The notes under the pieces were generated by a model. The model was not told the origin of the DNA, made no database searches, and saw nothing but the letters and a program-made list of their open reading frames with translations. Both the position numbers and the translations under genes were made by a program. A DNA stretch of 64,000 nucleotides, from assembly GCF_006175945.1 (NCBI RefSeq), contig NZ_VAJL01000001.1, positions 186,001 through 250,000 on the forward strand, written 5' to 3'. This DNA is from Chryseobacterium mulctrae. Its GTDB lineage: Bacteria; Bacteroidota; Bacteroidia; Flavobacteriales; Weeksellaceae. Below are positions 1-64,000 of the stretch, in pieces (the stretch's first letter is position 1; every line of letters begins with the position of its first letter).

Positions 1-286
1 TGTAATGGTTCTCTGGATTTAAGTAATATGATACACTTAAATCAGGAAAATTCTTTTTGTGCCACCTTTTAAATTTAGAGCTTTCAATGTCAAAATAACA
101 ATCAAATTGAATAATTTCATTTGCATAATTAAATTTGGCGGCAGGAAAATATATCTCATTTTTTATTTCATCAAATTCTCTTACAAATTTTAAACTTTTT
201 GCATTGAAATTAAAATCATACTCTTTTAATCTTTCGACTAAAAAATTTTCTAAAGCTTCTTTTAAAACTTCTTTTGGATAGCTCAT
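1..286 (-). CDS. Hypothetical protein, C-terminus outside window
   Basis: An open frame starts at ATG 286 and runs off the left edge, giving about 95 residues beginning MSYPKEVLKEALENFLVERL. It is a soluble, charged protein with a predicted helical N-terminus followed by strand-rich sequence (an EIYFPAAKF segment, then IIQFDCYFDIE). There is no signal peptide or membrane segment. I do not recognise the family. It is divergent from the next gene across about 240 bp of very AT-rich DNA. The small size and island position fit a cargo or immunity-type protein, but nothing in the sequence proves that. Confidence 0.6.
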   Translation of the reverse strand, partial: MSYPKEVLKEALENFLVERLKEYDFNFNAKSLKFVREFDEIKNEIYFPAAKFNYANEIIQFDCYFDIESSKFKRWHKKNFPDLSVSYYLNPENHY

Positions 287-525
287 ATATTATGTGATAT
301 GTTTTATAAATTTATATATTAATTTTGAATATATAAAAATTTAGTTTTAACAATTTAGCTTCAATACACATAAATTTATTATTTTGAAAGGGCGTTATAA
401 TACAAAAATCTCTACACAAAGATAATTTTGCAGGTACGCAATTAGGACTTCAAAATTTAAAAATGGAAAGGTAATTAGAAACTGGTTCTGCGAGAAGTTG
501 GTTTTTATTAATAATCAATGAAATT

Positions 526-1260
526 ATGGATCAGAAGAAATTATACGGACGTTGGAACTTTTGGGAAGAATTTGTAAGCTATCCTATGATGGTCTATTAT
601 CGGATCAGGGGAGAAAACATTCAAAAGATGTTGTCAAAAAGAATCGACAAAGCCAAAAAGAAAGCCAGCAAAATTATTCTTACTGAGAAAATGAAAAACG
701 AGTTTTTGATACAGTATGAAAAGTTGGAGAATTTTTTCAGCTCTCACTTCAAAGACATCGATATATCAAGAAATCACAATTTTGAGGAGAAAATCAATTA
801 TTGTTTAGATGAATATCGAAAAGAATCCACCTGCTTAATAACTTCAAGTAACCTAATGAAGTTACAGGGGAATTTTCTAAGTGGTGCTGAAACTACCCTT
901 TTTCTATATTTTGCTTTAGAAAGTAAAACAAAAAGAGAAATTCGCCTGTCGGATATTATGATAGGTGAAAACAGTTCTAAAATTTTCATTGATTTTTTGA
1001 AAGACAAAAAGTTCATCGATGAAAATCACAACCTAATCGTAGATCAGAAATCTTCTTTCATCAGAATCCACCGATTCTTAAAGGACAATCATATTATTAA
1101 TCCGGATTTTCAAGACACCACTATTATTGAGGCGATGGAAAACGAATATAATACCAAGTTTGACAAGGGAACATTTTCAAGAGCTATCACTGTTAAACCC
1201 AATGATTTTGAAGAAGATATTTATCAAAAATTATCTAAGCTATTTAATATAAGGTATTAA
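526..1260 (+). CDS. Conserved backbone protein of the mobilizable element (unknown function, possibly RteC-like)
   Basis: This is a 244-residue soluble protein, basic at the N-terminus (a KRIDKAKKKASK stretch near residues 38-49) and mostly helical. There are no membrane segments and no catalytic motif I can name. Genes of this size often precede the excisionase/helicase/primase/MobC/relaxase set in Bacteroidota mobilizable elements, and some are labelled RteC-like. I suspect that relationship but cannot show it. Its last 10-20 codons and stop recur as decayed copies near 3300 and 4624, so it was once directly upstream of the excisionase gene at 4759. Confidence 0.6.
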   Translation: MDQKKLYGRWNFWEEFVSYPMMVYYRIRGENIQKMLSKRIDKAKKKASKIILTEKMKNEFLIQYEKLENFFSSHFKDIDISRNHNFEEKINYCLDEYRKESTCLITSSNLMKLQGNFLSGAETTLFLYFALESKTKREIRLSDIMIGENSSKIFIDFLKDKKFIDENHNLIVDQKSSFIRIHRFLKDNHIINPDFQDTTIIEAMENEYNTKFDKGTFSRAITVKPNDFEEDIYQKLSKLFNIRY

Positions 1261-1397
1261 ATTTTCGTAGTCGGGTAAAATTTCATCATTAGCCATTCCA
1301 ATCGTACTATTATGTATATTTGATAGTTAGTGCAATTATAAAACGAACTGCAAAATGGAAAATCTTAAAATCGTAAATAAATATCCAATATTAACTG

Positions 1398-1916
1398 ATG
1401 TCAAAAAAAATTGACGATAATTTGATTGTTCTAAAATTCAGCAACCACCAATATTTTGATTTAGAAAATGATATTTATGAGTTGAACATATTTGGGAATG
1501 AGGTAGCTAAAAGCATTGACCTTATCAAAAAATATAATTTAAATACCGAAACAGTTATTGTAGATGAAATAAACGAACTTGATTTTTTTGTTGGTAATAT
1601 GGATGAATCACCAGATTGGGGAGATTGGAACGGAAATTTTTCTATGACTTTTGAAAGATATAGTGGTCAGTTTTCTGAAAAAACTCAAGAAGATTGGGAA
1701 AATGAATTAATGTTTCTGATTGGAGACCAAGTTAGAACTAAGGCATTCCAATCAGTAATTGATGTTAAATTTAGAAGCGCTAAATTTGAACAAACAAAAA
1801 AAATGATTATAGAAAATCAAATAGAACCAAAAATTCAGGATAATTTGATTTTGCTATTAAATAAAATTCAAAATCTTGATGACGGAGAATTTTATCATAC
1901 TTTTATGAATAGATAA
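1398..1916 (+). CDS. Hypothetical cargo protein, 172 aa
   Basis: This is a soluble acidic protein of unknown family. Its middle is rich in aromatic and acidic residues (DESPDWGDWNGNFSM near residue 71), and its C-terminal half is helical. It has no signal peptide. The start is uncertain. An upstream ATG at 1353 opens a 19-codon frame that overlaps this start in another frame, so it may be a leader ORF or a frameshifted N-terminus. A TATATTTG element at 1315-1322 upstream resembles the flavobacterial -7 promoter box. The gene is the first of four cargo genes inserted between the backbone gene at 526 and the excisionase at 4759. Confidence 0.55.
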   Translation: MSKKIDDNLIVLKFSNHQYFDLENDIYELNIFGNEVAKSIDLIKKYNLNTETVIVDEINELDFFVGNMDESPDWGDWNGNFSMTFERYSGQFSEKTQEDWENELMFLIGDQVRTKAFQSVIDVKFRSAKFEQTKKMIIENQIEPKIQDNLILLLNKIQNLDDGEFYHTFMNR

Positions 1917-1930
1917 AAAAATAGATTAAA

Positions 1931-2090
1931 GAGTAATTGCCAGAGCGGTTTTGCAATAGTGGGTAAAACTGCAAAGTTCAACGGCAGTTCTTCGATTGAA
2001 CTTTTACCAAAAAGTGAAGATTTATACTTTAATTGCCCTGCCATCACCAAGTGCCGAAATGGTCTCCTTAATTGTGTAATGCACTTCGAA
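1931..2090 (+). repeat. Cassette leader repeat, copy R1
   Basis: An imperfect hairpin (GGTAAAA...AAGTTCAA / TTGAACTTTTACC, about 1961-2008) is followed by an ATTTATACTT block and a GCCATCACCAAGTGCCG block, then the start of the next gene. The order and much of the sequence match the minus-strand copy at 35085-35210. The core TTCAACGGCA-TTCTT-GATTGAA agrees at about 23 of 25 positions by eye. It lies directly before a secreted MORN-like protein gene, as does the 35 kb copy. Confidence 0.6.
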
Positions 2091-2094
2091 AAAT

Positions 2095-3285
2095 ATGAAA
2101 CAAATTATTACAATCCTATTTTTAACATTTTCAGTTACCCTATTTTCTCAGGACTTAAAAACCTTTGAAGGAAATTATAAAGAAGGAACTGCAAAGTATA
2201 ATTTTTACAAAGGGAAGGAGAATAATATAATACTGGAAGGTAAATTTGAATATTTTAAAGCCAAGAATCAATCAGAAATTGGTCAACATACTCAAAATTT
2301 GAAAGTTGGAACTTGGAAATATCATTTTGAAAATGACGGTTATAAAATTGAGTTCTATGGAAATTATACCAATGACTTAAAAAATGGAATCTGGATATTC
2401 AAATTTCTTGAGAATGGAATTTCTGAGAGTTATTCTTTGGAATTTCAAGACGATATATTAGTAGGAGAAGTTAATTGGAGCGGTTTAAAGGGCGAGTTTG
2501 ATACAAAAGGAAGATTCATAGGGATTTGGGAAGTGAAAAATGATAACGATAAATATGATGCTACTTTTAATGACAATATTCTTATAATGTTGGAAAAAAG
2601 AACATTGAACAACATATTGCTTAGTGTTTATCGACCTGACACTTATTCAACAGATTTTACAAAATTATCCTTTGGTGATAATCCTATAATCAGAAAAGAA
2701 TATAATTTGGATTGGAATTTTAGACTAATGAGTGGGGAATTTAATCTTGACAAAATTTACGATATTAATCGTGTTACATTAGATGGAATTAGTGAAACAT
2801 ATCTCGAAAGAGAAATTTTCTTTAATGCTTTTTTTGAATCCATTACAGATAAATTGAACGACAAGATTTTTGATTATACAAATTGGACTTATTTCAAACT
2901 TATTGAATTGAAAAATAACCCTGACTTTCTATACTTAAACACTCAAACCATAAAACCCAAGAAAGAAGCAATACATAATAACTTTAATTTAGACAATCTA
3001 TTAGTTGATGAAAAGCCCGTCTTTAAAGACGGAAACTCTAATTTTATACCATTTATTAAAGATAATTATTTCAACTTTGATGAAGTTTCGGGTAATGCTG
3101 TTATCGAGTTTTTAATTGACACACAAGGAAATATTAATATTCTAAATGTAAAGACCACAGGGAATTTTTCAGAAAAAGAAATTAGACGTGTGTTGAACCT
3201 TTCACCAAAATGGACACCCGCCAAAAAGGAAGGAAAGCCAATAGACGTTAAAATTGTTCTTCCTATAAATGTAAATAGAAACTAA
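2095..3285 (+). CDS. Secreted MORN-like protein with TonB C-terminal domain
   Basis: The 396-residue protein has a cleavable signal peptide (MKQIITILFLTFSVTLFSQ). Residues about 60-150 hold MORN-variant strands of the G-W-Y/F...NG...G type (VGTWKYHF, NGIWIFKF). The last 70 residues look like the TonB C-terminal fold (VIEFLIDTQGNINILNVKTT, then WTPAKKEGKPIDVKIVLPI). It lacks the N-terminal membrane anchor of a true energy-transducing TonB, so it is more likely a periplasmic or surface protein that borrowed this fold. Single cargo gene; repeat R1 lies just upstream and a decayed copy of the 526-1260 gene end lies just downstream. Confidence 0.7.
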   Translation: MKQIITILFLTFSVTLFSQDLKTFEGNYKEGTAKYNFYKGKENNIILEGKFEYFKAKNQSEIGQHTQNLKVGTWKYHFENDGYKIEFYGNYTNDLKNGIWIFKFLENGISESYSLEFQDDILVGEVNWSGLKGEFDTKGRFIGIWEVKNDNDKYDATFNDNILIMLEKRTLNNILLSVYRPDTYSTDFTKLSFGDNPIIRKEYNLDWNFRLMSGEFNLDKIYDINRVTLDGISETYLEREIFFNAFFESITDKLNDKIFDYTNWTYFKLIELKNNPDFLYLNTQTIKPKKEAIHNNFNLDNLLVDEKPVFKDGNSNFIPFIKDNYFNFDEVSGNAVIEFLIDTQGNINILNVKTTGNFSEKEIRRVLNLSPKWTPAKKEGKPIDVKIVLPINVNRN

Positions 3286-3289
3286 GAAA

Positions 3290-3334
3290 TTGTTTATTAA
3301 GAATTATCTACACTGTATAATATCAAGTATTAGA
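3290..3334 (+). pseudogene. Decayed 3' end of the 526-1260 gene, copy 2
   Basis: The codons read LSTLYNIKY-stop, against LSKLFNIRY-stop at the end of the intact gene. Similarity continues downstream into a TATATTTG promoter-like box at 3381-3388, as after the intact gene. It marks a junction left by cargo insertion. Confidence 0.6.
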
Positions 3335-3468
3335 CTTTGAGCAGGTGATTGAATAAATATTTTAAAATCGACAGACTATGTATATTTGGGTGTTAGCTAC
3401 AAGTTTGTAAAAAAACCGCTTTATTGAATTGAAAATGAACAAATTATTTAAATAACTAAATTTAAAAA

Positions 3469-3849
3469 ATGAAAATATTATTTCTACTCGCTTTCATAAT
3501 TTCTATAAATTCTTATTCACAAAACAATTTAAATAAAACATTAATTGGAAAATGGAAATTAGTTGCTGAAAGTGGCAAAAATGGAAGTGCTAAAATTTTT
3601 ACGAATGAAATTAAAAATGGCGAAACATTAATATTCGAAAGTAAAAGTAAGCTTCAAAATGAAAATGGAGATAAAGGAACGTATAAAATCAATGGAAATA
3701 AATTAAAAATAAATATTGCCAAAAAAGAACGATTTTATTTAATGTTTTTTGATGAAATTAACCCCAATAAAATTTATCTAAATCCTGTAACTTCCAAATA
3801 CGAAATTATTTGTGATGAAGGTTGTTCATTCACATATATAAAACTGTAA
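3469..3849 (+). CDS. Secreted lipocalin-like protein
   Basis: The 126-residue protein has a signal peptide (MKILFLLAFIISINSYSQ) followed by a small beta-rich domain starting LIGKWKLVAE. That pattern, a G-x-W-x-L first strand, is typical of the lipocalin-like proteins common in Bacteroidota. Later strands (TLIFESKSKL, GTYKINGNKLKI) fit the same fold. C-terminal Cys residues (ICDEGCSF) could pair in the periplasm. The ligand is unknown. It is a stand-alone cargo gene between two decayed copies of the 526-1260 gene end, with the promoter-like TATATTTG box at 3381-3388 about 80 bp upstream. Confidence 0.65.
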   Translation: MKILFLLAFIISINSYSQNNLNKTLIGKWKLVAESGKNGSAKIFTNEIKNGETLIFESKSKLQNENGDKGTYKINGNKLKINIAKKERFYLMFFDEINPNKIYLNPVTSKYEIICDEGCSFTYIKL

Positions 3850-4005
3850 AAAAACCTTTATATAAGCAGGTATTGGTAAAATTCGGGTTTAAAATTTTTG
3901 TGATTTAGTCACACGAAATATAACTGCTTAGCTTGATTGAAATTGAACTTCCAGTTCTTATTTATCACACACTTCGACAGTACTTTTTCCATTAGCAAAT
4001 ACTTT

Positions 4006-4536
4006 ATGACCAAAAAACTAAATATATCAATACTATTCTGGTTCATCAGTTGTTCCAGTATTTATTCACAAAAAAAAGATGTGGATATTAACAAACAATA
4101 TCTGAAAATTAAAAATTCAAAAACATTGATAATTGATAGCCTTTCTCTAATAAGAGGAATTGACTTTAGTAATGGAGATAATGCTGATGAAAAAAAATAC
4201 AAGATTTTCAAAAAAGGAAAGAAAATTATCAAAATTGAGTATGATGAGATTAGCAATGGGTCTAGAAAATGGAATAAAAAAACGACCATATTCTTAGAAA
4301 ATGATATTCCTTTCTTTATTGTTGAAAGAATTAATGGCGAGGTGATATATCGATTAGATAGTGGTGAAAAATCAGAACCTCATAAAGTAATTGAAGAAAT
4401 TTATGTTTATGATTGGAATAATGAGAAAGTTAAGAGAATCTATAATGGACACGAAATAACGTACCAAATGAAAATTTGTAAGTTGTGTTATGAAGAATTG
4501 ATTGAAAAAACTAAACTGAGATTTAACTCAAAATAA
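4006..4536 (+). CDS. Hypothetical secreted protein
   Basis: I chose ATG 4006 over 3937 because it gives a good signal peptide (MTKKLNISILFWFISCSSIYSQ), while the longer version adds a polar stretch before it. The mature part, about 155 residues, is charged and beta-rich with no recognised domain. A CKLCYEEL segment near the C-terminus has a Cys pair. Upstream (3878-3990) is a weak possible copy of the cassette leader, and downstream is another decayed end of the 526-1260 gene. Function unknown. Confidence 0.55.
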   Translation: MTKKLNISILFWFISCSSIYSQKKDVDINKQYLKIKNSKTLIIDSLSLIRGIDFSNGDNADEKKYKIFKKGKKIIKIEYDEISNGSRKWNKKTTIFLENDIPFFIVERINGEVIYRLDSGEKSEPHKVIEEIYVYDWNNEKVKRIYNGHEITYQMKICKLCYEELIEKTKLRFNSK

Positions 4537-4623
4537 TAATGATACTTCTTCTCTGTTTAGCTATCTGAATAAACACAAAAAAGAATAAAAATCATCCACT
4601 ACTAAAAGTAGATTCTATTCTAT

Positions 4624-4680
4624 TGATTTTGAAAAAGATATACATCAATAATTATCTAAACTGCTTAATGTCAAGTATTA
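4624..4680 (+). pseudogene. Decayed 3' end of the 526-1260 gene, copy 3
   Basis: Nineteen codons align without gaps to the last 19 codons of the intact gene, with an internal stop (DFEKDIHQ-stop-LSKLLNVKY-stop against DFEEDIYQKLSKLFNIRY-stop). This copy sits where the original gene end should be, directly before the excisionase gene. Confidence 0.75.
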
Positions 4681-4758
4681 AACTTCGCGCAATTGAGTGG
4701 AGTTGCATAATTATTTATTCCAATCATACAATTTTGTCTGCAAATAACATCACAGATT

Positions 4759-5037
4759 ATGCAGACAACCAATCCATTCCAAACCATTCTTGATGAATTA
4801 GGGGAAGTAAAAGAGATACTCTATTCTCTCAAAAAAGAACCTGAAATCGAGTTGAAAAAGAAACTGTACTCCATCAAAGAATGTTCAGAAATTCTTAAAC
4901 TCGATTATCAGACCGTTCGCTCACACATTTTAAAAGGCAACATCAAAGCTGAACAAATCGGACGATTCTACAGAATCAGCCATTTGGATCTGATGAATGC
5001 TTTGAGCGATGTTAAATCGCTCAAGTACAAAAGATAA
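4759..5037 (+). CDS. Excisionase-family helix-turn-helix protein
   Basis: The 92-residue protein has a helical N-terminus (residues 1-35) and a MerR/excisionase-type winged helix from about residue 38. It runs LYSIKECSEILKLDYQTVRS, then HILKGNIKAEQIGRFYRIS, the usual pattern of the HTH_17 family. Such proteins act as recombination directionality factors or as transcription switches for the replication and mobilization genes. It stands 77 bp before the helicase gene in the same direction. Which of the two roles it has cannot be told from sequence. Confidence 0.75.
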   Translation: MQTTNPFQTILDELGEVKEILYSLKKEPEIELKKKLYSIKECSEILKLDYQTVRSHILKGNIKAEQIGRFYRISHLDLMNALSDVKSLKYKR

Positions 5038-5114
5038 ACGAACTCATTTGTTTATCCGAATCATTATTGTTCAACCTTTCCGTAATTCTATTACGGAATC
5101 AATCCCTTTAAAAA

Positions 5115-6353
5115 ATGAGCGAAAAAATTCCTTATCTAAGAGTAGGAACAACGTATTATAAAACGATTGAAAAACCATTAATTTCCGGAGACAAGATTTC
5201 GATTCTGGTTCGATGGAATCGTGAAACGATTATCAGCGACTACGGAAAAGTATATGTTTCAAAAGTTCCTAAGTATGATGGCTTCTGTTGTATCCCTTCA
5301 CATCTGGACTACCAGCAGATCATTCAAGGATTCTACAATGTTTATAACGAAATTCCATATCAGCCTATAGAAGAGAATGTAGAAATCGATAAACTTCAAG
5401 AAAAGATTCCATTTTCATTGAATTTTATGGAACATATTTTTGGCGAACAGTTGGAATTAGGCTTGGATTATATTAAGATCCTACTCCAATATCCAATTCA
5501 GATGCTTCCAATCCTTTGCTTAGTTAGCAAAGAAAGATCTACCGGAAAATCTACTTTCATCAAATGGCTGAAATCAATCTTTGGACTCAATATGACTTAC
5601 ATCAAAGGAGATTCCTTCAGCAGTCAGTTCAATTCGGATTGGACTTCAATGCTGATTGTAGCTATTGACGAAGTGTTTTTTGACAAAAAAGAAATCACGG
5701 AACGTCTTAAATACCTTTCCACGACTGATAAAGACAAGAAAGAGGCTAAAGGAAAAGACAGGGAAGAAGTAGAATTCTTCGGCAAATTCATCCTCTGTTC
5801 CAATAATGAAGATAACTTCATTCAGATTGATGAAAATGAGATCCGATTCTGGATTATCAAAGTTAGATCAATCAAAAGCGAGAACACTGAATTTCTACAC
5901 AATCTCAATAAGGAGATTCCTTATTTCCTGCGCTATCTGATTGAAAGACCTTTCCACAGCCATAAGTTGACCAGAATGTGGTTCACGGAGTCTGAGATCA
6001 GAACCAAAGCGCTTCAGAGACTGCTATGGAAAAACAACAATAAGCTCGAATCCAAGATCATTGAACTTTTATATGAGTTTTTTGAGAACACAGAAGATAA
6101 CAAAATCAATTGTGTTCCACAGGATATTTTCAATATGCTGGGTAAAATGTTCAAAAACAGTTATTGGACAATCAATGATGTCAGGAAATTACTCAAAGAA
6201 ATCTGGAAGCTTGAGCCTCAAAACAATTCATTAGCCTATATCAAATACGACCTAGATTATGGCTTAAGTTTTTTCCAACAGAACAAAATAGGGCGGTACT
6301 TTACAATAGAAAAGAATTTTATTCTCCAAAAATTTGATGAAATGATGAATTAA
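5115..6353 (+). CDS. P-loop helicase/primase-type replication protein (VapE/DUF5906-like)
   Basis: The protein has 412 residues. A P-loop near residues 138-147 (SKERSTGKST) lacks the first glycine of the classic motif but keeps GKST. A Walker B-like stretch (LIVAIDEVFFD) lies near 180-190, and a sensor-like segment (FILCSNNED) near 225. This is the pattern of virulence-associated-E/DUF5906 superfamily-3-like helicases carried by plasmids and mobilizable elements, which open DNA at an origin. The C-terminal 120 residues look like a winged-helix region. It precedes an iteron-like block and a TOPRIM primase, so the three probably form the element's replication module. Confidence 0.7.
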   Translation: MSEKIPYLRVGTTYYKTIEKPLISGDKISILVRWNRETIISDYGKVYVSKVPKYDGFCCIPSHLDYQQIIQGFYNVYNEIPYQPIEENVEIDKLQEKIPFSLNFMEHIFGEQLELGLDYIKILLQYPIQMLPILCLVSKERSTGKSTFIKWLKSIFGLNMTYIKGDSFSSQFNSDWTSMLIVAIDEVFFDKKEITERLKYLSTTDKDKKEAKGKDREEVEFFGKFILCSNNEDNFIQIDENEIRFWIIKVRSIKSENTEFLHNLNKEIPYFLRYLIERPFHSHKLTRMWFTESEIRTKALQRLLWKNNNKLESKIIELLYEFFENTEDNKINCVPQDIFNMLGKMFKNSYWTINDVRKLLKEIWKLEPQNNSLAYIKYDLDYGLSFFQQNKIGRYFTIEKNFILQKFDEMMN

Positions 6354-6385
6354 CAGATAATGAAAAGAAAATCAATCTGTTATCT

Positions 6386-6539
6386 CTCATCAAAAGCCTC
6401 ATCAAATTTTAAACCCTTGATTTTTGATGAGAGAGTGATGAGAAGAAAATCTCAAGTTTGATGAGATGATGAGAATTTGATGAGAATTTAAATTATTACA
6501 ATTCAATTAATTACAAAGTTCTCTCATCAATTCATCAAA
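6386..6539. repeat. Iteron-like block of TTTGATGAG repeats (candidate origin)
   Basis: About nine copies of a 7-9 bp motif occur in 154 bp. Forward copies lie at 6423, 6436, 6457, 6467 and 6476; reverse copies lie at 6386, 6398, 6523 and 6531. The spacer is very AT-rich (6485-6522). Iterons next to a helicase and a primase gene are the usual layout of a replication origin or of a self-regulated operator. Confidence 0.55.
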
Positions 6540-6619
6540 AATTAGTCAAAACCAAACCCGTCCGCTTGAACCGACAGAACACCTACTATTTATTACTAAA
6601 AAACATTAAAAATTACACA

Positions 6620-7498
6620 ATGAACTGCAAACAATTCAACAGCATACCGCTGGAAGAAGTCCTACTTTCTCTCGGACACCTTCCAACGAAACAAAATGAA
6701 AAAGAAGCTTGGTATCTCAACCCCTTTGCCAACGAATCCCAAGCCTCTTTTAAAATTAATAAAAGCCTAAACTATTGGTATTTATTTTCAGAAGGAATCG
6801 GTGGAACGAATACCGACTTTATGAAGAAATATCTGAACGCTTCGGTCAATGAAGTTTTAGTATGGGCAGAAAGTCAGAATTTTTCTTCCTTTCAACAGCA
6901 AAATATCTCAGATCGGAAAGTAGAAAATCTTCCTGCAAATTATGAGATCATTGAAATTAAAAACGTTCAGCATCCTGCACTTCTGGAATATTTGAATGAA
7001 AGAAAAGTAGATAGCCAAATCGAATTTTTAAAAGAGATTCATTATCGAATGAATGAAAAAAAAAATTTCGGAATTGGATTTAAAAACGATTCTGGCGGTT
7101 ATGAAATTCGCAATAAATATTCAAAGATCTGTTTGGGTAAAAAAGACATTTCTACAATAAAAAATGGTTCGGGAGATTTGAAAATTTTTGAAGGGTTTTT
7201 TGATTTTTTTTCTTTTAAAAATGTAGAAAAATTGTTGGACAATAAGTCTTCGAATTATCTTATTTTGAATTCCGTCTCGATGATTTCTAAGATTAAAAAT
7301 TCACTCGAAAATTATGAAAATATTGAGCTTTATTTTGATAATGATGAAGCAGGAAATCGTGCCGTTGAAATGATTAAAAATGAAAACAAAAACGCAGAAG
7401 ATTGTCGGGTTTTGTATTCGGATTTCAAAGACTTAAATGATTGGCTTGTTCAAAAAAATCCATCCAATGCACGAAAAGTGAAACTTAGGAGAAGGTGA
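6620..7498 (+). CDS. TOPRIM-domain DNA primase of the mobilizable element
   Basis: The start at 6620 (MNCKQFNSIPLEEVLLSLGH) matches the common N-terminus of this family; the longer frame from 6566 adds an unconserved stretch. The 292-residue protein begins with a degenerate DnaG-like region (SFKINKSLNYWYLFSEGIGG). TOPRIM motifs follow: the Glu motif in LKIFEGFFDFFSF and the Asp motif in YFDNDEAGNRA. It should make RNA primers on the element's single strand after transfer or at its origin. It follows the iteron block and is followed by about 150 bp before mobC. Confidence 0.75.
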   Translation: MNCKQFNSIPLEEVLLSLGHLPTKQNEKEAWYLNPFANESQASFKINKSLNYWYLFSEGIGGTNTDFMKKYLNASVNEVLVWAESQNFSSFQQQNISDRKVENLPANYEIIEIKNVQHPALLEYLNERKVDSQIEFLKEIHYRMNEKKNFGIGFKNDSGGYEIRNKYSKICLGKKDISTIKNGSGDLKIFEGFFDFFSFKNVEKLLDNKSSNYLILNSVSMISKIKNSLENYENIELYFDNDEAGNRAVEMIKNENKNAEDCRVLYSDFKDLNDWLVQKNPSNARKVKLRRR

Positions 7499-7647
7499 GT
7501 AAAATAAACACAGGTAAAATATGGTGGTATGTTAGTGCAAAAAGTACCCAAAGTTTACAATAAGCGTATCCGCTGATTGCAAAATTGGGATTTTTGATTT
7601 CTTCCTATCGTCAGAAATGTTTTTTAAATGCGCTAAAAATTAACACA

Positions 7648-8097
7648 ATGGAAAAAGACTTTTTAAAAGAATTTATAAACCAAGCCACCAAAGAGAATGA
7701 AGCAAAGATTGCTCAGGAAAAGAGAAAAAAATATTTCCAGGATTTGGGCAGAAAAGGTGGTTTGAAGACTAAACAAAATAAAAAGCTGGATAAGGTTATT
7801 TCGATCAGAATGACCAATTCTGAATATGAAACTCTCATTCAAAAACAGAAAAAATATCCATTAAAATTATCAACCTATATCCGAAATATTCTGTTCGAAA
7901 AAGAACTGAAGATCAATGAATTTAAAACCGATGAAACCCTGCTTCAATTTGGTAATCATTTCAAAAAAATAACGAATCTTTTGCGAAATCGGGAATGGAA
8001 TGTTTTTGAAAATAAGAAAGAAATTTTATTGAGAATTGAAAATCTAATCGAATTAATTCATCAATATCTGTATTCTAAAACTCAAAAAAATGAATAA
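7648..8097 (+). CDS. mobC: MobC-like mobilization accessory protein
   Basis: ATG 7648 starts a 149-residue basic protein; the longer frame from 7585 looks untranslated. A GRKGG turn near residue 30 and a ribbon-helix-helix segment (VISIRMTNSEYETLIQKQKK, then PLKLSTYIRNILF) match the MobC/BmgB group that binds oriT and helps the relaxase. It overlaps the relaxase start by 8 bp, so the two are translationally coupled. The 149 bp upstream (7499-7647) is the likeliest place for oriT. It holds only a short GCG-TATC-CGC palindrome near 7564, so no nic site is claimed. Confidence 0.75.
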   Translation: MEKDFLKEFINQATKENEAKIAQEKRKKYFQDLGRKGGLKTKQNKKLDKVISIRMTNSEYETLIQKQKKYPLKLSTYIRNILFEKELKINEFKTDETLLQFGNHFKKITNLLRNREWNVFENKKEILLRIENLIELIHQYLYSKTQKNE

Positions 8098-9244
8098 TTC
8101 AGCAACCACAAGAACCATCTCAAAAATCGCTTTGGAATACAACGGAAATGACAAAGGAACAGCCGAAATGATTTCGTCAAATTGTCTTTTAAGTTCAAAT
8201 CCGGAAGGTCAGTATTTAGAAATGAAAACTGTAGCCGACCGAAATCTGAATGTGAAAAAATGGGCTTTGACAGGTTATATTTCTCAACCGGACGAGATCG
8301 GCAGAAAATTGACGGATGAAGAATTTTTAGAAGTTGCCACCGAAGCTTTGGAAAAAATCGGAGTGACAGGAAACAATCAATTCCGATTGGATATTCATAA
8401 CAGTACGAAACAAAAACACATTCATTTTATCGTTAACAGGATTGATATTTCTGGGAAATGCACGGTAAAATCCCACGATGTCGGAAGAAGATTCGGAGAA
8501 GCTGTTCGGAAAGTTTGTAAAGAAAAAGGATTGTTGACCGATGTGGAAATAGGTGTTCAGAAAAAGAAAGAAATGCTGAAGAATTTATCAGAAGCTTTGA
8601 AAACCAGCAATAATTTTGATGAACTCCTTTTTAAAATGAAAGAAAAAGGTTTTGACATTCAATTGTCTTCTAATGTGAAAGACGGGATTTCGGGAATGCG
8701 GATTGTTATGGAAAAGGACAAAAACCATCAAACCGAAAGAGTTTATAAAGCGGGTTACAAATTGTCTGAAATTTCAAACCGATTGAAAATTTCTGAAATA
8801 AAATCTTTGTTTGAGGTGAAAAATGCGGTTCGGGAAGTCGAAAAATCGACTGAGAATTGGAAAGAGTTCCGAGCCAGTCTGCATCAGAAAGGATTCTCTG
8901 TTAAAATTCAATATAAAGAAGAGTTCAAACCCAATCAAAAAAATGAAATTCAAGATGTTTGGATAGGTAAAACTGAACAATTGGGAAATAACAAGCAGAA
9001 AAACGGATTGATTTTTAATCAATACAATGGTTTTTCTCTTTCCAAGATCGATCCTAATTTTCAAAATCTGACAAAATCAATGTCTGAAAATAGAGAAATA
9101 AGCATTCAAAACATACAACCACAATCACCATCAAAAGAAAGTGTAGCAGAAATTGCAGGTGAACTTTTAGAAGAACTCCTGAAGCCGAATTATGTTGCTC
9201 AAAGCGATGATGAACTTTGGAAAAAGAAGCGGAAATCAAGATAA
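8090..9244 (+). CDS. Relaxase / mobilization nuclease (MobA/VirD2 type)
   Basis: The 384-residue protein carries the three-histidine metal site of relaxases (H103, H110 and H112 in DIHNSTKQKHIHFIVNRID). N-terminal Tyr17 is a candidate catalytic tyrosine. The N-terminal 150 residues fit the MobA/VirD2 relaxase fold found in Bacteroidota mobilizable transposons. The rest is charged, with two similar segments around 150-230 and 245-300. It would nick one strand at oriT and pilot it into a recipient using a helper element's secretion system, because no type IV secretion genes are present here. Confidence 0.85.
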   Translation: MNNSATTRTISKIALEYNGNDKGTAEMISSNCLLSSNPEGQYLEMKTVADRNLNVKKWALTGYISQPDEIGRKLTDEEFLEVATEALEKIGVTGNNQFRLDIHNSTKQKHIHFIVNRIDISGKCTVKSHDVGRRFGEAVRKVCKEKGLLTDVEIGVQKKKEMLKNLSEALKTSNNFDELLFKMKEKGFDIQLSSNVKDGISGMRIVMEKDKNHQTERVYKAGYKLSEISNRLKISEIKSLFEVKNAVREVEKSTENWKEFRASLHQKGFSVKIQYKEEFKPNQKNEIQDVWIGKTEQLGNNKQKNGLIFNQYNGFSLSKIDPNFQNLTKSMSENREISIQNIQPQSPSKESVAEIAGELLEELLKPNYVAQSDDELWKKKRKSR

Positions 9245-9270
9245 ATATTAACTATTCAAAAATCAAAAAT

Positions 9271-9906
9271 ATGGAAAATAAAAAACAGAACGAAGAATCT
9301 AAAAGTAGTGGAATGGAGCTTTTGGAAAACGTGGTAAAATCTAATGAAAATAACATTGCCTCGAATTTGGAGAATAAGGAATCTAATGCAGAAGTGAAAG
9401 CGGATATTGAAGATCTGGTATTGGCAATTGGTCAAATGCAATTAGACCTTGAAGTCATAAAAGAAATTCCTAATGACGTATTGGCTTTTTATGAAAAAGA
9501 ACAGCTTTCAAGAAATCAGTATTTAAAAGATATTGCCACCATAATAGGAGCAGTTATTTCGAAAAAAACCAGCGATTTTTTGGAAAGTTTTCAAAAACCA
9601 GCAAAAAGGATGGAGAAATTTACTTGGAGCGGAATTGGAGTTGCAATTTTTTCAGTTTTGGTGTTGATCATTTCCATCAATTTCTCAACCAATTGGTACA
9701 AAGAAAGCATCAAAGCCAAAAGTGAACTACGTCAAGATATTTTAAAAGAAATTGCTGATGAAGGAAAAAAAATCTATGATGAAAATGAGATTAAAATATT
9801 GTCTGAAAATACTAAAGTAATGCAATTGTGGATCAAGAATAATCCTAAAAAAGCAGAAGATTTTTTAAGGTTTAAAGATGGGTTTGAGGCGAGAAAGTCC
9901 GAATAG
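9271..9906 (+). CDS. Membrane-anchored coiled-coil protein of the mobilization operon
   Basis: I chose ATG 9271, 26 bp after the relaxase stop; the longer frame from 9217 would overlap the relaxase. The 211-residue protein has an acidic, Asn/Glu-rich N-terminus, a helical middle, and one membrane span (about residues 120-142, SGIGVAIFSVLVLIISINFS). A charged helical tail follows. Proteins like this commonly end mob operons in Bacteroidota, perhaps holding the relaxosome at the membrane. That role is inferred from position only. Confidence 0.7.
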   Translation: MENKKQNEESKSSGMELLENVVKSNENNIASNLENKESNAEVKADIEDLVLAIGQMQLDLEVIKEIPNDVLAFYEKEQLSRNQYLKDIATIIGAVISKKTSDFLESFQKPAKRMEKFTWSGIGVAIFSVLVLIISINFSTNWYKESIKAKSELRQDILKEIADEGKKIYDENEIKILSENTKVMQLWIKNNPKKAEDFLRFKDGFEARKSE

Positions 9907-10475
9907 TAAAACTTTTCATAAACCACTCTATTGGAATATGGAAAAATCAGCCTCACCACAACCGCAGATTTTCCCACATTCCAACAGAGGACAACAATAG
10001 CCAACAAATTTTGGAAATAATAATTTATGTCATTACTAAATTAAGGTTAGCCTTTTCACTTTAGGTGTCTAATTTTTTTTACTATTTTTTTAATAAAATT
10101 TTCTTAATATATTTGTAATCAATCAAAAATAGAATAACTATAAGGTAAAGTATAAATTACATATTAAAATATAGCGTTAAGCAGTTCATTTTCTTCGTTC
10201 AAATACTCGAAATATAAATACTAAAGAAAATATGATTGTAAGATGCGCCCTTCCAGGGCGTGTTTTGCGTCATTTCTTTAGTGGGTTATTCGAGTAACCT
10301 GAACGAAGGGTGATGTCAATTCACGCTCTTCTTTATTTCAAAAATCACCAACTAAAAAAACTAATTATGAAAACATCCGTAAAAACACAAGAATCAAAAA
10401 GGGGAAAAATACCTATAATATATTTCACAAAATTTTTTTATTCTTATACTGTCAAAAACACAAACTACAGATGCA
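9907..10475. other. Long non-coding gap between mob operon and toxin cluster
   Basis: These 569 bp have no convincing gene. The AT-rich part 10060-10180 contains poly-T and TTAATA stretches. The main structure is a large imperfect inverted repeat at 10193-10308, listed separately. A short frame from 10367 overlaps the start of the next gene and has no support. Confidence 0.5.
10193..10308. repeat. Large imperfect hairpin with nested GC-rich stem
   Basis: The left arm 10193-10230 and right arm 10273-10308 pair over roughly 30 of 36 positions (CTTCGTTCA, TACTCGAA and ACTAAAGAAA blocks against their complements). Inside lies a perfect CGCCCT-tcc-AGGGCG stem at about 10246-10260, GC-rich in an AT-rich surround. 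Possible roles are a recombination or transfer site, a structured RNA, or a small non-autonomous element. It is not a simple terminator, because no T-run follows. Confidence 0.6.
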
Positions 10476-11909
10476 ATGCGAAAAGTTTATTTCTCAGTTC
10501 TTTTTCTATGTATTAATTCGATAGGATTTTCGCAGATTCCCAATCTGCCGACAATTCCAAGCCCCGTACAAAATACTTTTCAGAATTATTCTGAAAATAT
10601 CACGCTGACTTCAAGTAAAAATAATATTCCTGCTGTGCCTCGGAATTATATAAATTCTCAATCTTCTGCTATTGACAAACAGAATTGGGAAATGCAGCAA
10701 CGTGATTTTAAAGAGGTGGAGGAAGAAAAGATAGAGAAGGAAAAAAAAGAGTATTTTGGAAGAATCAATGTTTTGGAATCTTCCGGATATAATCTCCCTT
10801 CGCTTTCTTCAAAATCAGGAACCAACGCTTATTATGATGCATATAGCAAGCTGTCAGCAATTGATTCCGAAAATTATTCCCTGACAAAAGCCAATTTCAT
10901 TGTTGAAAATGCCTACTATGATAATAAACTAAATTTTACACAATTCAAATCTGGTGTCAGCAAAACCGCCAATCAATTATTGCAAAAAATGAAGTCCGAG
11001 AAGTTAGATACTGGTGATAATACGATGAAAAACATCGCACTATTCAAGCATTTTTCAAAATCTTTCAAATATGACTTTAATGATTATATGGGAAAAAAGG
11101 ATTGGAGTAAAATGTTTGCTTCTAAACTTTTAAAAACTGGAACCGGTCAATGTCATTCTATGCCTTTACTGTATCTGATGGTTGCCGAAGCAATGAATGC
11201 AGACGCTTCCTTGGCGATGGCTCCGAATCATACCTACATTCGTTTTATGGATGATGAAAACCAATGGCAGAATGTCGAACTTACTAACGGAATTTTCACT
11301 ACCAATTCAATGATTTTGGAATCAGGTTACATTGGTTCTGAAGCTTTGCAGAGCAATGTCTATATGAACAGCCTTACAAAAAAAGAGCTGATCTCTCAAT
11401 TGTATGCAGATCTGGCAAACGGTTACATCCATAAATACGGAATGGATGAATTCGTAGGAAAAACGCTGGATAAAGCTTTAGAATTTTATCCAAATAATAT
11501 GTATGCTAACCTGCTCAAATCTATGTATCAGCAGGCGAGATTTGAATACGTTGCCGAAACAATAGGAATCAAAAATGTTGAGAATCCAGAAGAACTTCAA
11601 AATATCCGATACTTTCCTAAAGCAGCAGAACTTTTGAAAGAGACAAAATCACAATTTGATAAAATTGATCAATTGGGCTTTAAGTTTATGCCTGACGGTG
11701 CTTACTCCGAGTGGCTCAACAATATGGGGCGGGAAGCTAACAGACAAGAGAGCGAGGCTATTGCTGAAAGAATAAAGCAAATGAATGCTGAACGACAAAA
11801 AAAGATAAAAGAGGAAAATTTAAAAAAATCTCAGGAGGAAAAACGAAAGACACAGGAGAAAAAAAGAGAAGAGGAAGAAAAACGCAGACTTTTTTATCTA
11901 AAAACATAA
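10476..11909 (+). CDS. Secreted transglutaminase-like protein A
   Basis: The 477-residue protein has a signal peptide (MRKVYFSVLFLCINSIGFSQ). A papain/transglutaminase-like core has Cys226 (GTGQCHSMPLLY), His252 (APNHTYIRF) and acidic Glu268 (NVELTNG) in the order expected for a Cys-His-Glu/Asp triad. A helical TPR-like part (about 305-400) follows, then a very charged K/E-rich coiled tail (about 415-470). The substrate is unknown; peptidase, amidase and crosslinker are all possible. It is followed 17 bp later by a paralogue and then by an RHS-core toxin, probably one operon. Confidence 0.7.
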   Translation: MRKVYFSVLFLCINSIGFSQIPNLPTIPSPVQNTFQNYSENITLTSSKNNIPAVPRNYINSQSSAIDKQNWEMQQRDFKEVEEEKIEKEKKEYFGRINVLESSGYNLPSLSSKSGTNAYYDAYSKLSAIDSENYSLTKANFIVENAYYDNKLNFTQFKSGVSKTANQLLQKMKSEKLDTGDNTMKNIALFKHFSKSFKYDFNDYMGKKDWSKMFASKLLKTGTGQCHSMPLLYLMVAEAMNADASLAMAPNHTYIRFMDDENQWQNVELTNGIFTTNSMILESGYIGSEALQSNVYMNSLTKKELISQLYADLANGYIHKYGMDEFVGKTLDKALEFYPNNMYANLLKSMYQQARFEYVAETIGIKNVENPEELQNIRYFPKAAELLKETKSQFDKIDQLGFKFMPDGAYSEWLNNMGREANRQESEAIAERIKQMNAERQKKIKEENLKKSQEEKRKTQEKKREEEEKRRLFYLKT

Positions 11910-11926
11910 ATGATTATTTAATATCT

Positions 11927-13030
11927 ATGAAAGAAATACTTCAAAAAAAAATCTATCAGATACTGTTGTTTCTACTTTTGGGAACAGTATCTGCAAAAGC
12001 TCAAAATAACCAGTTTTATAACGAAGCTTATAAAACTATCGACAATATGCTGGAAGACCGTCAAAAATACAGCTTTAAAGATGCGGTGTTTAGTGTAGAA
12101 GAAGCATATTACCAAGGAAAACTTGACACAATACGTATCAATAAGGAATTACGATTTCTAAAAAGTTTTGCCGAAAGTATAGTAAAGAGCAGAGAACTGA
12201 ACTACAAAGGATCTGATAAAGAAAAAGTAAATAAATACGCTGCATTATATTCGATTATATGCCAGTCCTTGCCTGTTGCTGTAAGAGATACGGTAATCCA
12301 GTATAAACCTTTTAGCTATGATTTTGCTGATGTGTTTGGGCATTCCGATCTTCCAAATCTTTTTGTTTCGAAGTTATTAGCGACAAAAAAAGGAAACTGT
12401 AATTCGATGCCATATCTCTATAAGATTTTGGCTGAAGAACTTGGTGTAGAAGCTAATTTAGCATTAGCTCCCAACCACGTCTATATCAAGCACAACATTA
12501 AATCAATTGGATGGTTCAATACGGAATTGACCAGCGGTATCTTTCCTGAAGACGGGTGGCTGATGGCTTCAGGTTATATTCATTTGGATGCTATTAGAAA
12601 CGGTGTTTTTATGAAAGCCCTAGATAATAAAGAAAGTCTTGCTTTGTGCCTTTTTGATCTGGCTCAGGCTTACAACCGTAGTTTTCCAAACAATGATGGA
12701 GAATTTGTTTTAAAGGCTCTTAACCGAGCATTAGAGATATATCCTAATTTTGCAAAAGCTCTCATTCTCAAAGCAGAGTTCCACAAAATACAGTTTGAAA
12801 AATTAATGGAGCGGGAGAATCTGAAAACAGACAAAGCTGAGAATATAAAATTGGTTCAACAAAATCCAAAAGCAAAAGAACTCTATGAGCTGATGCAGAA
12901 AGAATACGGTCACATCTATGATTTAGGTTATAGACAAATGCCGGAAGGAATGTATCTGGATTGGCTTGTATCTCTGAAAATGGAGAGAAATAAATATGAG
13001 AATAAAAAACTAATGAATAATTTTAAATAA
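11927..13030 (+). CDS. Secreted transglutaminase-like protein B (paralogue of A)
   Basis: The 367-residue protein has a signal peptide (MKEILQKKIYQILLFLLLGTVSAKAQ). It keeps the same core as its upstream neighbour: Cys158 in GNCNSMPYLY, His184 in APNHVYIKH and Glu200 in NTELTSG. The following GYI...NGVFM region and TPR-like helices also match, but it lacks the charged coiled tail. Divergence is high outside the core, so this is an old duplication or two related genes brought together. The gene ends 6 bp before the RHS-core gene, so co-expression with the toxin is likely. Confidence 0.7.
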   Translation: MKEILQKKIYQILLFLLLGTVSAKAQNNQFYNEAYKTIDNMLEDRQKYSFKDAVFSVEEAYYQGKLDTIRINKELRFLKSFAESIVKSRELNYKGSDKEKVNKYAALYSIICQSLPVAVRDTVIQYKPFSYDFADVFGHSDLPNLFVSKLLATKKGNCNSMPYLYKILAEELGVEANLALAPNHVYIKHNIKSIGWFNTELTSGIFPEDGWLMASGYIHLDAIRNGVFMKALDNKESLALCLFDLAQAYNRSFPNNDGEFVLKALNRALEIYPNFAKALILKAEFHKIQFEKLMERENLKTDKAENIKLVQQNPKAKELYELMQKEYGHIYDLGYRQMPEGMYLDWLVSLKMERNKYENKKLMNNFK

Positions 13031-13036
13031 CCACAA

Positions 13037-14299
13037 ATGAAAAAACTATTTTACTTTATTTGTTTATTGCTGATGGGATTTACCTTTGCTCAGCAAAAGA
13101 ACAAAACCAATTTAAAAATTGAGAAACAATATGTAAATCCCGTTAAATTAACCAAAGAGGAAAGGTTACGTCCATATATGGATGAAGTCTTAAAAACAAG
13201 GGATTCTTTAACATCACAAGAAGCCGAGCGAAGAAGAAAGAATATTGAAGCGTCCAATCCTTTTAAGAAATATGGCTTTTATCCAAAGATTGCCACTTTA
13301 AGCAAAGGAAAATATTTAGAAGCTCACGATATTGATAGTATTGTAAGTATTGGCTCTGTAAAATTTAACAGGAAAACTAGAGAGATTACTGAATTTAGAG
13401 AAATAGATTTGAGCGATCCTGACGCACAGCCTTATCTTGATACCGCAGGACGCTGGTTTTCTCCTGACCCTTTGAGCGAAGAGTTTTCTAGTTGGACACC
13501 ATATAATTATGCTTTTAATGATCCAGTAAATGTTATTGATCCAGATGGTAGAGAAGGTTTAGGATGGGGATTAAAAGACAATACTTGGAGTTGGAGTGCA
13601 AGTTTAACAACCGACAATTATCAACAACAAGGATTCTCCGACTATAAAGATGATGGGTCTGTACTCAGTAATGCTACGATACAAGGACAGGGAGGTAGTG
13701 CAGGTGCTGTTTACTTAGGATTTAATGGGCAAGCACAATCTATACCTGCAGGTACAACTACTTCAATGCTTCAATTGTCTAATTTTACCAGAGATGCTAT
13801 CTCTGCAAGTTTGACGGGAGCTGCTGCTGCAATTAATGGGCTATATGATGTTTGGAAAATTGCGACATTTAGTCCAGACCCAAATATGAATTTGAATCCT
13901 CCAAGCGCAACAACGCCTGTTGGAAAAGCTCTTGAAATGGCGGGAAGTGTTTCTCCTTTATTGGGCGCAGAATCAAGTGGTGCGAATAAAATTACTGAAC
14001 CTGTTACAAACACTTTGTACAAAAGACCTAACAACGCCACTACAGCAGCACAAAGAGCGGCGGTTCAAGGTGAGCCTTGCGTGACTTGTGGAGCTACTGG
14101 ACAAAAAAATGTCGCAGACCATATAAAACCTTTAGTCCAAGAACATTATCAAACTGGTACGATTAATCAGACTAATATGAGGTCAATGAACGCTATTCAA
14201 CCTCAATGTCAAACTTGTTCATCTCAACAAGGAGCCGCAATGAGTAAATACTCAAAAGAAATGAAAAAAATAATAAATCAAAGAACAAATGGACAATAA
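13037..14299 (+). CDS. Short RHS-core protein with C-terminal HNH nuclease toxin
   Basis: The 420-residue protein has a signal peptide (MKKLFYFICLLLMGFTFAQ) and a linker. At about 138-170 it has the RHS-associated core signature (GRWFSPDPLSEEF, YNYAFNDPVNVIDPDGREG). A hydrophobic Ala/Gly-rich region spans about 250-330. The C-terminal 75 residues look like an HNH/His-Me nuclease: Cys348-Cys351, a DH pair at 361-362 (VADHIKPLV) and Cys391-Cys394. Typical RHS toxins have hundreds of residues of YD repeats before the core. Here they are missing, so this is either a compact delivery form or a toxin tip caught on a new signal peptide. Confidence 0.75.
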   Translation: MKKLFYFICLLLMGFTFAQQKNKTNLKIEKQYVNPVKLTKEERLRPYMDEVLKTRDSLTSQEAERRRKNIEASNPFKKYGFYPKIATLSKGKYLEAHDIDSIVSIGSVKFNRKTREITEFREIDLSDPDAQPYLDTAGRWFSPDPLSEEFSSWTPYNYAFNDPVNVIDPDGREGLGWGLKDNTWSWSASLTTDNYQQQGFSDYKDDGSVLSNATIQGQGGSAGAVYLGFNGQAQSIPAGTTTSMLQLSNFTRDAISASLTGAAAAINGLYDVWKIATFSPDPNMNLNPPSATTPVGKALEMAGSVSPLLGAESSGANKITEPVTNTLYKRPNNATTAAQRAAVQGEPCVTCGATGQKNVADHIKPLVQEHYQTGTINQTNMRSMNAIQPQCQTCSSQQGAAMSKYSKEMKKIINQRTNGQ

Positions 14300-14654
14300 A
14301 TATGTCAAGGAGCAAAAAGATATTTGCGAAAAATATTCGCAAGATTTTTTTGCTACATCTGAAGAATTAAAAGTAGGGATTTCCGATAATATAAAAAGTG
14401 GTGTGATGCCCATAAATGGACTAAGACATTTTCCTGAAGGAGATTCTTCAGGATGGTATATTTGGGCTGGAGAATATTCAGATGCAGATGATTTTTTTAA
14501 GCCGATGCATATCTTTCATTTAGAAGAATACTATCCTGAACTTTTAAAATATTTGACACTTCCTGCCGGTAATCGTTTTTTATTTGATAATAATGGATAC
14601 GAAGATGTTTGGTTTGATGAAGGTTTGCTAGTTTATGATACTCAAAAATCTTAA
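14289..14654 (+). CDS. Probable immunity protein (Imm33/DUF2185-like) for the HNH toxin
   Basis: The 121-residue acidic cytosolic protein has its start overlapping the toxin gene's end by 11 bp, the classic toxin-immunity arrangement. Its sequence (GLRHFPEGDSSGWYIWAGE, then DDFFKPMHIFHLEEY, then YEDVWFDEGLL) resembles what I remember of the Imm33/DUF2185 immunity family, but no search was done. It should bind and block the HNH domain of the preceding protein inside the producing cell. Confidence is high for being the immunity partner and moderate for the family name. Confidence 0.7.
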   Translation: MDNKYVKEQKDICEKYSQDFFATSEELKVGISDNIKSGVMPINGLRHFPEGDSSGWYIWAGEYSDADDFFKPMHIFHLEEYYPELLKYLTLPAGNRFLFDNNGYEDVWFDEGLLVYDTQKS

Positions 14655-15031
14655 AGCAAAAAATAACCAATGAATAGCGGAGAAGTTATAAAATTAGAGT
14701 TTACACCTTTAATAATTACTGTTATAATTCAGAAAGTAAGCAATTGTCAAATCTTGAAATGAACTGTTATTGATGAAATAAAGAGTTATATATTTTATTT
14801 TAGGATATCTATTGGGAAATAGCATAAAAACTGTCTGAAGAATAACATTCCCTGTTCTGCATTGGATGATATTTTAAGACTTTTGAGAAATAGTTAGTTG
14901 TATTTATTCAGATTTAAAGATTTGGTATGTAGGTTTGAAAAAAATATAAACTATAACAGTAACTTTCCGCTTTTTCTTTACATTTAATACACTAACCAAA
15001 AATAATATAAGATTATTTTTAAAAACTTTAT
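14655..15031. other. Non-coding gap after immunity gene
   Basis: These 377 bp are AT-rich. A 28-codon frame at 14670 (MNSGEVIKLEF...) is too short to call and may be a remnant of another immunity gene. I see no clear repeat, terminator or promoter. Confidence 0.4.
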
Positions 15032-15742
15032 ATGGAAACAAAAGATTACATTATAGTTTCTTTAAGCGGTTGTGCTTTGACGATTTCCATTGCTTCTTTG
15101 ATTATTACATTAATTCAAAAAAACAAGGAGACCAAAAGGACTATCCGCAAAACATTAACCGACACCCTAGAAGGCATTTCTAAAATTGGTATCGAAACTA
15201 CAAAGCTTAGAGCTACAAAAGATATCGATTTCAATTCCGAATCTAATATTTTACTTAGACGTAATTATAATTCTCAAAGACGAATTTTAATTGCACACGC
15301 TGACTATCTTGTACAAAGATATGATAAGCTCGCAACAGAAATCGACTGTAACATTTTAGCAAGTGCATATTCAACAATCGGTGACCAAGAAAAATCTGAG
15401 TTGTTTTGGAAGAAAACCATTGAAAAATCAATTTCCAAACCAATTAAACTTATGAATTTAAGAGGCTTTGGGACTTTTCTTTTTACCAATGAGAAAGAGG
15501 ATTTAGGGCGAAAATATTATGACGAAGCATTATCACTTGATTTACCTGAAAATGACGACAACAGGATTTTGAAATTTGACACATATTTAATGTTATGTGA
15601 TCTCGAAAAAGAAAACGGCAATAAAGGATATTATGAAACAAGTTTAACTAACGCTATGGAAGTTCTAGCGAAAATAAAAAGTACTCGAAGAAAAGATGAA
15701 ATGCAAATGCGTTTAAGGACAAAATTGCCTAATGTAGAATAA
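15032..15742 (+). CDS. Membrane-anchored helical-repeat protein, unknown
   Basis: The 236-residue protein has an N-terminal membrane span (residues about 6-28, IIVSLSGCALTISIASLIIT) and a cytosolic helical domain with TPR-like spacing (ILASAYSTIGDQEKSELFWK, then YYDEALSLDLPEN). It has no enzymatic motif and I do not recognise the family. It stands alone among island cargo genes; the next gene is a GIY-YIG protein 128 bp downstream. A defence or sensing role is possible but unsupported. Confidence 0.6.
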   Translation: METKDYIIVSLSGCALTISIASLIITLIQKNKETKRTIRKTLTDTLEGISKIGIETTKLRATKDIDFNSESNILLRRNYNSQRRILIAHADYLVQRYDKLATEIDCNILASAYSTIGDQEKSELFWKKTIEKSISKPIKLMNLRGFGTFLFTNEKEDLGRKYYDEALSLDLPENDDNRILKFDTYLMLCDLEKENGNKGYYETSLTNAMEVLAKIKSTRRKDEMQMRLRTKLPNVE

Positions 15743-15870
15743 GGTCATACCTACAACATCAGTTTGTCAAAATGATAGTTTTCCTCGACAATCCTACTGA
15801 GAAATTAAATTTTTTCTTCTCTTTCAAATTTTCGAATGATTAATAATAAATAAAAAATATAGCTAAAATT

Positions 15871-16368
15871 ATGATTTTTAATCTTGAAGATAATGAGTTA
15901 TATAAAAATTTAATTCTTGCAGAAAAATTATTATTTGAATCTCCTAAGATAAAGTTTGAAAGAACATTAATTTGGAGGAAACAATATTTTAAAAATGTTC
16001 CTGGCATATATGCAATCTTTGAAGGAAATGATAAAATAATATATATTGGAGAGACAGGTAATTTATGTAAGAGAATGTCTGATATAACTAGAACTGTGAA
16101 TCATACTTTCAGAAAGAAGATTGGTAAATTAAAATTTGGAGGAATTAAATCAAGTGAAAAATATGATTCCGAAATAGAAGTATTGCTGGACAAATATTTT
16201 GATGAAGAATTACATATTACTTTTATCGAAGTTAATTTCGGGAGGCTAGAAATAGAAACATATCTAATTGATAAATATCAGAAACAAATCATTAACTCCG
16301 TAAAAAAGAGAAAATTATTCTTTAATTATGATTTAATTTCTGAAGTTGAGAAGCAAACTAAAAAATAG
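15871..16368 (+). CDS. GIY-YIG domain nuclease-like protein
   Basis: In this 165-residue protein the GIY-YIG motif is clear (GIYAIFEGNDKIIYIGETGN near residues 47-67), followed by a KRM arginine and a downstream Glu in RLEIETYLIDKY, the metal-binding position. The N-terminal 45 residues are helical and of unknown role. The gene is convergent with a broken reverse transcriptase gene 101 bp away. Both may belong to one defence or mobile cargo unit, but the opposite orientations argue against a shared operon. Confidence 0.75.
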   Translation: MIFNLEDNELYKNLILAEKLLFESPKIKFERTLIWRKQYFKNVPGIYAIFEGNDKIIYIGETGNLCKRMSDITRTVNHTFRKKIGKLKFGGIKSSEKYDSEIEVLLDKYFDEELHITFIEVNFGRLEIETYLIDKYQKQIINSVKKRKLFFNYDLISEVEKQTKK

Positions 16369-16469
16369 GTTCTAATATTTGAAGAGTATTTGACAAGTTG
16401 AAAAAACTTAAAAATCAATTATTTATAGATTTATTGTTTATTATCACTTATTAGTAAAAAAATAACGCT

Positions 16470-17825
16470 TTATGAATCAGAACGTTTCTTATCTATAACG
16501 TGATAAAAGTAACTAAATGGCTTACCATAGTAGGGTACATATCGATCTTCTTTTTCATTTTCAATTAATAAATTATAAATCTGTGGTAAATATGAGATAT
16601 ATCTTCCTGAAAGAACCAAAAGATTAGAATTTTTTATTAACAGCTCTTTTCTGTATTTAGATAAAACAAATTTAGTATTTAAGATTTTAGTATTTTGAAG
16701 TTCAAGTCTGATAGCTTCTGAGTCAGCATAGGATATTCCACCTATTTTGATAAAAAAATGTTTTCCGATTTTTCTTGATTCGTCAGATGTTCTTGGTTTT
16801 GCTTCCGGAATCTTTGCAAGTTTCTTTTTAAATCTAGATAAATGTTTTGACCTATAGTAGTCCAATCTCCTTAGCTGTGTTCGTAAATTGTGATTATTGC
16901 GCAGTAATGTAAATCCATTTACCCAACACATTTCATTATCAGAGAATTTATGGTTTTTCATAGTCACTCTTCCAACGGACATTCCTATGAGTTTGTTTGA
17001 AACAGACTCTAAAATCATATCGTCTGATTTTCTTTTCCCATTTTTTAATATTGATAGTGTGTGTTCTGTTAAATCTCTTATTTTACGTTTTTCTTTAATT
17101 AGTGAACTCTTTCTTACCCTTAAAGTCCCGTTATAACATATTTCGTAACCAACAAAACCAATTCGATCAAAAGAATTGTTTGAAAATTTTGACCATTTGT
17201 AGGGCGATTTACTTTTTGAATCATTCCAAAAAAAATTTTTATTTATTTCGTTAACAGGTTTAGGAGGATGAGAAATTAACTTTAGCTTTTCCAAGCCATT
17301 AAAATAAATATCAGTTTTTTCATTACAAATTTTTCTATTAGGATGAATTAAAAGCATATCATCACAGAACCTTACATAACATAGCTTTTCATCTTCATCA
17401 GCTTTCATTTCCATATCAATACTATGCAGAACAATGTTTGCAATCAGACCTGATAATGCACCACCCTGTGGAATTCCAATGCGATTTCTCTTAATATTTT
17501 TATAACAATTTAATTTAAGTAAGTCATCTTTTACCCATTCAAAACTTCCACCCTCTCTCTTTCTTTCAATCCAATAATTCTTATCATCATTAAGGGCATA
17601 TACAAATTTTTGAAAATCATAACATTGTAAGTACTTGTTGAATATTAAAATTGCCCGGTTATCAATTTTTACTTCATTGGTTTTGTTATGTATTTTTATG
17701 ACATCTCTAAATTTTTCCTTAACTATATTATGATTCACTGTGTCAAAAAATTTACTGATATCACATTCAGATACCCACAAACGTTTTCCTTTATATTTGT
17801 TTTTGTGTAAATCGTCAGCAAAAAG
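16470..17825 (-). pseudogene. Reverse transcriptase, N-terminus lost at IS3 junction
   Basis: The frame holds clear RT motifs: first catalytic Asp in SECDISKFFDTVNH, the IPQGGALSGLIANI motif, and RFCDDMLL in place of the usual Y-x-D-D. Thumb and C-terminal helical regions follow. Upstream codons still read as RT (ADDLHKNKYKGKR) until the IS edge, after which a stop appears. The N-terminal fingers are missing, and the DNA across the IS is not their continuation, so a deletion accompanied the insertion. The internal TTG at 17780 could start a 436-residue product, but it would lack essential fold. The FxDD motif is seen in some defence-type (UG/Abi) RTs; the subclass is not determined. Confidence 0.8.
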
Positions 17826-17884
17826 TAGACACTATATAGTATAAAAGTTAAGGAGTGTTTTCAAAAAAAGAATTACATTTAATT

Positions 17885-18238
17885 ATGGAAACACCTAAAA
17901 AGAAAAGTTCCGAAAAATTCATAAAAGACATCCGTAAAAATACAAGGAGGATCTTTACAGCCGAGCAGAAAATTTTAATCGTAATGGAAGGGCTTCGTGC
18001 AGAAACTTCTGTAGCGGAACTATGCCGACAGCATAATATTGCCCAATCTCAGTTTTATTCCTGGAACAAAGAATTTATGGAAGCCGGTAAAAAACGACTC
18101 AACGGCGATGTCATTAGAGAAGCCACGAGTGATGAAGTGTCGGATTTGAAGAAAGAGAATGCCCGACTGAAGGAAATGGTTGCCGATTTGGTTCTGCGCT
18201 ATGACATTGTAAAAAAAAGCTTAGACATGCTGGATTGA
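17885..18238 (+). CDS. IS3-family transposase OrfA
   Basis: ATG 17885 (METPKKKSSEKF) is preferred to 17855, which lies inside the end repeat. The 117-residue protein has a helix-turn-helix (FTAEQKILIVMEGLRAETSV, then AELCRQHNIAQSQFYSWNKE) and a leucine-zipper-like C-terminus (VSDLKKENARLKEMVADL). It binds the IS ends. It ends at TGA 18238, overlapped by the open orfB frame. An A8G run at 18211-18219 just before the end is a slippery site for making the OrfAB transposase. Confidence 0.85.
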   Translation: METPKKKSSEKFIKDIRKNTRRIFTAEQKILIVMEGLRAETSVAELCRQHNIAQSQFYSWNKEFMEAGKKRLNGDVIREATSDEVSDLKKENARLKEMVADLVLRYDIVKKSLDMLD

Positions 18239-19242
18239 CCCATAAATACAGAAAGTTTATGAGATTATCAGCAAGTGAGAAATACGAAATTATTCAAGAA
18301 GTTACTACGAGTGAAATTGGTGTAAAACGAACCTTGGAAAGCTTTGGGATTGCAAGAAGTACTTTCTATAAGTGGTATCAGAAATACCTTGAAAACGGCT
18401 ACGATGGCTTGGAAACGTCCAAAAGAACATCTAAAAGACAATGGAATAGCATTCCGGAAGAACAAAAAGATTTGGTAGTAGAAATCGCTTTGGAACATAC
18501 AGAACTTTCCTCAAGAGAACTGGCGCACAAAATTACCGATGAACAAGGTATTTTCATCTCAGAATCCAGTGTTTACAGGATTTTGAAGCAACGGGATTTA
18601 ATCCCTGCACCGAATCATTTTTTACTTTCAGCAGCAAATGAATTTAAGGATAAGACAGAATTTGTGCATCAAATGTGGCAAACAGATTTCACTTATTTTA
18701 AAGTGATTGGTTGGGGTTGGTACTATCTGAGCACTGTTTTAGACGACTACAGCAGGTATATCATCCACTGGGAACTCTGTGATTCGATGAAGGCTGAAGA
18801 TGTGAAAAGAACAGTAAATACAGCGATTGAAAAAGCAAAATTAAAGTCTAAAGCCAAACCGAAATTACTCTCAGACAATGGTTCCTGCTACATATCAAAC
18901 GAACTCAGAACCTACCTGAAAGACGATTTGAAGATGAAGCAGGTTCACGGAAAGCCGATGCATCCGCAAACCCAAGGGAAAATAGAACGATACCACAGAA
19001 CGATGAAAAATGTGGTAAAACTCAATCACTTCTATCATCCTGAAGAACTTGTGGAAGCTTTAGAAAAATTCGTAGAAAACTACAATAACAAGCGATATCA
19101 CGAATCTTTGAAAAACCTTCCTCCAGCAGATGTGTACTTCGGAAGATCTGAGCAAATTTTGGAAAAAAGAAGACAAATAAAATCGGATTCAATCCGAAAA
19201 AGAAGACAGTTGTATTTTCAACAGAAATTTATAAATTTATAA
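18235..19242 (+). CDS. IS3-family transposase OrfB (DDE catalytic part)
   Basis: This is an HTH_21/rve-type integrase core. The catalytic acids sit in WQTDFTYFKVIG, LLSDNGSCYIS and QGKIERYHRTMK, the D-D-E layout of IS3-family elements. An N-terminal helix-turn-helix (FGIARSTFYKWYQKYLENGY) precedes it. The frame is -1 to orfA and stays open back to the A8G run, so the active product is expected to be an OrfAB fusion. The TTG at 18235 and ATG at 18259 are only weak independent starts. The frame appears intact, so the copy may still be mobile. Confidence 0.9.
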   Translation: MTHKYRKFMRLSASEKYEIIQEVTTSEIGVKRTLESFGIARSTFYKWYQKYLENGYDGLETSKRTSKRQWNSIPEEQKDLVVEIALEHTELSSRELAHKITDEQGIFISESSVYRILKQRDLIPAPNHFLLSAANEFKDKTEFVHQMWQTDFTYFKVIGWGWYYLSTVLDDYSRYIIHWELCDSMKAEDVKRTVNTAIEKAKLKSKAKPKLLSDNGSCYISNELRTYLKDDLKMKQVHGKPMHPQTQGKIERYHRTMKNVVKLNHFYHPEELVEALEKFVENYNNKRYHESLKNLPPADVYFGRSEQILEKRRQIKSDSIRKRRQLYFQQKFINL

Positions 19243-19282
19243 CCCTAAATACTCCTTAAGGATTTATTCCAAAATGTCCAAG

Positions 19283-20086
19283 TTAGTTTGAAGACGTACA
19301 AATAACCAAATTAATAGTCTTTTCTAACAGCTCAATTGTGTCAGAATAAAACTCTAAGTCAAAGTCCGTTATTTGTTCAGGCGTTTTATTGGTTATAAAT
19401 ATTTCATTTTTAAGATCACTTATGAAATAATCCAAAGCTTCCCTCACTGTTTCTCGTTTCTCTTCTTTCTCAAACCACAAGTAAATATTCCAAAATGTAC
19501 CTAGAGGAGCTTCATCTACTTCGTCAGAATTCGTAAAGGGTTGCGTACTACTTTTTACGGTTGATATGTATTTTAGGAATGATTCTTTAAATTCACCAGC
19601 AAAATAGAAACTTAAATCACAATAACCTTCTGGGTGTTCTCCCATTATATTCCAAATATTGTGGTCAATATAAACACCTTCAATAACTGCATCACTATTT
19701 TTTGATAGTTTGAGATTAAGTGGTTTTAAAGAAAGATAGAAGATGTCATAAGGAAGTTTGAAAAGGTCTGGCTTTACATCACTAACATCAGTTTTGTCCA
19801 ATAAAAGTAAAAGTTCTTTGGAAAATGAAAAAATATTTCGCCCATTCTTATACCAATCACTCCAATGTGTAAAGTTTGAATATAGATATTCAAACTCGTG
19901 TATTTGTTCAATAGTAAGGGATGTTTTGTTTTTAATGAATTCGTTAACATTTGTTCCGTCATAATTGGTAACAAACCGTTTGACAAAGCTGTTATGGGTA
20001 AAATCGTTTGCAAAGTGTCTAAAATTTTGTTCTTTGTCGATTCTAAATGGAAAATGATATAGTAATTCCTGTTCTTTCATTGTCAT
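19283..20086 (-). CDS. Hypothetical protein, 267 aa, ending at the IS edge
   Basis: This is a soluble acidic protein of unknown family, with aromatic-rich segments (HWSDWYKNGRNIFSFSKELL) and an acidic C-terminus. Its stop (19283-19285) lies only 2 bp from the IS3 end, so the natural C-terminus may have been cut and a chance stop used. The DNA does not continue the reverse transcriptase on the other side of the IS. No signal peptide or membrane span. Likely island cargo. Confidence 0.55.
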   Translation of the reverse strand: MTMKEQELLYHFPFRIDKEQNFRHFANDFTHNSFVKRFVTNYDGTNVNEFIKNKTSLTIEQIHEFEYLYSNFTHWSDWYKNGRNIFSFSKELLLLLDKTDVSDVKPDLFKLPYDIFYLSLKPLNLKLSKNSDAVIEGVYIDHNIWNIMGEHPEGYCDLSFYFAGEFKESFLKYISTVKSSTQPFTNSDEVDEAPLGTFWNIYLWFEKEEKRETVREALDYFISDLKNEIFITNKTPEQITDFDLEFYSDTIELLEKTINLVICTSSN

Positions 20087-20443
20087 TCAAACTTGTCAGA
20101 ATTTTTGCTATACAATAATAGCTAAATTGTTCACACCTGCTACTTTTAGTGCATATCAACATTCTAGATATCTATATATTTAATGTTTGCAATACTACAC
20201 AAAAAATAAATACCCAACCAAAGTTTTACGTTTGCTAGTGCTCTTTTAAGATTGATTAAACTAAATAGCTTATTCATTTCTTCTTGTAAAAATAGAAAAT
20301 GTCTTTTTAAATATTGATAGAAAATAAAAAGCACTCTAATAAAATATAATTATGTATTATAATACAAGTAATCAGAATTAGCACCTATGTTAGCACCTAA
20401 AAATGAAAAACCCTATAAACATTATGTTTATAGGGTTTTTTGC
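20087..20443. other. Non-coding gap between last cargo gene and tRNA-Ser
   Basis: These 357 bp of AT-rich DNA hold a short direct repeat (AGCACCTA at about 20380 and 20392) and the tRNA terminator. This is where the island's right attachment site should lie. I see no gene. Confidence 0.5.
20406..20440 (-). terminator. Intrinsic terminator of tRNA-Ser
   Basis: A perfect 16-bp stem (AAAAACCCTATAAACA / TGTTTATAGGGTTTTT) with a 3-base loop starts 4 bp past the tRNA 3' end on the minus strand and is followed by a T-rich tract on that strand. Confidence 0.75.
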
Positions 20444-20527
20444 GGAGAGAGAGGGATTCGAACCCCCGGACCTGTTACAGTCAATAGTTTTCAAGACTAT
20501 CGCAATCGACCACTCTGCCATCTCTCC
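20444..20527 (-). tRNA. tRNA-Ser (anticodon TGA)
   Basis: This is an 84-nt gene with the acceptor stem GGAGAGA / TCTCTCC. It has the long variable arm typical of serine tRNAs, the T-arm GGTTCGAATCC, and an anticodon loop reading CTTGAAA with anticodon TGA. CCA is not encoded. The island on its 3' side ends exactly here. Confidence 0.95.
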
Positions 20528-20699
20528 TTAAACTCCGATTGTATCGTTGTTTTCAGTGGTGCAAATATAGAACGTTTTTCAATGATGTCAAAATATTTTT
20601 ACTACAAATTTTAACAAAAATTAATAATCAACTAAAAATCAGAGCAATTATTTTCTCAAACATCGATTAACACAAAGAAAAACACAGATTGAAAACAAA

Positions 20700-20726
20700 A
20701 AAACGTACCTCAAAGAAGTACGTTTT
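20700..20726 (-). terminator. Terminator downstream of trxB
   Basis: A 9-bp stem (AAAACGTAC / GTACGTTTT) with a 9-base loop lies 27 bp after the trxB stop, with a T-rich run on the minus strand. Confidence 0.7.
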
Positions 20727-20752
20727 CAGATTTATAAATTAATTTTTAATAA

Positions 20753-21694
20753 TTAATGTAATTCAGCAAGATATTTTTCTGCATCCATGGCTGCCATACA
20801 ACCGCTTCCTGCAGCTGTAATCGCTTGTCTGTAGATATGATCCTGAACATCTCCTGCAGCAAAAACTCCCGGAAGATTTGTTCTTGTAGAGCCTTTTTCA
20901 GTAGCAATATATCCATTCTCATCCAAATCGATTTGACCAGCAAAAATATCTGTATTTGGCTTGTGTCCGATGGCAATGAAAATTCCGTGAACATCTACTG
21001 TAGATTTTTCCTGAGTCTGGTTATTAATCACAACCGCTCTTTCCACAAGGTTGTTTTCACCTTCAATACCAATCAATTCATGGTGAAATTTCACTTCGAT
21101 ATTAGGGGTATTTTCTACTCTGTGGATCATCGCTTTTGACGCTCTGAACTCACCTTTTCTTACCAACATGGTTACTTTATTCACCAACTTTGCAAGATAA
21201 GTAGCCTCTTCGGCTGCGGTATCTCCTGCTCCTACAACCACAACGTCTTTTCCTCTGTAGAAAAATCCGTCACACGTTGCACATGCAGAAACTCCTCCTC
21301 CATTGTATTTTTTTTCATCATCAAGACCCAAATATTTTGCAGTAGCTCCTGTAGAAATAATCACAGATTTAGCCAAAATTTCTTTATTTCCTGCATACAA
21401 TTTATGAATACCGCCAACTTCTTTTGAAAATTCAGCTTTGGTAATCATTTCGTAATGTACTTTGGTGTCGAATCTTTCAGCTTGTTTCTGCAAATCCATC
21501 ATCATTTCAGGACCGGTAATTCCCGCAGGATATCCCGGGAAATTATCAACTTCTGTTGTTGTAGTTAATTGTCCACCTGGTTCCAAACCTGTGTATAATT
21601 CAGGTTTTAAGTCTGCTCTTGCTGCATAAATTGCCGCTGTAAAACCAGAAGGTCCAGATCCAACGATCACACAATCTAAAATATTTTCTTCCAT
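20753..21694 (-). CDS. trxB: Thioredoxin-disulfide reductase
   Basis: A 313-residue flavoenzyme that passes electrons from NADPH to thioredoxin in the cytosol. It has the FAD-binding GSGPSGFTAAIYAAR near residue 12, the redox pair in ACATCDGFF (about residues 136-141), the NADPH-binding VVGAGDTAAEEA near 155, and the C-terminal FAD contact GVFAAGDVQDHIYRQ. Length and motif order are typical of bacterial TrxB. It is transcribed alone with its own terminator and is the first conserved chromosomal gene beyond the tRNA-Ser island junction. Confidence 0.95.
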   Translation of the reverse strand: MEENILDCVIVGSGPSGFTAAIYAARADLKPELYTGLEPGGQLTTTTEVDNFPGYPAGITGPEMMMDLQKQAERFDTKVHYEMITKAEFSKEVGGIHKLYAGNKEILAKSVIISTGATAKYLGLDDEKKYNGGGVSACATCDGFFYRGKDVVVVGAGDTAAEEATYLAKLVNKVTMLVRKGEFRASKAMIHRVENTPNIEVKFHHELIGIEGENNLVERAVVINNQTQEKSTVDVHGIFIAIGHKPNTDIFAGQIDLDENGYIATEKGSTRTNLPGVFAAGDVQDHIYRQAITAAGSGCMAAMDAEKYLAELH

Positions 21695-21869
21695 AATTTA
21701 TTTATCAATTTCAAGGATGCTAATTTCGGAATTTTTAATGTTTTATTAAAGTAAATTTAATGATACTTGTCAATGTTTAATATGTGAATATTCAATTGTT
21801 AATAGTTGCTATTCTTTGGTTGATAGATTTTACTACCAGCAAATAAGAACTCTCAACCAGCAACAAAAA

Positions 21870-22910
21870 TTATACTTTCATCTTAATTTTATCTACATTG
21901 ATGATTTTGTAAACCAATTCTTTAATTAGTTCTGCATCATCCATATTTACGGCCCCCAAACCTTTTCCTTTCATGTCAAATTCTCTTAAAATAGAAATGA
22001 CACGGGTAGAATGTTTTAGCGGATATAATCTCGCTGCTTCTGCATAATCTTTAATAAAATAAGGATTAATACCCATTTGTGAAGCGATTACTTGCTGAGG
22101 TTGCCCAATCATCGTATTGTAAATAATTACATTAGAAAAATAATTGTACAAACTGGAAAGAAGCATTACAAAAGGATTATTCTTAGGGTTTTTCCCCATA
22201 AAATAGGCAATTCTGAACGCAGCATTGGCGTTTTTCGCTCCTAAAGCTTTCTGAAGCTCAAAAACATTGAACTCTTTGCTTATTCCGATATGGTTTTCAA
22301 CGATGGTGCCATCTAAAAGTTGACCTTCTTTTAAAATAATTTTAAGTTTTCCTAACTCATTTGAGATTCTGGAAAGGTCGTTTCCAAGATATTCTGCCAA
22401 AAGATTAGAAATATTCGGGGCTGTTTTTATCTTTAATCTGAGACACTCATCAGCGATCCATTTGGGAAGCGTATGGTCTTTTAAAGATTCGCTCAGAAAA
22501 AGAGCATTTAGCTTTGTTAAAGTTTTGGTAACCTTTTTTCGGCTGTCCAGCTTCTTATGTTTATGGGCAAAAACCAAAACTGTCGATGGAACCGGATTTT
22601 CTGCATACGCATCTAAAGCTTTGCTTTCTTCATCATTAAATTTCAAATCCTGCGCTTCTTTTACGATAATTACTTGCTTATCTCCCATCATCGGAAACTG
22701 TCGAGCCAAAGAAAGAATTTCCTGATAGGTTGTATCTTTTCCGTAAGTGACTGTTTGGTTAAAAGCTTTTTCGTCTTCCTCCAGAAAGTCGTGTTCAAGG
22801 GCTTTTACCGCAACATCAATAAAGTAAGGTTCTTCTCCGTGGAAAAAATAAATCGGTAAAACTTCTTTATTTTTAATATTTTTGAGGATTAAATCTAATT
22901 CTTTCATCAT
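21870..22910 (-). CDS. holA: DNA polymerase III subunit delta
   Basis: The 346-residue clamp-loader subunit opens the sliding clamp. The N-terminus (VLPIYFFHGEEPYFIDVAVK) and middle (FPMMGDKQVIIVKEAQDL, then NDLSRISNELGKLK) are the familiar HolA pattern, and the C-terminal domain (YNYFSNVIIYNTM and later helices) is complete. Two adjacent ATGs (22910 and 22907) could start it. The start lies only 4 bp from the start of the divergent gene at 22915, so the two promoters must lie inside each other's coding region or 5' part. Confidence 0.9.
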   Translation of the reverse strand: MMKELDLILKNIKNKEVLPIYFFHGEEPYFIDVAVKALEHDFLEEDEKAFNQTVTYGKDTTYQEILSLARQFPMMGDKQVIIVKEAQDLKFNDEESKALDAYAENPVPSTVLVFAHKHKKLDSRKKVTKTLTKLNALFLSESLKDHTLPKWIADECLRLKIKTAPNISNLLAEYLGNDLSRISNELGKLKIILKEGQLLDGTIVENHIGISKEFNVFELQKALGAKNANAAFRIAYFMGKNPKNNPFVMLLSSLYNYFSNVIIYNTMIGQPQQVIASQMGINPYFIKDYAEAARLYPLKHSTRVISILREFDMKGKGLGAVNMDDAELIKELVYKIINVDKIKMKV

Positions 22911-22914
22911 ATAA

Positions 22915-23346
22915 ATGGAACTTCCAAAACTGAACTTTCAGGAAACTTTTGATTTTAAATTCAAGAAAGACAAAGATAAGTTTTTTATTTATGACTTGGT
23001 TCGTAAAACTTACCTTTTGCTCACTCCCGAAGAGTGGGTTCGTCAGCATTGGGTTCACTATTATCTTACCGTAAAATCCTACTCTACTTCTGCTTTAATT
23101 ACAGAAAAAAAGATTGTTCTGAATGGTTTAACGAAGCGTATTGACCTTTTGATAACAGAAAAAGCGCAGCCAAAAATTTTAATTGAATGTAAAGCGCCAC
23201 AAATCAAATTGACCGAAAAAACATTTGAGCAGACTGCAAGATACAATTCTGTTATCGGTGCTTCTGAAATTATTTTAACGAACGGATTGCAGCACATTAA
23301 TGCCTATTACGAAAACGAACAATACCAGTTTTATAAGCCTGAATAA
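22915..23346 (+). CDS. Stand-alone type I restriction HsdR N-terminal-like nuclease domain
   Basis: The 143-residue protein has the PD-(D/E)xK pattern of the HsdR_N_2 family: Asp in KRIDLLITEK, then Glu and Lys in ILIECKAPQIKL, with the helix TFEQTARYNSVIG after it. No helicase, methylase or specificity gene is near, so it is not part of a restriction system. Single-domain versions next to holA are common in flavobacteria as I recall, suggesting a housekeeping role in DNA metabolism. Divergent from holA with 4 bp between starts. Confidence 0.8.
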   Translation: MELPKLNFQETFDFKFKKDKDKFFIYDLVRKTYLLLTPEEWVRQHWVHYYLTVKSYSTSALITEKKIVLNGLTKRIDLLITEKAQPKILIECKAPQIKLTEKTFEQTARYNSVIGASEIILTNGLQHINAYYENEQYQFYKPE

Positions 23347-23460
23347 TTTCAATTTAATAATCAATTATTTCTGAATGTTAAACTTTTCTAAACTTATCTG
23401 TTTTAGGGTGTTTAAGTAAAAAAGTTTTGTGATTTTTGTATGATAAATTTAAATATCAGC

Positions 23461-24075
23461 ATGGAAATTAAAAATATAGTATTCGATTTTGGAGGTGTTT
23501 TGATGGATTGGAATCCAAGATATTTTTTCAAAACCTATTTTAATGATGATGAAAAAATGGAATATTTCCTTGAAAATATTGCTCAGGATGAATGGAATAT
23601 CGAGCAAGACAGAGGAAGAAATTTAGCAGAAGGAACCGAAGTTCAGATCAAAAAATTTCCGGAATGGGAAAAAGAACTCAGAGCTTATTATGATAACTGG
23701 ACGGTAATGCTGAAAAGTGACATTCCTCAAAATGTAGAAATTCTGAGAAAACTGGGAAATACTTCCTATCAATTATACGGATTAACCAATTGGTCTGAAG
23801 AAACCTTTCCTTATGCTTTAGAAAACTATGATTTCTTTCAATTATTTGATGGAAAAATTGTGGTTTCTGGAACAGAAAAATTAATCAAACCTGACCCTAA
23901 AATCTGGAATGTTTTATTGGAAAGATACCAGTTGAAAGCCAATGAATCGGTTTTTATTGATGATAATTTCAAAAATATTGAGATGGCAAAAACTTTGGGT
24001 TTCAAGACCATTCATATTCTACCGGAAACAGATTTGAAAACTGAGCTGAATAATTTAGGCGTAAAATTCGATTAA
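23461..24075 (+). CDS. HAD-family hydrolase (phosphatase-like)
   Basis: ATG 23461 is chosen because it puts motif I directly at the N-terminus (IKNIVFDFGGVLMDWN). In this motif the second Asp position is Gly, as in the haloacid dehalogenase/YihX-like subgroup. Motif II is LYGLTNWSEETF, motif III the Lys in EKLIKPDPKIW, and motif IV FIDDNFKNIEMAK. The 204-residue length with a helical cap fits HAD subfamily IA, which removes phosphate from small sugar phosphates or nucleotides. Substrate unknown. Confidence 0.85.
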   Translation: MEIKNIVFDFGGVLMDWNPRYFFKTYFNDDEKMEYFLENIAQDEWNIEQDRGRNLAEGTEVQIKKFPEWEKELRAYYDNWTVMLKSDIPQNVEILRKLGNTSYQLYGLTNWSEETFPYALENYDFFQLFDGKIVVSGTEKLIKPDPKIWNVLLERYQLKANESVFIDDNFKNIEMAKTLGFKTIHILPETDLKTELNNLGVKFD

Positions 24076-24390
24076 TTAAAACTTTATAACATTCTGTTAA
24101 TCTTCATTCAAAGTTATTTTCATTAATTTAGATGAGGATTTTTGTTTTTCACGAAGAAACCACTCATTTTGTCATTCTGAAAGAATCTAAACGATTAAAG
24201 AGTTTTTATAATTATCATTTTTTAATTGTATTTTAGAGATTCTGTCAGGACGGCAAACTGCGTATTAATTATCTGAAAAAATTGTAAATCTGACAAATAC
24301 CTAGCCCTGATTGTAGTGAAAATCCTTTTTTGAAAAAAAAGATTGCAACGAAAAGCAGGAAAAAGCTTCAAAAAAATTAAATTACAAAAT
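24076..24390. repeat. Intergenic repeats before dienelactone hydrolase gene
   Basis: These 315 non-coding bp hold two repeat-like blocks. One is a REP-like fragment with TGTCATTCTGA and AGATTCTGTCAGGA (about 24173-24250). The other is a CTAGCCCTGATTGTAGTG...GCAACGAAAAGCAGG block (about 24300-24358), which I recognise from memory as a family dispersed between genes in Chryseobacterium and relatives. It contains a short stem around AATCCTTTTTT/AAAAAAAAGATT. Confidence 0.55.
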
Positions 24391-25134
24391 ATGATACGTT
24401 CAATATTATTATCAGCATTTCTTATGACTTCAGGAACTATTTTCAGTCAGAATTTAAAAACAGTGTCTTATCAGGATGGTTCGCAAAAGCTGAATGGTTT
24501 GGTAACCTCCCATGCCGGAAAAAAACTTCCCGGAGTTTTGATTCTTCCAGCCTGGAAAGGAATTGATGACGAAGCAAAAACTGCAGCCGCAGATTTAGAA
24601 AAACAAGGCTACATCGCATTTATTGCGGATATTTACGGAGAAGGAAATATTCCGACTGACAATGCTTCCGCTGCAAAAACTGCCGGATTTTACAAGAAAG
24701 ATTATGCAGCTTATCAGAAAAGAATTTCCTTGGCTTTAGAGCAATTAAAGAAAAACGGAGCGGTTTCAGATAAAATTGCGGTAATCGGTTATTGTTTTGG
24801 TGGAACCGGAGCTTTGGAATCTGCGAGAGGAAAATTACCCGTTGTAGGCGTTGTTTCCATTCACGGAAGTATTGGAAAAGACCAATCGAGACCGAATGAA
24901 GCTATCTCAACTAAAATCTTAGTAGAAAATCCTGCAGAAGACAAAAGTGTAACACCGGAAGATTACAATAATCTGGTTAAAGAAATGAATGACGGCAAAG
25001 CAGATTGGCAAATCATTACGTATGCGAATTCAAAACATACTTTCACTGACCCAAAATCAGCCGATTATAATCCTGTGATGGCAAAAAGAGCCTGGAATCA
25101 TACGCTCCTATTTTTGAAAGAAATTTTGAAATAA
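24391..25134 (+). CDS. Secreted dienelactone hydrolase family protein
   Basis: ATG 24391 gives a clean signal peptide (MIRSILLSAFLMTSGTIFSQ); the longer frame from 24343 runs into repeat DNA. The 247-residue alpha/beta hydrolase has a Cys nucleophile in GYCFGGTGALE (the dienelactone hydrolase version of the nucleophile elbow) and a C-terminal His in ANSKHTFTDP. The acidic member is probably the Asp/Glu before it. The substrate is unknown; most such flavobacterial proteins are not true chlorocatechol enzymes. Followed by a bidirectional terminator. Confidence 0.85.
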   Translation: MIRSILLSAFLMTSGTIFSQNLKTVSYQDGSQKLNGLVTSHAGKKLPGVLILPAWKGIDDEAKTAAADLEKQGYIAFIADIYGEGNIPTDNASAAKTAGFYKKDYAAYQKRISLALEQLKKNGAVSDKIAVIGYCFGGTGALESARGKLPVVGVVSIHGSIGKDQSRPNEAISTKILVENPAEDKSVTPEDYNNLVKEMNDGKADWQIITYANSKHTFTDPKSADYNPVMAKRAWNHTLLFLKEILK

Positions 25135-25155
25135 TTGAACTCCAATAAATTAAAA

Positions 25156-25180
25156 AACAACCTCATTTACTGAGGTTGTT
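25156..25180. terminator. Bidirectional terminator
   Basis: A perfect 10-bp stem AACAACCTCA / TGAGGTTGTT with a 5-base loop lies between two convergent genes. There are A- and T-rich flanks on both sides. Confidence 0.75.
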
Positions 25181-25185
25181 TCTGT

Positions 25186-25416
25186 TTATAGATCACTGAT
25201 CGTATTACAATTAGAACACCACCAGTATTCTGATTCTTTATCTTTCAATTTCTTTTTTGTTTTCTCTTCACAATTTTCACAGACACATTCATCACTTTCG
25301 TCTTCTTTTGCTTCGTAATCGCAATTAAAACAACTCCAACTTATTAAATTAGTCTTTCCGTTGATAAACCATGTAAAAGAGTTTTCTTTACACTTTGGGC
25401 AAATTTGTAACGCCAT
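25186..25416 (-). CDS. Small zinc-ribbon protein
   Basis: The 76-residue protein has four Cys pairs: CPKC, CFNC, CENC (in CVCENCEEK) and CSNC. That is enough for two zinc ribbons. It is acidic, without a membrane span, and of unknown function. It lies 2 bp after the cupin gene's stop in the same direction, so the two are probably cotranscribed. Possibly a nucleic-acid or protein-binding adaptor. Confidence 0.7.
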   Translation of the reverse strand: MALQICPKCKENSFTWFINGKTNLISWSCFNCDYEAKEDESDECVCENCEEKTKKKLKDKESEYWWCSNCNTISDL

Positions 25417-25418
25417 AT

Positions 25419-25787
25419 TTAAATTATTTCTTCTTCTCTATTCACCAAATCCATCGAAAATGCCGGAAGACAAATCGCAATATATTCGCAATGTTCTGAA
25501 AACGGATTGCTGTAACGGATCCTTGCTCCTTTTTCAATTAAAATACTTTGTCCTTTTTCTAAAATCACCTCTTCTCCGTCAATTTCAAATTGCTTTTTAC
25601 CTGAAATAATGATGGTAAATTCATCAAATTCAGGAGTTTGATGAGGTTCACTCCAATTTGTCGGAACAACCATGTGTGCAATAGAGATATTTGAATTCTT
25701 GGTTGAATTTCCCCAATGTTCTTCAATTAATTTTCCGTCTGTTGTAGGAACTACAAATGGGGATTTCTGAATTTTATATTTTTTCAT
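25419..25787 (-). CDS. Cupin-domain protein
   Basis: The 122-residue single-domain cupin has first motif EPHQTPEFDEFTIIISG and second motif GQSILIEKGARIRYSNP. In it the usual metal-binding His of the second motif is absent, so metal binding may be partial or lost. Such small cupins act as isomerases, sugar-binding proteins or sensors. It is upstream of the zinc-ribbon gene in what looks like a two-gene unit. Confidence 0.75.
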   Translation of the reverse strand: MKKYKIQKSPFVVPTTDGKLIEEHWGNSTKNSNISIAHMVVPTNWSEPHQTPEFDEFTIIISGKKQFEIDGEEVILEKGQSILIEKGARIRYSNPFSEHCEYIAICLPAFSMDLVNREEEII

Positions 25788-25853
25788 GATTATATTTTTA
25801 TTTAATTATTCTCTCGCAGATTTAGCTGATTGAGCAGATTTTAATTCCTAAAA

Positions 25854-26390
25854 TTAATCAACTTTAAAATGGTTTTCTTTTGCTATTTCGTAAACAAAAT
25901 TGGTTCTGGTCGGTTCTCCGAAATAAGCGACTTCTTCTTCGGCAATTTTTTGTCCGCCCAATCTTTCTAAAGCAATCTGAGAACGGAAATTTTCTTTTCC
26001 GATATGGAAATGTACTTTGTCTACAAATTGAAAAACATAATCCAACATCACTTTTTTAATCTGTGGATTGATCCCTTTTCCCCAGGAATTTGTTCCATAA
26101 AAAGTATAGCCGATGAAAATACTGTTTTCAGTTTCATCAAAATCATAAAACCGAGTACTTCCTAAAATATCTCCCGTAGATTTCTCAATAATTTTAAAAG
26201 CGCCCTGACTTTCCATAGCTCCTTTAAAAAAGTTTTCAAAAACTTCTCTTTTGTAGCGGTCTTTATTAGGATGCTGTTCCCAAACTTTAGGATCTGAAGC
26301 CACTTCGTACAACAACTCAAAATCCCCTTGTTGTAAGGGGATTAATTGATATTCTTCGTTTTCTAAAACAGGTTGAATAGAAAAATTCAT
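25854..26390 (-). CDS. GNAT-family N-acetyltransferase (RimJ/RimL type)
   Basis: The 178-residue protein resembles Acetyltransf_3 members that acetylate protein N-termini or small amines. It has N-terminal LIPLQQGDFELLYEVASDP, then ILGSTRFYDF, the acetyl-CoA binding region (YTFYGTNSWGKGINPQIKKV) and the conserved ALERLGGQKIAEE near the C-terminus. The acceptor is unknown. It lies 18 bp after the DUF2911 gene in the same direction, so it may share that transcript. Confidence 0.85.
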   Translation of the reverse strand: MNFSIQPVLENEEYQLIPLQQGDFELLYEVASDPKVWEQHPNKDRYKREVFENFFKGAMESQGAFKIIEKSTGDILGSTRFYDFDETENSIFIGYTFYGTNSWGKGINPQIKKVMLDYVFQFVDKVHFHIGKENFRSQIALERLGGQKIAEEEVAYFGEPTRTNFVYEIAKENHFKVD

Positions 26391-26408
26391 CTTTTATAAA
26401 TTTGAATC

Positions 26409-27014
26409 TTAGCCTTTTGCTTTTGCAGCGTCAGATTCTATTTTTTTGATTTCTCTTAATTTCTCAGCAATTTTAGTTACTGCTTCAGGTTTTGCAGGCT
26501 TTAGAGCTACTTCAGCTTGAGCCATATCCCATTTGATCACAAGATTTCCTGAATTTTCATCAGTCGGGTTTAAAGTAATCTCAAACCATTCTTGTTTATC
26601 TGCTAATTTATTAACCGGAACCGTTACGTCTACAACATCCTGTTTTGGATCATATGTGTAAGCTCCCCATTGTTGGAAATCTTTATTTAAAATAACTTTC
26701 CATTCTTTTTCTGTTGGTACGATGAACAAACCGTAAGTTCCTGCTGGAACAGTTTTTCCACCAAAATTAACAGACTGTCCGAATGTAATTTTTGTAGAAG
26801 AGTTTGCACCCGCTCTCCAAACCTGTCCGTAAGGAACCAATTCTCCGAAGATCTTTCTTCCTTTCACTCCCGGTCTACCGTAATCTACAGAGATTTTTGA
26901 CATTGAAAACTGCTGTTCTACTTTCTGACGCGGACTTGCTGCAGGTACTGAATAATCTTGTGCGAAGCTTAAAGCTGAAGCTGATATGCAAACTGCAAAT
27001 AATAATTTTTTCAC
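26409..27014 (-). CDS. DUF2911 secreted protein
   Basis: A GTG start at 27014 is preferred because it directly precedes a signal peptide (KKLLFAVCISASALSFAQ); the longer ATG frame adds a hydrophilic lead. The 201-residue protein carries the DUF2911 signature: VDYGRPGVKGRKIFGELVPYG, VWRAGANSSTKITF, then PAGTYGLFIVPTEKEW. The family is widespread and uncharacterised in Bacteroidota; many members end with a TPR part, missing here. Probably periplasmic. Confidence 0.85.
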   Translation of the reverse strand: MKKLLFAVCISASALSFAQDYSVPAASPRQKVEQQFSMSKISVDYGRPGVKGRKIFGELVPYGQVWRAGANSSTKITFGQSVNFGGKTVPAGTYGLFIVPTEKEWKVILNKDFQQWGAYTYDPKQDVVDVTVPVNKLADKQEWFEITLNPTDENSGNLVIKWDMAQAEVALKPAKPEAVTKIAEKLREIKKIESDAAKAKG

Positions 27015-27124
27015 TTTTAAAATTTTGTCTAAAATTACAAAATCGAGTTCATAAATCACTTTTTGAAATTGATAAATTTTGTTAAATTAAATTGATGAAG
27101 AACAATGATTCTATTTTTATTTTA

Positions 27125-27200
27125 ATGCAAAGGTCGCAAAGATTTTTTTAACTACTAATTGTTTTTAAGTTCGCAAAGGCGTTTCACTTAGCCAAGCTCA
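27125..27200. repeat. Dispersed intergenic repeat, copy 1 of 2
   Basis: The block ends GTTCGCAAAGGCGTTTCACT and begins with an AAGGTCGCAAAG-T-run. It matches 49529-49602, which ends in the same 20 bases. No gene. Confidence 0.6.
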
Positions 27201-27210
27201 CTAAAATTAG

Positions 27211-27750
27211 TTAAAGATTTCTTTTTGCTTGATTGATGTGTCTTAGATTATGATAGACTACAAAACGAAAAGTATCACCCAGTTTTAGTTTAATTAAATT
27301 TGAAATACTGATGCTGGTTTTTACTTTATTTAAATCTATATTTTTAGCTTCATTTAAAAGATGAATCATTTGCTTTTGCTGAGTAATAAATTCATTTAAA
27401 ACGCTTTTATCAAGTTTGCTGTGAATAGGATTCATCGATTTGAAAGTCTTCATTGTATTCAGTTTTTCCTTTGGAAGCATCGATTTAGCAAAATAATTTC
27501 CTAAAATTCCCGAACTGAAAATCTCTGTTGATTTTGTATCTGAGTTTTTTATTTTTTTCCTGATCTCAGGAATATAAAAATTTCCGTATCGATTTAAATG
27601 TTCAAGACATTCCAGAATGCTCCAGCTATTTTCTGAAAGTCTGAAATTGAGTTTTTCATCTGATTGATTCAAAAGATTTTCGGCAAACTGTATATTTTCT
27701 TCAGTAATTTTTTTCAATTCATCGATCAGTTGAAGGGTCGGAATTTTCAT
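27211..27750 (-). CDS. DinB-family protein
   Basis: The 179-residue four-helix-bundle protein has ENSWSILECLEHLNRYG with a His and a C-terminal HNLRHINQAKRNL with two more, the metal triad of the DinB/YfiT superfamily. Members act as metal-dependent thiol transferases or in detoxification and stress. It is not related to DNA polymerase IV despite the name. Transcribed alone, next to a Crp-like regulator. Confidence 0.85.
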   Translation of the reverse strand: MKIPTLQLIDELKKITEENIQFAENLLNQSDEKLNFRLSENSWSILECLEHLNRYGNFYIPEIRKKIKNSDTKSTEIFSSGILGNYFAKSMLPKEKLNTMKTFKSMNPIHSKLDKSVLNEFITQQKQMIHLLNEAKNIDLNKVKTSISISNLIKLKLGDTFRFVVYHNLRHINQAKRNL

Positions 27751-27804
27751 GTCAATTTTTATTGCAAATTTCCAGTTTTCTCAAATGATAAATCTTGATT
27801 ACAG

Positions 27805-28329
27805 TCAAGATTTTTTGAGTCTTGATAAAGTTTCGGGGCTCATTCTTAAATAATTGGCAATATGTTTATTGGGAATTTCCTGAAAAAGTTTTGGACTTCT
27901 TTTTAAAACCCTTTCATAACGTTCTCTTGGAGAATTGATTAACAAATCCTTTTCTCTTTCAATTTGTTGTAAAACTAAATCTTCCAAAATCACAGTCCAT
28001 AATTTCAGATTATCGTCAGAAGATTTTATAAATTCATAAAAATCTTTTTTGGAGGCGACTTTAATTTCGCTTTTCTTAATCGCTTGAATACAAAAATCGG
28101 TTGGTTTTTCAGACAAAAAAGAATCGAGGCAGACAATAATATTTTCTTTATATCCAAAACGAATTGTTCTTTCCTGATCTTCATCTCTGATAAAAATGCG
28201 TAAGCTTCCTTTTTCAACATAATAAATATTGCTGTCGATATCGCCTTCCAAAGTCAGAAAAGAATGTCTGTCGATTACTTTCTTTTTTTGAAATAAATTG
28301 GCGTCGAGTAACGTCTGAATAATATTCAT
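27805..28329 (-). CDS. Crp/Fnr-family transcription regulator
   Basis: The 174-residue protein has an N-terminal cyclic-nucleotide-binding-type barrel (IYYVEKGSLRIFIRDEDQ, then NIIVCLDSFL) and a short C-terminal helix-turn-helix (FQEIPNKHIANYLRMSPETL). The wing after the recognition helix ends early (SRLKKS), as in many small Bacteroidota members. Effector residues for cAMP are not conserved, so the ligand is unknown. The DinB gene lies 54 bp further along in the same direction. Confidence 0.85.
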   Translation of the reverse strand: MNIIQTLLDANLFQKKKVIDRHSFLTLEGDIDSNIYYVEKGSLRIFIRDEDQERTIRFGYKENIIVCLDSFLSEKPTDFCIQAIKKSEIKVASKKDFYEFIKSSDDNLKLWTVILEDLVLQQIEREKDLLINSPRERYERVLKRSPKLFQEIPNKHIANYLRMSPETLSRLKKS

Positions 28330-28393
28330 TTTCTTAAGTTTTAATGAAACAAAAACCCCATAAAAATATGAGGTTTTAAAATATTAGAAAAAA

Positions 28394-30271
28394 TTATTCC
28401 GGCATTGCTTTCCATTTTTGCAAAATAGCGGTATAAAAATACATAAATACAAAACCTATTACCAAGATGATATAACTTAGCATAAAGCCTAAATCTTCAA
28501 AAATATTTGAGCAGTTTTGATAAGGATAAGAGTCCTGCATTTTCGTTACTACTTTTTGACAAGTTGCATTTTGATGGATTCTAATAATTGCAAAAATTAA
28601 AAGAACAAACAAAACAAAGCCATTCATCGAGATATTAACCAAAACAGATGACACTATTTTACTTACCATATCCATTTTCAATAACGGAATTAACAGAATA
28701 ATTAAACCGATAAACAAAATAAAATATGAAACAAAAAACTGTTCCTGACCTCTGAAGGTAAGTCCGTAAAATACCGTAATCAAAGTAACAGTTAAAGTTA
28801 AAACTCCGGCACTGATTACGCTGAAAAGCAACGAACGAAGTCCGGTAATTCGAAAACTGAAAATAAAAGTAGAAAGGAAAAATGCAATCCAGATATAAAT
28901 ATGAATGTTTTCTGAAATGAAATCGTCTTTCTTCACAGAATCTACACTTGTCAATAAATCGGTCATGTTTTCAGACAGATAATAATATTCCGTCATGTTG
29001 TTTTTCACATATTTATCCGGAGCGAGCTGTTGATTGATTTCAGGATTAAATTCTCTTATTTTTATACTGTCTCTGATATCATTTTCACTAGGATAATCAG
29101 TAGTTGCAGCAACAGAATCTACGGCAACTGTTTCTTCATAATACGCATTTTCATCAGTTCTTGTTTTCCCTTCATAATCTTTGATAAAATAACGGATTTC
29201 AAAATTGGGATTATCTTTTGAGTAAATCATAGAAACCCATTTTTTAGCATTTAAGTTATTCTTAATTCTATACGTTTTAGAAATAGAAAGAAAATCTTCA
29301 AAAAGTTTCTCAAGCTCTGCCGGGTTTTTAGAATTTAAAAGCGCTGTGGTCTTCTGATTAATGATTGCTTTTTTATTTTTAAGAATATTATTAGGCGAGT
29401 TTTTATCATAGTAATTCGTTTCTGCAACTTTTACTCCATCATTAAAACCTTTAAAATCATAATCATAAAAAACTTGGGAAAAATTGTAGAAACTTGGCTG
29501 GGTCGTTTGAATCTGTGATGAAAGATCTACAACCTCTTTTTTGTAATAAAAGGTTTTAAATTTTTCTTCCTCGTCTGAATAAGCGGGCTGTATCTTGTTC
29601 GAATATTCCGGATTGGGAGCAATGAAATTTTCTCGCTTATCTTTTTGATAAGATTTTTTTGAATAAAGAGTGTAGTACTGATAAACTCTGTTGTAATACA
29701 CAAAAAACTTTTTGTTCCGGTCTATTTTTTCAATATTATTTTCACAATACAGGTCATAAAAAGGTTTTGGAAACAATCTGTTTTCTAAAGTATATGACTC
29801 TATATTTTGAGAAAGAAAAGGCGCAGTTCGGTTGATAATATCAATGTTTTTTGCCATTTCCTGATCAGGATATTTATTATTGATAAACATTCTGAAACCC
29901 GTCATGTACGAGAAATAAAACGTAGTACACGAAAAAATAATGATAAAATATTGTACAAACTGACCAAACAGTTTTCCTTTAGAAGTCGGATAAAAATTCT
30001 TGAATGCATTGTTTTTAAGCATCATCAGAAGCCATCCTACAATCAGTAAAATAGAAATAATAAGATGAACGAAAATAACACCATTTCTGAAATAATCATC
30101 TTTTACAGAATATTTCTGAAGCGAAACAGGATCGATATGCGAAACATAACCGATGATAAAAAAGACGATATGAAAAACGAGAGCCGCCAAAAGCATCCAG
30201 ACAATTTTAGTATTCCAGACTGTAGGATATCTTTCGAGCAAATATTGGTTGAATTTATTGAGTTTTTGCAT
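28394..30271 (-). CDS. Large multi-span membrane protein, partner of ABC ATPase
   Basis: The 625-residue protein has about four N-terminal spans (from WMLLAALVFHIVFFIIGYV to the FIIIFSCTTFYFSY segment). A long extracytoplasmic domain (about 125-440) follows, then six or so C-terminal spans. The arrangement resembles an ABC-2/exporter permease with a big loop. It starts 21 bp after the ABC ATPase gene, so the two form one transporter unit. What it moves is unknown; no recognised permease motif. Confidence 0.75.
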   Translation of the reverse strand: MQKLNKFNQYLLERYPTVWNTKIVWMLLAALVFHIVFFIIGYVSHIDPVSLQKYSVKDDYFRNGVIFVHLIISILLIVGWLLMMLKNNAFKNFYPTSKGKLFGQFVQYFIIIFSCTTFYFSYMTGFRMFINNKYPDQEMAKNIDIINRTAPFLSQNIESYTLENRLFPKPFYDLYCENNIEKIDRNKKFFVYYNRVYQYYTLYSKKSYQKDKRENFIAPNPEYSNKIQPAYSDEEEKFKTFYYKKEVVDLSSQIQTTQPSFYNFSQVFYDYDFKGFNDGVKVAETNYYDKNSPNNILKNKKAIINQKTTALLNSKNPAELEKLFEDFLSISKTYRIKNNLNAKKWVSMIYSKDNPNFEIRYFIKDYEGKTRTDENAYYEETVAVDSVAATTDYPSENDIRDSIKIREFNPEINQQLAPDKYVKNNMTEYYYLSENMTDLLTSVDSVKKDDFISENIHIYIWIAFFLSTFIFSFRITGLRSLLFSVISAGVLTLTVTLITVFYGLTFRGQEQFFVSYFILFIGLIILLIPLLKMDMVSKIVSSVLVNISMNGFVLFVLLIFAIIRIHQNATCQKVVTKMQDSYPYQNCSNIFEDLGFMLSYIILVIGFVFMYFYTAILQKWKAMPE

Positions 30272-30292
30272 TTTAATTTGAATTAAAAAAGA

Positions 30293-31444
30293 TTAATTAA
30301 CGAAAAACCTTCTCGTAGAAGACGAGATATTTCTGATGTAAATAATTTCTGCTTTTGCATTTCCTAAAGCAGAAATCACTTCATAAAACTGAGTTTCTGA
30401 TGAGAAATAAGCAACATAAACTCCACCATTGAAGTTCAGTTTTTCCATATTGAAATCCTTAAAAACTTCGAGAAGTTTATCGCGACTTTCATTAGTATCA
30501 ATTTCTATAATTAATTGGTTTTCGTCATCATCATTTACCTCAGAATTATTTTTGTATTTTCCGTTTTTCAGAAAGATTACTTTATCTGAAATCTTTTCGA
30601 CTTCGTACAATTGCTGCGAACTTAAAATTAAAGCAATCGGATGATTCACCGAGTTGGCAATCGATTTTAAATCTTCCAAAATGACCTGTTGCGCCAAAAC
30701 ATCAAGGTTTGCTAAAGGCTCATCCAATAAAAGAATTTCAGGTTTTCTTAAAAGAATTCTCGCTAATTCAAAACGCATTTTGTAACCGGATGAAAGCTCA
30801 CTCCATTTCAGATGTTTGTAATTCCACAATCCGAGACGGGCAATCATCATCAAGGTTCTGGTTTCGTTTTCTTCAGGCGAAACACCATGATTTGAAAGCA
30901 CAAATTTCAGATTATCTTTCAGGCTTCCGTACCATTTTTCGGTTCGTTGCGGAATGTAAACCAACTTCGTTCTCAAATCATACTCATTTTTTGATTTTTC
31001 GTTGAAAGAATACTTTAAACTTCCATCGTTAAATGAAATTTCATTCGCCAAAATTCTCAGCAAAGTTGTTTTCCCGTTTCCGTTCTCTCCTACCAAACCA
31101 TAAACCTGTCCTTTATTGATTTCCACAGAAACCGGACCGAGCGAAAAACGGTTGCTGCCGTAAGATTTTACAATATCTTTTGCTTTCAAAACAGACTGTT
31201 CAGAAATATGTTCTTTTACCGGCACTTTTTCAATTTTGGCGAGGAGAGTTTTTGATTTTTCGATTAATTCGTCGATGGCGTGATTGTGAGTTTCTTTCCA
31301 GTCGGTTAATTCAATCGCTTCTTTATAAATCGACATATCCTGAGTGTCAATAGCGCAATCTAACAGCTTTCTGAACCCTAAAACGGTGTCTTTATTATCA
31401 AAAAAATGGTAGACTTCGGCGACTCTTTGCTGATGTTTCGTCAT
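30293..31444 (-). CDS. ABC transporter ATP-binding protein with N-terminal helical extension
   Basis: In this 383-residue protein the first 75 residues are helical and unlike a standard ATPase. The nucleotide-binding domain follows: Walker A GENGNGKTT, Q-loop VYIPQRTEKW, a degenerate signature LSSGYKMR (Tyr in place of Gln), Walker B EILLLDEPLANLD, and a switch region LILSSQQLYEVE in which Gln replaces the usual His. It is coupled to the membrane protein gene downstream. The weak signature and missing His suggest slow or regulatory ATP turnover. Confidence 0.85.
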   Translation of the reverse strand: MTKHQQRVAEVYHFFDNKDTVLGFRKLLDCAIDTQDMSIYKEAIELTDWKETHNHAIDELIEKSKTLLAKIEKVPVKEHISEQSVLKAKDIVKSYGSNRFSLGPVSVEINKGQVYGLVGENGNGKTTLLRILANEISFNDGSLKYSFNEKSKNEYDLRTKLVYIPQRTEKWYGSLKDNLKFVLSNHGVSPEENETRTLMMIARLGLWNYKHLKWSELSSGYKMRFELARILLRKPEILLLDEPLANLDVLAQQVILEDLKSIANSVNHPIALILSSQQLYEVEKISDKVIFLKNGKYKNNSEVNDDDENQLIIEIDTNESRDKLLEVFKDFNMEKLNFNGGVYVAYFSSETQFYEVISALGNAKAEIIYIRNISSSTRRFFVN

Positions 31445-31548
31445 TTGGTTTATTTAATTTAACCGAAGATAATTATTTTTAAGACAAGTTATATCTAAAT
31501 GGTGAGAAAAAATTATTCTATATTTGGGGATATTTTAAGAATCGAAAA

Positions 31549-32397
31549 ATGTTTAAGAAGTTTAGTTGTTTAGCCATTGTTTTATTGAGTTTAAACCCTT
31601 TCAAAGCTCAGGAAAAGATTCCATTCAGATTAACGAAACACAATAATATTATTGTAAAAACTTTGGTTAATGATAAAGATTCGCTTCATCTGATGTTTCA
31701 GATTGCGATGGAAGATGCTTCAATTTCGCCAGACAGAATCAGAAAAGCAGACCATATCACGTTTAAAGATGAAATAAGTGACGGAAATACGGTAAAAATC
31801 GGCAATAAAAAATACGGAAACATCAGATTTTTTGATAATGAATTGACCGGTCACGAAGCCGATGGAAAAATAGGAACCGGGATTTTTAAAGACCAATATT
31901 TTAAAATCGATTACGACAACAGTCAGTTTGTTTCTTATGATAAAGAGCCGGATCTAAAGGATTATCAACCGATGAATCTTTATGTAAAAAATGAGCAATT
32001 TTTTATCGTTGCAGACAATGTGATCGAAGATAAGCAACAGGAAGCTTATTTCCTTCTTCAGTCCGGTTATTCGGGAGGTTTGCTATACAGTAACGAGTTT
32101 GCAGAAGCCAATAATCTGAATGAAAAGCTGAAAATTACAGGCGAAAAGTCAATGAAAAATTCTGCCGGACAAATCATTACAACCAAACAGGGAGTTTTAC
32201 CTTTTCTAAAGCTTGGAAATATTGTTTTAAAAAATCTTACAGCCGGATTTTTCATAGGAGACCTCAAAACTCAACACGCCAATTATTTTGCGGCCGATGT
32301 GATGCGCAGATTCAACTGGATTTTTGATAAGGACAGAAAGATGGTTTATGTAAAACCGAGTAAATATTTTAATGAACCTTATTATAAAATAAATTAA
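31549..32397 (+). CDS. Secreted retropepsin-like (aspartyl protease fold) protein
   Basis: The 282-residue protein has a signal peptide (MFKKFSCLAIVLLSLNPFKAQ). Two lobes of the kind seen in bacterial aspartyl-protease-like proteins follow: HEADGKIGTGIFKDQYFKID with a DGxIG turn, and a second half with LLQSGYSGGLLYSNEF and FFIGDLKTQ. The catalytic D-T-G triplet is replaced by Q-S-G, so proteolysis is doubtful; it may be a binding protein. Convergent with the next gene; the two stops overlap by 4 bp. Confidence 0.7.
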   Translation: MFKKFSCLAIVLLSLNPFKAQEKIPFRLTKHNNIIVKTLVNDKDSLHLMFQIAMEDASISPDRIRKADHITFKDEISDGNTVKIGNKKYGNIRFFDNELTGHEADGKIGTGIFKDQYFKIDYDNSQFVSYDKEPDLKDYQPMNLYVKNEQFFIVADNVIEDKQQEAYFLLQSGYSGGLLYSNEFAEANNLNEKLKITGEKSMKNSAGQIITTKQGVLPFLKLGNIVLKNLTAGFFIGDLKTQHANYFAADVMRRFNWIFDKDRKMVYVKPSKYFNEPYYKIN

Positions 32398-32885
32398 CCC
32401 ATTCCCGCCATCATCGACATATAATAATTGGCGCAGTGTAAAGATATAAGCAGAAGAATATTTTTTTCCTCAAATGTTTCTAAAATCTCAGAAGTATTTA
32501 TTTGATATTCATAATTCAAACTTCGCCATTGAATATGAGGTTTCATCATCAGAAGTTCAGTTCCTTTTACATCGCTTAACACAAAAGATTCTTTGAAAAA
32601 ACCTTTGTGACTAAGCGTATATTTTTTCTCGATATCATTGAAATAGGTATTCATTACGATATTTCCGTCCCAATTCATTGTAAATTTGAGAAGAACTTTT
32701 TTCCCATCAAGAACTTCAACAGTTGTTCCCCAAAAACCCTTCGGCTCAACCTGATATTTTGAGTTTAAAATTTCTATTTCAGCATTGAATTTAAACCAGC
32801 TTTTATAATTCAATTGTCCGACTGGGTTTCCGTCTTTTGATACTTTAAAATTGGTATATTTTTCTGCGATAGCTTGATATTCCAT
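32394..32885 (-). CDS. Hypothetical beta-rich protein
   Basis: The 163-residue protein is made mainly of beta strands (FKVSKDGNPVGQLNYKSWF, FWGTTVEVLDGKKVLLKFTM, KYTLSHKGFFKESFVLSD). It ends in a hydrophobic helix (ILLLISLHCANYYMSMMAGMG) that could touch a membrane. The strand layout recalls tubby/LURP-one-like folds, but this is only an impression. No signal peptide. Convergent with the retropepsin-like gene, with stops overlapping. Confidence 0.65.
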   Translation of the reverse strand: MEYQAIAEKYTNFKVSKDGNPVGQLNYKSWFKFNAEIEILNSKYQVEPKGFWGTTVEVLDGKKVLLKFTMNWDGNIVMNTYFNDIEKKYTLSHKGFFKESFVLSDVKGTELLMMKPHIQWRSLNYEYQINTSEILETFEEKNILLLISLHCANYYMSMMAGMG

Positions 32886-32962
32886 TGATGTGTGTTTTTT
32901 TGATATCCTAAATAAAATTTAGGTTTTAATTTTCATGATTTAATTACAGATAATGTTTTTGT

Positions 32963-33346
32963 TTAATCAGGTAATTGCATAAAACTTGCTCCGATAATTT
33001 TCAATTCGTCATCAAAGTGTTTCCAAACTCTAAAATATCTAAACTTTCCTTCGAATGGTGCTCCCATCATTTTCCCTTTCGCTGTCATTGTAACGATAGA
33101 AAGTGCAGTCTCGCCCATTATTCTAATGTCGTTAATTTCTATTGAAACTTTTTCAATAATCATTGTTTTCGCTTTATGCGAGTTCAAATCCATTTCTTTC
33201 GTTATAATTTCTCCCATCGGTGCAACTGCAAGCAAATCATCGTGTAATAATTGGTCAAGTATTTCCACATTGCTTACAAGTTGAGCCGAAAAAAGTTTGT
33301 TTTCTGCTTCAACAACGTTTTCTCTGGTGATTTCTGGTTTGTCCAT
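32963..33346 (-). CDS. NTF2/SnoaL-like protein (DUF4440)
   Basis: The 127-residue cone-shaped-fold protein starts with a long helix (NVVEAENKLFSAQLVSNVEI) followed by LDQLLHDDLLAVAPMGEIIT, typical of DUF4440. The last strands (FEGKFRYFRVWKHFDDELKI, then GASFMQL) complete the fold. Such proteins are small enzymes or ligand-binding domains of mostly unknown substrate. Directly upstream begins the second accessory patch. Confidence 0.8.
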   Translation of the reverse strand: MDKPEITRENVVEAENKLFSAQLVSNVEILDQLLHDDLLAVAPMGEIITKEMDLNSHKAKTMIIEKVSIEINDIRIMGETALSIVTMTAKGKMMGAPFEGKFRYFRVWKHFDDELKIIGASFMQLPD

Positions 33347-33519
33347 ATTATGTTGTGTTAGGTAGTTGTTGGTTTATAATATTTTTTTTCTGAATTTGTG
33401 ATATGATCAATATATTTACTGCGTTAGCCAGGAAAACGAAATACAAAAGTCCAATTGAAAATACTGTTGAATTTTATACTTCAGCAATCCTGATTCAAAA
33501 AAATTGTTTTTTAAGTTCT

Positions 33520-33966
33520 TTATTTGTTCAACTCTACTTTGTTGATTCTTTTTCTGAACCATAAAAATTGTATTGTCGTCAGGAATAAATAAATTATTGA
33601 AAAAATTGCAAGTGTTGTAAGAACGGTTAAATCATTGGCGTAAATATCTATTAATAGTGTGATTACGATAAAAATAACACAAAATGCTGGTAATCCCAAA
33701 AATGTAAAGAGTGACAGATAGAAATTGATTCTGATTTTTTTTATCAAATTTAGAAGAACTGCAAAAGAAGAGATAAGCATAGCAACAAGGTATACCAATG
33801 AAAATCCTAAATTTAATATAAGTTCTAAAATCTGCATCCATTTTTCAAATGAACTTCCATCAATCAACTTTGTTTGAGAAATCACAATTCTATAAATAAC
33901 AAATAATATGATGCTAATCAACAAATTGCTTCCACAAAATCTAAATACAATTTTATTTATTTCCAT
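33520..33966 (-). CDS. Small four-span membrane protein, cassette-type gene
   Basis: ATG 33966 (MEINKIVFRFCGSNLLISI) is chosen over the longer frame from 34062, which overlaps the neighbouring gene. The 148-residue protein has four predicted membrane spans: 12-30, about 45-67, 82-104 and 112-136. Family unknown. It is the last gene in a run of single genes on the minus strand at 33350-38500. A GCGTTAGCC element at about 33421-33430 lies after it. Confidence 0.55.
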   Translation of the reverse strand: MEINKIVFRFCGSNLLISIILFVIYRIVISQTKLIDGSSFEKWMQILELILNLGFSLVYLVAMLISSFAVLLNLIKKIRINFYLSLFTFLGLPAFCVIFIVITLLIDIYANDLTVLTTLAIFSIIYLFLTTIQFLWFRKRINKVELNK

Positions 33967-34036
33967 TTTGATTGTAGTTTTTTTTTGTCCATCGCAAAAA
34001 ATTAAAAGTTGGAATAGTTTTTTATTTCCGATGCAT

Positions 34037-34333
34037 TCATTTTTCACAAAATCTTCCCACATTACCCTTCAAATCTCGAACAAATAATCTTCTTTCTCCA
34101 TAGTAGTATTTTATGGTGTCGATAAGCCCAAATAATGAATCGTTTTTGTTAAAATATATACTGTCGTTTCTTACATATACAGTGCGTTCTTTCCCAATAA
34201 CAATCACATCTGATATTGGGTAATCTCCACAATGTTTCCAAAAAGTATTTTCTAAATTATATTTGTTTTTACAGGATTGCAAATTCAAAATAGAAATGAT
34301 TATTATAAGTTTTTCATCTTTTTTTGTCAGCAA
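34037..34333 (-). CDS. Small lipoprotein, cassette-type gene
   Basis: A TTG start at 34333 is proposed because the following 20 residues form a lipoprotein signal (TKKDEKLIIIISILN) ending in a lipobox-like LQSC. The longer frame from 34402 begins inside the leader repeat. The mature part, about 80 residues, is beta-rich with Cys residues (FWKHCGDYP and a C-terminal RFCEK) that could pair. Function unknown. Repeat copy R3 lies immediately upstream. Confidence 0.5.
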   Translation of the reverse strand: MLTKKDEKLIIIISILNLQSCKNKYNLENTFWKHCGDYPISDVIVIGKERTVYVRNDSIYFNKNDSLFGLIDTIKYYYGERRLFVRDLKGNVGRFCEK

Positions 34334-34354
34334 TTTATGCAGAATATTGATTAG

Positions 34355-34460
34355 GCATATCGTACAACGTTCCGAGGCATTGCAATGGTAGATTTTTAGC
34401 ACAGAAATTCAATCAAATGGCAAACTTTGGGTTTTGAAATTTCGTCCCGCTATTTTTAAG
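34355..34460 (-). repeat. Cassette leader repeat, copy R3
   Basis: Read on the minus strand it ends AATCTACCATTGCAATGC, then CTCGGAACGTTGTACGATATGCC. This parallels GATTTCCGCCACATCACAAAGC, then CTGAAACGTTTTGCGATATGCT in copy R2. The TTTGATTGAATTT element also recurs. It sits directly before the small lipoprotein gene. Confidence 0.6.
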
Positions 34461-34484
34461 CCTTTGTTTTACGATTGTACTTTT

Positions 34485-35051
34485 TTAGTGTTTTTCCGTT
34501 TCTAATAACTTACCTTCTTTATCATAATATTTCCATTCTCCTACCTGTTCCCCATTCACATAGTTTCCTATGCTTGTCAACTGTTCATTTTCATAATAAG
34601 CTTTCCATTCACCTATTTTTTCTCCGTTTTCATAGTTTCCAATTCCTGCTAATATTCCATTTTCGTGATATTCTTTCCATTCCCCTGTCTGTCTGCCTTT
34701 TTTAAAGTTTACTTTTCCTCTTAATTGTCCATTAGGCCAATAATAAGTCCAATAATCTTTTTGCTTTCCATCCTCAAATAATCCAATAATTGATAATTTT
34801 CCGTTTTTAAAATATTGTTTCCATTCTCCAATTTGTTTTCCGTTTTGATATTGACCAATCCGTTCCAATTTTCCATTTGGGTGATAAGCTTTTGCCTCTC
34901 CTGTTAATTTTCCATTCTTGTCATATTGAGCGACTTCCTTAATTTGACCAGTTGTATAAAATGTTTTTTTTTCAGTCTGTGCGTACGAAGAAGATAGAAG
35001 ACTCATTAAAAACAATAGAAAAAGTATGTATTTTATGGATAGGTTATTCAT
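34485..35051 (-). CDS. Secreted MORN-repeat protein
   Basis: The 188-residue protein has a signal peptide (MNNLSIKYILFLLFLMSLLSSSYAQ) and about six MORN-variant repeats of roughly 23 residues, each with a GEWKxY core (IGEWKQYFKNGKL, TGEWKEYHENGIL, IGEWKAYYENEQL, VGEWKYYDKEGKL). One repeat has drifted (KDYWTYYWPNGQL). It forms an elongated beta sheet and probably binds a surface partner. Such proteins are sometimes called toxin-antitoxin YwqK-like, without firm evidence. Copy R2 of the cassette leader precedes it, as R1 precedes the MORN-like gene at 2095. Confidence 0.8.
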   Translation of the reverse strand: MNNLSIKYILFLLFLMSLLSSSYAQTEKKTFYTTGQIKEVAQYDKNGKLTGEAKAYHPNGKLERIGQYQNGKQIGEWKQYFKNGKLSIIGLFEDGKQKDYWTYYWPNGQLRGKVNFKKGRQTGEWKEYHENGILAGIGNYENGEKIGEWKAYYENEQLTSIGNYVNGEQVGEWKYYDKEGKLLETEKH

Positions 35052-35084
35052 TTTTTTGCAATGTTATTTTTTATCTGTTGTTTT

Positions 35085-35210
35085 AGCATATCGCAAAACG
35101 TTTCAGAGCTTTGTGATGTGGCGGAAATCTAAGTATAAATGCTCTTTTCAATCAAAGAATTGCCGTTGAATTTAGCCGAAAAACGTCATATTACCAAGCC
35201 GATGTTGAAC
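35085..35210 (-). repeat. Cassette leader repeat, copy R2
   Basis: On the minus strand this holds TTCAACGGCAATTCTTTGATTGAA in two adjacent parts (TTCAACGGCAATTC and TTTGATTGAA), then ATTTATACTTAG, CCGCCACATCACAAAGC and ACGTTTTGCGATATGC, ending 34 bp before the MORN gene start. It is the best match to copy R1 at 1931-2090. Its distal end is cut by the IS91-family element at 35211. Confidence 0.65.
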
Positions 35211-35347
35211 TAAACCTTCGGTAGCTTTCCCAATCGCATAAATCAGTTACTTTGTAAAGTTAATTAAAAAATCAATAGAATGGCTACAAAAAAAAGAGTT
35301 TAGACGAGCTCAGAGAAAACAAAATCATCAATCAGGCAAAGCGCGAA

Positions 35348-36229
35348 GTGCCTGGTTTTACAGAACTTTTAAGCCGTTTTGAACGTACGGTTTCGGTGTT
35401 GGGACGCAGTCAGAGCACGTTCAATAATTACTCCAGACACGTCGCGGCGGTGTCGCTGCATTTCGGGAAAATCCCGACAGAATTGGATCCTGAGCAGATC
35501 CACGATTACCTTTTTTACCTTCAGAAAAAATCAAGATCACCCTCGCAATCGTATTTTAAACACACGGTTTACGGACTTCGGTTTCTGTTGAAATCGGAAG
35601 GTTTGAGCTACGATTATCTAAGTCTTCCGGAAATTAAAAAAGAGAAAAAACTGCCTGTTGTGCTCAGTAAACAGGAGGTTTGGCAGATGTTGTCATGCTG
35701 TAAACTTTTAAAACATAAAATCTTAATCGGGTTGCTTTACGGTTGCGGATTGCGCTGTCTGGAGGTCAGAAATCTCCGTTTATGCGATTTGGATTTTTAC
35801 CGAAAACAGCTGAAAGTGGTTCAGGGAAAAGGCAAAAAAGACCGCTATTTGCCTTTGTCGGAACATTTGATTCGGGGTTTGAAAAAATATATTGAAGCGG
35901 AAAAACCGGAAGATTTTCTCTTTGGAGAACCTCGAGCAAATCGTGCAGGTGGAGAATTCGATTCAAGATATTCGCAACGTGGCGTACAATGGGCGGTGAA
36001 ACAGGCTTCAAAAACGGCAAAAATATTGAAAGAAGTGAGTGTTCATACGCTTCGGCACAGTTTTGCGACGCATCTTTTGGAGGATGGGATGAACATTGTG
36101 AGCATCAAAAATCTCCTCGGCCACGAAAACATCGAAACGACCCTCGTTTACCTTCAAATCGCCCAACTTTCTACCCAAAAACTCTTCTCTCCACTGGATA
36201 CTTTGTTTGAGGAATGCAGAGCGAAGTAG
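35348..36229 (+). CDS. Tyrosine recombinase of the IS91-family element
   Basis: From GTG 35348 there are 293 residues: an N-terminal SAM-like domain (TFNNYSRHVAAVSLHFGKIP) and a catalytic domain. The latter has Arg in LYGCGLRCLEVRNL, Lys in VVQGKGKKDRYLPL, HTLRHSFATHLLEDG, LGHENIETTLVYL with the following His/Tyr positions, and the nucleophile Tyr in TTLVYLQIA. Codons upstream of 35348 still look coding (ELRENKIINQAKRE), but an ATG at 35280 is out of frame by one base at an A8 run. The true N-terminus is probably MATKKKSLDEL with one A lost. Confidence 0.8.
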   Translation: MPGFTELLSRFERTVSVLGRSQSTFNNYSRHVAAVSLHFGKIPTELDPEQIHDYLFYLQKKSRSPSQSYFKHTVYGLRFLLKSEGLSYDYLSLPEIKKEKKLPVVLSKQEVWQMLSCCKLLKHKILIGLLYGCGLRCLEVRNLRLCDLDFYRKQLKVVQGKGKKDRYLPLSEHLIRGLKKYIEAEKPEDFLFGEPRANRAGGEFDSRYSQRGVQWAVKQASKTAKILKEVSVHTLRHSFATHLLEDGMNIVSIKNLLGHENIETTLVYLQIAQLSTQKLFSPLDTLFEECRAK

Positions 36230-37506
36230 TTGGTTTTGAATTTGTTAAAAGCCAAAATTCAAGCTTTAAATTTAATGAAAATCAACGTTTAGAAATCTCA
36301 AAAATACAGTCTGCTCAACCTGAATCTCAACCTCGATACGAAGTCGCAGATGTGTTGAATATTTTAGGTTCAAAACTAGAAAATTTAGGATTAAATTCCT
36401 GGCAATTAAGAACTTTATTTGCGTTAAAAAAGTGCCGTACATCGGCTTTGGGCGGTCATATTGACGCTTGTGACGAATGCGGAAATATCAGCATCAGCTA
36501 CAACTCCTGCCGAAACCGGCACTGCCCGAAATGTCAGGGCAAAAACCGCGAAAAATGGATTGAAAACCGGGAAACCGAACTGCTTCCAGTGCCTTATTTT
36601 CACGTGGTTTTTACCGTTCCGGAAGTGCTGAACAAAACCGCACTTCATGCTCCGAAAATGTTGTATGATATTTTATTTGAATCGGCTTGGGAAACGCTGC
36701 AAACCTTTGGTGAAAATCGAGGTTTAAAAATGGGAATGATCGCTATTTTGCATACTTGGGGACAGAATCTGAGTCTGCATCCGCATTTGCACTGCATCGT
36801 TCCGGGTGGCGGCGTGGATGAAAACGGAGTTTGGAAAAACATCAGAAGCGACGGTAATTTTTTGTTTCCTGTAAAGGCTTTGAGCAAAGTTTTCAGGGCT
36901 AAATTTTGTGAGAAGCTGAAGGTTCGGTTATCATTAAAATGTAATAAAAATCAGACGGAAAATGATGAAAATCAATTTGAAAACCGAAAAAATGAAGCAG
37001 AAACTTATGAAAAACTCAGACAAAAACTTTGGGAAAAACCTTGGGTAGTTTTCGCTAAAAAACCCTTTGGCAGCCCGAAATCTGTGGTGGAATATTTGGG
37101 AAGATATACGCACAAAATCGCGATCAGCAACCAGAGAATCAGGAAAGTTGATGCGGAAAATGTAACGTTGGAGTACAAAGATTACCGCCAAAAAGGCATC
37201 AAAAAGCAGATGGTTTTGAGCCATGAGGAGTTTATCCGCCGTTTTGCGATGCATATTTTGCCGAAAAGATTTGTGAAAATCCGCCATTACGGTTTTCTCA
37301 GCAGCACATGGAAACGAATGAAGCTAAAAAATCTGCAACAGAATTTAGGCATTCAGCCCAAAGGAAAATTTCCACCCAAAACTTTTCAGCCGAAATGTAG
37401 TTGCTGCAAAGTTGGGAATTTGGTAACGATTGCAACGTTCGATTTGCGCGGTCCGCCCCTTTGGTTTTTGGAGATGAGCCAAAACTTTGAAAAGCCAAAA
37501 ATCTAG
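36214..37506 (+). CDS. IS91-family transposase
   Basis: The 430-residue protein has an N-terminal zinc-binding region (HIDACDECGNISISYNSC and RNRHCPKCQGKNREKW), followed by the HUH rolling-circle nuclease core. That core includes FHVVFTVPEVL, the metal site HTWGQNLSLHPHLHCIVPGG, and the tyrosine region VVEYLGRYTHKIAISNQRI. A C-terminal Cys cluster (KCSCCKVGNL) is present. It cuts and copies one strand in transposition. It overlaps the recombinase gene by 16 bp, so the pair is cotranslated; the frame is intact. Confidence 0.9.
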   Translation: MQSEVVGFEFVKSQNSSFKFNENQRLEISKIQSAQPESQPRYEVADVLNILGSKLENLGLNSWQLRTLFALKKCRTSALGGHIDACDECGNISISYNSCRNRHCPKCQGKNREKWIENRETELLPVPYFHVVFTVPEVLNKTALHAPKMLYDILFESAWETLQTFGENRGLKMGMIAILHTWGQNLSLHPHLHCIVPGGGVDENGVWKNIRSDGNFLFPVKALSKVFRAKFCEKLKVRLSLKCNKNQTENDENQFENRKNEAETYEKLRQKLWEKPWVVFAKKPFGSPKSVVEYLGRYTHKIAISNQRIRKVDAENVTLEYKDYRQKGIKKQMVLSHEEFIRRFAMHILPKRFVKIRHYGFLSSTWKRMKLKNLQQNLGIQPKGKFPPKTFQPKCSCCKVGNLVTIATFDLRGPPLWFLEMSQNFEKPKI

Positions 37507-37742
37507 CATTTTGGGTAAGGGTATTTATGCCTAAAAGTGAAGGAAAACACGATAAAACCAAGAAAAACCATCAAATTCACCCACAAAAAAAGAGACCTTT
37601 CTGAAAGTCTCCTGTATATCTTTAAAATCCTTCGTCGGTAAACCCATAATGCTGAAAAAAGCTCCCGAAGCTTCCGTTCAACAGGGTTTTCATTGTTCGT
37701 GCTTCGCACGCAACGAAAACTTAGCTATTGGCAGAAGTTTTT

Positions 37743-38417
37743 TCAATTACCTTTGGTAGGAACAGTATCTGTAGCATCAGATTTGGAACTATTTGCTAAA
37801 TAATTTAATACATCACGTTTAAAATTCTCTGTTATAAATATCTGTTGAATTGTATAATTAAAATAGTCATCAATTCCTTTGGAAAAATTTGTGATAAATT
37901 TTTGTTTGTGTTTTTTGTCAAATGAGTCAAAAATAAATGTCAATTTTGTTAAATTTTCGTCTGCTTTTTTAATTTTAATTTTCCATTTAAGTTTTCCGTT
38001 CTTAGAAAAAGACTCGTTAATAATTGGTTTTATTGGATGTTTAAGAGTCTCTGCATTATATTCTCCTTTGAATAGCATTAATATGTTAGTTTCAAAAGTT
38101 TTCTGTTTAAGTGTTTTCTGATATTTATCCAAATTCGTTAGGATTATAGTAGATTTATAGTTTTTGTTTTCTGTAAAATAAATTGTGATAATATTATTAT
38201 TTTGAGTTGTAGAATCTATTTTCGTTTCATTCAACGTATAATCGCTTAGATAATGATAATTAAAATCATTAAAATATCTTACAATTTTTTTTAGTGGTAA
38301 TTTTATTGTTTCTGTTTGATTGTTATTGATAATTTGCTGTCCGTACAAAAATGAACTTGAGAGAATCAATATAAAAGCTATTGATAATTTAAAAATAAAA
38401 TTTGAATTGTTTTTCAT
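37743..38417 (-). CDS. Hypothetical secreted protein, cassette-type gene
   Basis: ATG 38417 is chosen for its signal peptide (MKNNSNFIFKLSIAFILILS, cleavage after FLYGQ). The mature part, about 195 residues, is Lys/Asn-rich and strand-rich with no known domain; the end is polar (SSKSDATDTVPTKGN). Function unknown. It stands alone, with a strong palindrome 35 bp upstream and the IS91-family element 22 bp downstream, and belongs to the same patch of single genes as those at 33520-35051. Confidence 0.55.
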   Translation of the reverse strand: MKNNSNFIFKLSIAFILILSSSFLYGQQIINNNQTETIKLPLKKIVRYFNDFNYHYLSDYTLNETKIDSTTQNNNIITIYFTENKNYKSTIILTNLDKYQKTLKQKTFETNILMLFKGEYNAETLKHPIKPIINESFSKNGKLKWKIKIKKADENLTKLTFIFDSFDKKHKQKFITNFSKGIDDYFNYTIQQIFITENFKRDVLNYLANSSKSDATDTVPTKGN

Positions 38418-38451
38418 TTTTTTTTGCTGTTTAGATAAAATTTCCGCCAAC

Positions 38452-38482
38452 ACTTAGCTTAAAGCAATGCTTTAAGCTAAGT
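38452..38482. repeat. Perfect 15-bp palindrome
   Basis: ACTTAGCTTAAAGCA and its complement are separated by a single A. It lies between the cassette gene at 37743-38417 and carB, next to a TTTCCGCCAACA element like that in the cassette leader. It may be a junction element or terminator. Confidence 0.65.
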
Positions 38483-38548
38483 TATAATTTTTCTAAAGTA
38501 ACCAATTTTCAATGAATCAACAAATTATTTAATTTTTCTTAAACAAAA

Positions 38549-38581
38549 AAACCTAACAGGTTTTAAAAACCTGTTAGGTTT
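38549..38581. terminator. Palindromic terminator of carB (AACCT...AGGTT family)
   Basis: A perfect 15-bp stem AAACCTAACAGGTTT / AAACCTGTTAGGTTT with loop TAA lies 34 bp after the carB stop. It has the same design as the palindrome at 48391-48423. A-rich on its far side, giving a U-run for the minus strand. Confidence 0.7.
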
Positions 38582-38614
38582 GACGAAAAGTTTCGTTCAA
38601 ATTTTATTTAAAAA

Positions 38615-41600
38615 TTACATCGTTTCCATTTTGAAACTCATACTTTCGATAACTTTCAATATTGCTTCAACTGTATCCATCGATGTTAAACAAGGAACAC
38701 CGTTTTCCACACTCATTCTTCTGATTTGGAAACCGTCTCTTTCAGACTGTTTTCCTTTCGTCATAGTGTTGACAACGTATTGTACTTTTCCTTTTTGAAT
38801 CAAATCGATTAAGTTGACGCTTTCCTCTCCTATTTTGTAACCAATTTTGCAAGGAATCCCTTGTTCTCCGAAGAATTTAGCCGTTCCTTCAGTTGCCCAG
38901 ATTCTGAAACCAACTTCATGGAATCTTGCAGCTAAATCTGCCGCTTCCTGCTTGTGTTTATCAGCCACCGTGAATAAGATTGAACCATGCATCGGAACTT
39001 TTCTTCCTGCTGCAACCAATCCTTTGTAAAGCGCTTTTTCTAAAGTCGTGTCTTTCCCCATAACCTCTCCTGTAGACTTCATTTCTGGACCTAAAGAGAT
39101 ATCAACTTTAGTTAATTTTGAGAAAGAGAATACAGGAACTTTTACGAAAACACCTTCTTTATTCGGAACCAATCCGTTTTTGTAACCTAAATCAGTCAGT
39201 TTTTGACCTAAAATTGCTTTTGTAGCAAGATTTGCCATCGGAACTTCCGTAATTTTAGATAAGAAAGGAACCGTTCTAGATGAACGTGGATTCACTTCAA
39301 TTACATATACATTTCCTTCGAAAAGAACGTACTGAATATTCATTAAACCAATTACTTTCAGTCCTTTAGCTAATCTCTGTGTATAATCTACCAAAGTATC
39401 AACTTCGCTTTGTGAAATATTTTGTGGAGGATACACTGCAATCGAGTCTCCGGAGTGAACTCCTGCTCTTTCGATGTGTTCCATAATTCCAGGAATGATC
39501 ACCGTTTCACCGTCGCAGATCGCATCAACTTCAATTTCTTTTCCTACCATATATCTGTCTACCAAAACCGGATGTTCTGGACTTGCGTCTACCGCAAATT
39601 CCATATAATGAGCCAATTCTGCTTCTGTATAAACAATTTCCATTGCTCTACCTCCCAAAACGTAACTTGGACGAACCAAAACCGGATAACCGATTTCGTT
39701 GGCAATTTTTATCGCTTCTTCTTTTGATGTTGAAGTTTTTCCTAGAGGCTGAGGAATCCCCATTTCCTGAAGGGCTTTTTCAAATTTGTCTCTGTTTTCT
39801 GCTCTATCCAAATCTTCCAGAGAAGTTCCTAAAATCTGCACTCCATGAGAAGCTAATTTATCTGCAAGGTTGATTGCTGTCTGTCCTCCGAACTGTACGA
39901 CAACTCCTTTTGGTTTTTCAAGCTCGATGATGTTCATTACATCTTCTTCCGTTAAAGGTTCGAAGTATAATTTATCTGAAATAGAGAAGTCTGTAGAAAC
40001 CGTTTCTGGATTATTGTTGATGATAATCGCTTCGTAACCCATCTCTTTGATTGCCCAAACTGAGTGAACCGTAGCGTAATCGAACTCAACTCCCTGTCCG
40101 ATTCTGATCGGACCTGAACCTAAAACGATTATTTTTTCTTTGTCTGAAGCAACACTTTCGTTTTCTTCTTCATACGTTCCGTAGAAATATGGCGTTTCAG
40201 ATTCGAATTCTGCAGCACAAGTATCTACCATTTTAAATACCGGCATTATTCCGTTTTCTTTTCTGAAATTGAAGATTTCACGCTCTTTTACATCCCAAAG
40301 AACTGCGATATTTACATCGGCAAAACCTAGTTTTTTAGCTTCTAATAAAATGTCTTTATTGAATTTATTTTCAGCGATCACTTTTTCGAAATCAATCAAT
40401 TTCTTGATTTTCCAGATGAAAAATTTATCTATTTTGCTCCATTCTACGATTTGTTCCCAATCATATCCTCTTCTTAAAGCATCTCCGATGATGAACAATC
40501 TTTCGTCATCACACACTCTGATTCTTCTTTCGATTTCTTCTGCCGTTAAAGCTGCAGCCTGTTTAGTTTTTAAACCAATATGTTTAATTCCTGTTTCCAA
40601 AGAACGGATTGCTTTTTGTAAAGACTCTTCGAAATTTCTTCCGATGGCCATTACTTCACCCGTCGCTTTCATCTGCGTTGACAATCTTCTGTCCGCTGTT
40701 TCGAATTTATCGAATGGGAATCTTGGGAATTTAGTTACTACATAATCCAAAGCCGGCTCGAAACAAGCGTAAGTTTTTCCTGTAACCGGATTCATAATTT
40801 CATCTAAAGTTAATCCTACCGCAATTTTCGCAGCAATTTTCGCAATCGGATAACCTGTTGCTTTTGATGCTAAAGCTGATGAACGAGAAACTCTTGGATT
40901 CACCTCAATGATATAATATTCGAATGAATGTGGGTCTAAAGCCAACTGTACGTTACATCCACCTTCAATTCCTAATGCTCTGATAATTTTTAATGAAGCA
41001 TTTCTCAACAACTGATATTCTCTGTCTGAGAGTGTCTGAGAAGGCGCCACAACGATTGAATCACCTGTATGAACTCCAACCGGGTCGATATTTTCCATGT
41101 TACAAACTACAATCGCATTGTCGTTTGCGTCACGCATTACTTCGTATTCAATTTCTTTGAAACCTGCAATTGATTTTTCAATAAGACATTGTGTAACAGG
41201 ACTGTATTTCAATCCTAATTCTGCAATTTCTTTCAATTCTGCTTCAGTCGCAGCAATTCCACCACCTGTTCCACCCATCGTGAAAGCAGGACGAACAATT
41301 ACCGGATATCCAATTTCATTAGCAAAATTAATTGCTCCTTCCACCGTATTTACGATATCAGATTCAGGAACCGGTTCGTTCAATTCTCTCATCAATTCAC
41401 GGAACAAATCTCTGTCTTCCGCTCTGTTGATGGCCGAAAGCGTAGTTCCAAGAACTTCAACTTTACATTCCTCAAGAATTCCTGATTTTTCCAATTCTAC
41501 CGCCATATTCAAACCTGTTTGTCCACCAAGAGTCGGTAAAAGTGCATCCGGACGCTCTTTTCTGATGATGTGACTTACAAACTGAAGTGAAATCGGCTCG

Positions 41601-41797
41601 ATATATACCTTATCCGCGATTTCAACATCCGTCATAATCGTTGCAGGATTTGAGTTAATCAAAATTACCTTGTAGCCTTCTTCTCTCAAAGACAGACAAG
41701 CCTGCGTTCCTGCGTAATCAAATTCTGCAGCCTGACCAATGATGATAGGTCCTGAACCGATTACTAAAATTGTTTTTATATCTGTACGTTTTGCCAT
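38615..41797 (-). CDS. carB: Carbamoyl-phosphate synthase large subunit
   Basis: The 1060-residue protein has two homologous ATP-grasp halves. Each opens with a PreATP-grasp signature ([20 protein letters not shown] near residue 12; [18 protein letters not shown] near 560) and an ATP-grasp region with [20 protein letters not shown] or [17 protein letters not shown]. The C-terminal MGS-like regulatory domain ([12 protein letters not shown] onward) is present. It makes carbamoyl phosphate for both pyrimidines and arginine from bicarbonate, ATP and the ammonia supplied by CarA. It lies 165 bp after carA with a 7-bp repeat array just before its ATG. Confidence 0.97.
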
Positions 41798-41802
41798 TTC
41801 TA

Positions 41803-41842
41803 AGTTAGATGTTAGATGCTAGAAGTTAGATGTTAGACTTTT
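41803..41842 (-). repeat. Heptameric repeat array upstream of carB
   Basis: On the minus strand, about five units of 7 bp (TCTAACA, TCTAACT, TCTAGCA, TCTAACA, TCTAACT) end a few bases before the carB ATG. A related array precedes carA. Confidence 0.65.
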
Positions 41843-41874
41843 AGCACTGTTTTTTATTTAGATTTAATTTACAC

Positions 41875-41950
41875 ATTGTCATTCCGAGGAATCGAGGAAT
41901 CTTTTATTATCCTAGATTCTTCACTACACTTCGCTTCGTTCTGAATGACA
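41875..41950. repeat. REP-like palindromic element
   Basis: The element is bounded by TTGTCATTCCGA and CTGAATGACAAA inverted ends with ATTCTTCACTACACTTCG inside. The same design occurs at 49606-49687. It lies between carA and carB, so it is transcribed in the operon. Confidence 0.65.
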
Positions 41951-41962
41951 AACTTAATGTTT

Positions 41963-43039
41963 TTACTTATTCTTAAAATCCTCCATCAACGTGATGAAAT
42001 CATCAAACAAGTAGTTTGCATCTTCAGGACCTGGACTTGCTTCCGGGTGATACTGAACTGAGAAGCAAGGGTGAATTTTGTGTTTCAGACCTTCGTTTGT
42101 TCTGTCGTTCAATGCGATGTGCGTTTCAATTAAATCTGTTTCTTTAAGACTTTCCTGGTCTACTGCATAACCGTGATTTTGGGAAGTAATTGCCACTTTG
42201 TTTTTCTCTAAATCTAAAACCGGGTGATTTCCTCCTCTGTGTCCGAATTTTAACTTGAAAGTTTTTGCTCCACAAGCCAAACCGATCAATTGGTGTCCTA
42301 AACAGATTCCGAAGATTGGAACTTTTCCTAATAATCCACGGATCATTTCTAAAGCTCCTTGATTATCTTCCGGGTCTCCAGGACCGTTTGATAGCATAAT
42401 TCCATCTGGATTCATCAATAAAATTTCCTCTGCAGTTGTATCATGTGAAACCACTGTGATGTCGCAATTTCTTTGAGACAACTCTCTGATAATTCCTAAT
42501 TTAGAACCAAAATCCACAAGTACTACTTTAAGTCCTCTTCCCGGGTTTGCATAAGGTGTTTTTGTAGAAACCTGCTCCACCTGATTGGTTGGAAAAGTCG
42601 TTCCTTTTAGCTCTGCAACTACTGTGCTTTCGTCTGCATCAGCGTTTACGATTTTTCCTTTCACAACTCCGTGGTTACGAAGAATTCTTGTCAGTCTTCT
42701 TGTATCGATTCCTGAAATTCCTGAAAGTTTTTTCTTTTTAAATAATTCATCTAAAGTAATCTGAGTACGGAAATTCGACGGCAAATCACAAAGTTCTTTT
42801 ACGATAAGACCTTTGATAGCCGGCTCTATACTCTCATAATCATCTCTATTAATCCCATAGTTTCCGATAAGCGGATAGGTCATACAAACAATCTGACCGC
42901 AGTAAGATGGGTCAGAAATAAGTTCTTGGTACCCTGTCATTCCGGTATTGAAAACCACTTCTCCTGCAGTTTCCAATTCTGCTCCGAAACCTTCTCCATG
43001 AAACACTTCACCGGACTCCAGTATTAATTTTTTCTTCAT
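41963..43039 (-). CDS. carA: Carbamoyl-phosphate synthase small subunit (glutaminase)
   Basis: The 358-residue protein has the CPSase small-chain N-terminal domain (LILESGEVFHGEGFG, then GEVVFNTGMTGYQELISDPS) and a class I glutamine amidotransferase. Catalytic Cys lies in FGICLGHQLIGLACG, with His and Glu in VQYHPEASPGPED. It releases ammonia from glutamine and channels it to CarB. Located between pyrB and carB in the same direction; 186 bp separates it from pyrB, including a CCCCTCC-aaa-GGAGGGG hairpin. A heptameric array precedes its start. Confidence 0.97.
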   Translation of the reverse strand: MKKKLILESGEVFHGEGFGAELETAGEVVFNTGMTGYQELISDPSYCGQIVCMTYPLIGNYGINRDDYESIEPAIKGLIVKELCDLPSNFRTQITLDELFKKKKLSGISGIDTRRLTRILRNHGVVKGKIVNADADESTVVAELKGTTFPTNQVEQVSTKTPYANPGRGLKVVLVDFGSKLGIIRELSQRNCDITVVSHDTTAEEILLMNPDGIMLSNGPGDPEDNQGALEMIRGLLGKVPIFGICLGHQLIGLACGAKTFKLKFGHRGGNHPVLDLEKNKVAITSQNHGYAVDQESLKETDLIETHIALNDRTNEGLKHKIHPCFSVQYHPEASPGPEDANYLFDDFITLMEDFKNK

Positions 43040-43042
43040 TTT

Positions 43043-43082
43043 TAAATTAGATATTAGATTTTAGAAATTAGAAGTTAGACTT
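43043..43082 (-). repeat. Heptameric repeat array upstream of carA
   Basis: On the minus strand, about five 7-bp units of the type NTCTAAN (GTCTAAC, TTCTAAT, TTCTAAA, ATCTAAT, ATCTAAT) end 5 bp before the carA ATG. It is more diverged than the carB array. Confidence 0.6.
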
Positions 43083-43163
43083 CTTCATTCTGTTATTTTA
43101 CTTCTTATTTTTTCTATTTTACTTTTTAAACCACCCCGTCAAAAATTCTTTGAATTTTCGCCA

Positions 43164-43180
43164 CCCCTCCAAAGGAGGGG
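43164..43180. repeat. GC-rich hairpin between pyrB and carA
   Basis: A perfect 7-bp CCCCTCC / GGAGGGG stem with loop AAA sits beside a second small stem (AAAATTC-TTT-GAATTTT, about 43141-43158). It lies inside the pyrB-carA spacer, so it may affect transcript processing. The sequence resembles an intergenic repeat family common in flavobacteria (from memory). Confidence 0.5.
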
Positions 43181-43225
43181 AGTTTGTGGGCGTTTATTTT
43201 TCTCGAAACTCGTATCCCGAATCTC

Positions 43226-44116
43226 TTATTTAAAAGTGTATCCTTCTTTTTCTAAGGCTTCTTTTAAAATTGCCATTCTCGCGAAAACGCCGTTTTGCAT
43301 TTGTTTGAAAATTCTTGAGCGTTCGCATTCTACCAAGTCTGTATCAATTTCTACTCCTCTGTTGATTGGAGCTGGATGCATGATAATCGCTTCTTTTTTC
43401 ATCGCTTTTTCTCTTTCTTTCGTCAAACCATATTTTCTGTGGTATTCTGAAGCAGAGAAGCTCATTTTCGCATCGTGTCTTTCGTGTTGAATCCTCAATA
43501 ACATCAAAACATCAACTTCTTTAATCAATTCATCAACAGATAAATAAGTCCCGTTAATTAAAGCTCCTTCATCAAACCATTGTTCTGGTCCTGAGAAATA
43601 AACTTTGGCACCTAATCTTCTTAATGCTTCTGCATTTGAATTAGCAACTCGGCTGTGTTTTACATCTCCTACAATTCCTATTTTTAAACCTTCAAATTTT
43701 CCAAATTCCTGATAGATTGTCATCAAGTCTAACATACATTGAGAAGGATGATTTCCTGTTCCGTCTCCTCCGTTGATAACGGGAATTGTAATATTTTTTA
43801 ATTCATCAAAATATCTGTCTTTCTTATCTCTGATTACAACCAGATTTACACCAAGACTTTCAATCGTTTTTACCGTATCATAAAGACTTTCACCTTTATT
43901 AACAGAACTGTTTGCCGCATCAAAAGGAACCACCTGTAATCCTAATTTTCTTTCGGCAATATCAAAACTTGTTTTCGTTCGTGTACTGTCTTCAAAGAAA
44001 AGATTTGAGCAAAAAACTTCTCCTTCAATTTTAGCAGTTTTTCCATTAGCAAAAGCCAGTGCTTCTGTTACTATACTGTTGATTCTCTCGGTACTTAGTT
44101 CTGTAATCGTAAACAT
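43226..44116 (-). CDS. pyrB: Aspartate carbamoyltransferase catalytic subunit
   Basis: The 296-residue protein joins carbamoyl phosphate to aspartate, the committed pyrimidine step. The carbamoyl-phosphate loop ([20 protein letters not shown]), the [17 protein letters not shown] segment and the C-terminal [16 protein letters not shown] are intact. Length is slightly short, as in the class without a regulatory chain; no pyrI gene is present. It is the first gene of pyrB-carA-carB. Its 5' leader carries a short ORF and a terminator (see the leader entries), so expression is probably attenuated. Confidence 0.96.
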
Positions 44117-44141
44117 AATATCTTAATTTTTTACAAAAAAA

Positions 44142-44164
44142 AAGCGAAGAAAATATCTTCGCTT
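44142..44164 (-). terminator. Leader attenuator terminator of pyrB
   Basis: A perfect 9-bp stem (AAGCGAAGA / TCTTCGCTT on the plus strand) with a 5-base loop is followed on the minus strand by nine consecutive T. It lies between the presumed promoter and the pyrB ATG, 25 bp before that start. The 5' arm overlaps the stop codon of the leader ORF. Confidence 0.8.
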
Positions 44165-44234
44165 AAAATAAATAAATATCGTAAAGGGCGTCTACGCCCG
44201 GTAATTCTAATGATATAAATACTGTGTTATTCAT
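44163..44234 (-). CDS. pyrB leader peptide ORF (23 aa)
   Basis: ATG 44234 to TAA 44163 encodes 23 residues (MNNTVFISLELPGVDALY and five more). The RNA just before the stop is U-rich, and the stop lies within the first arm of the terminator. A GGGCGT-ct-ACGCCC stem (44186-44199) lies inside the ORF and could pause RNA polymerase. The layout mirrors the E. coli pyrBI leader, where low UTP lets the ribosome follow the polymerase and block the terminator. Translation has not been shown. Confidence 0.6.
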   Translation of the reverse strand: MNNTVFISLELPGVDALYDIYLF

Positions 44235-44359
44235 TAGGTGCAAAGATATAACATTTTGGCGAACTAACAAAATCAAAATTCCTATAAAATTAAAAAATCT
44301 TAATCTCTCTTTATTTTCATTTTTAAATACTACTTTTGTTAAAACTCAACCTCATTTTT

Positions 44360-44821
44360 ATGGATTTAAAAGACAAAATGATTCTCAGCATCATTCAGGA
44401 AGACTCTACCTATTCTGTGAAAGAAATTTCAGAAAAGATTGGTCTTACCTTTACTCCGACTTATGAACGTATCAAACAGCTGGAAAAACAGGGAATCATC
44501 GAAAAGTATGTAGGACTTTTGAACCGTGAAAAACTGGGTTTAAATATTGTTGTTTATTGCAATGTTCGTTTGAAAGAACAATCTAAAAAAGTGCTTGAAA
44601 CATTTGAGAAAAACATTATGCAGCACGATGAAGTTCAGGAAATAATCAGCCTTTCAGGCGAATATGATTATATGCTGAAAATTATCGCTAAAGACATCAA
44701 TTCTTACAATAATTTCACGGTAAATGTAATTTCAAATATTCCTAATATCGGACAATATCATAGTTCTATCGTACTTCACGAGGTTAAAAAATCTACTAAA
44801 TTTAAGATTGATTTAGGTTAA
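44360..44821 (+). CDS. Lrp/AsnC-family transcription regulator
   Basis: ATG 44360 (MDLKDKMILSIIQEDSTYSV) is the family start; the frame from 44336 adds eight residues. The 153-residue protein has an N-terminal helix-turn-helix (SVKEISEKIGLTFTPTYERI, then KQLEKQGIIEKYVGL) and a C-terminal RAM ligand-binding domain (SGEYDYMLKIIAKDINSYNN). It is divergent from the pyrB operon and convergent toward argH, so it may regulate either. The effector amino acid is unknown. Confidence 0.88.
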   Translation: MDLKDKMILSIIQEDSTYSVKEISEKIGLTFTPTYERIKQLEKQGIIEKYVGLLNREKLGLNIVVYCNVRLKEQSKKVLETFEKNIMQHDEVQEIISLSGEYDYMLKIIAKDINSYNNFTVNVISNIPNIGQYHSSIVLHEVKKSTKFKIDLG

Positions 44822-44838
44822 AAAATATTTAATCATTT

Positions 44839-44930
44839 GAAAATGCTTCGACTTCGCTCAGCATGACATTTCTAATACTAAAGTCATTTTCCAGCGGTGT
44901 CGTGCTAAGCGGAATCGAAGCATTTAAGAA
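44839..44930. repeat. REP-like inverted repeat
   Basis: Arms of the type AAATGCTTCGACTTCGCTCAGC and GCTAAGCGGAATCGAAGCATTT (each about 22 bp, imperfect complements) enclose about 50 bp. It lies between the convergent lrp-like gene and argH and could end transcription from both sides. Confidence 0.6.
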
Positions 44931-44949
44931 TAGTTTTAGCTTAAAACCA

Positions 44950-46254
44950 TTAACCTAACAATTTGTTTTTTAGTTTATTAAACTGATATTCTATTTTATC
45001 CAGACAAAGATTCCCAATACTTCCCTGATGGGTATGATTTAGCTTTCCTATTTCAAAATCAAACTCATTATTTTCAATCTCCTGCCCTACTTTTACATAA
45101 GCATCACGGAATGAACTTCCGTTTTTTACTTCTTCATTAATTTTCTCTACACTGAAAAGATATTTATACTTTTCGTCTTCAAGAATTCCATCTTTCACCT
45201 GAATATTTGGTAATGTATAACTTAAAATTTCCAAACATTCTTTTAAAGAATCAATTGCTGGGAAAAGAATTTCTTTCGTCAGCTGCATATCTCGGTGATA
45301 GCCTGATGGAAGATTGTTCGTCAACAAAATAAACTCATTCGGTAACGACTGAATTCTGTTGCAACGGGCACGAACCAACTCAAAAATATCAGGATTTTTC
45401 TTGTGAGGCATAATGCTGCTTCCCGTTGTAAATTCTTTAGGAAAGCTTATAAAATCAAAATTCTGACTTAAATACAGACAAACATCATAAGAAAATTTAC
45501 CTAAAGTTCCTGCCAAAGTTGCCATTGCCATCGCCAGCATTTTCTCTGATTTCCCACGCGTCATTTGAGCATAAACTGAATTATAGTTCATCGACTGAAA
45601 ACCTAAATTATAGGTCGTACTCTCACGGTCAATCGGGAAAGACGAACCATATCCTGCAGCGGAACCCAGTGGATTTTTATTAATGATATTTTTAACCGAA
45701 AATAACATTTCGACATCATCTAACAACGCTTCTGCATAAGCTCCAAACCATAATCCAAACGATGATGGCATCGCAATCTGTAAATGCGTATAACCCGGAA
45801 GCAAAACATTTTTATGCTGTTCTGCCAGTTTAATTAAGATTTGAAAAAATTCATCGGTCAAAGCTGTGATTTCACGGATCTCATCAACCAAATACAATTT
45901 AATATCTAATAAAACCTGATCATTTCTCGAACGTGCTGTGTGAATTTTCTTTCCTGTATCTCCTAATTTTTCAATTAAGATAGATTCAACTTGCGAGTGA
46001 ATGTCTTCCGCAGTTTTATCGATTTCAAAAGTTCCATTTTCGATATCTTCTAAAATCTCTCCCAAAACAGATAACATCTGCTTTGATTCTTCATTCGAAA
46101 TAATTCCGACTTCTGCCAACATTGTACAATGCGCCATCGAACCTTGAACATCGTATTTTGCCAAACGCTCATCAAAGTCCAGGTCTTTCCCAACTGTAAA
46201 TTTGTTAACTAATATATTAGTGGCATTGTTGTCTTTTTGCCATATTTTTTTCAT
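44950..46254 (-). CDS. argH: Argininosuccinate lyase
   Basis: The 434-residue enzyme performs the last arginine step, splitting argininosuccinate to arginine and fumarate. The fumarase/aspartase signature GSSIMPHKKNPD, the N-terminal DIHSQVESILIEKLG and the HTARSRNDQVLLDIKLY segment are all present. It is somewhat shorter than the usual 455-460 residues at the C-terminus. It is the last gene of the arginine cluster; a repeat-filled 267-bp gap separates it from the deacylase gene. Confidence 0.95.
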   Translation of the reverse strand: MKKIWQKDNNATNILVNKFTVGKDLDFDERLAKYDVQGSMAHCTMLAEVGIISNEESKQMLSVLGEILEDIENGTFEIDKTAEDIHSQVESILIEKLGDTGKKIHTARSRNDQVLLDIKLYLVDEIREITALTDEFFQILIKLAEQHKNVLLPGYTHLQIAMPSSFGLWFGAYAEALLDDVEMLFSVKNIINKNPLGSAAGYGSSFPIDRESTTYNLGFQSMNYNSVYAQMTRGKSEKMLAMAMATLAGTLGKFSYDVCLYLSQNFDFISFPKEFTTGSSIMPHKKNPDIFELVRARCNRIQSLPNEFILLTNNLPSGYHRDMQLTKEILFPAIDSLKECLEILSYTLPNIQVKDGILEDEKYKYLFSVEKINEEVKNGSSFRDAYVKVGQEIENNEFDFEIGKLNHTHQGSIGNLCLDKIEYQFNKLKNKLLG

Positions 46255-46275
46255 AAAATTCTTTTTTTATTTAAA

Positions 46276-46479
46276 ATTTTCTTTTGTCTTGAAACAAAAG
46301 AAACAAAAATTCAAGACTGGAAACTCCGACTAAAAATTAAAATTAAATCCTAAAATCCCCAAAACTTGCGCGAATTCAACATTTGTTCCTCAATTTAAAA
46401 TTAGTGTCGCGCTTCAAACAGTGGGAATTTTTTAACGGATTAAATTTCAATTTTCTTAACGCCTCCGTTTCCTAAGTCA
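46276..46479. repeat. Dispersed repeat of about 200 bp, copy A
   Basis: It begins TTTTCTTTTGTCTTGAAACA and continues through TCAAGACTGGAAACT, CCTAAAATCCCCAAAACT and AAACAGTGGGAATTT to CTTAACGC. It is about 80 percent alike by eye to 50904-51103, with a CTTTTGT/ACAAAAG stem at its start. It fills the gap between argH and the argE-like gene. Confidence 0.75.
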
Positions 46480-46521
46480 ATATTTTTGCGTTTAGGAAAC
46501 TTCCATCATCCAGCTTCCCGC

Positions 46522-47604
46522 CTATAAAACTTTTTCTAAAATTTGGATGTAAATCTCAATTCCTTCCGCAATTTCTTCGATGAAAATAAATTCATCCGCA
46601 GTGTGCGAGCGCCTACTGTCACCAGGACCGATTTTTACCGATGTACAAGGAATGATTGCTTGATCGGATGAAGTTGGAGAGCCATAAGTTGTCCTACCAA
46701 TTTCCAAACCAGCCTGTACGAATGGATGTTCCATTTCGATTTTTGATGAATTTAATCTGAAAGACCTTGCCGTTAAAGTCGATTTCATCTGCGATTGAAT
46801 GATTTCAAACGCTTCTTTATTAGAATATTCATCCGTAACTCTCACATCCAAAGTAAAAGCACACGATTCTGGAACGACATTATGCTGAACTCCGGCATGA
46901 ATTCCCGAAAGTGTCACCTTAACCTCTCCCAAATAATCCGAAACTTTTGGAAATTTAAAGCTTAAAATTTGCTGCAAATCTTCCATGCATTTTACAATCG
47001 AATTATCATCATTCGGATGAGCGGCGTGAGAAGGAGTTCCTTTCATTTCTCCATCAATGACCAAAAGTCCTTTTTCCGCAATCGCCAGATTCATCTGCGT
47101 TGGTTCCCCTACAATGGCAAGCTCCACATTCGGGAGCTGCGGAAATAAAGCTTCAATCCCATCAAACCCTGAAATCTCCTCCTCTGCCGTCAAAGCAATA
47201 ACTAAATTATATTTTAAATCTTCTTTATCAAAAAAATGCAAAAAAACCTGCGCCATCGAAACCAGAGAAGCCCCCGCATCATTACTTCCCAATCCGAATA
47301 ACTTTCCATCCTTCTCAATGGCAAGAAACGGATCTAAAGTGTAAGCTTTATTTGGTTTTACCGTGTCATGATGGGTATTCAACAAAATTGACGGCTTGAA
47401 AACATCAAAATTTTTGTTCACCGCCCAGATATTATTTTTAAAACGTTTTGTTGGAATCTGATGTTTTTTGAAAAAATTTTCAATCTCCATCGACGTATTA
47501 AATTCATCCTTGCTGAATGACGGAATCTCAATCAGTTTTTTCAACAAATCTACTGCGTTATTCAGTAATTCTTCTTTATTATAAACAGATTTCAGTTCCT
47601 GCAT
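46522..47604 (-). CDS. argE: N-acyl-ornithine/citrulline deacylase (M20 peptidase, ArgE type)
   Basis: The 360-residue M20-family metallohydrolase has the first metal ligand in LNTHHDTVKPN and the second in GSNDAGASLVSM. Catalytic Glu lies in ALTAEEEISGFDG, with later ligands in AIVGEPTQMNLAIAEKG and a C-terminal SHTADEF. In pathways using an acyl-ornithine carbamoyltransferase, this enzyme removes the acyl group from acyl-citrulline. It overlaps the kinase gene upstream by 26 bp. Whether the acyl group is acetyl or succinyl depends on the neighbouring carbamoyltransferase. Confidence 0.88.
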   Translation of the reverse strand: MQELKSVYNKEELLNNAVDLLKKLIEIPSFSKDEFNTSMEIENFFKKHQIPTKRFKNNIWAVNKNFDVFKPSILLNTHHDTVKPNKAYTLDPFLAIEKDGKLFGLGSNDAGASLVSMAQVFLHFFDKEDLKYNLVIALTAEEEISGFDGIEALFPQLPNVELAIVGEPTQMNLAIAEKGLLVIDGEMKGTPSHAAHPNDDNSIVKCMEDLQQILSFKFPKVSDYLGEVKVTLSGIHAGVQHNVVPESCAFTLDVRVTDEYSNKEAFEIIQSQMKSTLTARSFRLNSSKIEMEHPFVQAGLEIGRTTYGSPTSSDQAIIPCTSVKIGPGDSRRSHTADEFIFIEEIAEGIEIYIQILEKVL

Positions 47605-48373
47605 GATGATTTTCTATATGGTTTTTTAGTTCGGTTTCTTTAATTAAGAATACCTTATTGACTTTATTTTTCACAGCTCCCAAAGCGTTTTCTAACTTTG
47701 GAAGAATTCCTTTATGAAGTTTCCCTTCCTCTTTTAAGATTGAAAACTCTCCTTCGGAAATATTTTTTATAACAGATTCTGGATTGTTTACATCTTCCAA
47801 AACGCCTTCTTTATCGAAACAATACAACAATTCAACATCATATTTTATTGATAAAGCCTGAGCAATCACCGAAGCAATCGTGTCTGCATTTGTATTAAAA
47901 AGATGTCCTTTTTTATCATGAGTAATCGCTGAGAATACAGGAACCAATTCAAGCTTCAATAACTTTGAAATCAACTTTCTGTTGACGCTTTTTTCAGTAA
48001 TATCTCCTACAAACCCGAAATCTATTTCGGCGTGTTCTCTTTTTTTAGCCTTAATTAAGTTGGCATCAGCCCCCGAAAACCCCATTGCTTTGCATTTTTT
48101 ATGCTGAAGTTTCGCCACAATATTTTTGTTGATTCCTCCCGCATATACCATTGCTACAATATCCAATGTATCTTTATCTGTGATTCTTCGTCCGTTAATC
48201 ATTTTTTGTTCAACGCCTAGTTTATCAGCCAACGTGGTCGCTAATTTCCCCCCTCCATGAACCAGAATTTTCTTTTCCTGAATATTAGAAAACTGCTCCA
48301 GAAATTCGTTCAATAATTCCTCATCATCAATTAAAGCACCGCCGATTTTTATAATGTATAATTTTTCTTTCAT
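47579..48373 (-). CDS. argB: N-acetyl(or succinyl)glutamate kinase
   Basis: The 264-residue amino-acid kinase has the N-terminal Lys in IIKIGGALIDDEELL, the glycine loop VHGGGKLATTLADKLG and the C-terminal VIAQALSIKYDVELLYCFDK. The usual NAG-kinase length is 260-300. It phosphorylates the gamma carboxyl of acylglutamate. In Bacteroides the equivalent enzyme is thought to use succinylglutamate. It is translationally coupled to the deacylase gene by overlap. Confidence 0.9.
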   Translation of the reverse strand: MKEKLYIIKIGGALIDDEELLNEFLEQFSNIQEKKILVHGGGKLATTLADKLGVEQKMINGRRITDKDTLDIVAMVYAGGINKNIVAKLQHKKCKAMGFSGADANLIKAKKREHAEIDFGFVGDITEKSVNRKLISKLLKLELVPVFSAITHDKKGHLFNTNADTIASVIAQALSIKYDVELLYCFDKEGVLEDVNNPESVIKNISEGEFSILKEEGKLHKGILPKLENALGAVKNKVNKVFLIKETELKNHIENHHAGTEICL

Positions 48374-48390
48374 TACAAACCTTTTTTGAG

Positions 48391-48462
48391 AACCTTGTCA
48401 AGGTTTAAAACCTTGACAAGGTTTGCGATTGTAAACCTCATAGATTTTAAAACCTATGAGGT
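48391..48462. repeat. Two AACCT...AGGTT palindromes between argF' and argB
   Basis: The first (48391-48423) is a perfect 15-bp stem AACCTTGTCAAGGTT / AACCTTGACAAGGTT with loop TAA. The second (48434-48462) is an imperfect relative, ACCTCATAGAT... / ACCTATGAGGT. Same design as the carB terminator at 38549. Positioned inside the gene cluster, it may cut transcription between argF' and argB. Confidence 0.7.
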
Positions 48463-48469
48463 CTAGTTG

Positions 48470-49426
48470 TTAAGAATTCACTTCATCCAAAATTTCAGAG
48501 AAAACAGCCTGAGCTGAGAAAATTCGGTTTTTTGCCTGTTGATAAATGATAGAGTTTTTACCGTCCATCACCTCATCACTCAATTCTACATTTCGACGAA
48601 CCGGAAGACAGTGCATTACTTTTGCCTGATTGGTGTTTTCCAGTTTTTCATTCGTCAACATCCAGTTTTCTTTCACTTCAGGCATTGTTGCATAATCATC
48701 AAAAGACGACCAGTTTTTTATATAAATAAAATCTGCATCTTTCAACGCTTCATCCTGATTATGAATCACTTTTACATCTTTTGTGAAATTTTTATCCAAA
48801 TCATACCCTTCCGGATTCGCAATTACCAACTCAACATCCATTTCCTGCATCCATTCTGCAAAAGAATTTCCAACCGCATGAGCAATAGGTTTAATGTGAG
48901 GAGCCCAGGTCAACACCACTTTCGGCTTATGTTCTTTTTTCCAGTTTTCTGTAATCGTGATACAATCTGCCAAACTTTGCAAAGGGTGACGAGTTGCAGA
49001 TTCCAAAGAGATAACCGGAACTTTTGCATGTTGCTCGAACTGGCTTAAAATACTTTCGTTAACATCATCTTCCTTGCTTTTCATTCCTGCAAAACAACGC
49101 ACTGCAATGATGTCACAATATTGATTTAATACTTCGATAGCATCTTTGATATGTTCAACCGTATCTCCGTTCATTACAGCACCGTCCGCAAATTCCAGAT
49201 TCCAGGCCTCTTGAGCTGCGTTTAACGTTAATACATTTAAGCCTAAATTTTGCGCTGCAATCTGACTGCTTAAACGGGTTCTCAAACTTGAATTTAAAAA
49301 TACGAGTCCGATGGTTTTTCCTTTTCCCTTTTCGGTTTCCGAAAGAGGGTTTTCTTTAATTTGTAAAGCTTTTTTTATAATGTCTTGTAAGTTTTTAACA
49401 TCACTTACAGAGGTGAATTTTTTCAT
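48470..49426 (-). CDS. argF': N-acyl-L-ornithine carbamoyltransferase (ArgF' type)
   Basis: The 318-residue member of the acetyl/succinyl-ornithine carbamoyltransferase group has a carbamoyl-phosphate loop reading NSSLRTRLSSQIAAQNLG rather than S-T-R-T-R. The HCLPVRRNVELSDEVMDG segment and RCFAGMKSKEDD are typical of the group. The specificity loop reads VMNGDTVEHI with Val90 where acetyl-specific enzymes have Glu and the Bacteroides succinyl enzyme has Pro (from memory of published structures). This favours succinyl-ornithine as substrate. Confidence 0.85.
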   Translation of the reverse strand: MKKFTSVSDVKNLQDIIKKALQIKENPLSETEKGKGKTIGLVFLNSSLRTRLSSQIAAQNLGLNVLTLNAAQEAWNLEFADGAVMNGDTVEHIKDAIEVLNQYCDIIAVRCFAGMKSKEDDVNESILSQFEQHAKVPVISLESATRHPLQSLADCITITENWKKEHKPKVVLTWAPHIKPIAHAVGNSFAEWMQEMDVELVIANPEGYDLDKNFTKDVKVIHNQDEALKDADFIYIKNWSSFDDYATMPEVKENWMLTNEKLENTNQAKVMHCLPVRRNVELSDEVMDGKNSIIYQQAKNRIFSAQAVFSEILDEVNS

Positions 49427-49528
49427 TTGGAAATTTTTATTTTTTCAATGGACAAACGGAATATCCATTTCATTTTGAATTGATTTTAAAGATTTTTTAT
49501 CTTACATGTTATCTGAGTTTTTAACGCT

Positions 49529-49602
49529 AGGTTCGCGAAGTTTTTTTTAATTAAACTTGAAAACATTTTCGTTCGCAAAGGCGTTTCACTCAGCAATTGA
49601 AG
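49529..49602. repeat. Dispersed intergenic repeat, copy 2 of 2
   Basis: The block ends GTTCGCAAAGGCGTTTCACT, identical to the end of 27125-27200, with a GGTTCGCGAAG-T-run before it. Confidence 0.6.
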
Positions 49603-49605
49603 GTT

Positions 49606-49687
49606 TTGCTTGTCATTCTGACGAAGGAAGAATTTCAACTATATATTTAAAGATTCTTCACTCCACTTCGTTCCATTCAGAATGACA
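49606..49687. repeat. REP-like palindromic element
   Basis: Ends TTGTCATTCTGA and CAGAATGACAGA are inverted relative to each other, with ATTCTTCACTCCACTTCG inside. It is the same family as 41875-41950. It lies between argD and argF'. Confidence 0.65.
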
Positions 49688-49707
49688 GAACGCATAATTT
49701 TCACAGT

Positions 49708-50847
49708 TTAAATATTCTCCAATACTTCTTTTAAAGCATTAATAAAAAGATCAGTTTCTTCTTTTTTAATGTTAAGCGCCGGAAGAATCCTCAACACAGC
49801 CTTATCATTAGAGTTTCCTGTGAAAATATGATGATTGTACAACAGGCTATTCCTCACTTCCGAGCAATCCCTGTCGAGTTCAATCCCAATCATCAAGCCT
49901 TTCCTTCGGATGGTTTTAATATGTGGAAAATCTTTAATTTCATTTTCAATATATTCGCCCATTTCCTGAGCATTTTCGATGAGATTTTCATCTTTCATCA
50001 CATCTAGTACAGCAATCGCAGCAACACAAGCTAAATGATTCCCGCCAAAAGTTGTTCCCAATAAGCCATTGCTTGCTTTAAATTTAGGATGAATCAATAC
50101 GGCACCGATTGGGAAACCATTCCCCATTCCTTTTGCTGTTGTGATGAGATCTGCTTCAATTCCAAATTCCTGATGAGCAAAGAAATATCCGCTTCTTCCA
50201 TAACCTGACTGAACTTCATCTAAAATCAAAGCCGCATCGTATTTTTCGCACAGTTCTTTGATTTTCGTTAAAAATTCAACCGTTGGAATCATAATTCCTC
50301 CAACGCCTTGAATTCCTTCAATAATTACAGATGAGATTTCACTTCCTTGATTTTCAAAAACGGCTTCAAGCTGTTCTATATTATTCCATTCAGACTTAAT
50401 AAATCTTTCGTCATAGTTTACTGGAGCGACAATTTTAGGATTATCAGTCACAGAAACCGCTGCTGAAGTTCTTCCATGAAATGAACGTGAAAAATACAAT
50501 ACTTTGCTTTTTCCGTTATGGAAAGAAGCCAGTTTTAAAGCATTTTCGTTCGCTTCAGCTCCTGAATTACACAGAAATAAATTATAATCTTCCAAACCCG
50601 AAAGTTTTCCTAATTTATCAGCTAGTTCAGTTTGCAATTCATTCTGAACCGAATTTGAATAGAAAGATATTTTATCTAACTGGTTTTTTAATTGAGTTTG
50701 ATAATGCGGATGGTTGTGCCCGATAGAAATTACCGCGTGACCTCCGTAAAAATCAAGGTATTTTTCTCCTTTATCGTCCCAAAGAAATGATCCCTGAGCT
50801 TTTACCGGATTTATGTTGAATAATGGATATACATTGAATAAATTCAT
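49708..50847 (-). CDS. argD: Acyl-ornithine aminotransferase
   Basis: The 379-residue class III PLP aminotransferase has NSGAEANENALKLA near the PLP phosphate site, LILDEVQSGYGRSGYFFAHQ with the conserved Asp, the PLP Lys in LITTAKGMGNGFPIGAV, and GGNHLACVAAIAVL. It converts acylglutamate semialdehyde to acylornithine using glutamate. It lies between argC (324 bp away, with a dispersed repeat) and argF'. Confidence 0.92.
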   Translation of the reverse strand: MNLFNVYPLFNINPVKAQGSFLWDDKGEKYLDFYGGHAVISIGHNHPHYQTQLKNQLDKISFYSNSVQNELQTELADKLGKLSGLEDYNLFLCNSGAEANENALKLASFHNGKSKVLYFSRSFHGRTSAAVSVTDNPKIVAPVNYDERFIKSEWNNIEQLEAVFENQGSEISSVIIEGIQGVGGIMIPTVEFLTKIKELCEKYDAALILDEVQSGYGRSGYFFAHQEFGIEADLITTAKGMGNGFPIGAVLIHPKFKASNGLLGTTFGGNHLACVAAIAVLDVMKDENLIENAQEMGEYIENEIKDFPHIKTIRRKGLMIGIELDRDCSEVRNSLLYNHHIFTGNSNDKAVLRILPALNIKKEETDLFINALKEVLENI

Positions 50848-51170
50848 TTTCTAGTTGATTGTTGTTGGTTGATAGTTGCTGGTTTTACAACTTCATTTTA
50901 TTATATTTTCTTTTGTCTTGAAACAAAAAAAACAAAAGTTCAAGACTGGAAACTTCCGCTAAAAATTTAAATTAAATCCTAAAATCCCCAAAACTCGCAC
51001 GAATTGAAGATTTGTTCTTCGATTGAAAGCTTGCCTCGTGCTCAAACAGTGGGAATTTCTTAACGGATTAAATTTCAATTTTCTTAACGCTCCATTTTCC
51101 TAGGACGGTTTTGATGCAAGCTTTTAAAATTCACTATTGACTTATTGACAATTCACATTTTAATTCATAT
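50848..51170. repeat. Intergenic gap with dispersed repeat copy B
   Basis: This 323-bp gap holds copy B of the 200-bp repeat (50904-51103) and, next to argD, a GTTGATTGTTGTTGGTTGATAG low-complexity stretch in two parts. Similar GTTGATAG text occurs near 21820. No gene. Confidence 0.7.
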
Positions 51171-52160
51171 CTAAAACGCAATTGGTTTTAAATTCAGTCC
51201 TGAATTTTCTTCCCAACCCATTGCAATATTCACGTTTTGAACCGCCTGTCCGGAAGCTCCTTTCAACAAATTGTCAATCGCTGAGTGAATAACCGCAACA
51301 TTTCCACTCTTTTCTATATGAATCATACAGCGATTGGTATTGACAACCTGTTTTAAATCAATTGCTTTTTCACTTACCTTTACAAAAGGTTCATCTGCAT
51401 AAAAATCCTTAAACAATTGATTGATATCTGAAAGTTCTAAATCTGTTTTTACCGTGGAACTCGTAAAAATCCCTCTTGCAAAATCCCCTCTCCATGGAAC
51501 AAAATTCAGACTGATCTCATTTTTATTAAAAGAAACTAACTGCTGTAAGATCTCATCTACATGTTGATGTGTCAGAGTTTTATAAGCCGAAATATTATCA
51601 TTCCTCCAGGTAAAATGGGTCGTCGGCTGCAAAGACTGACCCGCTCCTGTAGAACCTGTAATTCCCGTTGAGTGCACTTCATTCAACAAACCTTTTTGAG
51701 CTAATGGAAGCAAAGCCAATTGAATTGCCGTTGCAAAACATCCAGGATTGGCAATACTTTTCGCTCCTAAGAGTTGTTTTTTGTTGATTTCAGGTAATCC
51801 GTAGATAAAATTTCTGTTTGCGAAATCTCCCTCTAAACGAAAATCATTTCCTAAATCGATGACCAACGTTTCATCTTTTACCCCATTTTGAGCTAGCCAA
51901 TTCTGACTTTCTTTGTGAGGAAGACATAAAAATAAAATATCTACCTCTTCAGGCTGATCTGTTAAAACCATTTCACAAACCGTCGCTAAATCCGGGTACA
52001 GATCTGAAATTCTTGTCCCCGAATTTGAACGACTATATAAAAAACTCAAAGACACATTGGGATGAAAAGCCAACAGACGAACCAGTTCGCTTCCTGTGTA
52101 ACCGTTGGCTCCGATGATTCCTGCTGTTTTTATTTCTTTTTGATTAATCATTTTTTTCAA
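51171..52160 (-). CDS. argC: N-acyl-gamma-glutamyl-phosphate reductase
   Basis: The 329-residue protein has the NADP-binding GIIGANGYTGSELVRLL at the N-terminus and the catalytic Cys in ANPGCFATAIQLALLPL. GSTGAGQSLQPTTHF and a C-terminal NLLKGASGQAVQN are also present. Two start codons are possible (M1 and M4). It reduces acylglutamyl phosphate to the semialdehyde. It follows argG after 67 bp containing two small hairpins. Confidence 0.95.
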   Translation of the reverse strand: MKKMINQKEIKTAGIIGANGYTGSELVRLLAFHPNVSLSFLYSRSNSGTRISDLYPDLATVCEMVLTDQPEEVDILFLCLPHKESQNWLAQNGVKDETLVIDLGNDFRLEGDFANRNFIYGLPEINKKQLLGAKSIANPGCFATAIQLALLPLAQKGLLNEVHSTGITGSTGAGQSLQPTTHFTWRNDNISAYKTLTHQHVDEILQQLVSFNKNEISLNFVPWRGDFARGIFTSSTVKTDLELSDINQLFKDFYADEPFVKVSEKAIDLKQVVNTNRCMIHIEKSGNVAVIHSAIDNLLKGASGQAVQNVNIAMGWEENSGLNLKPIAF

Positions 52161-52227
52161 TAATTATTTTTGATAGGATTTTCATCCTACCCTGATTTAA
52201 GTCGTCCCTTCGGGACTTCCCGTTGAA

Positions 52228-53424
52228 TTAATTTATATTTTGATTAATCTGATGATATATATTTAAAGAATTGCTTACGATTTTCGTGTAGCCTTTCACA
52301 TCTTCGCCCGTCCATGCTCTATTTGCTTCGCCATAGCTTCCGAATTTATCAGACATTAGATCATACTTAGATTCAATTCCATTTAAGATAAATCTATAGG
52401 GATGAAGCGTTACAAATACTTTTCCGCTAACTGTTTTCTGAGAATCATCTAAGAAAGACTCGATATTTCTCATCACAGGATCTAAGAAAAGTGCTTCGTG
52501 AAGCCAGTTTCCGTACCAATCAGACAATTGAGATTTCATCATCTGCTGATATTTTGAAAGCGTATGTTTCTCCAATAAATGATGCGCTTTGATGATCACA
52601 GACGCCGCAGCTGCTTCAAACCCTACTCTTCCTTTAATTCCGACAATCGTGTCTCCAACGTGGATATCACGACCGATTCCGTAAACAGAAGCTAATTTTT
52701 CAATCTTTTGAATTGCATAAACCGAATGTTCAAAATTTTCTCCATTAACTGCTACAACTTCACCATTTTTAAACTCGATTTCCAATTCTGAAGGCTGAGT
52801 TTCTTTAATTTGAGATGGAAAAGCTTCTTCCGGCAAATAGTTTCTTGAAGTCAAGGTTTCTTTTCCGCCAACTGATGTTCCCCAAAGTCCTTTATTTACA
52901 GAATATTGTGCTTTTTGGAATTCCATTTCATAACCGTGGTTTTTCAAAAACTCAATTTCTTCTTCACGGGATAAAGCCATATCACGAATTGGCGTAATAA
53001 TTTCTACATTCGGACACATTACCTGGAAGATCAAATCGAAACGAACTTGGTCATTTCCCGCACCTGTGCTTCCGTGAGCAATCGCATCAGCTCCAACTTC
53101 AATCGCAAACTTTGCAATTTTCTGAGCCTGAATCGTACGTTCTGCACTTACAGACAAAGGATAGGTATTGTTTTTCAACACATTACCGAAAATCAAATAC
53201 TTTACACAAGAATTGTAATAATCTTCCTGAGCATCTACGCACCTGTATTCTTTCACCCCAAGATTGAAGGCTTTTTTTTCCAGTTCTTTTTCTTCTTCTT
53301 TAGAAAAACCTCCGGTATTTACAGTCACTGCATATACCTCATATCCAAGTGTTTCACTCAGATATTTGGCACAGTAAGAGGTATCTAAACCTCCGCTAAA
53401 CGCTAAGATTACTTTCTTGCTCAT
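52228..53424 (-). CDS. argG: Argininosuccinate synthase
   Basis: ATG 53424 (MSKKVILAFSGGLDTSYCAK) is the family start; the longer frame from 53451 adds nine unconserved residues. The 398-residue protein has the PP-loop AFSGGLDTS, AIAHGSTGAGNDQVRFD, and the ARGS-type end regions. It joins citrulline and aspartate using ATP. It overlaps the GNAT gene upstream by about 29 bp, so the two are coupled. First biosynthetic gene after the acetyltransferase. Confidence 0.95.
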   Translation of the reverse strand: MSKKVILAFSGGLDTSYCAKYLSETLGYEVYAVTVNTGGFSKEEEKELEKKAFNLGVKEYRCVDAQEDYYNSCVKYLIFGNVLKNNTYPLSVSAERTIQAQKIAKFAIEVGADAIAHGSTGAGNDQVRFDLIFQVMCPNVEIITPIRDMALSREEEIEFLKNHGYEMEFQKAQYSVNKGLWGTSVGGKETLTSRNYLPEEAFPSQIKETQPSELEIEFKNGEVVAVNGENFEHSVYAIQKIEKLASVYGIGRDIHVGDTIVGIKGRVGFEAAAASVIIKAHHLLEKHTLSKYQQMMKSQLSDWYGNWLHEALFLDPVMRNIESFLDDSQKTVSGKVFVTLHPYRFILNGIESKYDLMSDKFGSYGEANRAWTGEDVKGYTKIVSNSLNIYHQINQNIN

Positions 53425-53995
53425 TTTGATATTGATTTTCGGGTTGATCATTTACAACCTCATTTACTTTATTATTATCGGGAACGAAAAGCATTGCTGT
53501 ACAAAGACAGTTCTTACGTTCCTTTTTCATTAAAATTTCATAATTCACACAGTTCTTGCAACCGTTCCAAAATTCCTCATCTTGTGTCAATTCAGAATAA
53601 ATTACAGGTTTGTACCCTAAATCACTGTTAATTTTCATCACAGCAAGACCTGTTGTCAAGCCAAATATTTTCGCATTCGGAAATTTCTCTCTTGACAAAG
53701 CAAACACTCTATCTTTGATCAAGGTTGCAATACCTCCATGCCTGAATTTTGGAGAAACAATTAATCCAGAGTTAGCCACAAACTGACCATGCGACCAGGT
53801 TTCAATATAACAGAAACCCACCCACTCTCCATTTTCAGTGGCTACAACAGCATTGCCTTCTGAAATCTTTTTACTTAAATATTCTATAGAACGTTTTGCA
53901 ATACCCGTCCCTCTTCGCTGTGCAGAATCATACATTTCCTGCTGTATTTCACTCACATACATTAGATGCATGGACGAGGAAATTTCTATTTCCAT
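53396..53995 (-). CDS. GNAT acyltransferase heading the arginine cluster (putative N-acylglutamate synthase)
   Basis: The 199-residue protein has one GNAT domain: NAVVATENGEWVGFCYIETW, LIVSPKFRHGGIATLIKDRV at the acyl-CoA loop, and NSDLGYKPVIYSELTQ near its end. A Cys-rich stretch follows (NGCKNCVNYEIL...NCLCTA). It is first in the arginine operon and overlaps argG, so it is the natural candidate for the missing acylglutamate synthase; no argA or argJ is present. The donor could be acetyl- or succinyl-CoA. Supported by position, not by residues. Confidence 0.7.
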   Translation of the reverse strand: MEIEISSSMHLMYVSEIQQEMYDSAQRRGTGIAKRSIEYLSKKISEGNAVVATENGEWVGFCYIETWSHGQFVANSGLIVSPKFRHGGIATLIKDRVFALSREKFPNAKIFGLTTGLAVMKINSDLGYKPVIYSELTQDEEFWNGCKNCVNYEILMKKERKNCLCTAMLFVPDNNKVNEVVNDQPENQYQNEQESNLSV

Positions 53996-54054
53996 TTATT
54001 TATCTGAATTTTTTGGCAAATTTAAAACATAATAACTTTAAAAACCAAATTAAA

Positions 54055-54101
54055 AAGATAATTTTATCGAATTAAATTAATATACAGGTAATTTTATCTT
54101 T
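54055..54101. promoter_or_regulatory. Inverted repeat in arg/InsA-like divergent promoter region
   Basis: AAAGATAA (54055) and TTATCTTT (54094) are inverted 31 bp apart in the 160-bp divergent gap. It is a possible operator for the arginine operon or the plus-strand gene. Weak evidence. Confidence 0.3.
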
Positions 54102-54155
54102 ACAGTAAATTAACATTTTGCTAAATTATTATATATTTGCTAAAAAAATATAGTT

Positions 54156-54572
54156 ATGGAAAATAACTGTCCGAAATGCAAGAGTACAAATATTGTAAAA
54201 AGCGGAATTATCAATGAGAAACAAAGGTTTCATTGTAAGGACTGCAACTATTATTTTACGGTAAAAAAACTTGGTAAACAGATTGATGATTATTACGTAA
54301 CAAAAGCTTTGCAACTATATCTTGAAGGATTGAGCTTCCGTGAAATAGAGCGAATTATTGGCGTTTCTCATGTAACAATCAGTTCATGGATCAAGAAATA
54401 CAATATCACAAGACCTCCTCATTCAGGCTTTCATCCTGTTTATAAAATTTTAAAACAAAATGAGCTGATTGAATATATTGCCAAAGAAGAAAACATTAAA
54501 GATTCCGGTTTAATTATTACCCAATTTGCAGATAAATATATGTTGATCAAATGGGAGCGTTTTAAGAAATAA
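54156..54572 (+). CDS. InsA-like zinc-finger/HTH protein without transposase partner
   Basis: The 138-residue protein starts with a zinc ribbon of the IS1 InsA type (NCPKCKSTNIVKSG, then FHCKDCNYYF) followed by a helix-turn-helix (LYLEGLSFREIERIIGVSHV, TISSWIKKY). The last 45 residues are unlike IS1. No InsB or other transposase and no IS ends are present, so it looks like a domesticated regulator. It sits before the porin and transporter genes in the same direction and may control them. A TATATTTG box lies at 54132-54139. Confidence 0.75.
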   Translation: MENNCPKCKSTNIVKSGIINEKQRFHCKDCNYYFTVKKLGKQIDDYYVTKALQLYLEGLSFREIERIIGVSHVTISSWIKKYNITRPPHSGFHPVYKILKQNELIEYIAKEENIKDSGLIITQFADKYMLIKWERFKK

Positions 54573-54798
54573 TTTTCTGAATGATGAGTTATGAATTATA
54601 AGTTATAAGTTTTTTATAAAACTTAATTCAATGATTATCAATAATTTAATTTAAAATAAAAAAGAACTTTCGAACTCATAATCCATCATTTATAATTCAT
54701 AACTATATACACAGCATAAATATATATTAAATTTTTATAACTAAATTATTAATTACAATTTGGCTTTCACAAAATAACAGCCAAAAAATTAATAATTT
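54573..54798. repeat. Inverted repeat in gap before porin gene
   Basis: ATGATGAGTTATGAATTATA (about 54581) and its imperfect complement TTATAATTCATAACT (54690) flank about 90 bp. It can form a long AT-rich hairpin or terminator between the InsA-like gene and the porin gene. Confidence 0.6.
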
Positions 54799-56178
54799 AT
54801 GAAGAAAATATTAAGTTTTATTGGATTAGCTTTAATTAGCTGTTCTGTATACGGTCAAGGCTCTCCTGATTATGGAAATGGTTTAAAAATAAATTTAAAT
54901 CTTGAAGGAGATAAATATGTTAGATTTATTTTATGGGATCAGTTCTGGATCAGGAACACAGAAATGAATCCCGGAAGTATGGTTGGAGGTGAACCTACCG
55001 ACAATACCTGGAATTTAGGAAACCGAAGAGCCCGTATTTTGGCTTACGCACAAGTAACCAAGCGTTATATGATCTTATTGCATTTCGGAATGAATAATCA
55101 AACTTTCATTAACGGTGGCGCAACCGGAACAACCGGAACAGGAGGTTATGGAAACGGCAAAAAAACACAACTTTTCTTTCATGATGCCTGGAATGAATAT
55201 GCCGTAATTATGCCGGGTGAAGCAGGGAAATTCAGCTTAACTTTAGGAGGCGGACTTCATTATTACATGGGACTTTCCCGTATGACAATGGCTTCAACAT
55301 TAAACTTTCTTACGGTAGATTCTCCTATTTTCAGCTGGCCTTTAATTGATAATTCCGACCAGTTTGCAAGACAAATGGGAGTTTTCGCAAAAGGTAAATA
55401 TGGAAAGTTTGAATACCGAATGAGTTTAAACAAGCCATTCGCAACAGATTTAACTCCTTCAAATACTTTAATTCCAGGAAATGAAGTTGCAGTTGACAAC
55501 AACGGAAACCCCAATTGGTCTAAAGCGGGTTATTTTGAATACCAATTTTTAGATACAGAATCTAATCTTCTTCCTTTCAAAGTAGGTTCTTACTTAGGGA
55601 CAAAAAAAGTTTTCAACGTTGGTGCTGGTTTTTATCATCAAGCCGAGGGAACAAGAACTTCAGTCAACTCAAATATTGAAAAACACGACATCACGCTACT
55701 TTCGGCAGATGCTTTTGCCGACATTCCTTTAGGTGAAGCAAAAAATAAAATGGCAGTTTCGGCTTATGCAGGATATTTCAACTATAATTTCGGACCCAAT
55801 TACGTTAGAAATTTAGGAACCATGAATATTGCAGCGAACGACCCGAATTTTGTCGGACAAAGAGCTTTGGCAGGTCCTGGAAATTTACAGCCGATGATCG
55901 GTACAGGAAATGTAGTTTATGCTCAAGCGGGTTTGTTACTTCCCAATCAGGCAGAAAAACCGAAAGTCAGAATTCAGCCTTTTGCAGCCTATACTTACAA
56001 AGATTTTGAAGCATTCGACAAACCATCTTCACAGTTTGATGTGGGAGCCAACTGGTTTTTAGACGGTCATCATGCGAAAATTACCACACAATACTCTACA
56101 AGACCGGTTTACACAAGCCCAACTGAGAGTCCGAAATCCAAAGGAGAATTTATTGTACAACTTCAGATCTATCTATAA
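54799..56178 (+). CDS. Outer-membrane beta-barrel porin
   Basis: The 459-residue protein has a signal peptide (MKKILSFIGLALISCSVYGQ) and alternating hydrophobic strands ending in GEFIVQLQIYL, the terminal strand of an outer-membrane barrel. The family resembles the porins found before MFS carboxylate transporters in flavobacteria. Together with the inner-membrane symporter 45 bp downstream it should admit small organic acids. The Gly/Thr/Asn-rich loop near residue 110 (GGATGTTGTGGYGNG) is probably surface exposed. Confidence 0.8.
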   Translation: MKKILSFIGLALISCSVYGQGSPDYGNGLKINLNLEGDKYVRFILWDQFWIRNTEMNPGSMVGGEPTDNTWNLGNRRARILAYAQVTKRYMILLHFGMNNQTFINGGATGTTGTGGYGNGKKTQLFFHDAWNEYAVIMPGEAGKFSLTLGGGLHYYMGLSRMTMASTLNFLTVDSPIFSWPLIDNSDQFARQMGVFAKGKYGKFEYRMSLNKPFATDLTPSNTLIPGNEVAVDNNGNPNWSKAGYFEYQFLDTESNLLPFKVGSYLGTKKVFNVGAGFYHQAEGTRTSVNSNIEKHDITLLSADAFADIPLGEAKNKMAVSAYAGYFNYNFGPNYVRNLGTMNIAANDPNFVGQRALAGPGNLQPMIGTGNVVYAQAGLLLPNQAEKPKVRIQPFAAYTYKDFEAFDKPSSQFDVGANWFLDGHHAKITTQYSTRPVYTSPTESPKSKGEFIVQLQIYL

Positions 56179-56223
56179 AAATTAATTTCCATTATAATAA
56201 TTTAAACAAAAAAATCTAGTGAT

Positions 56224-57804
56224 ATGAGCGAACAACACCACGATGCTTACGAAAATATGACAGATAAGCAGAAAAACCGCACCATCTGGAGTGTCATCAC
56301 TGCATCATCTCTCGGAACCTTGATAGAATGGTATGATTTCTATATTTTCGGAAGTTTAGCCGTCGTTTTAGCGACAAAATTTTTCCCCGCAGACAATCCT
56401 ACCGCAGCATTTTTATCTACACTGGCAACTTTTGCAGCAGGATTTGTAGTAAGACCTTTCGGAGCTTTATTCTTCGGAAGATTGGGAGATATTATCGGAA
56501 GGAAATATACTTTTCTCGTGACTTTATTAATCATGGGATTCTCCACCTTTCTGATTGGATGTATTCCTGGATATGAAACTATAGGATATTTGGCGCCAGT
56601 TTTAGTTTTAATTTTAAGACTTTTACAAGGTTTAGCTTTGGGAGGTGAATACGGTGGAGCAGCAACTTATGTTGCGGAATATTCACAGCCACACCGAAGA
56701 GGTTACTGGACTTCATGGATTCAAACTACCGCAACTGCAGGGCTTTTCATTTCTTTAATTGTTATTTTAATTACAAAAAATACACTTTCTGCTGAAGATT
56801 TTGATTCCTGGGGATGGAGAGTTCCATTTTGGATCTCAATTTTAATGGTGGGAGTTTCTTATTTCATCAGAAAAAACATGAAGGAGTCTCCGCTTTTTGC
56901 AAAGGCTAAAAGTGAAGGAAAAACTTCTAAAAATCCTTTAAAAGAAAGTTTCGGTAATAAATTCAACTTCAAGTTTGTCTTATTGGCATTATTCGGAGCA
57001 GCGATGGGACAAGGTGTAATTTGGTATACAGGACAATTTTACGCCATGAGTTTCCTCCAAAAAGTAATGAATATCAACTCAATGCAGGTAGACTATTTAA
57101 TGGCAACAGCTTTATTGATGGGAACTCCTTTCTTCGTATTCTTCGGCTGGCTTTCAGATAAAATTGGAAGAAAAGCAATTATGATGACCGGAATGTTGGT
57201 TGCTATTTTAGCCTACAGACCGATTTATGATGCTATGTACAAAAGTGTAAACATTGAAGCAAAAACGGTGGCGAGTGACGGCATTAAAGAAACCAGAGTT
57301 GCAGCAATTCATAAAGAAATCGCAACAGACAGCTTAGTTACTTTCCATAAAGAAACTACTTTCACCGACGGAACTTTAATTAAAAAAGACAGTATCATTC
57401 ACTGGTCTGCAACAGGTCCGGTAATGAAAGACGGAAAAGCTGAAGAGCCGAAAGTTTCCACAGCTATTACTTTGAACGACGACACAAGATGGTATTTGGT
57501 ATTCCTTGTATTTATTCAGGTGATTTTCGTAACGATGGTTTACGGCCCGATTGCAGCATTCTTAGTTGAAATGTTCCCTGTGAGGATCCGTTACACCTCG
57601 ATGTCTTTACCGTATCATATTGGTAATGGGGTTTTTGGAGGACTACTTCCTGCAGTTGCCACTTATCTCGTAACTTCCGGAAAAGATGCAGGACATCCAA
57701 CCTGGTATCTTGAAGGACTTTGGTATCCGATTGGAGTTGCCGCAGTCTGTTTGGTCATCGGATTGATCTACCTTAAAAATAAGAACAACAATATCCACGA
57801 TTAA
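56224..57804 (+). CDS. MFS metabolite:proton symporter (MHS type)
   Basis: The 526-residue protein has twelve spans with the family marks SSLGTLIEWYDFYIFG in span 1, RLGDIIGRKYTFL between spans 2 and 3, and the pair QGLALGGEYGGAATYVAEY. The second half has GWLSDKIGRKAIM. Unusually, about 80 hydrophilic residues (about 340-420, KSVNIEAKTVASDG onward) are inserted in the second half of the transporter. Likely takes up a carboxylate such as acetate or propionate, given the CoA ligases downstream; substrate not proven. Confidence 0.85.
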   Translation: MSEQHHDAYENMTDKQKNRTIWSVITASSLGTLIEWYDFYIFGSLAVVLATKFFPADNPTAAFLSTLATFAAGFVVRPFGALFFGRLGDIIGRKYTFLVTLLIMGFSTFLIGCIPGYETIGYLAPVLVLILRLLQGLALGGEYGGAATYVAEYSQPHRRGYWTSWIQTTATAGLFISLIVILITKNTLSAEDFDSWGWRVPFWISILMVGVSYFIRKNMKESPLFAKAKSEGKTSKNPLKESFGNKFNFKFVLLALFGAAMGQGVIWYTGQFYAMSFLQKVMNINSMQVDYLMATALLMGTPFFVFFGWLSDKIGRKAIMMTGMLVAILAYRPIYDAMYKSVNIEAKTVASDGIKETRVAAIHKEIATDSLVTFHKETTFTDGTLIKKDSIIHWSATGPVMKDGKAEEPKVSTAITLNDDTRWYLVFLVFIQVIFVTMVYGPIAAFLVEMFPVRIRYTSMSLPYHIGNGVFGGLLPAVATYLVTSGKDAGHPTWYLEGLWYPIGVAAVCLVIGLIYLKNKNNNIHD

Positions 57805-57848
57805 TAGGGATAATCACTTAAAAATTTATTAATTTTAAATCTACTAAA

Positions 57849-58076
57849 ATGAACGGATTAAAAAAAATATTAGGCATTGTCTGGATTTTAGCCGCCTTAG
57901 TTGTTGCCTACTTCGGAATAACAGTGATGGGCGTACCTAAACTCACTTCAGGAAAACAGGAGGACCTTGTATTCGGAATCATTATACTTTTTGTATTGGT
58001 ACCGATCGTAACAGGCGGAATGGCAATCTTCGGATATTATTCTTTAACAGGAGAATACTCTGACGATAAAGTTTAA
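57849..58076 (+). CDS. Small two-span membrane protein (DUF6814-like)
   Basis: The 75-residue protein has two membrane helices (KILGIVWILAALVVAYFGIT and FGIIILFVLVPIVTGGMAIF). It follows the MFS gene by 44 bp and is likely an accessory subunit of that transporter. The DUF6814 name is from memory. Nothing else is known. Confidence 0.65.
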   Translation: MNGLKKILGIVWILAALVVAYFGITVMGVPKLTSGKQEDLVFGIIILFVLVPIVTGGMAIFGYYSLTGEYSDDKV

Positions 58077-58092
58077 ACTATAAACGATAGAT

Positions 58093-58126
58093 GATAATTG
58101 ATGAATGATTTTGTTCATCAATTATC
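58093..58126 (+). terminator. Hairpin between small membrane protein genes
   Basis: A perfect 13-bp stem GATAATTGATGAA / TTCATCAATTATC with an 8-base loop is followed by TTTT. It may partly terminate the transporter transcript before the symporter-kinase genes. Confidence 0.65.
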
Positions 58127-58151
58127 TTTTATCATTGATTATTCAATATTC

Positions 58152-58346
58152 ATGAAAAAGCGACACGAACAAAAACTGATTATTCTGAGCGTAGGTTTAC
58201 TTATTGCTTTCAGCATTCCTGTTTCATTGCTTTTTAACAGTGAAAGGGAAATTTTCGGTTACCCGATGATCCTTGTTTACCTATTCGCAGTCTGGATGAT
58301 CTCCATCATTATTTCTTTTGTAATCGTAAAAAAATATGATGAGTAG
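58152..58346 (+). CDS. Small two-span membrane protein preceding symporter-kinase
   Basis: ATG 58152 (MKKRHEQKLIILSVGLLIAF) begins a 64-residue protein with two membrane helices; the frame from 58098 would begin inside the hairpin. It overlaps the symporter-kinase start by 11 bp. Tiny proteins of this kind often accompany sodium/solute symporters as a small subunit. Role inferred from position. Confidence 0.7.
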   Translation: MKKRHEQKLIILSVGLLIAFSIPVSLLFNSEREIFGYPMILVYLFAVWMISIIISFVIVKKYDE

Positions 58347-61008
58347 TTTCGCATTATTTATCGTTGTTTTAATTTACCTCGCACTTTTGTTCTTAGTTGC
58401 TCATTTGGCAGAGAAGAAGAAGAGCAAGCTTTGGATTAACAACCCTTACATCTATGCATTGTCTCTTGCGGTGTACTGCACTGCATGGACGTATTATGGA
58501 AGTATCGGCGTAGCAGCGACAAGCGGTCTCAATTATTTACCCATTTACATCGGTCCCATCATGGTCATTCCGGCTTGGATTTACATTAATACAAGAATTG
58601 TAAGAATCTCAAGAGTTAATAAAATAAGTAGTCTTGCAGATTTCATTTCTTTGCGATACGGAAACAGCAGAAGCTTCAGCGCAATCATTACTTTGGTTTG
58701 CCTTTTTGCGATCATTCCTTACATCGGATTACAGATAAAAGCAATATCTGAAACATTTCACTTAGTGACAGAGACCAGTGTTTCTAAAAATATTTTTACC
58801 GACAGCGGAACTTTTGTAGTTGTTTTAATCGCTGTATTTTCATCTTATTACGGAACGAAATATGTAGACGCTTCCGAAAAACGTTTAGGAATTATCTCCG
58901 CAATCGCATTAGAAAGCTTTCTTAAATTATTTTTCATTATTATTTTAGGATTATTTGTCATTTACTATGCTTTTGACGGGTTTTCAGATTTATATCAAAA
59001 GGCGAGTAAATTTTCAGATTTTAAAGCAAAAAATACATTTAACGGAATTGAAGGCGCCATGAACTGGATGGTTCTCTGCTTAATTTCCGGAACAGCAATT
59101 TGTATTTTACCTAGACAGTTTCACACCGCAATTGTCGAAAACAGACAGGAAAAACATATTAAAACCGCAATTTGGTTTTTTCCGTTATATCTTTTAATGT
59201 TTACCATTTTCATCTTTCCGATCGCATGGGGTGGAAGAGTGATCTTTCAAGGTCAAAACGTAAATCCGGAGTTCTACTCCATTCTCATTCCCCAACATTT
59301 TGATAATACTTTGATTACAGTTTTGGTATTTTTAGGAGGTTTGAGTTCGTGCATTTCAATGATTATTATTTCAGCAATCACTTTGTCGATCATGCTTTCC
59401 AACAACCTGATCATTCCTTACGGTTTATTAGGAAAATTTAAAGCTGAAAATGAAACTCAAAATACCAGAAACATTACCAACGTACGTAAATTTTCAATTT
59501 TCGGATTGATTATCGTAGCGTTTGCTTTTTATAAATATTTCATTTTAAAAACTTCATTAGATTCAGTTGGGTTAATTTCGTTTGTCATTATTGCGCAATT
59601 GGCTCCTGCATTTTTCGGCGCTATATTTTGGCGAAGAGGAAGCTACAAAGGTGCAATCATCGGGCTTTTTGCAGGACTAATTATTTGCTACTTCGGATTG
59701 ATTGTACCCCAATATTATTTTTCATACAACTCAGAAATTAAAGGAGCTTTACGCGATATGTATGACGTTTTCAACTTCTTCAGTATTCCGTATTTAGGAA
59801 GAATTCCTGAAATTTTCTTTTGGTCTATCTTAGTGAATACAGGTTTGTTTACCATTCTTTCTGTAAGCATGAAAGGAAATTACCGTGAGCGAAATTTTGC
59901 CGAATTATATGTTGACATCGATAAGTATATTCAAAATCATGAGAATGCATTTATCTGGAGAGGAACCGCTTATGTTTCTGACATCAAAAATATTTTGGAG
60001 CGTTTTTTAGGTAAAAAGAAAACCGAACAGGCAATGCGGATTTTCAACATCAAGTACAATATCGATTCGCAAACCGAAACTGCAGATTCAAGATTTATAA
60101 AATTCTCTGAAAACCTTTTAGCAGGAAGGATTGGGACAGCTTCTGCCAAAATTCTAATTGAAGGAGTAACCAAAGAAGACAAAATATCTTTGAAAGAAGT
60201 TTTAAATATTTTAGAAGAATCCAAAGAAAACATAACGTTAAACAAGAAACTTACAGAAAAATCTGAAGAACTGAAACAACTTTCAAACGACCTGAGCGCA
60301 GCCAATGAAAATCTAATTGTAAAAGACCGCCAGAAAGATGATTTCCTTGATTCTGTCGCACACGAATTAAGAACTCCGATTACAGCCATCCGTTCAGCCG
60401 GAGAAATTTTAGCAGATGATGACGATATTCCTTTAGATATTAAAAGGGAATTTTTAAACAATATCATCACAGAATCTGACCGTTTAAGTGAGATCATCAA
60501 CGATATTCTTTATTTGGATAAACTTCAGCATGGAGAAATTGCTTTAAATATTCAGGAAAACAACATTATTGAAACTTACAAAAAAGCTTTAAACCCTATT
60601 TTACATTTAATTCAACAGAAATTCATTCATGTAAGCGAAGTCGATCTACTTCATAATTATCTGTTTGAATTTGATGAAGCGAGAATGATTCAACTTTTTC
60701 AAAATATACTTGGAAATGCTTTGAAATTCACTGAAGAACAAGGTACAATTCAGACTAAATTTTCAGAAAAAGAGAATCTTTTAATTATAAAAATATTCAA
60801 CACCGGAAAAAACATTCCGGAAGAAGATCTGGAAGTTATTTTTGATAAATTTTACCAGTCTAAAAATCAAAACATTATAAAGCCAACAGGAAGCGGTCTC
60901 GGTCTTGCCATTTCAAAAAGAATTGTAGAAGCCCACAACGGAACTATAAAAGCAGAAAACAGTGGATTAGGGGTGACTTTTACCGTTACCTTAACCCGAA
61001 AAATATAA
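58336..61008 (+). CDS. Sodium/solute symporter fused to histidine kinase (CrbS/MxtR type)
   Basis: The 890-residue protein begins with a sodium/solute symporter-type domain of about 13 spans (residues 1-520; SLAVYCTAWTYYGSIGVA and ISSLADFISLRYG are typical). A linker of about 120 residues follows. The kinase core has His676 (DSVAHELRTPITAI), an N-box FQNILGNALKFTEEQG and a G-box KPTGSGLGLAISKRIVEAHN near 850. Proteobacterial CrbS/MxtR kinases of this type sense acetate and switch on acetyl-CoA synthetase. The adjacent ligase genes support the same role here. Confidence 0.88.
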   Translation: MMSSFALFIVVLIYLALLFLVAHLAEKKKSKLWINNPYIYALSLAVYCTAWTYYGSIGVAATSGLNYLPIYIGPIMVIPAWIYINTRIVRISRVNKISSLADFISLRYGNSRSFSAIITLVCLFAIIPYIGLQIKAISETFHLVTETSVSKNIFTDSGTFVVVLIAVFSSYYGTKYVDASEKRLGIISAIALESFLKLFFIIILGLFVIYYAFDGFSDLYQKASKFSDFKAKNTFNGIEGAMNWMVLCLISGTAICILPRQFHTAIVENRQEKHIKTAIWFFPLYLLMFTIFIFPIAWGGRVIFQGQNVNPEFYSILIPQHFDNTLITVLVFLGGLSSCISMIIISAITLSIMLSNNLIIPYGLLGKFKAENETQNTRNITNVRKFSIFGLIIVAFAFYKYFILKTSLDSVGLISFVIIAQLAPAFFGAIFWRRGSYKGAIIGLFAGLIICYFGLIVPQYYFSYNSEIKGALRDMYDVFNFFSIPYLGRIPEIFFWSILVNTGLFTILSVSMKGNYRERNFAELYVDIDKYIQNHENAFIWRGTAYVSDIKNILERFLGKKKTEQAMRIFNIKYNIDSQTETADSRFIKFSENLLAGRIGTASAKILIEGVTKEDKISLKEVLNILEESKENITLNKKLTEKSEELKQLSNDLSAANENLIVKDRQKDDFLDSVAHELRTPITAIRSAGEILADDDDIPLDIKREFLNNIITESDRLSEIINDILYLDKLQHGEIALNIQENNIIETYKKALNPILHLIQQKFIHVSEVDLLHNYLFEFDEARMIQLFQNILGNALKFTEEQGTIQTKFSEKENLLIIKIFNTGKNIPEEDLEVIFDKFYQSKNQNIIKPTGSGLGLAISKRIVEAHNGTIKAENSGLGVTFTVTLTRKI

Positions 61009-61043
61009 AAAGTAATGAAGTTGAACCTTAACGATGTACAAAA

Positions 61044-61406
61044 ATGAAAAAAATATTAATCGCAGATGACGAACATAAAATATTAATGTCTCTAGAATAC
61101 AGTTTCCGGAAAATAGGGTACGAAGTATACATTGCAAGAGACGGAGCTGAGGTTTTAGAATTTCTAAAAACTCTTGTTCCGGACGTCATTTTATTAGATA
61201 TCATGATGCCGAAACTTGACGGTTACAGCACTTTGGAAGAAATTAAAAAAAATGAAGCTTTAAACAATACAAAAGTTCTTTTCTTAAGCGCTAAGAATAA
61301 TCCGAAAGACATAGAAAAAGGCTTGGGAAAGGGAGCTGATGCATATGTGACAAAACCTTATTCGATTAAAAAATTAATTCAGCAGATTGAGGAACTTTTA
61401 GGATAA
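61044..61406 (+). CDS. Receiver-only response regulator
   Basis: The 120-residue single receiver domain has acidic pair D8/D9 (LIADDEHKIL), phospho-acceptor D52 (VILLDIMMPKLDG), Ser in LFLSAKN and Lys in DAYVTKPYSIKKL. No DNA-binding or output domain follows. It sits 35 bp after the symporter-kinase gene, so it is the cognate partner. In proteobacteria the partner (CrbR/ErdR) has a LuxR-type DNA-binding part; here the output must be a separate protein. Confidence 0.9.
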   Translation: MKKILIADDEHKILMSLEYSFRKIGYEVYIARDGAEVLEFLKTLVPDVILLDIMMPKLDGYSTLEEIKKNEALNNTKVLFLSAKNNPKDIEKGLGKGADAYVTKPYSIKKLIQQIEELLG

Positions 61407-61513
61407 TTCAAACATAAATATCACAAGTGGATTACACAAATAACACAAATCCTTTTGTGTCATTCGTGAAAAAAACTAGTGTAATTAGTTTTTAAAAAAC
61501 AAACACAGAAAAT

Positions 61514-63406
61514 ATGAACACAGATAATTTATTTAAACAAAGCATAGAAAATAAGGAGCAATTCTGGAAAGAACAAGCTCAGGAAATTTCGTGGTTTGAA
61601 TTTCCCGAAACGATTATTTCGAAAGATAAAAACAACTACACACAATGGTTTAAAGACGGAAAACTCAATATGTCTTATTTGTGCATCGACAAACATATTG
61701 AAGACGGCTTTGGAGAAGAAATTGCGATTATTTATGATTCTCCCGTTACCAATCAAAAGAAAAAATATACTTTCAATCAGGCTAAAGAAGAAATATCAAA
61801 ATTAGCAGGCGGTTTGGTTTCTTTAGGTTTAAAAAAAGGCGACACGGCTGTAATTTATATGCCAATGATTCCGCAGACGCTTTTTGCAATGTTGGCTTGT
61901 GCGAGAATCGGTGTGATTCACAATGTTGTTTTCGGAGGTTTTGCGCCACACGAATTGGTTGTAAGAATTGATGATTGCAAACCAAAAGCTTTAATTACTG
62001 CAACCGCAGGAGTTGAAATCGCCAAAAGAATTCCTTATCTACCTTTAGTAGAAAAAGCGATTGAATTGGCGCAGGATAAGGTAGATAATATAATTGTCTT
62101 CAATAGAAAGCTGACTGATAATAAGGACGAAATGTTCGAAGGAATTATTGATTACGAAGAATTGGTTTCAACATCAGAACCTGCAGATTGTGTTTCTGTA
62201 GAATCCAATCATCCTTTGTATTTATTATACACTTCCGGAACTACCGGAAAACCCAAGGGAATCACCAGAGATACGGGAGGTTATGCTACTGCGTTGAAAT
62301 TTTCCATGAAATATATTTATGGAATTGAGCAAGGCGAAACTTTTTGGGCAGCATCCGATTTTGGTTGGGCAGTTGGTCACAGTTACACGGTTTACGCTCC
62401 TTTAATCAACCGAAATACAACGATTATTTTTGAAGGAAAACCGATTATGACTCCCGATGCAGGAACTTTTTGGAGAATCATTTCTGAGCATAAAGTTTCG
62501 GCAATGTTTACGGCTCCAACTGCAATTAGAGCGATTAAAAAAGAAGACCCGAATGGCGAATTGATTAAAAAATATGATTTAAGCCATTTCAAAAAACAGT
62601 TTTTGGCAGGTGAAAGGTGTGACGTTGCAACCTTAGACTGGTTTGCAGAACACATCGGAGTTCCCGCCATTGACCATTGGTGGCAAACAGAATCTGGTTC
62701 ACCAATGTTGGGTTTAATGACTTTTAATGATGATTATAAAATTAAAAGAGCGGCTGCAGGAAACCCGATTCCAGGATATGATATTAAAATTTTTGATGAA
62801 AATGGTTACGAATTAGACGAGCACAAAGAAGGATATTTAGTCATCAAACTTCCACTTCCTCCAGGTGCTCTTTTAGGGGTTTGGAATGATTATGAACGTT
62901 TTGAAAAAAGCTATTTATCTCAATATAAAGGTTATTATTTCTCAGGAGATGGCGCCATAAAAGATGAAGACGGTTATATTTTCATCACAGGAAGAGTTGA
63001 CGATGTGATTAACGTTGCAGGACACCGACTTTCAACTTCCGAAATGGAAGAAATTGTTTCGTCTCATCCCGATGTTGCCGAATGTGCCGTTGTAGGAATT
63101 GATGATGATCTGCGTGGACAAGCTCCTTTTGCAACCGTTGTTTTGAAAAACGGTTCTGAAATTTCGGAAGAAAATGTAGAAAAAGAAATTATTCTGAAAG
63201 TAAGAGAAAAGATAGGTGCTGTTGCTTTTTTAAAAAGCGTGATGGTCGTAAAAAGGCTTCCAAAAACAAGATCCGGAAAAACTTTAAGAAAACTCATCAG
63301 AACCATTATTGATAATAAAGAATTTCAGATTCCTTCGACGATTGATGATGAAAAAATTATTGATGAGATTCAAGAAAAATTCAAGACTTACAAAAACAAA
63401 AAATAA
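61514..63406 (+). CDS. Acyl-CoA synthetase, propionyl-CoA synthetase-like
   Basis: The 630-residue AMP-forming ligase has the P-loop YTSGTTGKPKGITRD and, after it, TGGYATALKFSMKYIYGIEQ. The latter is closer to PrpE/ACSS3 than to Acs. WWQTESGSPML, YFSGDGAIKDEDGYIFITGR and the catalytic Lys in TRSGKTLRK are intact. It activates a short-chain acid, probably propionate, to its CoA ester. It precedes a true acs gene, so the pair covers propionate and acetate. Probably under control of the kinase/regulator pair upstream. Confidence 0.85.
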   Translation: MNTDNLFKQSIENKEQFWKEQAQEISWFEFPETIISKDKNNYTQWFKDGKLNMSYLCIDKHIEDGFGEEIAIIYDSPVTNQKKKYTFNQAKEEISKLAGGLVSLGLKKGDTAVIYMPMIPQTLFAMLACARIGVIHNVVFGGFAPHELVVRIDDCKPKALITATAGVEIAKRIPYLPLVEKAIELAQDKVDNIIVFNRKLTDNKDEMFEGIIDYEELVSTSEPADCVSVESNHPLYLLYTSGTTGKPKGITRDTGGYATALKFSMKYIYGIEQGETFWAASDFGWAVGHSYTVYAPLINRNTTIIFEGKPIMTPDAGTFWRIISEHKVSAMFTAPTAIRAIKKEDPNGELIKKYDLSHFKKQFLAGERCDVATLDWFAEHIGVPAIDHWWQTESGSPMLGLMTFNDDYKIKRAAAGNPIPGYDIKIFDENGYELDEHKEGYLVIKLPLPPGALLGVWNDYERFEKSYLSQYKGYYFSGDGAIKDEDGYIFITGRVDDVINVAGHRLSTSEMEEIVSSHPDVAECAVVGIDDDLRGQAPFATVVLKNGSEISEENVEKEIILKVREKIGAVAFLKSVMVVKRLPKTRSGKTLRKLIRTIIDNKEFQIPSTIDDEKIIDEIQEKFKTYKNKK

Positions 63407-63440
63407 TTTAAAAATAAATAATTTCTAAAAAAATAAAAGT

Positions 63441-64000
63441 ATGAGAAATTACGTGATAGAAGATTTACCGCACTACTTTGAAGAGTACAAAAAATCAATC
63501 AAAAACCCTAAAAAATTCTGGGATAAAGTTGCTGATCAGAATTTTGTATGGTATCAAAGATGGAGCAAGGTGGTAAAATATGATATGAATGAAGCGAAAA
63601 TCACTTGGTTTAAAGATGCTAAATTAAATATCACCAAAAACTGCCTCGACAGACATTTATCGGTAAGAGGAGAAAAAACTGCCATCATTTGGGAACCGAA
63701 TGATCCGAAAGAAGAAGAAGCACAACACATTTCTTACAACGAATTATATACAAGAGTCAACAAAACAGCCAATGTTCTTCGCGAAATGGGAATTGAAAAA
63801 GGCGACAGAGTCTGTATTTATCTTCCCATGATCCCTGAATTGGCAGTTACTATGTTGGCGTGTGCAAAATTAGGAGCGGTTCATTCTGTAATTTTTGCAG
63901 GGTTTTCAGCTTCGGCCGTGGTCTCAAGAGTAAATGATTGTGGCGCAAAAATGTTGATTACTTCAGACGGAAGTTACAGAGGAAGCAAAGTTTTAGATTT
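63441..64000 (+). CDS. acs: Acetyl-CoA synthetase, N-terminal part (runs off window)
   Basis: An open frame starts at ATG 63441 (MRNYVIEDLPHYFEEYKKSI) and continues to the window end for 186 codons. It shows the ACS N-terminal domain (FWDKVADQNFVWYQRWSKV) followed by ISYNELYTRVNKTANVLREM, RVCIYLPMIPELAVTMLACAK and GAVHSVIFAGFSASAVVSRV. These match acetyl-CoA synthetase better than the ligase before it. The catalytic C-terminal part lies outside. It starts 35 bp after the propionyl-CoA synthetase-like gene, in the same direction. Confidence 0.92.
   Translation, partial: MRNYVIEDLPHYFEEYKKSIKNPKKFWDKVADQNFVWYQRWSKVVKYDMNEAKITWFKDAKLNITKNCLDRHLSVRGEKTAIIWEPNDPKEEEAQHISYNELYTRVNKTANVLREMGIEKGDRVCIYLPMIPELAVTMLACAKLGAVHSVIFAGFSASAVVSRVNDCGAKMLITSDGSYRGSKVLD

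Follow-up and report, generated by a model that had tools for sequence, protein, structure and literature searches.

In Chryseobacterium mulctrae, a short open reading frame (ORF) ends at an intrinsic terminator immediately upstream of pyrB, which raises the question of whether a member of the Bacteroidota controls pyrB by a ribosome-dependent attenuator of the kind known from E. coli pyrBI. We examined this locus in the window, which here means the whole 64,000 nt stretch of DNA analysed, and in its relatives. Among the matches listed from the open-licence PMC literature, we found none that describes such a pyrB attenuator for the Bacteroidota. The passages concerned describe a carA motif RNA in beta-proteobacteria (PMC8632094) and short ORFs in long 5′ UTRs of Bacteroides thetaiotaomicron, which are reminiscent of leader peptides but, within those passages, do not include pyrB (PMC7366714).

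The pyrB leader in the window

The minus strand of the window from 44271 to 44135 reads, in order, TTTG, 19 nt, TATCTTTG, 6 nt, ATG, a 23-codon ORF with its TAA, and a terminator. The parts of the locus and the genes behind it are as follows.

44268..44271, minus strand: promoter-like -33 element TTTG (from the sequence)
44241..44248, minus strand: promoter-like -7 element TATCTTTG, matching the Bacteroidota sigma-A consensus TAnnTTTG (from the sequence)
44234..44236, minus strand: predicted transcription start region, +1 at about 44236 (from the position of the box)
44163..44234, minus strand: leader ORF of 23 codons plus TAA, MNNTVFISLELPGVDALYDIYLF (ATG at 44234, TAA at 44165-44163)
44207..44237, minus strand: possible 5′ hairpin CTAATGA...TCATTAG over the leader start codon (from folding)
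44186..44199, minus strand: candidate pause hairpin GGGCG-TAGA-CGCCC inside the ORF (from the sequence and folding)
44166..44185, minus strand: U-rich stretch between hairpin and terminator, a candidate UTP-sensitive pause region (from the sequence)
44142..44164, minus strand: intrinsic terminator (attenuator) AAGCGAAGA/TCTTCGCTT, 9 pairs with a loop of 5 (from the sequence)
44135..44141, minus strand: T run of the terminator, 7 T (from the sequence)
43226..44116, minus strand: pyrB, aspartate carbamoyltransferase catalytic chain, 296 aa, Bacillus-like (protein match)
41963..43039, minus strand: carA, presumed second gene of the controlled unit (protein match)
38615..41797, minus strand: carB, presumed third gene of the unit (NF003671, carbamoyl-phosphate synthase large subunit)

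A sequence-only reading had placed a 23-codon minus-strand ORF at 44234-44163, with its TAA overlapping a 9-bp stem 25 bp before pyrB, and all of these are found there: the 5′ arm of the terminator shares two bases with the end of the stop codon (TAA), and the stem lies 25 nt from the pyrB ATG (44116). Two details of that reading are modified, and the promoter-like elements are additional to it. Nine T had been counted behind the stem, two of which are the last bases of the stem itself, leaving the 7 T that follow it. The GGGCGT/ACGCCC stem reported within the ORF does exist as a hairpin, but with the five pairs of GGGCG-TAGA-CGCCC instead of six, because a sixth pair would leave a loop of 2 nt.

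The leader folds more stably than its shuffled versions (z = -5.68; 0/200 shuffles as good). The combined signature was defined as the box, an ATG 5-7 nt further on and an ORF of 10-45 codons that runs to a terminator. It is found a single time on the two strands of the 64-kb window and not at all in 60 dinucleotide shuffles of the window. The leader frame remains open further upstream to a TTG at 44276, beyond the promoter-like elements. The nearest upstream gene in the orientation of the leader is argH, which ends at 44950. An Lrp/AsnC-type regulator gene starts at about 44360 on the opposite strand and runs away from the leader, so that the terminator does not belong to a neighbouring gene of the leader's strand.

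From the promoter-like elements, open frame, hairpin, U enrichment and terminator observed in this order, we infer the start site, the pausing, the coupling, UTP as the signal and the dependence on translation in the following scheme. RNA polymerase would start 0-2 nt before the leader ATG, and a ribosome would begin on the 5′ end of the transcript. The GGGCG/CGCCC hairpin together with the U-rich stretch would make the polymerase pause about a dozen nucleotides before the terminator. With plentiful UTP, the polymerase would leave the pause early and the ribosome would lag behind, allowing the terminator to fold and transcription to end. With scarce UTP, the polymerase would linger, giving the ribosome time to catch up and arrive at the stop codon by the foot of the stem, where it would cover the 5′ arm, block the terminator and let transcription continue into pyrB.

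Some further elements of the window were noted. The gap behind argH (44860-44940) holds a palindromic element with CTGAGCGAAGTCGAAGCA that looks like a dispersed intergenic repeat, and the Flavo-1 RNA motif (Rfam RF01705) is located at 24299-24366 on the plus strand.

Conservation across the Weeksellaceae

The family searched corresponds to the Weeksellaceae, and the named proteins most similar to the window's PyrB come from Chryseobacterium. A PyrB match was found in 98/98 genomes of the genus, one of which (G063) carries a broken gene, and in 166 of the 197 sampled family genomes, where some of the weakest matches are probably not PyrB. We read the upstream regions of 101 PyrB-found loci: 53 from the genus, including that of the window, 40 hand-picked for their spread over other genera, and 8 from a further search. 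A partial gene (L122) and three other carbamoyltransferases (L123-L125) were excluded before counting.

The sequence-only reading had proposed looking among relatives for a short ORF that ends in the stem. The layout of box, ATG, ORF and terminator is present in 97 of the 101 family loci, the window's included, and in 25/26 genera, and the frame is open despite widely differing peptides; the layout is not due to chance. All four departing loci (L118-L121) belong to a single genus, g17. At three of them (L118, L120 and L121), the terminator is crossed by a frame of 75-84 codons that is open from stop to stop without a clear start, possibly a long variant of the leader, and at L119 a script search found no frame-crossed terminator before pyrB.

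We also looked for the layout before other pyrimidine genes of the window's genome. A terminator is present before pyrEF, but the promoter-like box lies downstream of it, and the script found no terminator before pyrD or pyrC. At L187 of this genome, pyrE and pyrF occupy one open frame of 465 codons and are thus probably fused.

Promoter-like elements and the predicted start site

In all, 152 loci were parsed, comprising the 97 PyrB-found loci and 55 loci found by a pattern scan (see below); the parser demands a stem core of the CGAA/CGAG type, a criterion taken from sequences already read. The -7 box is TAnnTTTG in all 152. The gap between box and ATG is 6 nt in 147 of these loci, 5 nt in four and 7 nt in one. 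TTTG is located 18-21 nt before the -7 box in 68/97 family loci and is absent at that distance in 29/97.

In Flavobacterium psychrophilum, the consensus TAnnTTTG is described as a box spanning -12 to -5 (PMC9723704). By this rule the leader ATG would be located at about +3 or, with a purine start, at +1 or +2, and the leader mRNA is therefore predicted to be nearly leaderless, with its ATG at about +1 to +3. The sequence at the predicted start is TAATG or CAATG in 90/97 loci. According to the passages of the same study that bear on this point, leaderless mRNAs account for 5.5% of the 890 genes with mapped starts in F. psychrophilum, and the Bacteroidota group is described as being without Shine-Dalgarno sequences (PMC9723704).

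The frame is maintained but the peptide is not

The 97 leaders were reduced to 20 representatives with mutual identity below 70%. In 20/20 representatives, the ATG frame stays open to within 17 nt of the terminator core, a tolerance chosen so as to keep L071; dinucleotide shuffles give an expectation of 5.8, and multiplying the single probabilities yields about 1e-11. The other two frames do so in only 2/20 and 4/20. Under tighter limits, the ATG frame reaches the core within 12 nt in 19/20 and within 8 nt in 18/20 representatives. The same openness to within 17 nt of the core holds for 97/97 parsed PyrB-found loci.

The position of the stop codon is likewise restricted. It falls 1-7 nt before the CGAAG core in 86/97 loci and, among the representatives, in 12/20 against 0.9 expected. 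Two loci stop earlier (L071 at 17 nt, and L074), and nine of the 97 stop inside or behind the stem. As the frame is kept and the peptide is turned over, the constraint seems to be that a ribosome is able to reach the terminator, not that a particular peptide is kept.

Hairpin, U-rich stretch and test for an antiterminator

Over the 20 representatives, the best hairpin in a fixed zone of the leader exceeds that of shuffled sequences (Stouffer z 7.35, mean z 1.64). In 19 representatives, the distance from the end of its 3′ arm to the core is 21-29 nt. Taken singly, leaders give a weak signal: L069 and L070 do not surpass their shuffled versions, and L080 has its best hairpin elsewhere. Among the stems are GGGCG/CGCCC, GGCA/TGCC, ATGGCT/AGCCAT, GAGGAA/TTCCTC, CGGTT/AACCG and CAACTCA/TGAGTTG. 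Different stem sequences thus occupy a similar place, which suggests that the pairing outlives the sequence. Between the hairpin and the terminator, T is enriched, with a fraction of 0.48 in the last 21 nt before the core versus 0.28 in the rest of the leader (Wilcoxon P 9e-5, 20 representatives).

A hairpin over the start codon, CTAATGA/TCATTAG, was considered as a second family-wide element, and would have pointed to a switch of start site like that of E. coli pyrC. The data do not support this candidate (Stouffer z 1.4; 4/20 representatives at 5%). The hairpin is common in the genus, and a similar form occurs in Kaistella and some others, but it is not family-wide.

Pairing of the leader with the 5′ arm of the terminator is not above that of shuffles over the 20 representatives (Stouffer z -1.07), with L077 as the one exception (z 2.90), and hence there is no general sign of an antiterminator. 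Nor was a run of one control codon found in the leader peptides inspected. Taken together, these two results favour direct blocking by the ribosome, as in pyrBI, over amino-acid attenuation.

They also bear on the possibility that the leader is a ribosome-dependent attenuator which senses not UTP but slow codons, i.e. amino-acid supply, or the overall rate of translation. The strongly kept open frame would suit such a device as well, Ile occurs in 20/20 representative peptides and Phe and Gly in 19/20 each, and the relevant passages on F. psychrophilum, in which pyrB is not mentioned, infer leader-peptide attenuation for amino-acid operons (PMC9723704). However, codons for Ile, Phe and Tyr are expected from a U-rich stretch, and they form no run of one codon. 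Attenuators of amino-acid operons need an alternative antiterminator pairing, of which the 20 representatives give no general sign. Moreover, slow translation at this leader would presumably favour termination, the wrong sense for a scarce product. We consider a signal other than UTP unlikely on these grounds, and the pyrBI kind of attenuation remains the preferred reading.

Absence of PyrR and the type of PyrB

PyrR was not detected over the curated cut-off of 138 bits in any of 100 family genomes (G000 included). Weak matches to the PyrR profile, of at most 37 bits, occur in 80 of them and were taken as other phosphoribosyltransferases. In a sample of the order, 11 of whose 99 genomes are family genomes, PyrR is over the cut-off in 65. 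The leader is not general to flavobacteria: of 20 loci hand-picked from other families of the order and class, 19 have a pyrR gene that precedes pyrB in the same orientation.

The enzyme differs as well. Over long matches, the PyrB of the window is at most 46% identical to PyrB from outside the family, and one piece of 65 residues reaches 52%. It scores 348 bits with 3r7d and 347 bits with 2at2, the latter of which we take to be the Bacillus subtilis enzyme, versus about 134 bits for chains that we take to be from E. coli. These scores and identities suggest that the Weeksellaceae PyrB is likely foreign in origin. A search of viral contigs for PyrB found no relative.

Nucleotide constraint within the genus

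Among the leaders of the genus, third codon positions are 94% identical versus 47% at the fourfold sites of pyrB. Where leader codons vary, the changes are mostly nonsynonymous, and silent positions are fixed. Both observations point to a constraint on nucleotides, part of which the start-codon hairpin accounts for. This conservation at the genus level exceeds what a pyrBI-type mechanism obviously needs, and the leader RNA may have a second function besides attenuation.

Such constraint, together with the start-codon hairpin of the genus and of some other genera, would be expected of an RNA that binds a small molecule or a protein, either a riboswitch or a PyrR-like target, and in which the ORF is incidental. 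Between genera, however, the sequence and loops turn over and it is the frame that stays open. No Rfam family exceeds its cut-off at the leader, the four weak matches all being below theirs, and none of the 100 family genomes has a PyrR over the cut-off. We therefore regard a bound element with an incidental ORF as highly improbable. The pattern of codon variation within the genus is also at odds with a nascent-peptide arrest switch, in which the leader peptide would stall its own ribosome in response to a metabolite. The ORF is short enough, and related leaders share endings such as NIYFI or NNIFYI, but peptides differ greatly between the 20 groups below 70% nucleotide identity, and an arrest peptide has accordingly a very slim chance of being the explanation.

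Linkage of the leader to pyrB and carAB

We scanned the contig collection of 84,980 species genomes with the pattern TTTG-N6-ATG-N45..75-ACGAAG-N4..14-CTTCGT7, which omits the stem core of the window's own genus. The scan returned 60 stretches, 55 of which lie directly before pyrB (PyrB 60.9-78.1% identical to that of the window); these 55 loci are evidence only for the link to pyrB and not independent evidence of the layout. The other five, titled Pyrinomonadaceae, Proteobacteria, Clostridia, Anaerolineaceae and Bacillus, have no PyrB match in the available stretch and no TAnnTTTG box. Records found via the leader are titled Chryseobacterium, Epilithonimonas, Kaistella, Halpernia, Cloacibacterium, Riemerella, Cruoricaptor and Planobacterium, genera that we assume to belong to the Weeksellaceae, and two are titled 'Weeksellaceae bacterium'. 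One metagenome-assembled genome (JAPUEB01) carries two pyrB genes (L134 and L174), each with its own leader, and may derive from two mixed strains.

The promoter-like elements, the ORF and the terminator do make up a complete small unit. That this unit is a gene in its own right, encoding a small RNA or microprotein and ended by its own terminator while pyrB is transcribed from another start, is scarcely credible given that the gap between terminator and pyrB is only 25 nt, that a further TAnnTTTG occurs between the leader ATG and pyrB in 3/93 loci and not in the window, and that leader and pyrB stay together in 55 of the 60 pattern matches.

A carA match lies downstream of the leader in 50 of the 55 pattern-found relatives. 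Four of the remaining five have less than 1.1 kb of DNA there, and in the fifth (L141) none was found. In many relatives, carB is located further downstream. In the window, the strand that carries carA-carB also holds, upstream of pyrB, an arginine cluster (argH, argB, N-acetylornithine carbamoyltransferase, an argD-like gene and argG; 38615-53451 in all), so that the enzymes of shared carbamoyl phosphate would sit behind a pyrimidine switch. The gap between pyrB and carA (43040-43225) contains a palindromic repeat (CTCCCCTCC..GGAGGGG with GACGGGGTGG), and similar elements are found behind pyrB in several loci of the same genus.

Comparison with known attenuators

In E. coli K-12 MG1655, pyrL is a 44-codon ORF with GCGTCTGAAAAAAGACGC, followed by TTTTTCTT and then by a terminator stem that starts 88 nt after the ATG; its stop codon is located 46 nt beyond the start of the stem, and pyrB 30 nt after the terminator stem. 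The two systems thus share, in the same order, a promoter, a leader ORF, a hairpin, a U-rich stretch, an intrinsic terminator overlapped by the ORF, and pyrB 25-30 nt further on. The sequence-only reading had likened the window to pyrBI, and this likeness is supported by the common order of parts in pyrL as well as by the conserved layout with its open frame and the absence of antiterminator pairing.

The two systems also differ. The leader of the window has 23 codons instead of 44, its ATG is nearly at the predicted 5′ end, and its hairpin is 21 nt from the stem compared to 38 nt in E. coli. T is not enriched in the last 21 nt of the E. coli leader (0.29 versus 0.36 in the rest), because the U-run sits closer to the hairpin. 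The E. coli pyrBI start has a U run for reiterative initiation, whereas the predicted Weeksellaceae start (TAATG/CAATG) has none. In the Weeksellaceae the stop codon is usually at the foot of the stem, in contrast to the 46 nt past its start in E. coli; the nine leaders with a stop inside or behind the stem more closely resemble pyrL, whose ORF runs through the terminator (PMC4824070). The Weeksellaceae leader is further distinguished by a Bacteroidota-type promoter and a Bacillus-like PyrB, and the gene after pyrB is carA in the window but pyrI in E. coli.

The pyr operon of Bacillus is also preceded by a site of premature termination, which there depends on PyrR; in the Weeksellaceae no PyrR was detected over the cut-off (0/100), and the leader matches no Rfam family over its cut-off. 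The attenuators of trp, his and ilv share with the leader described here a short translated ORF before a terminator, but the Weeksellaceae leaders have neither antiterminator pairing, as judged from 20 representatives, nor a run of control codons.

Implications

Judging from the sequence and its comparison, pyrB in C. mulctrae is quite probably controlled by transcription attenuation as known from E. coli pyrBI (pyrL), and so, probably, are carA-carB behind it. The finding is wider than first noted: the leader appears to be a family-wide, compact and nearly leaderless attenuator of the pyrBI kind, and the proposed mechanism is well supported by its anatomy and evolution. How it arose is more tentative. 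The chances seem about balanced that, in the Weeksellaceae, PyrR was lost, a Bacillus-like PyrB was acquired from outside, and a compact UTP-sensing attenuator of ~100 nt, with its leader ORF on a leaderless mRNA, arose independently, which would be convergent with E. coli pyrBI. The linked absence of PyrR, different type of enzyme and new switch would open to study the replacement of one regulatory logic by another.

The leader provides a candidate nucleotide-sensing attenuator for the Bacteroidota, one that would need ribosome and polymerase to be closely coupled, in bacteria that are described as having no Shine-Dalgarno sequences. As it comprises only ~100 nt, is predicted to be nearly leaderless and is found in many named cultured species, coupling and UTP sensing are directly testable with small reporters. 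If the mechanism holds, transcription and translation in Bacteroidota would be tightly coupled before a transcript has grown beyond 70 nucleotides.
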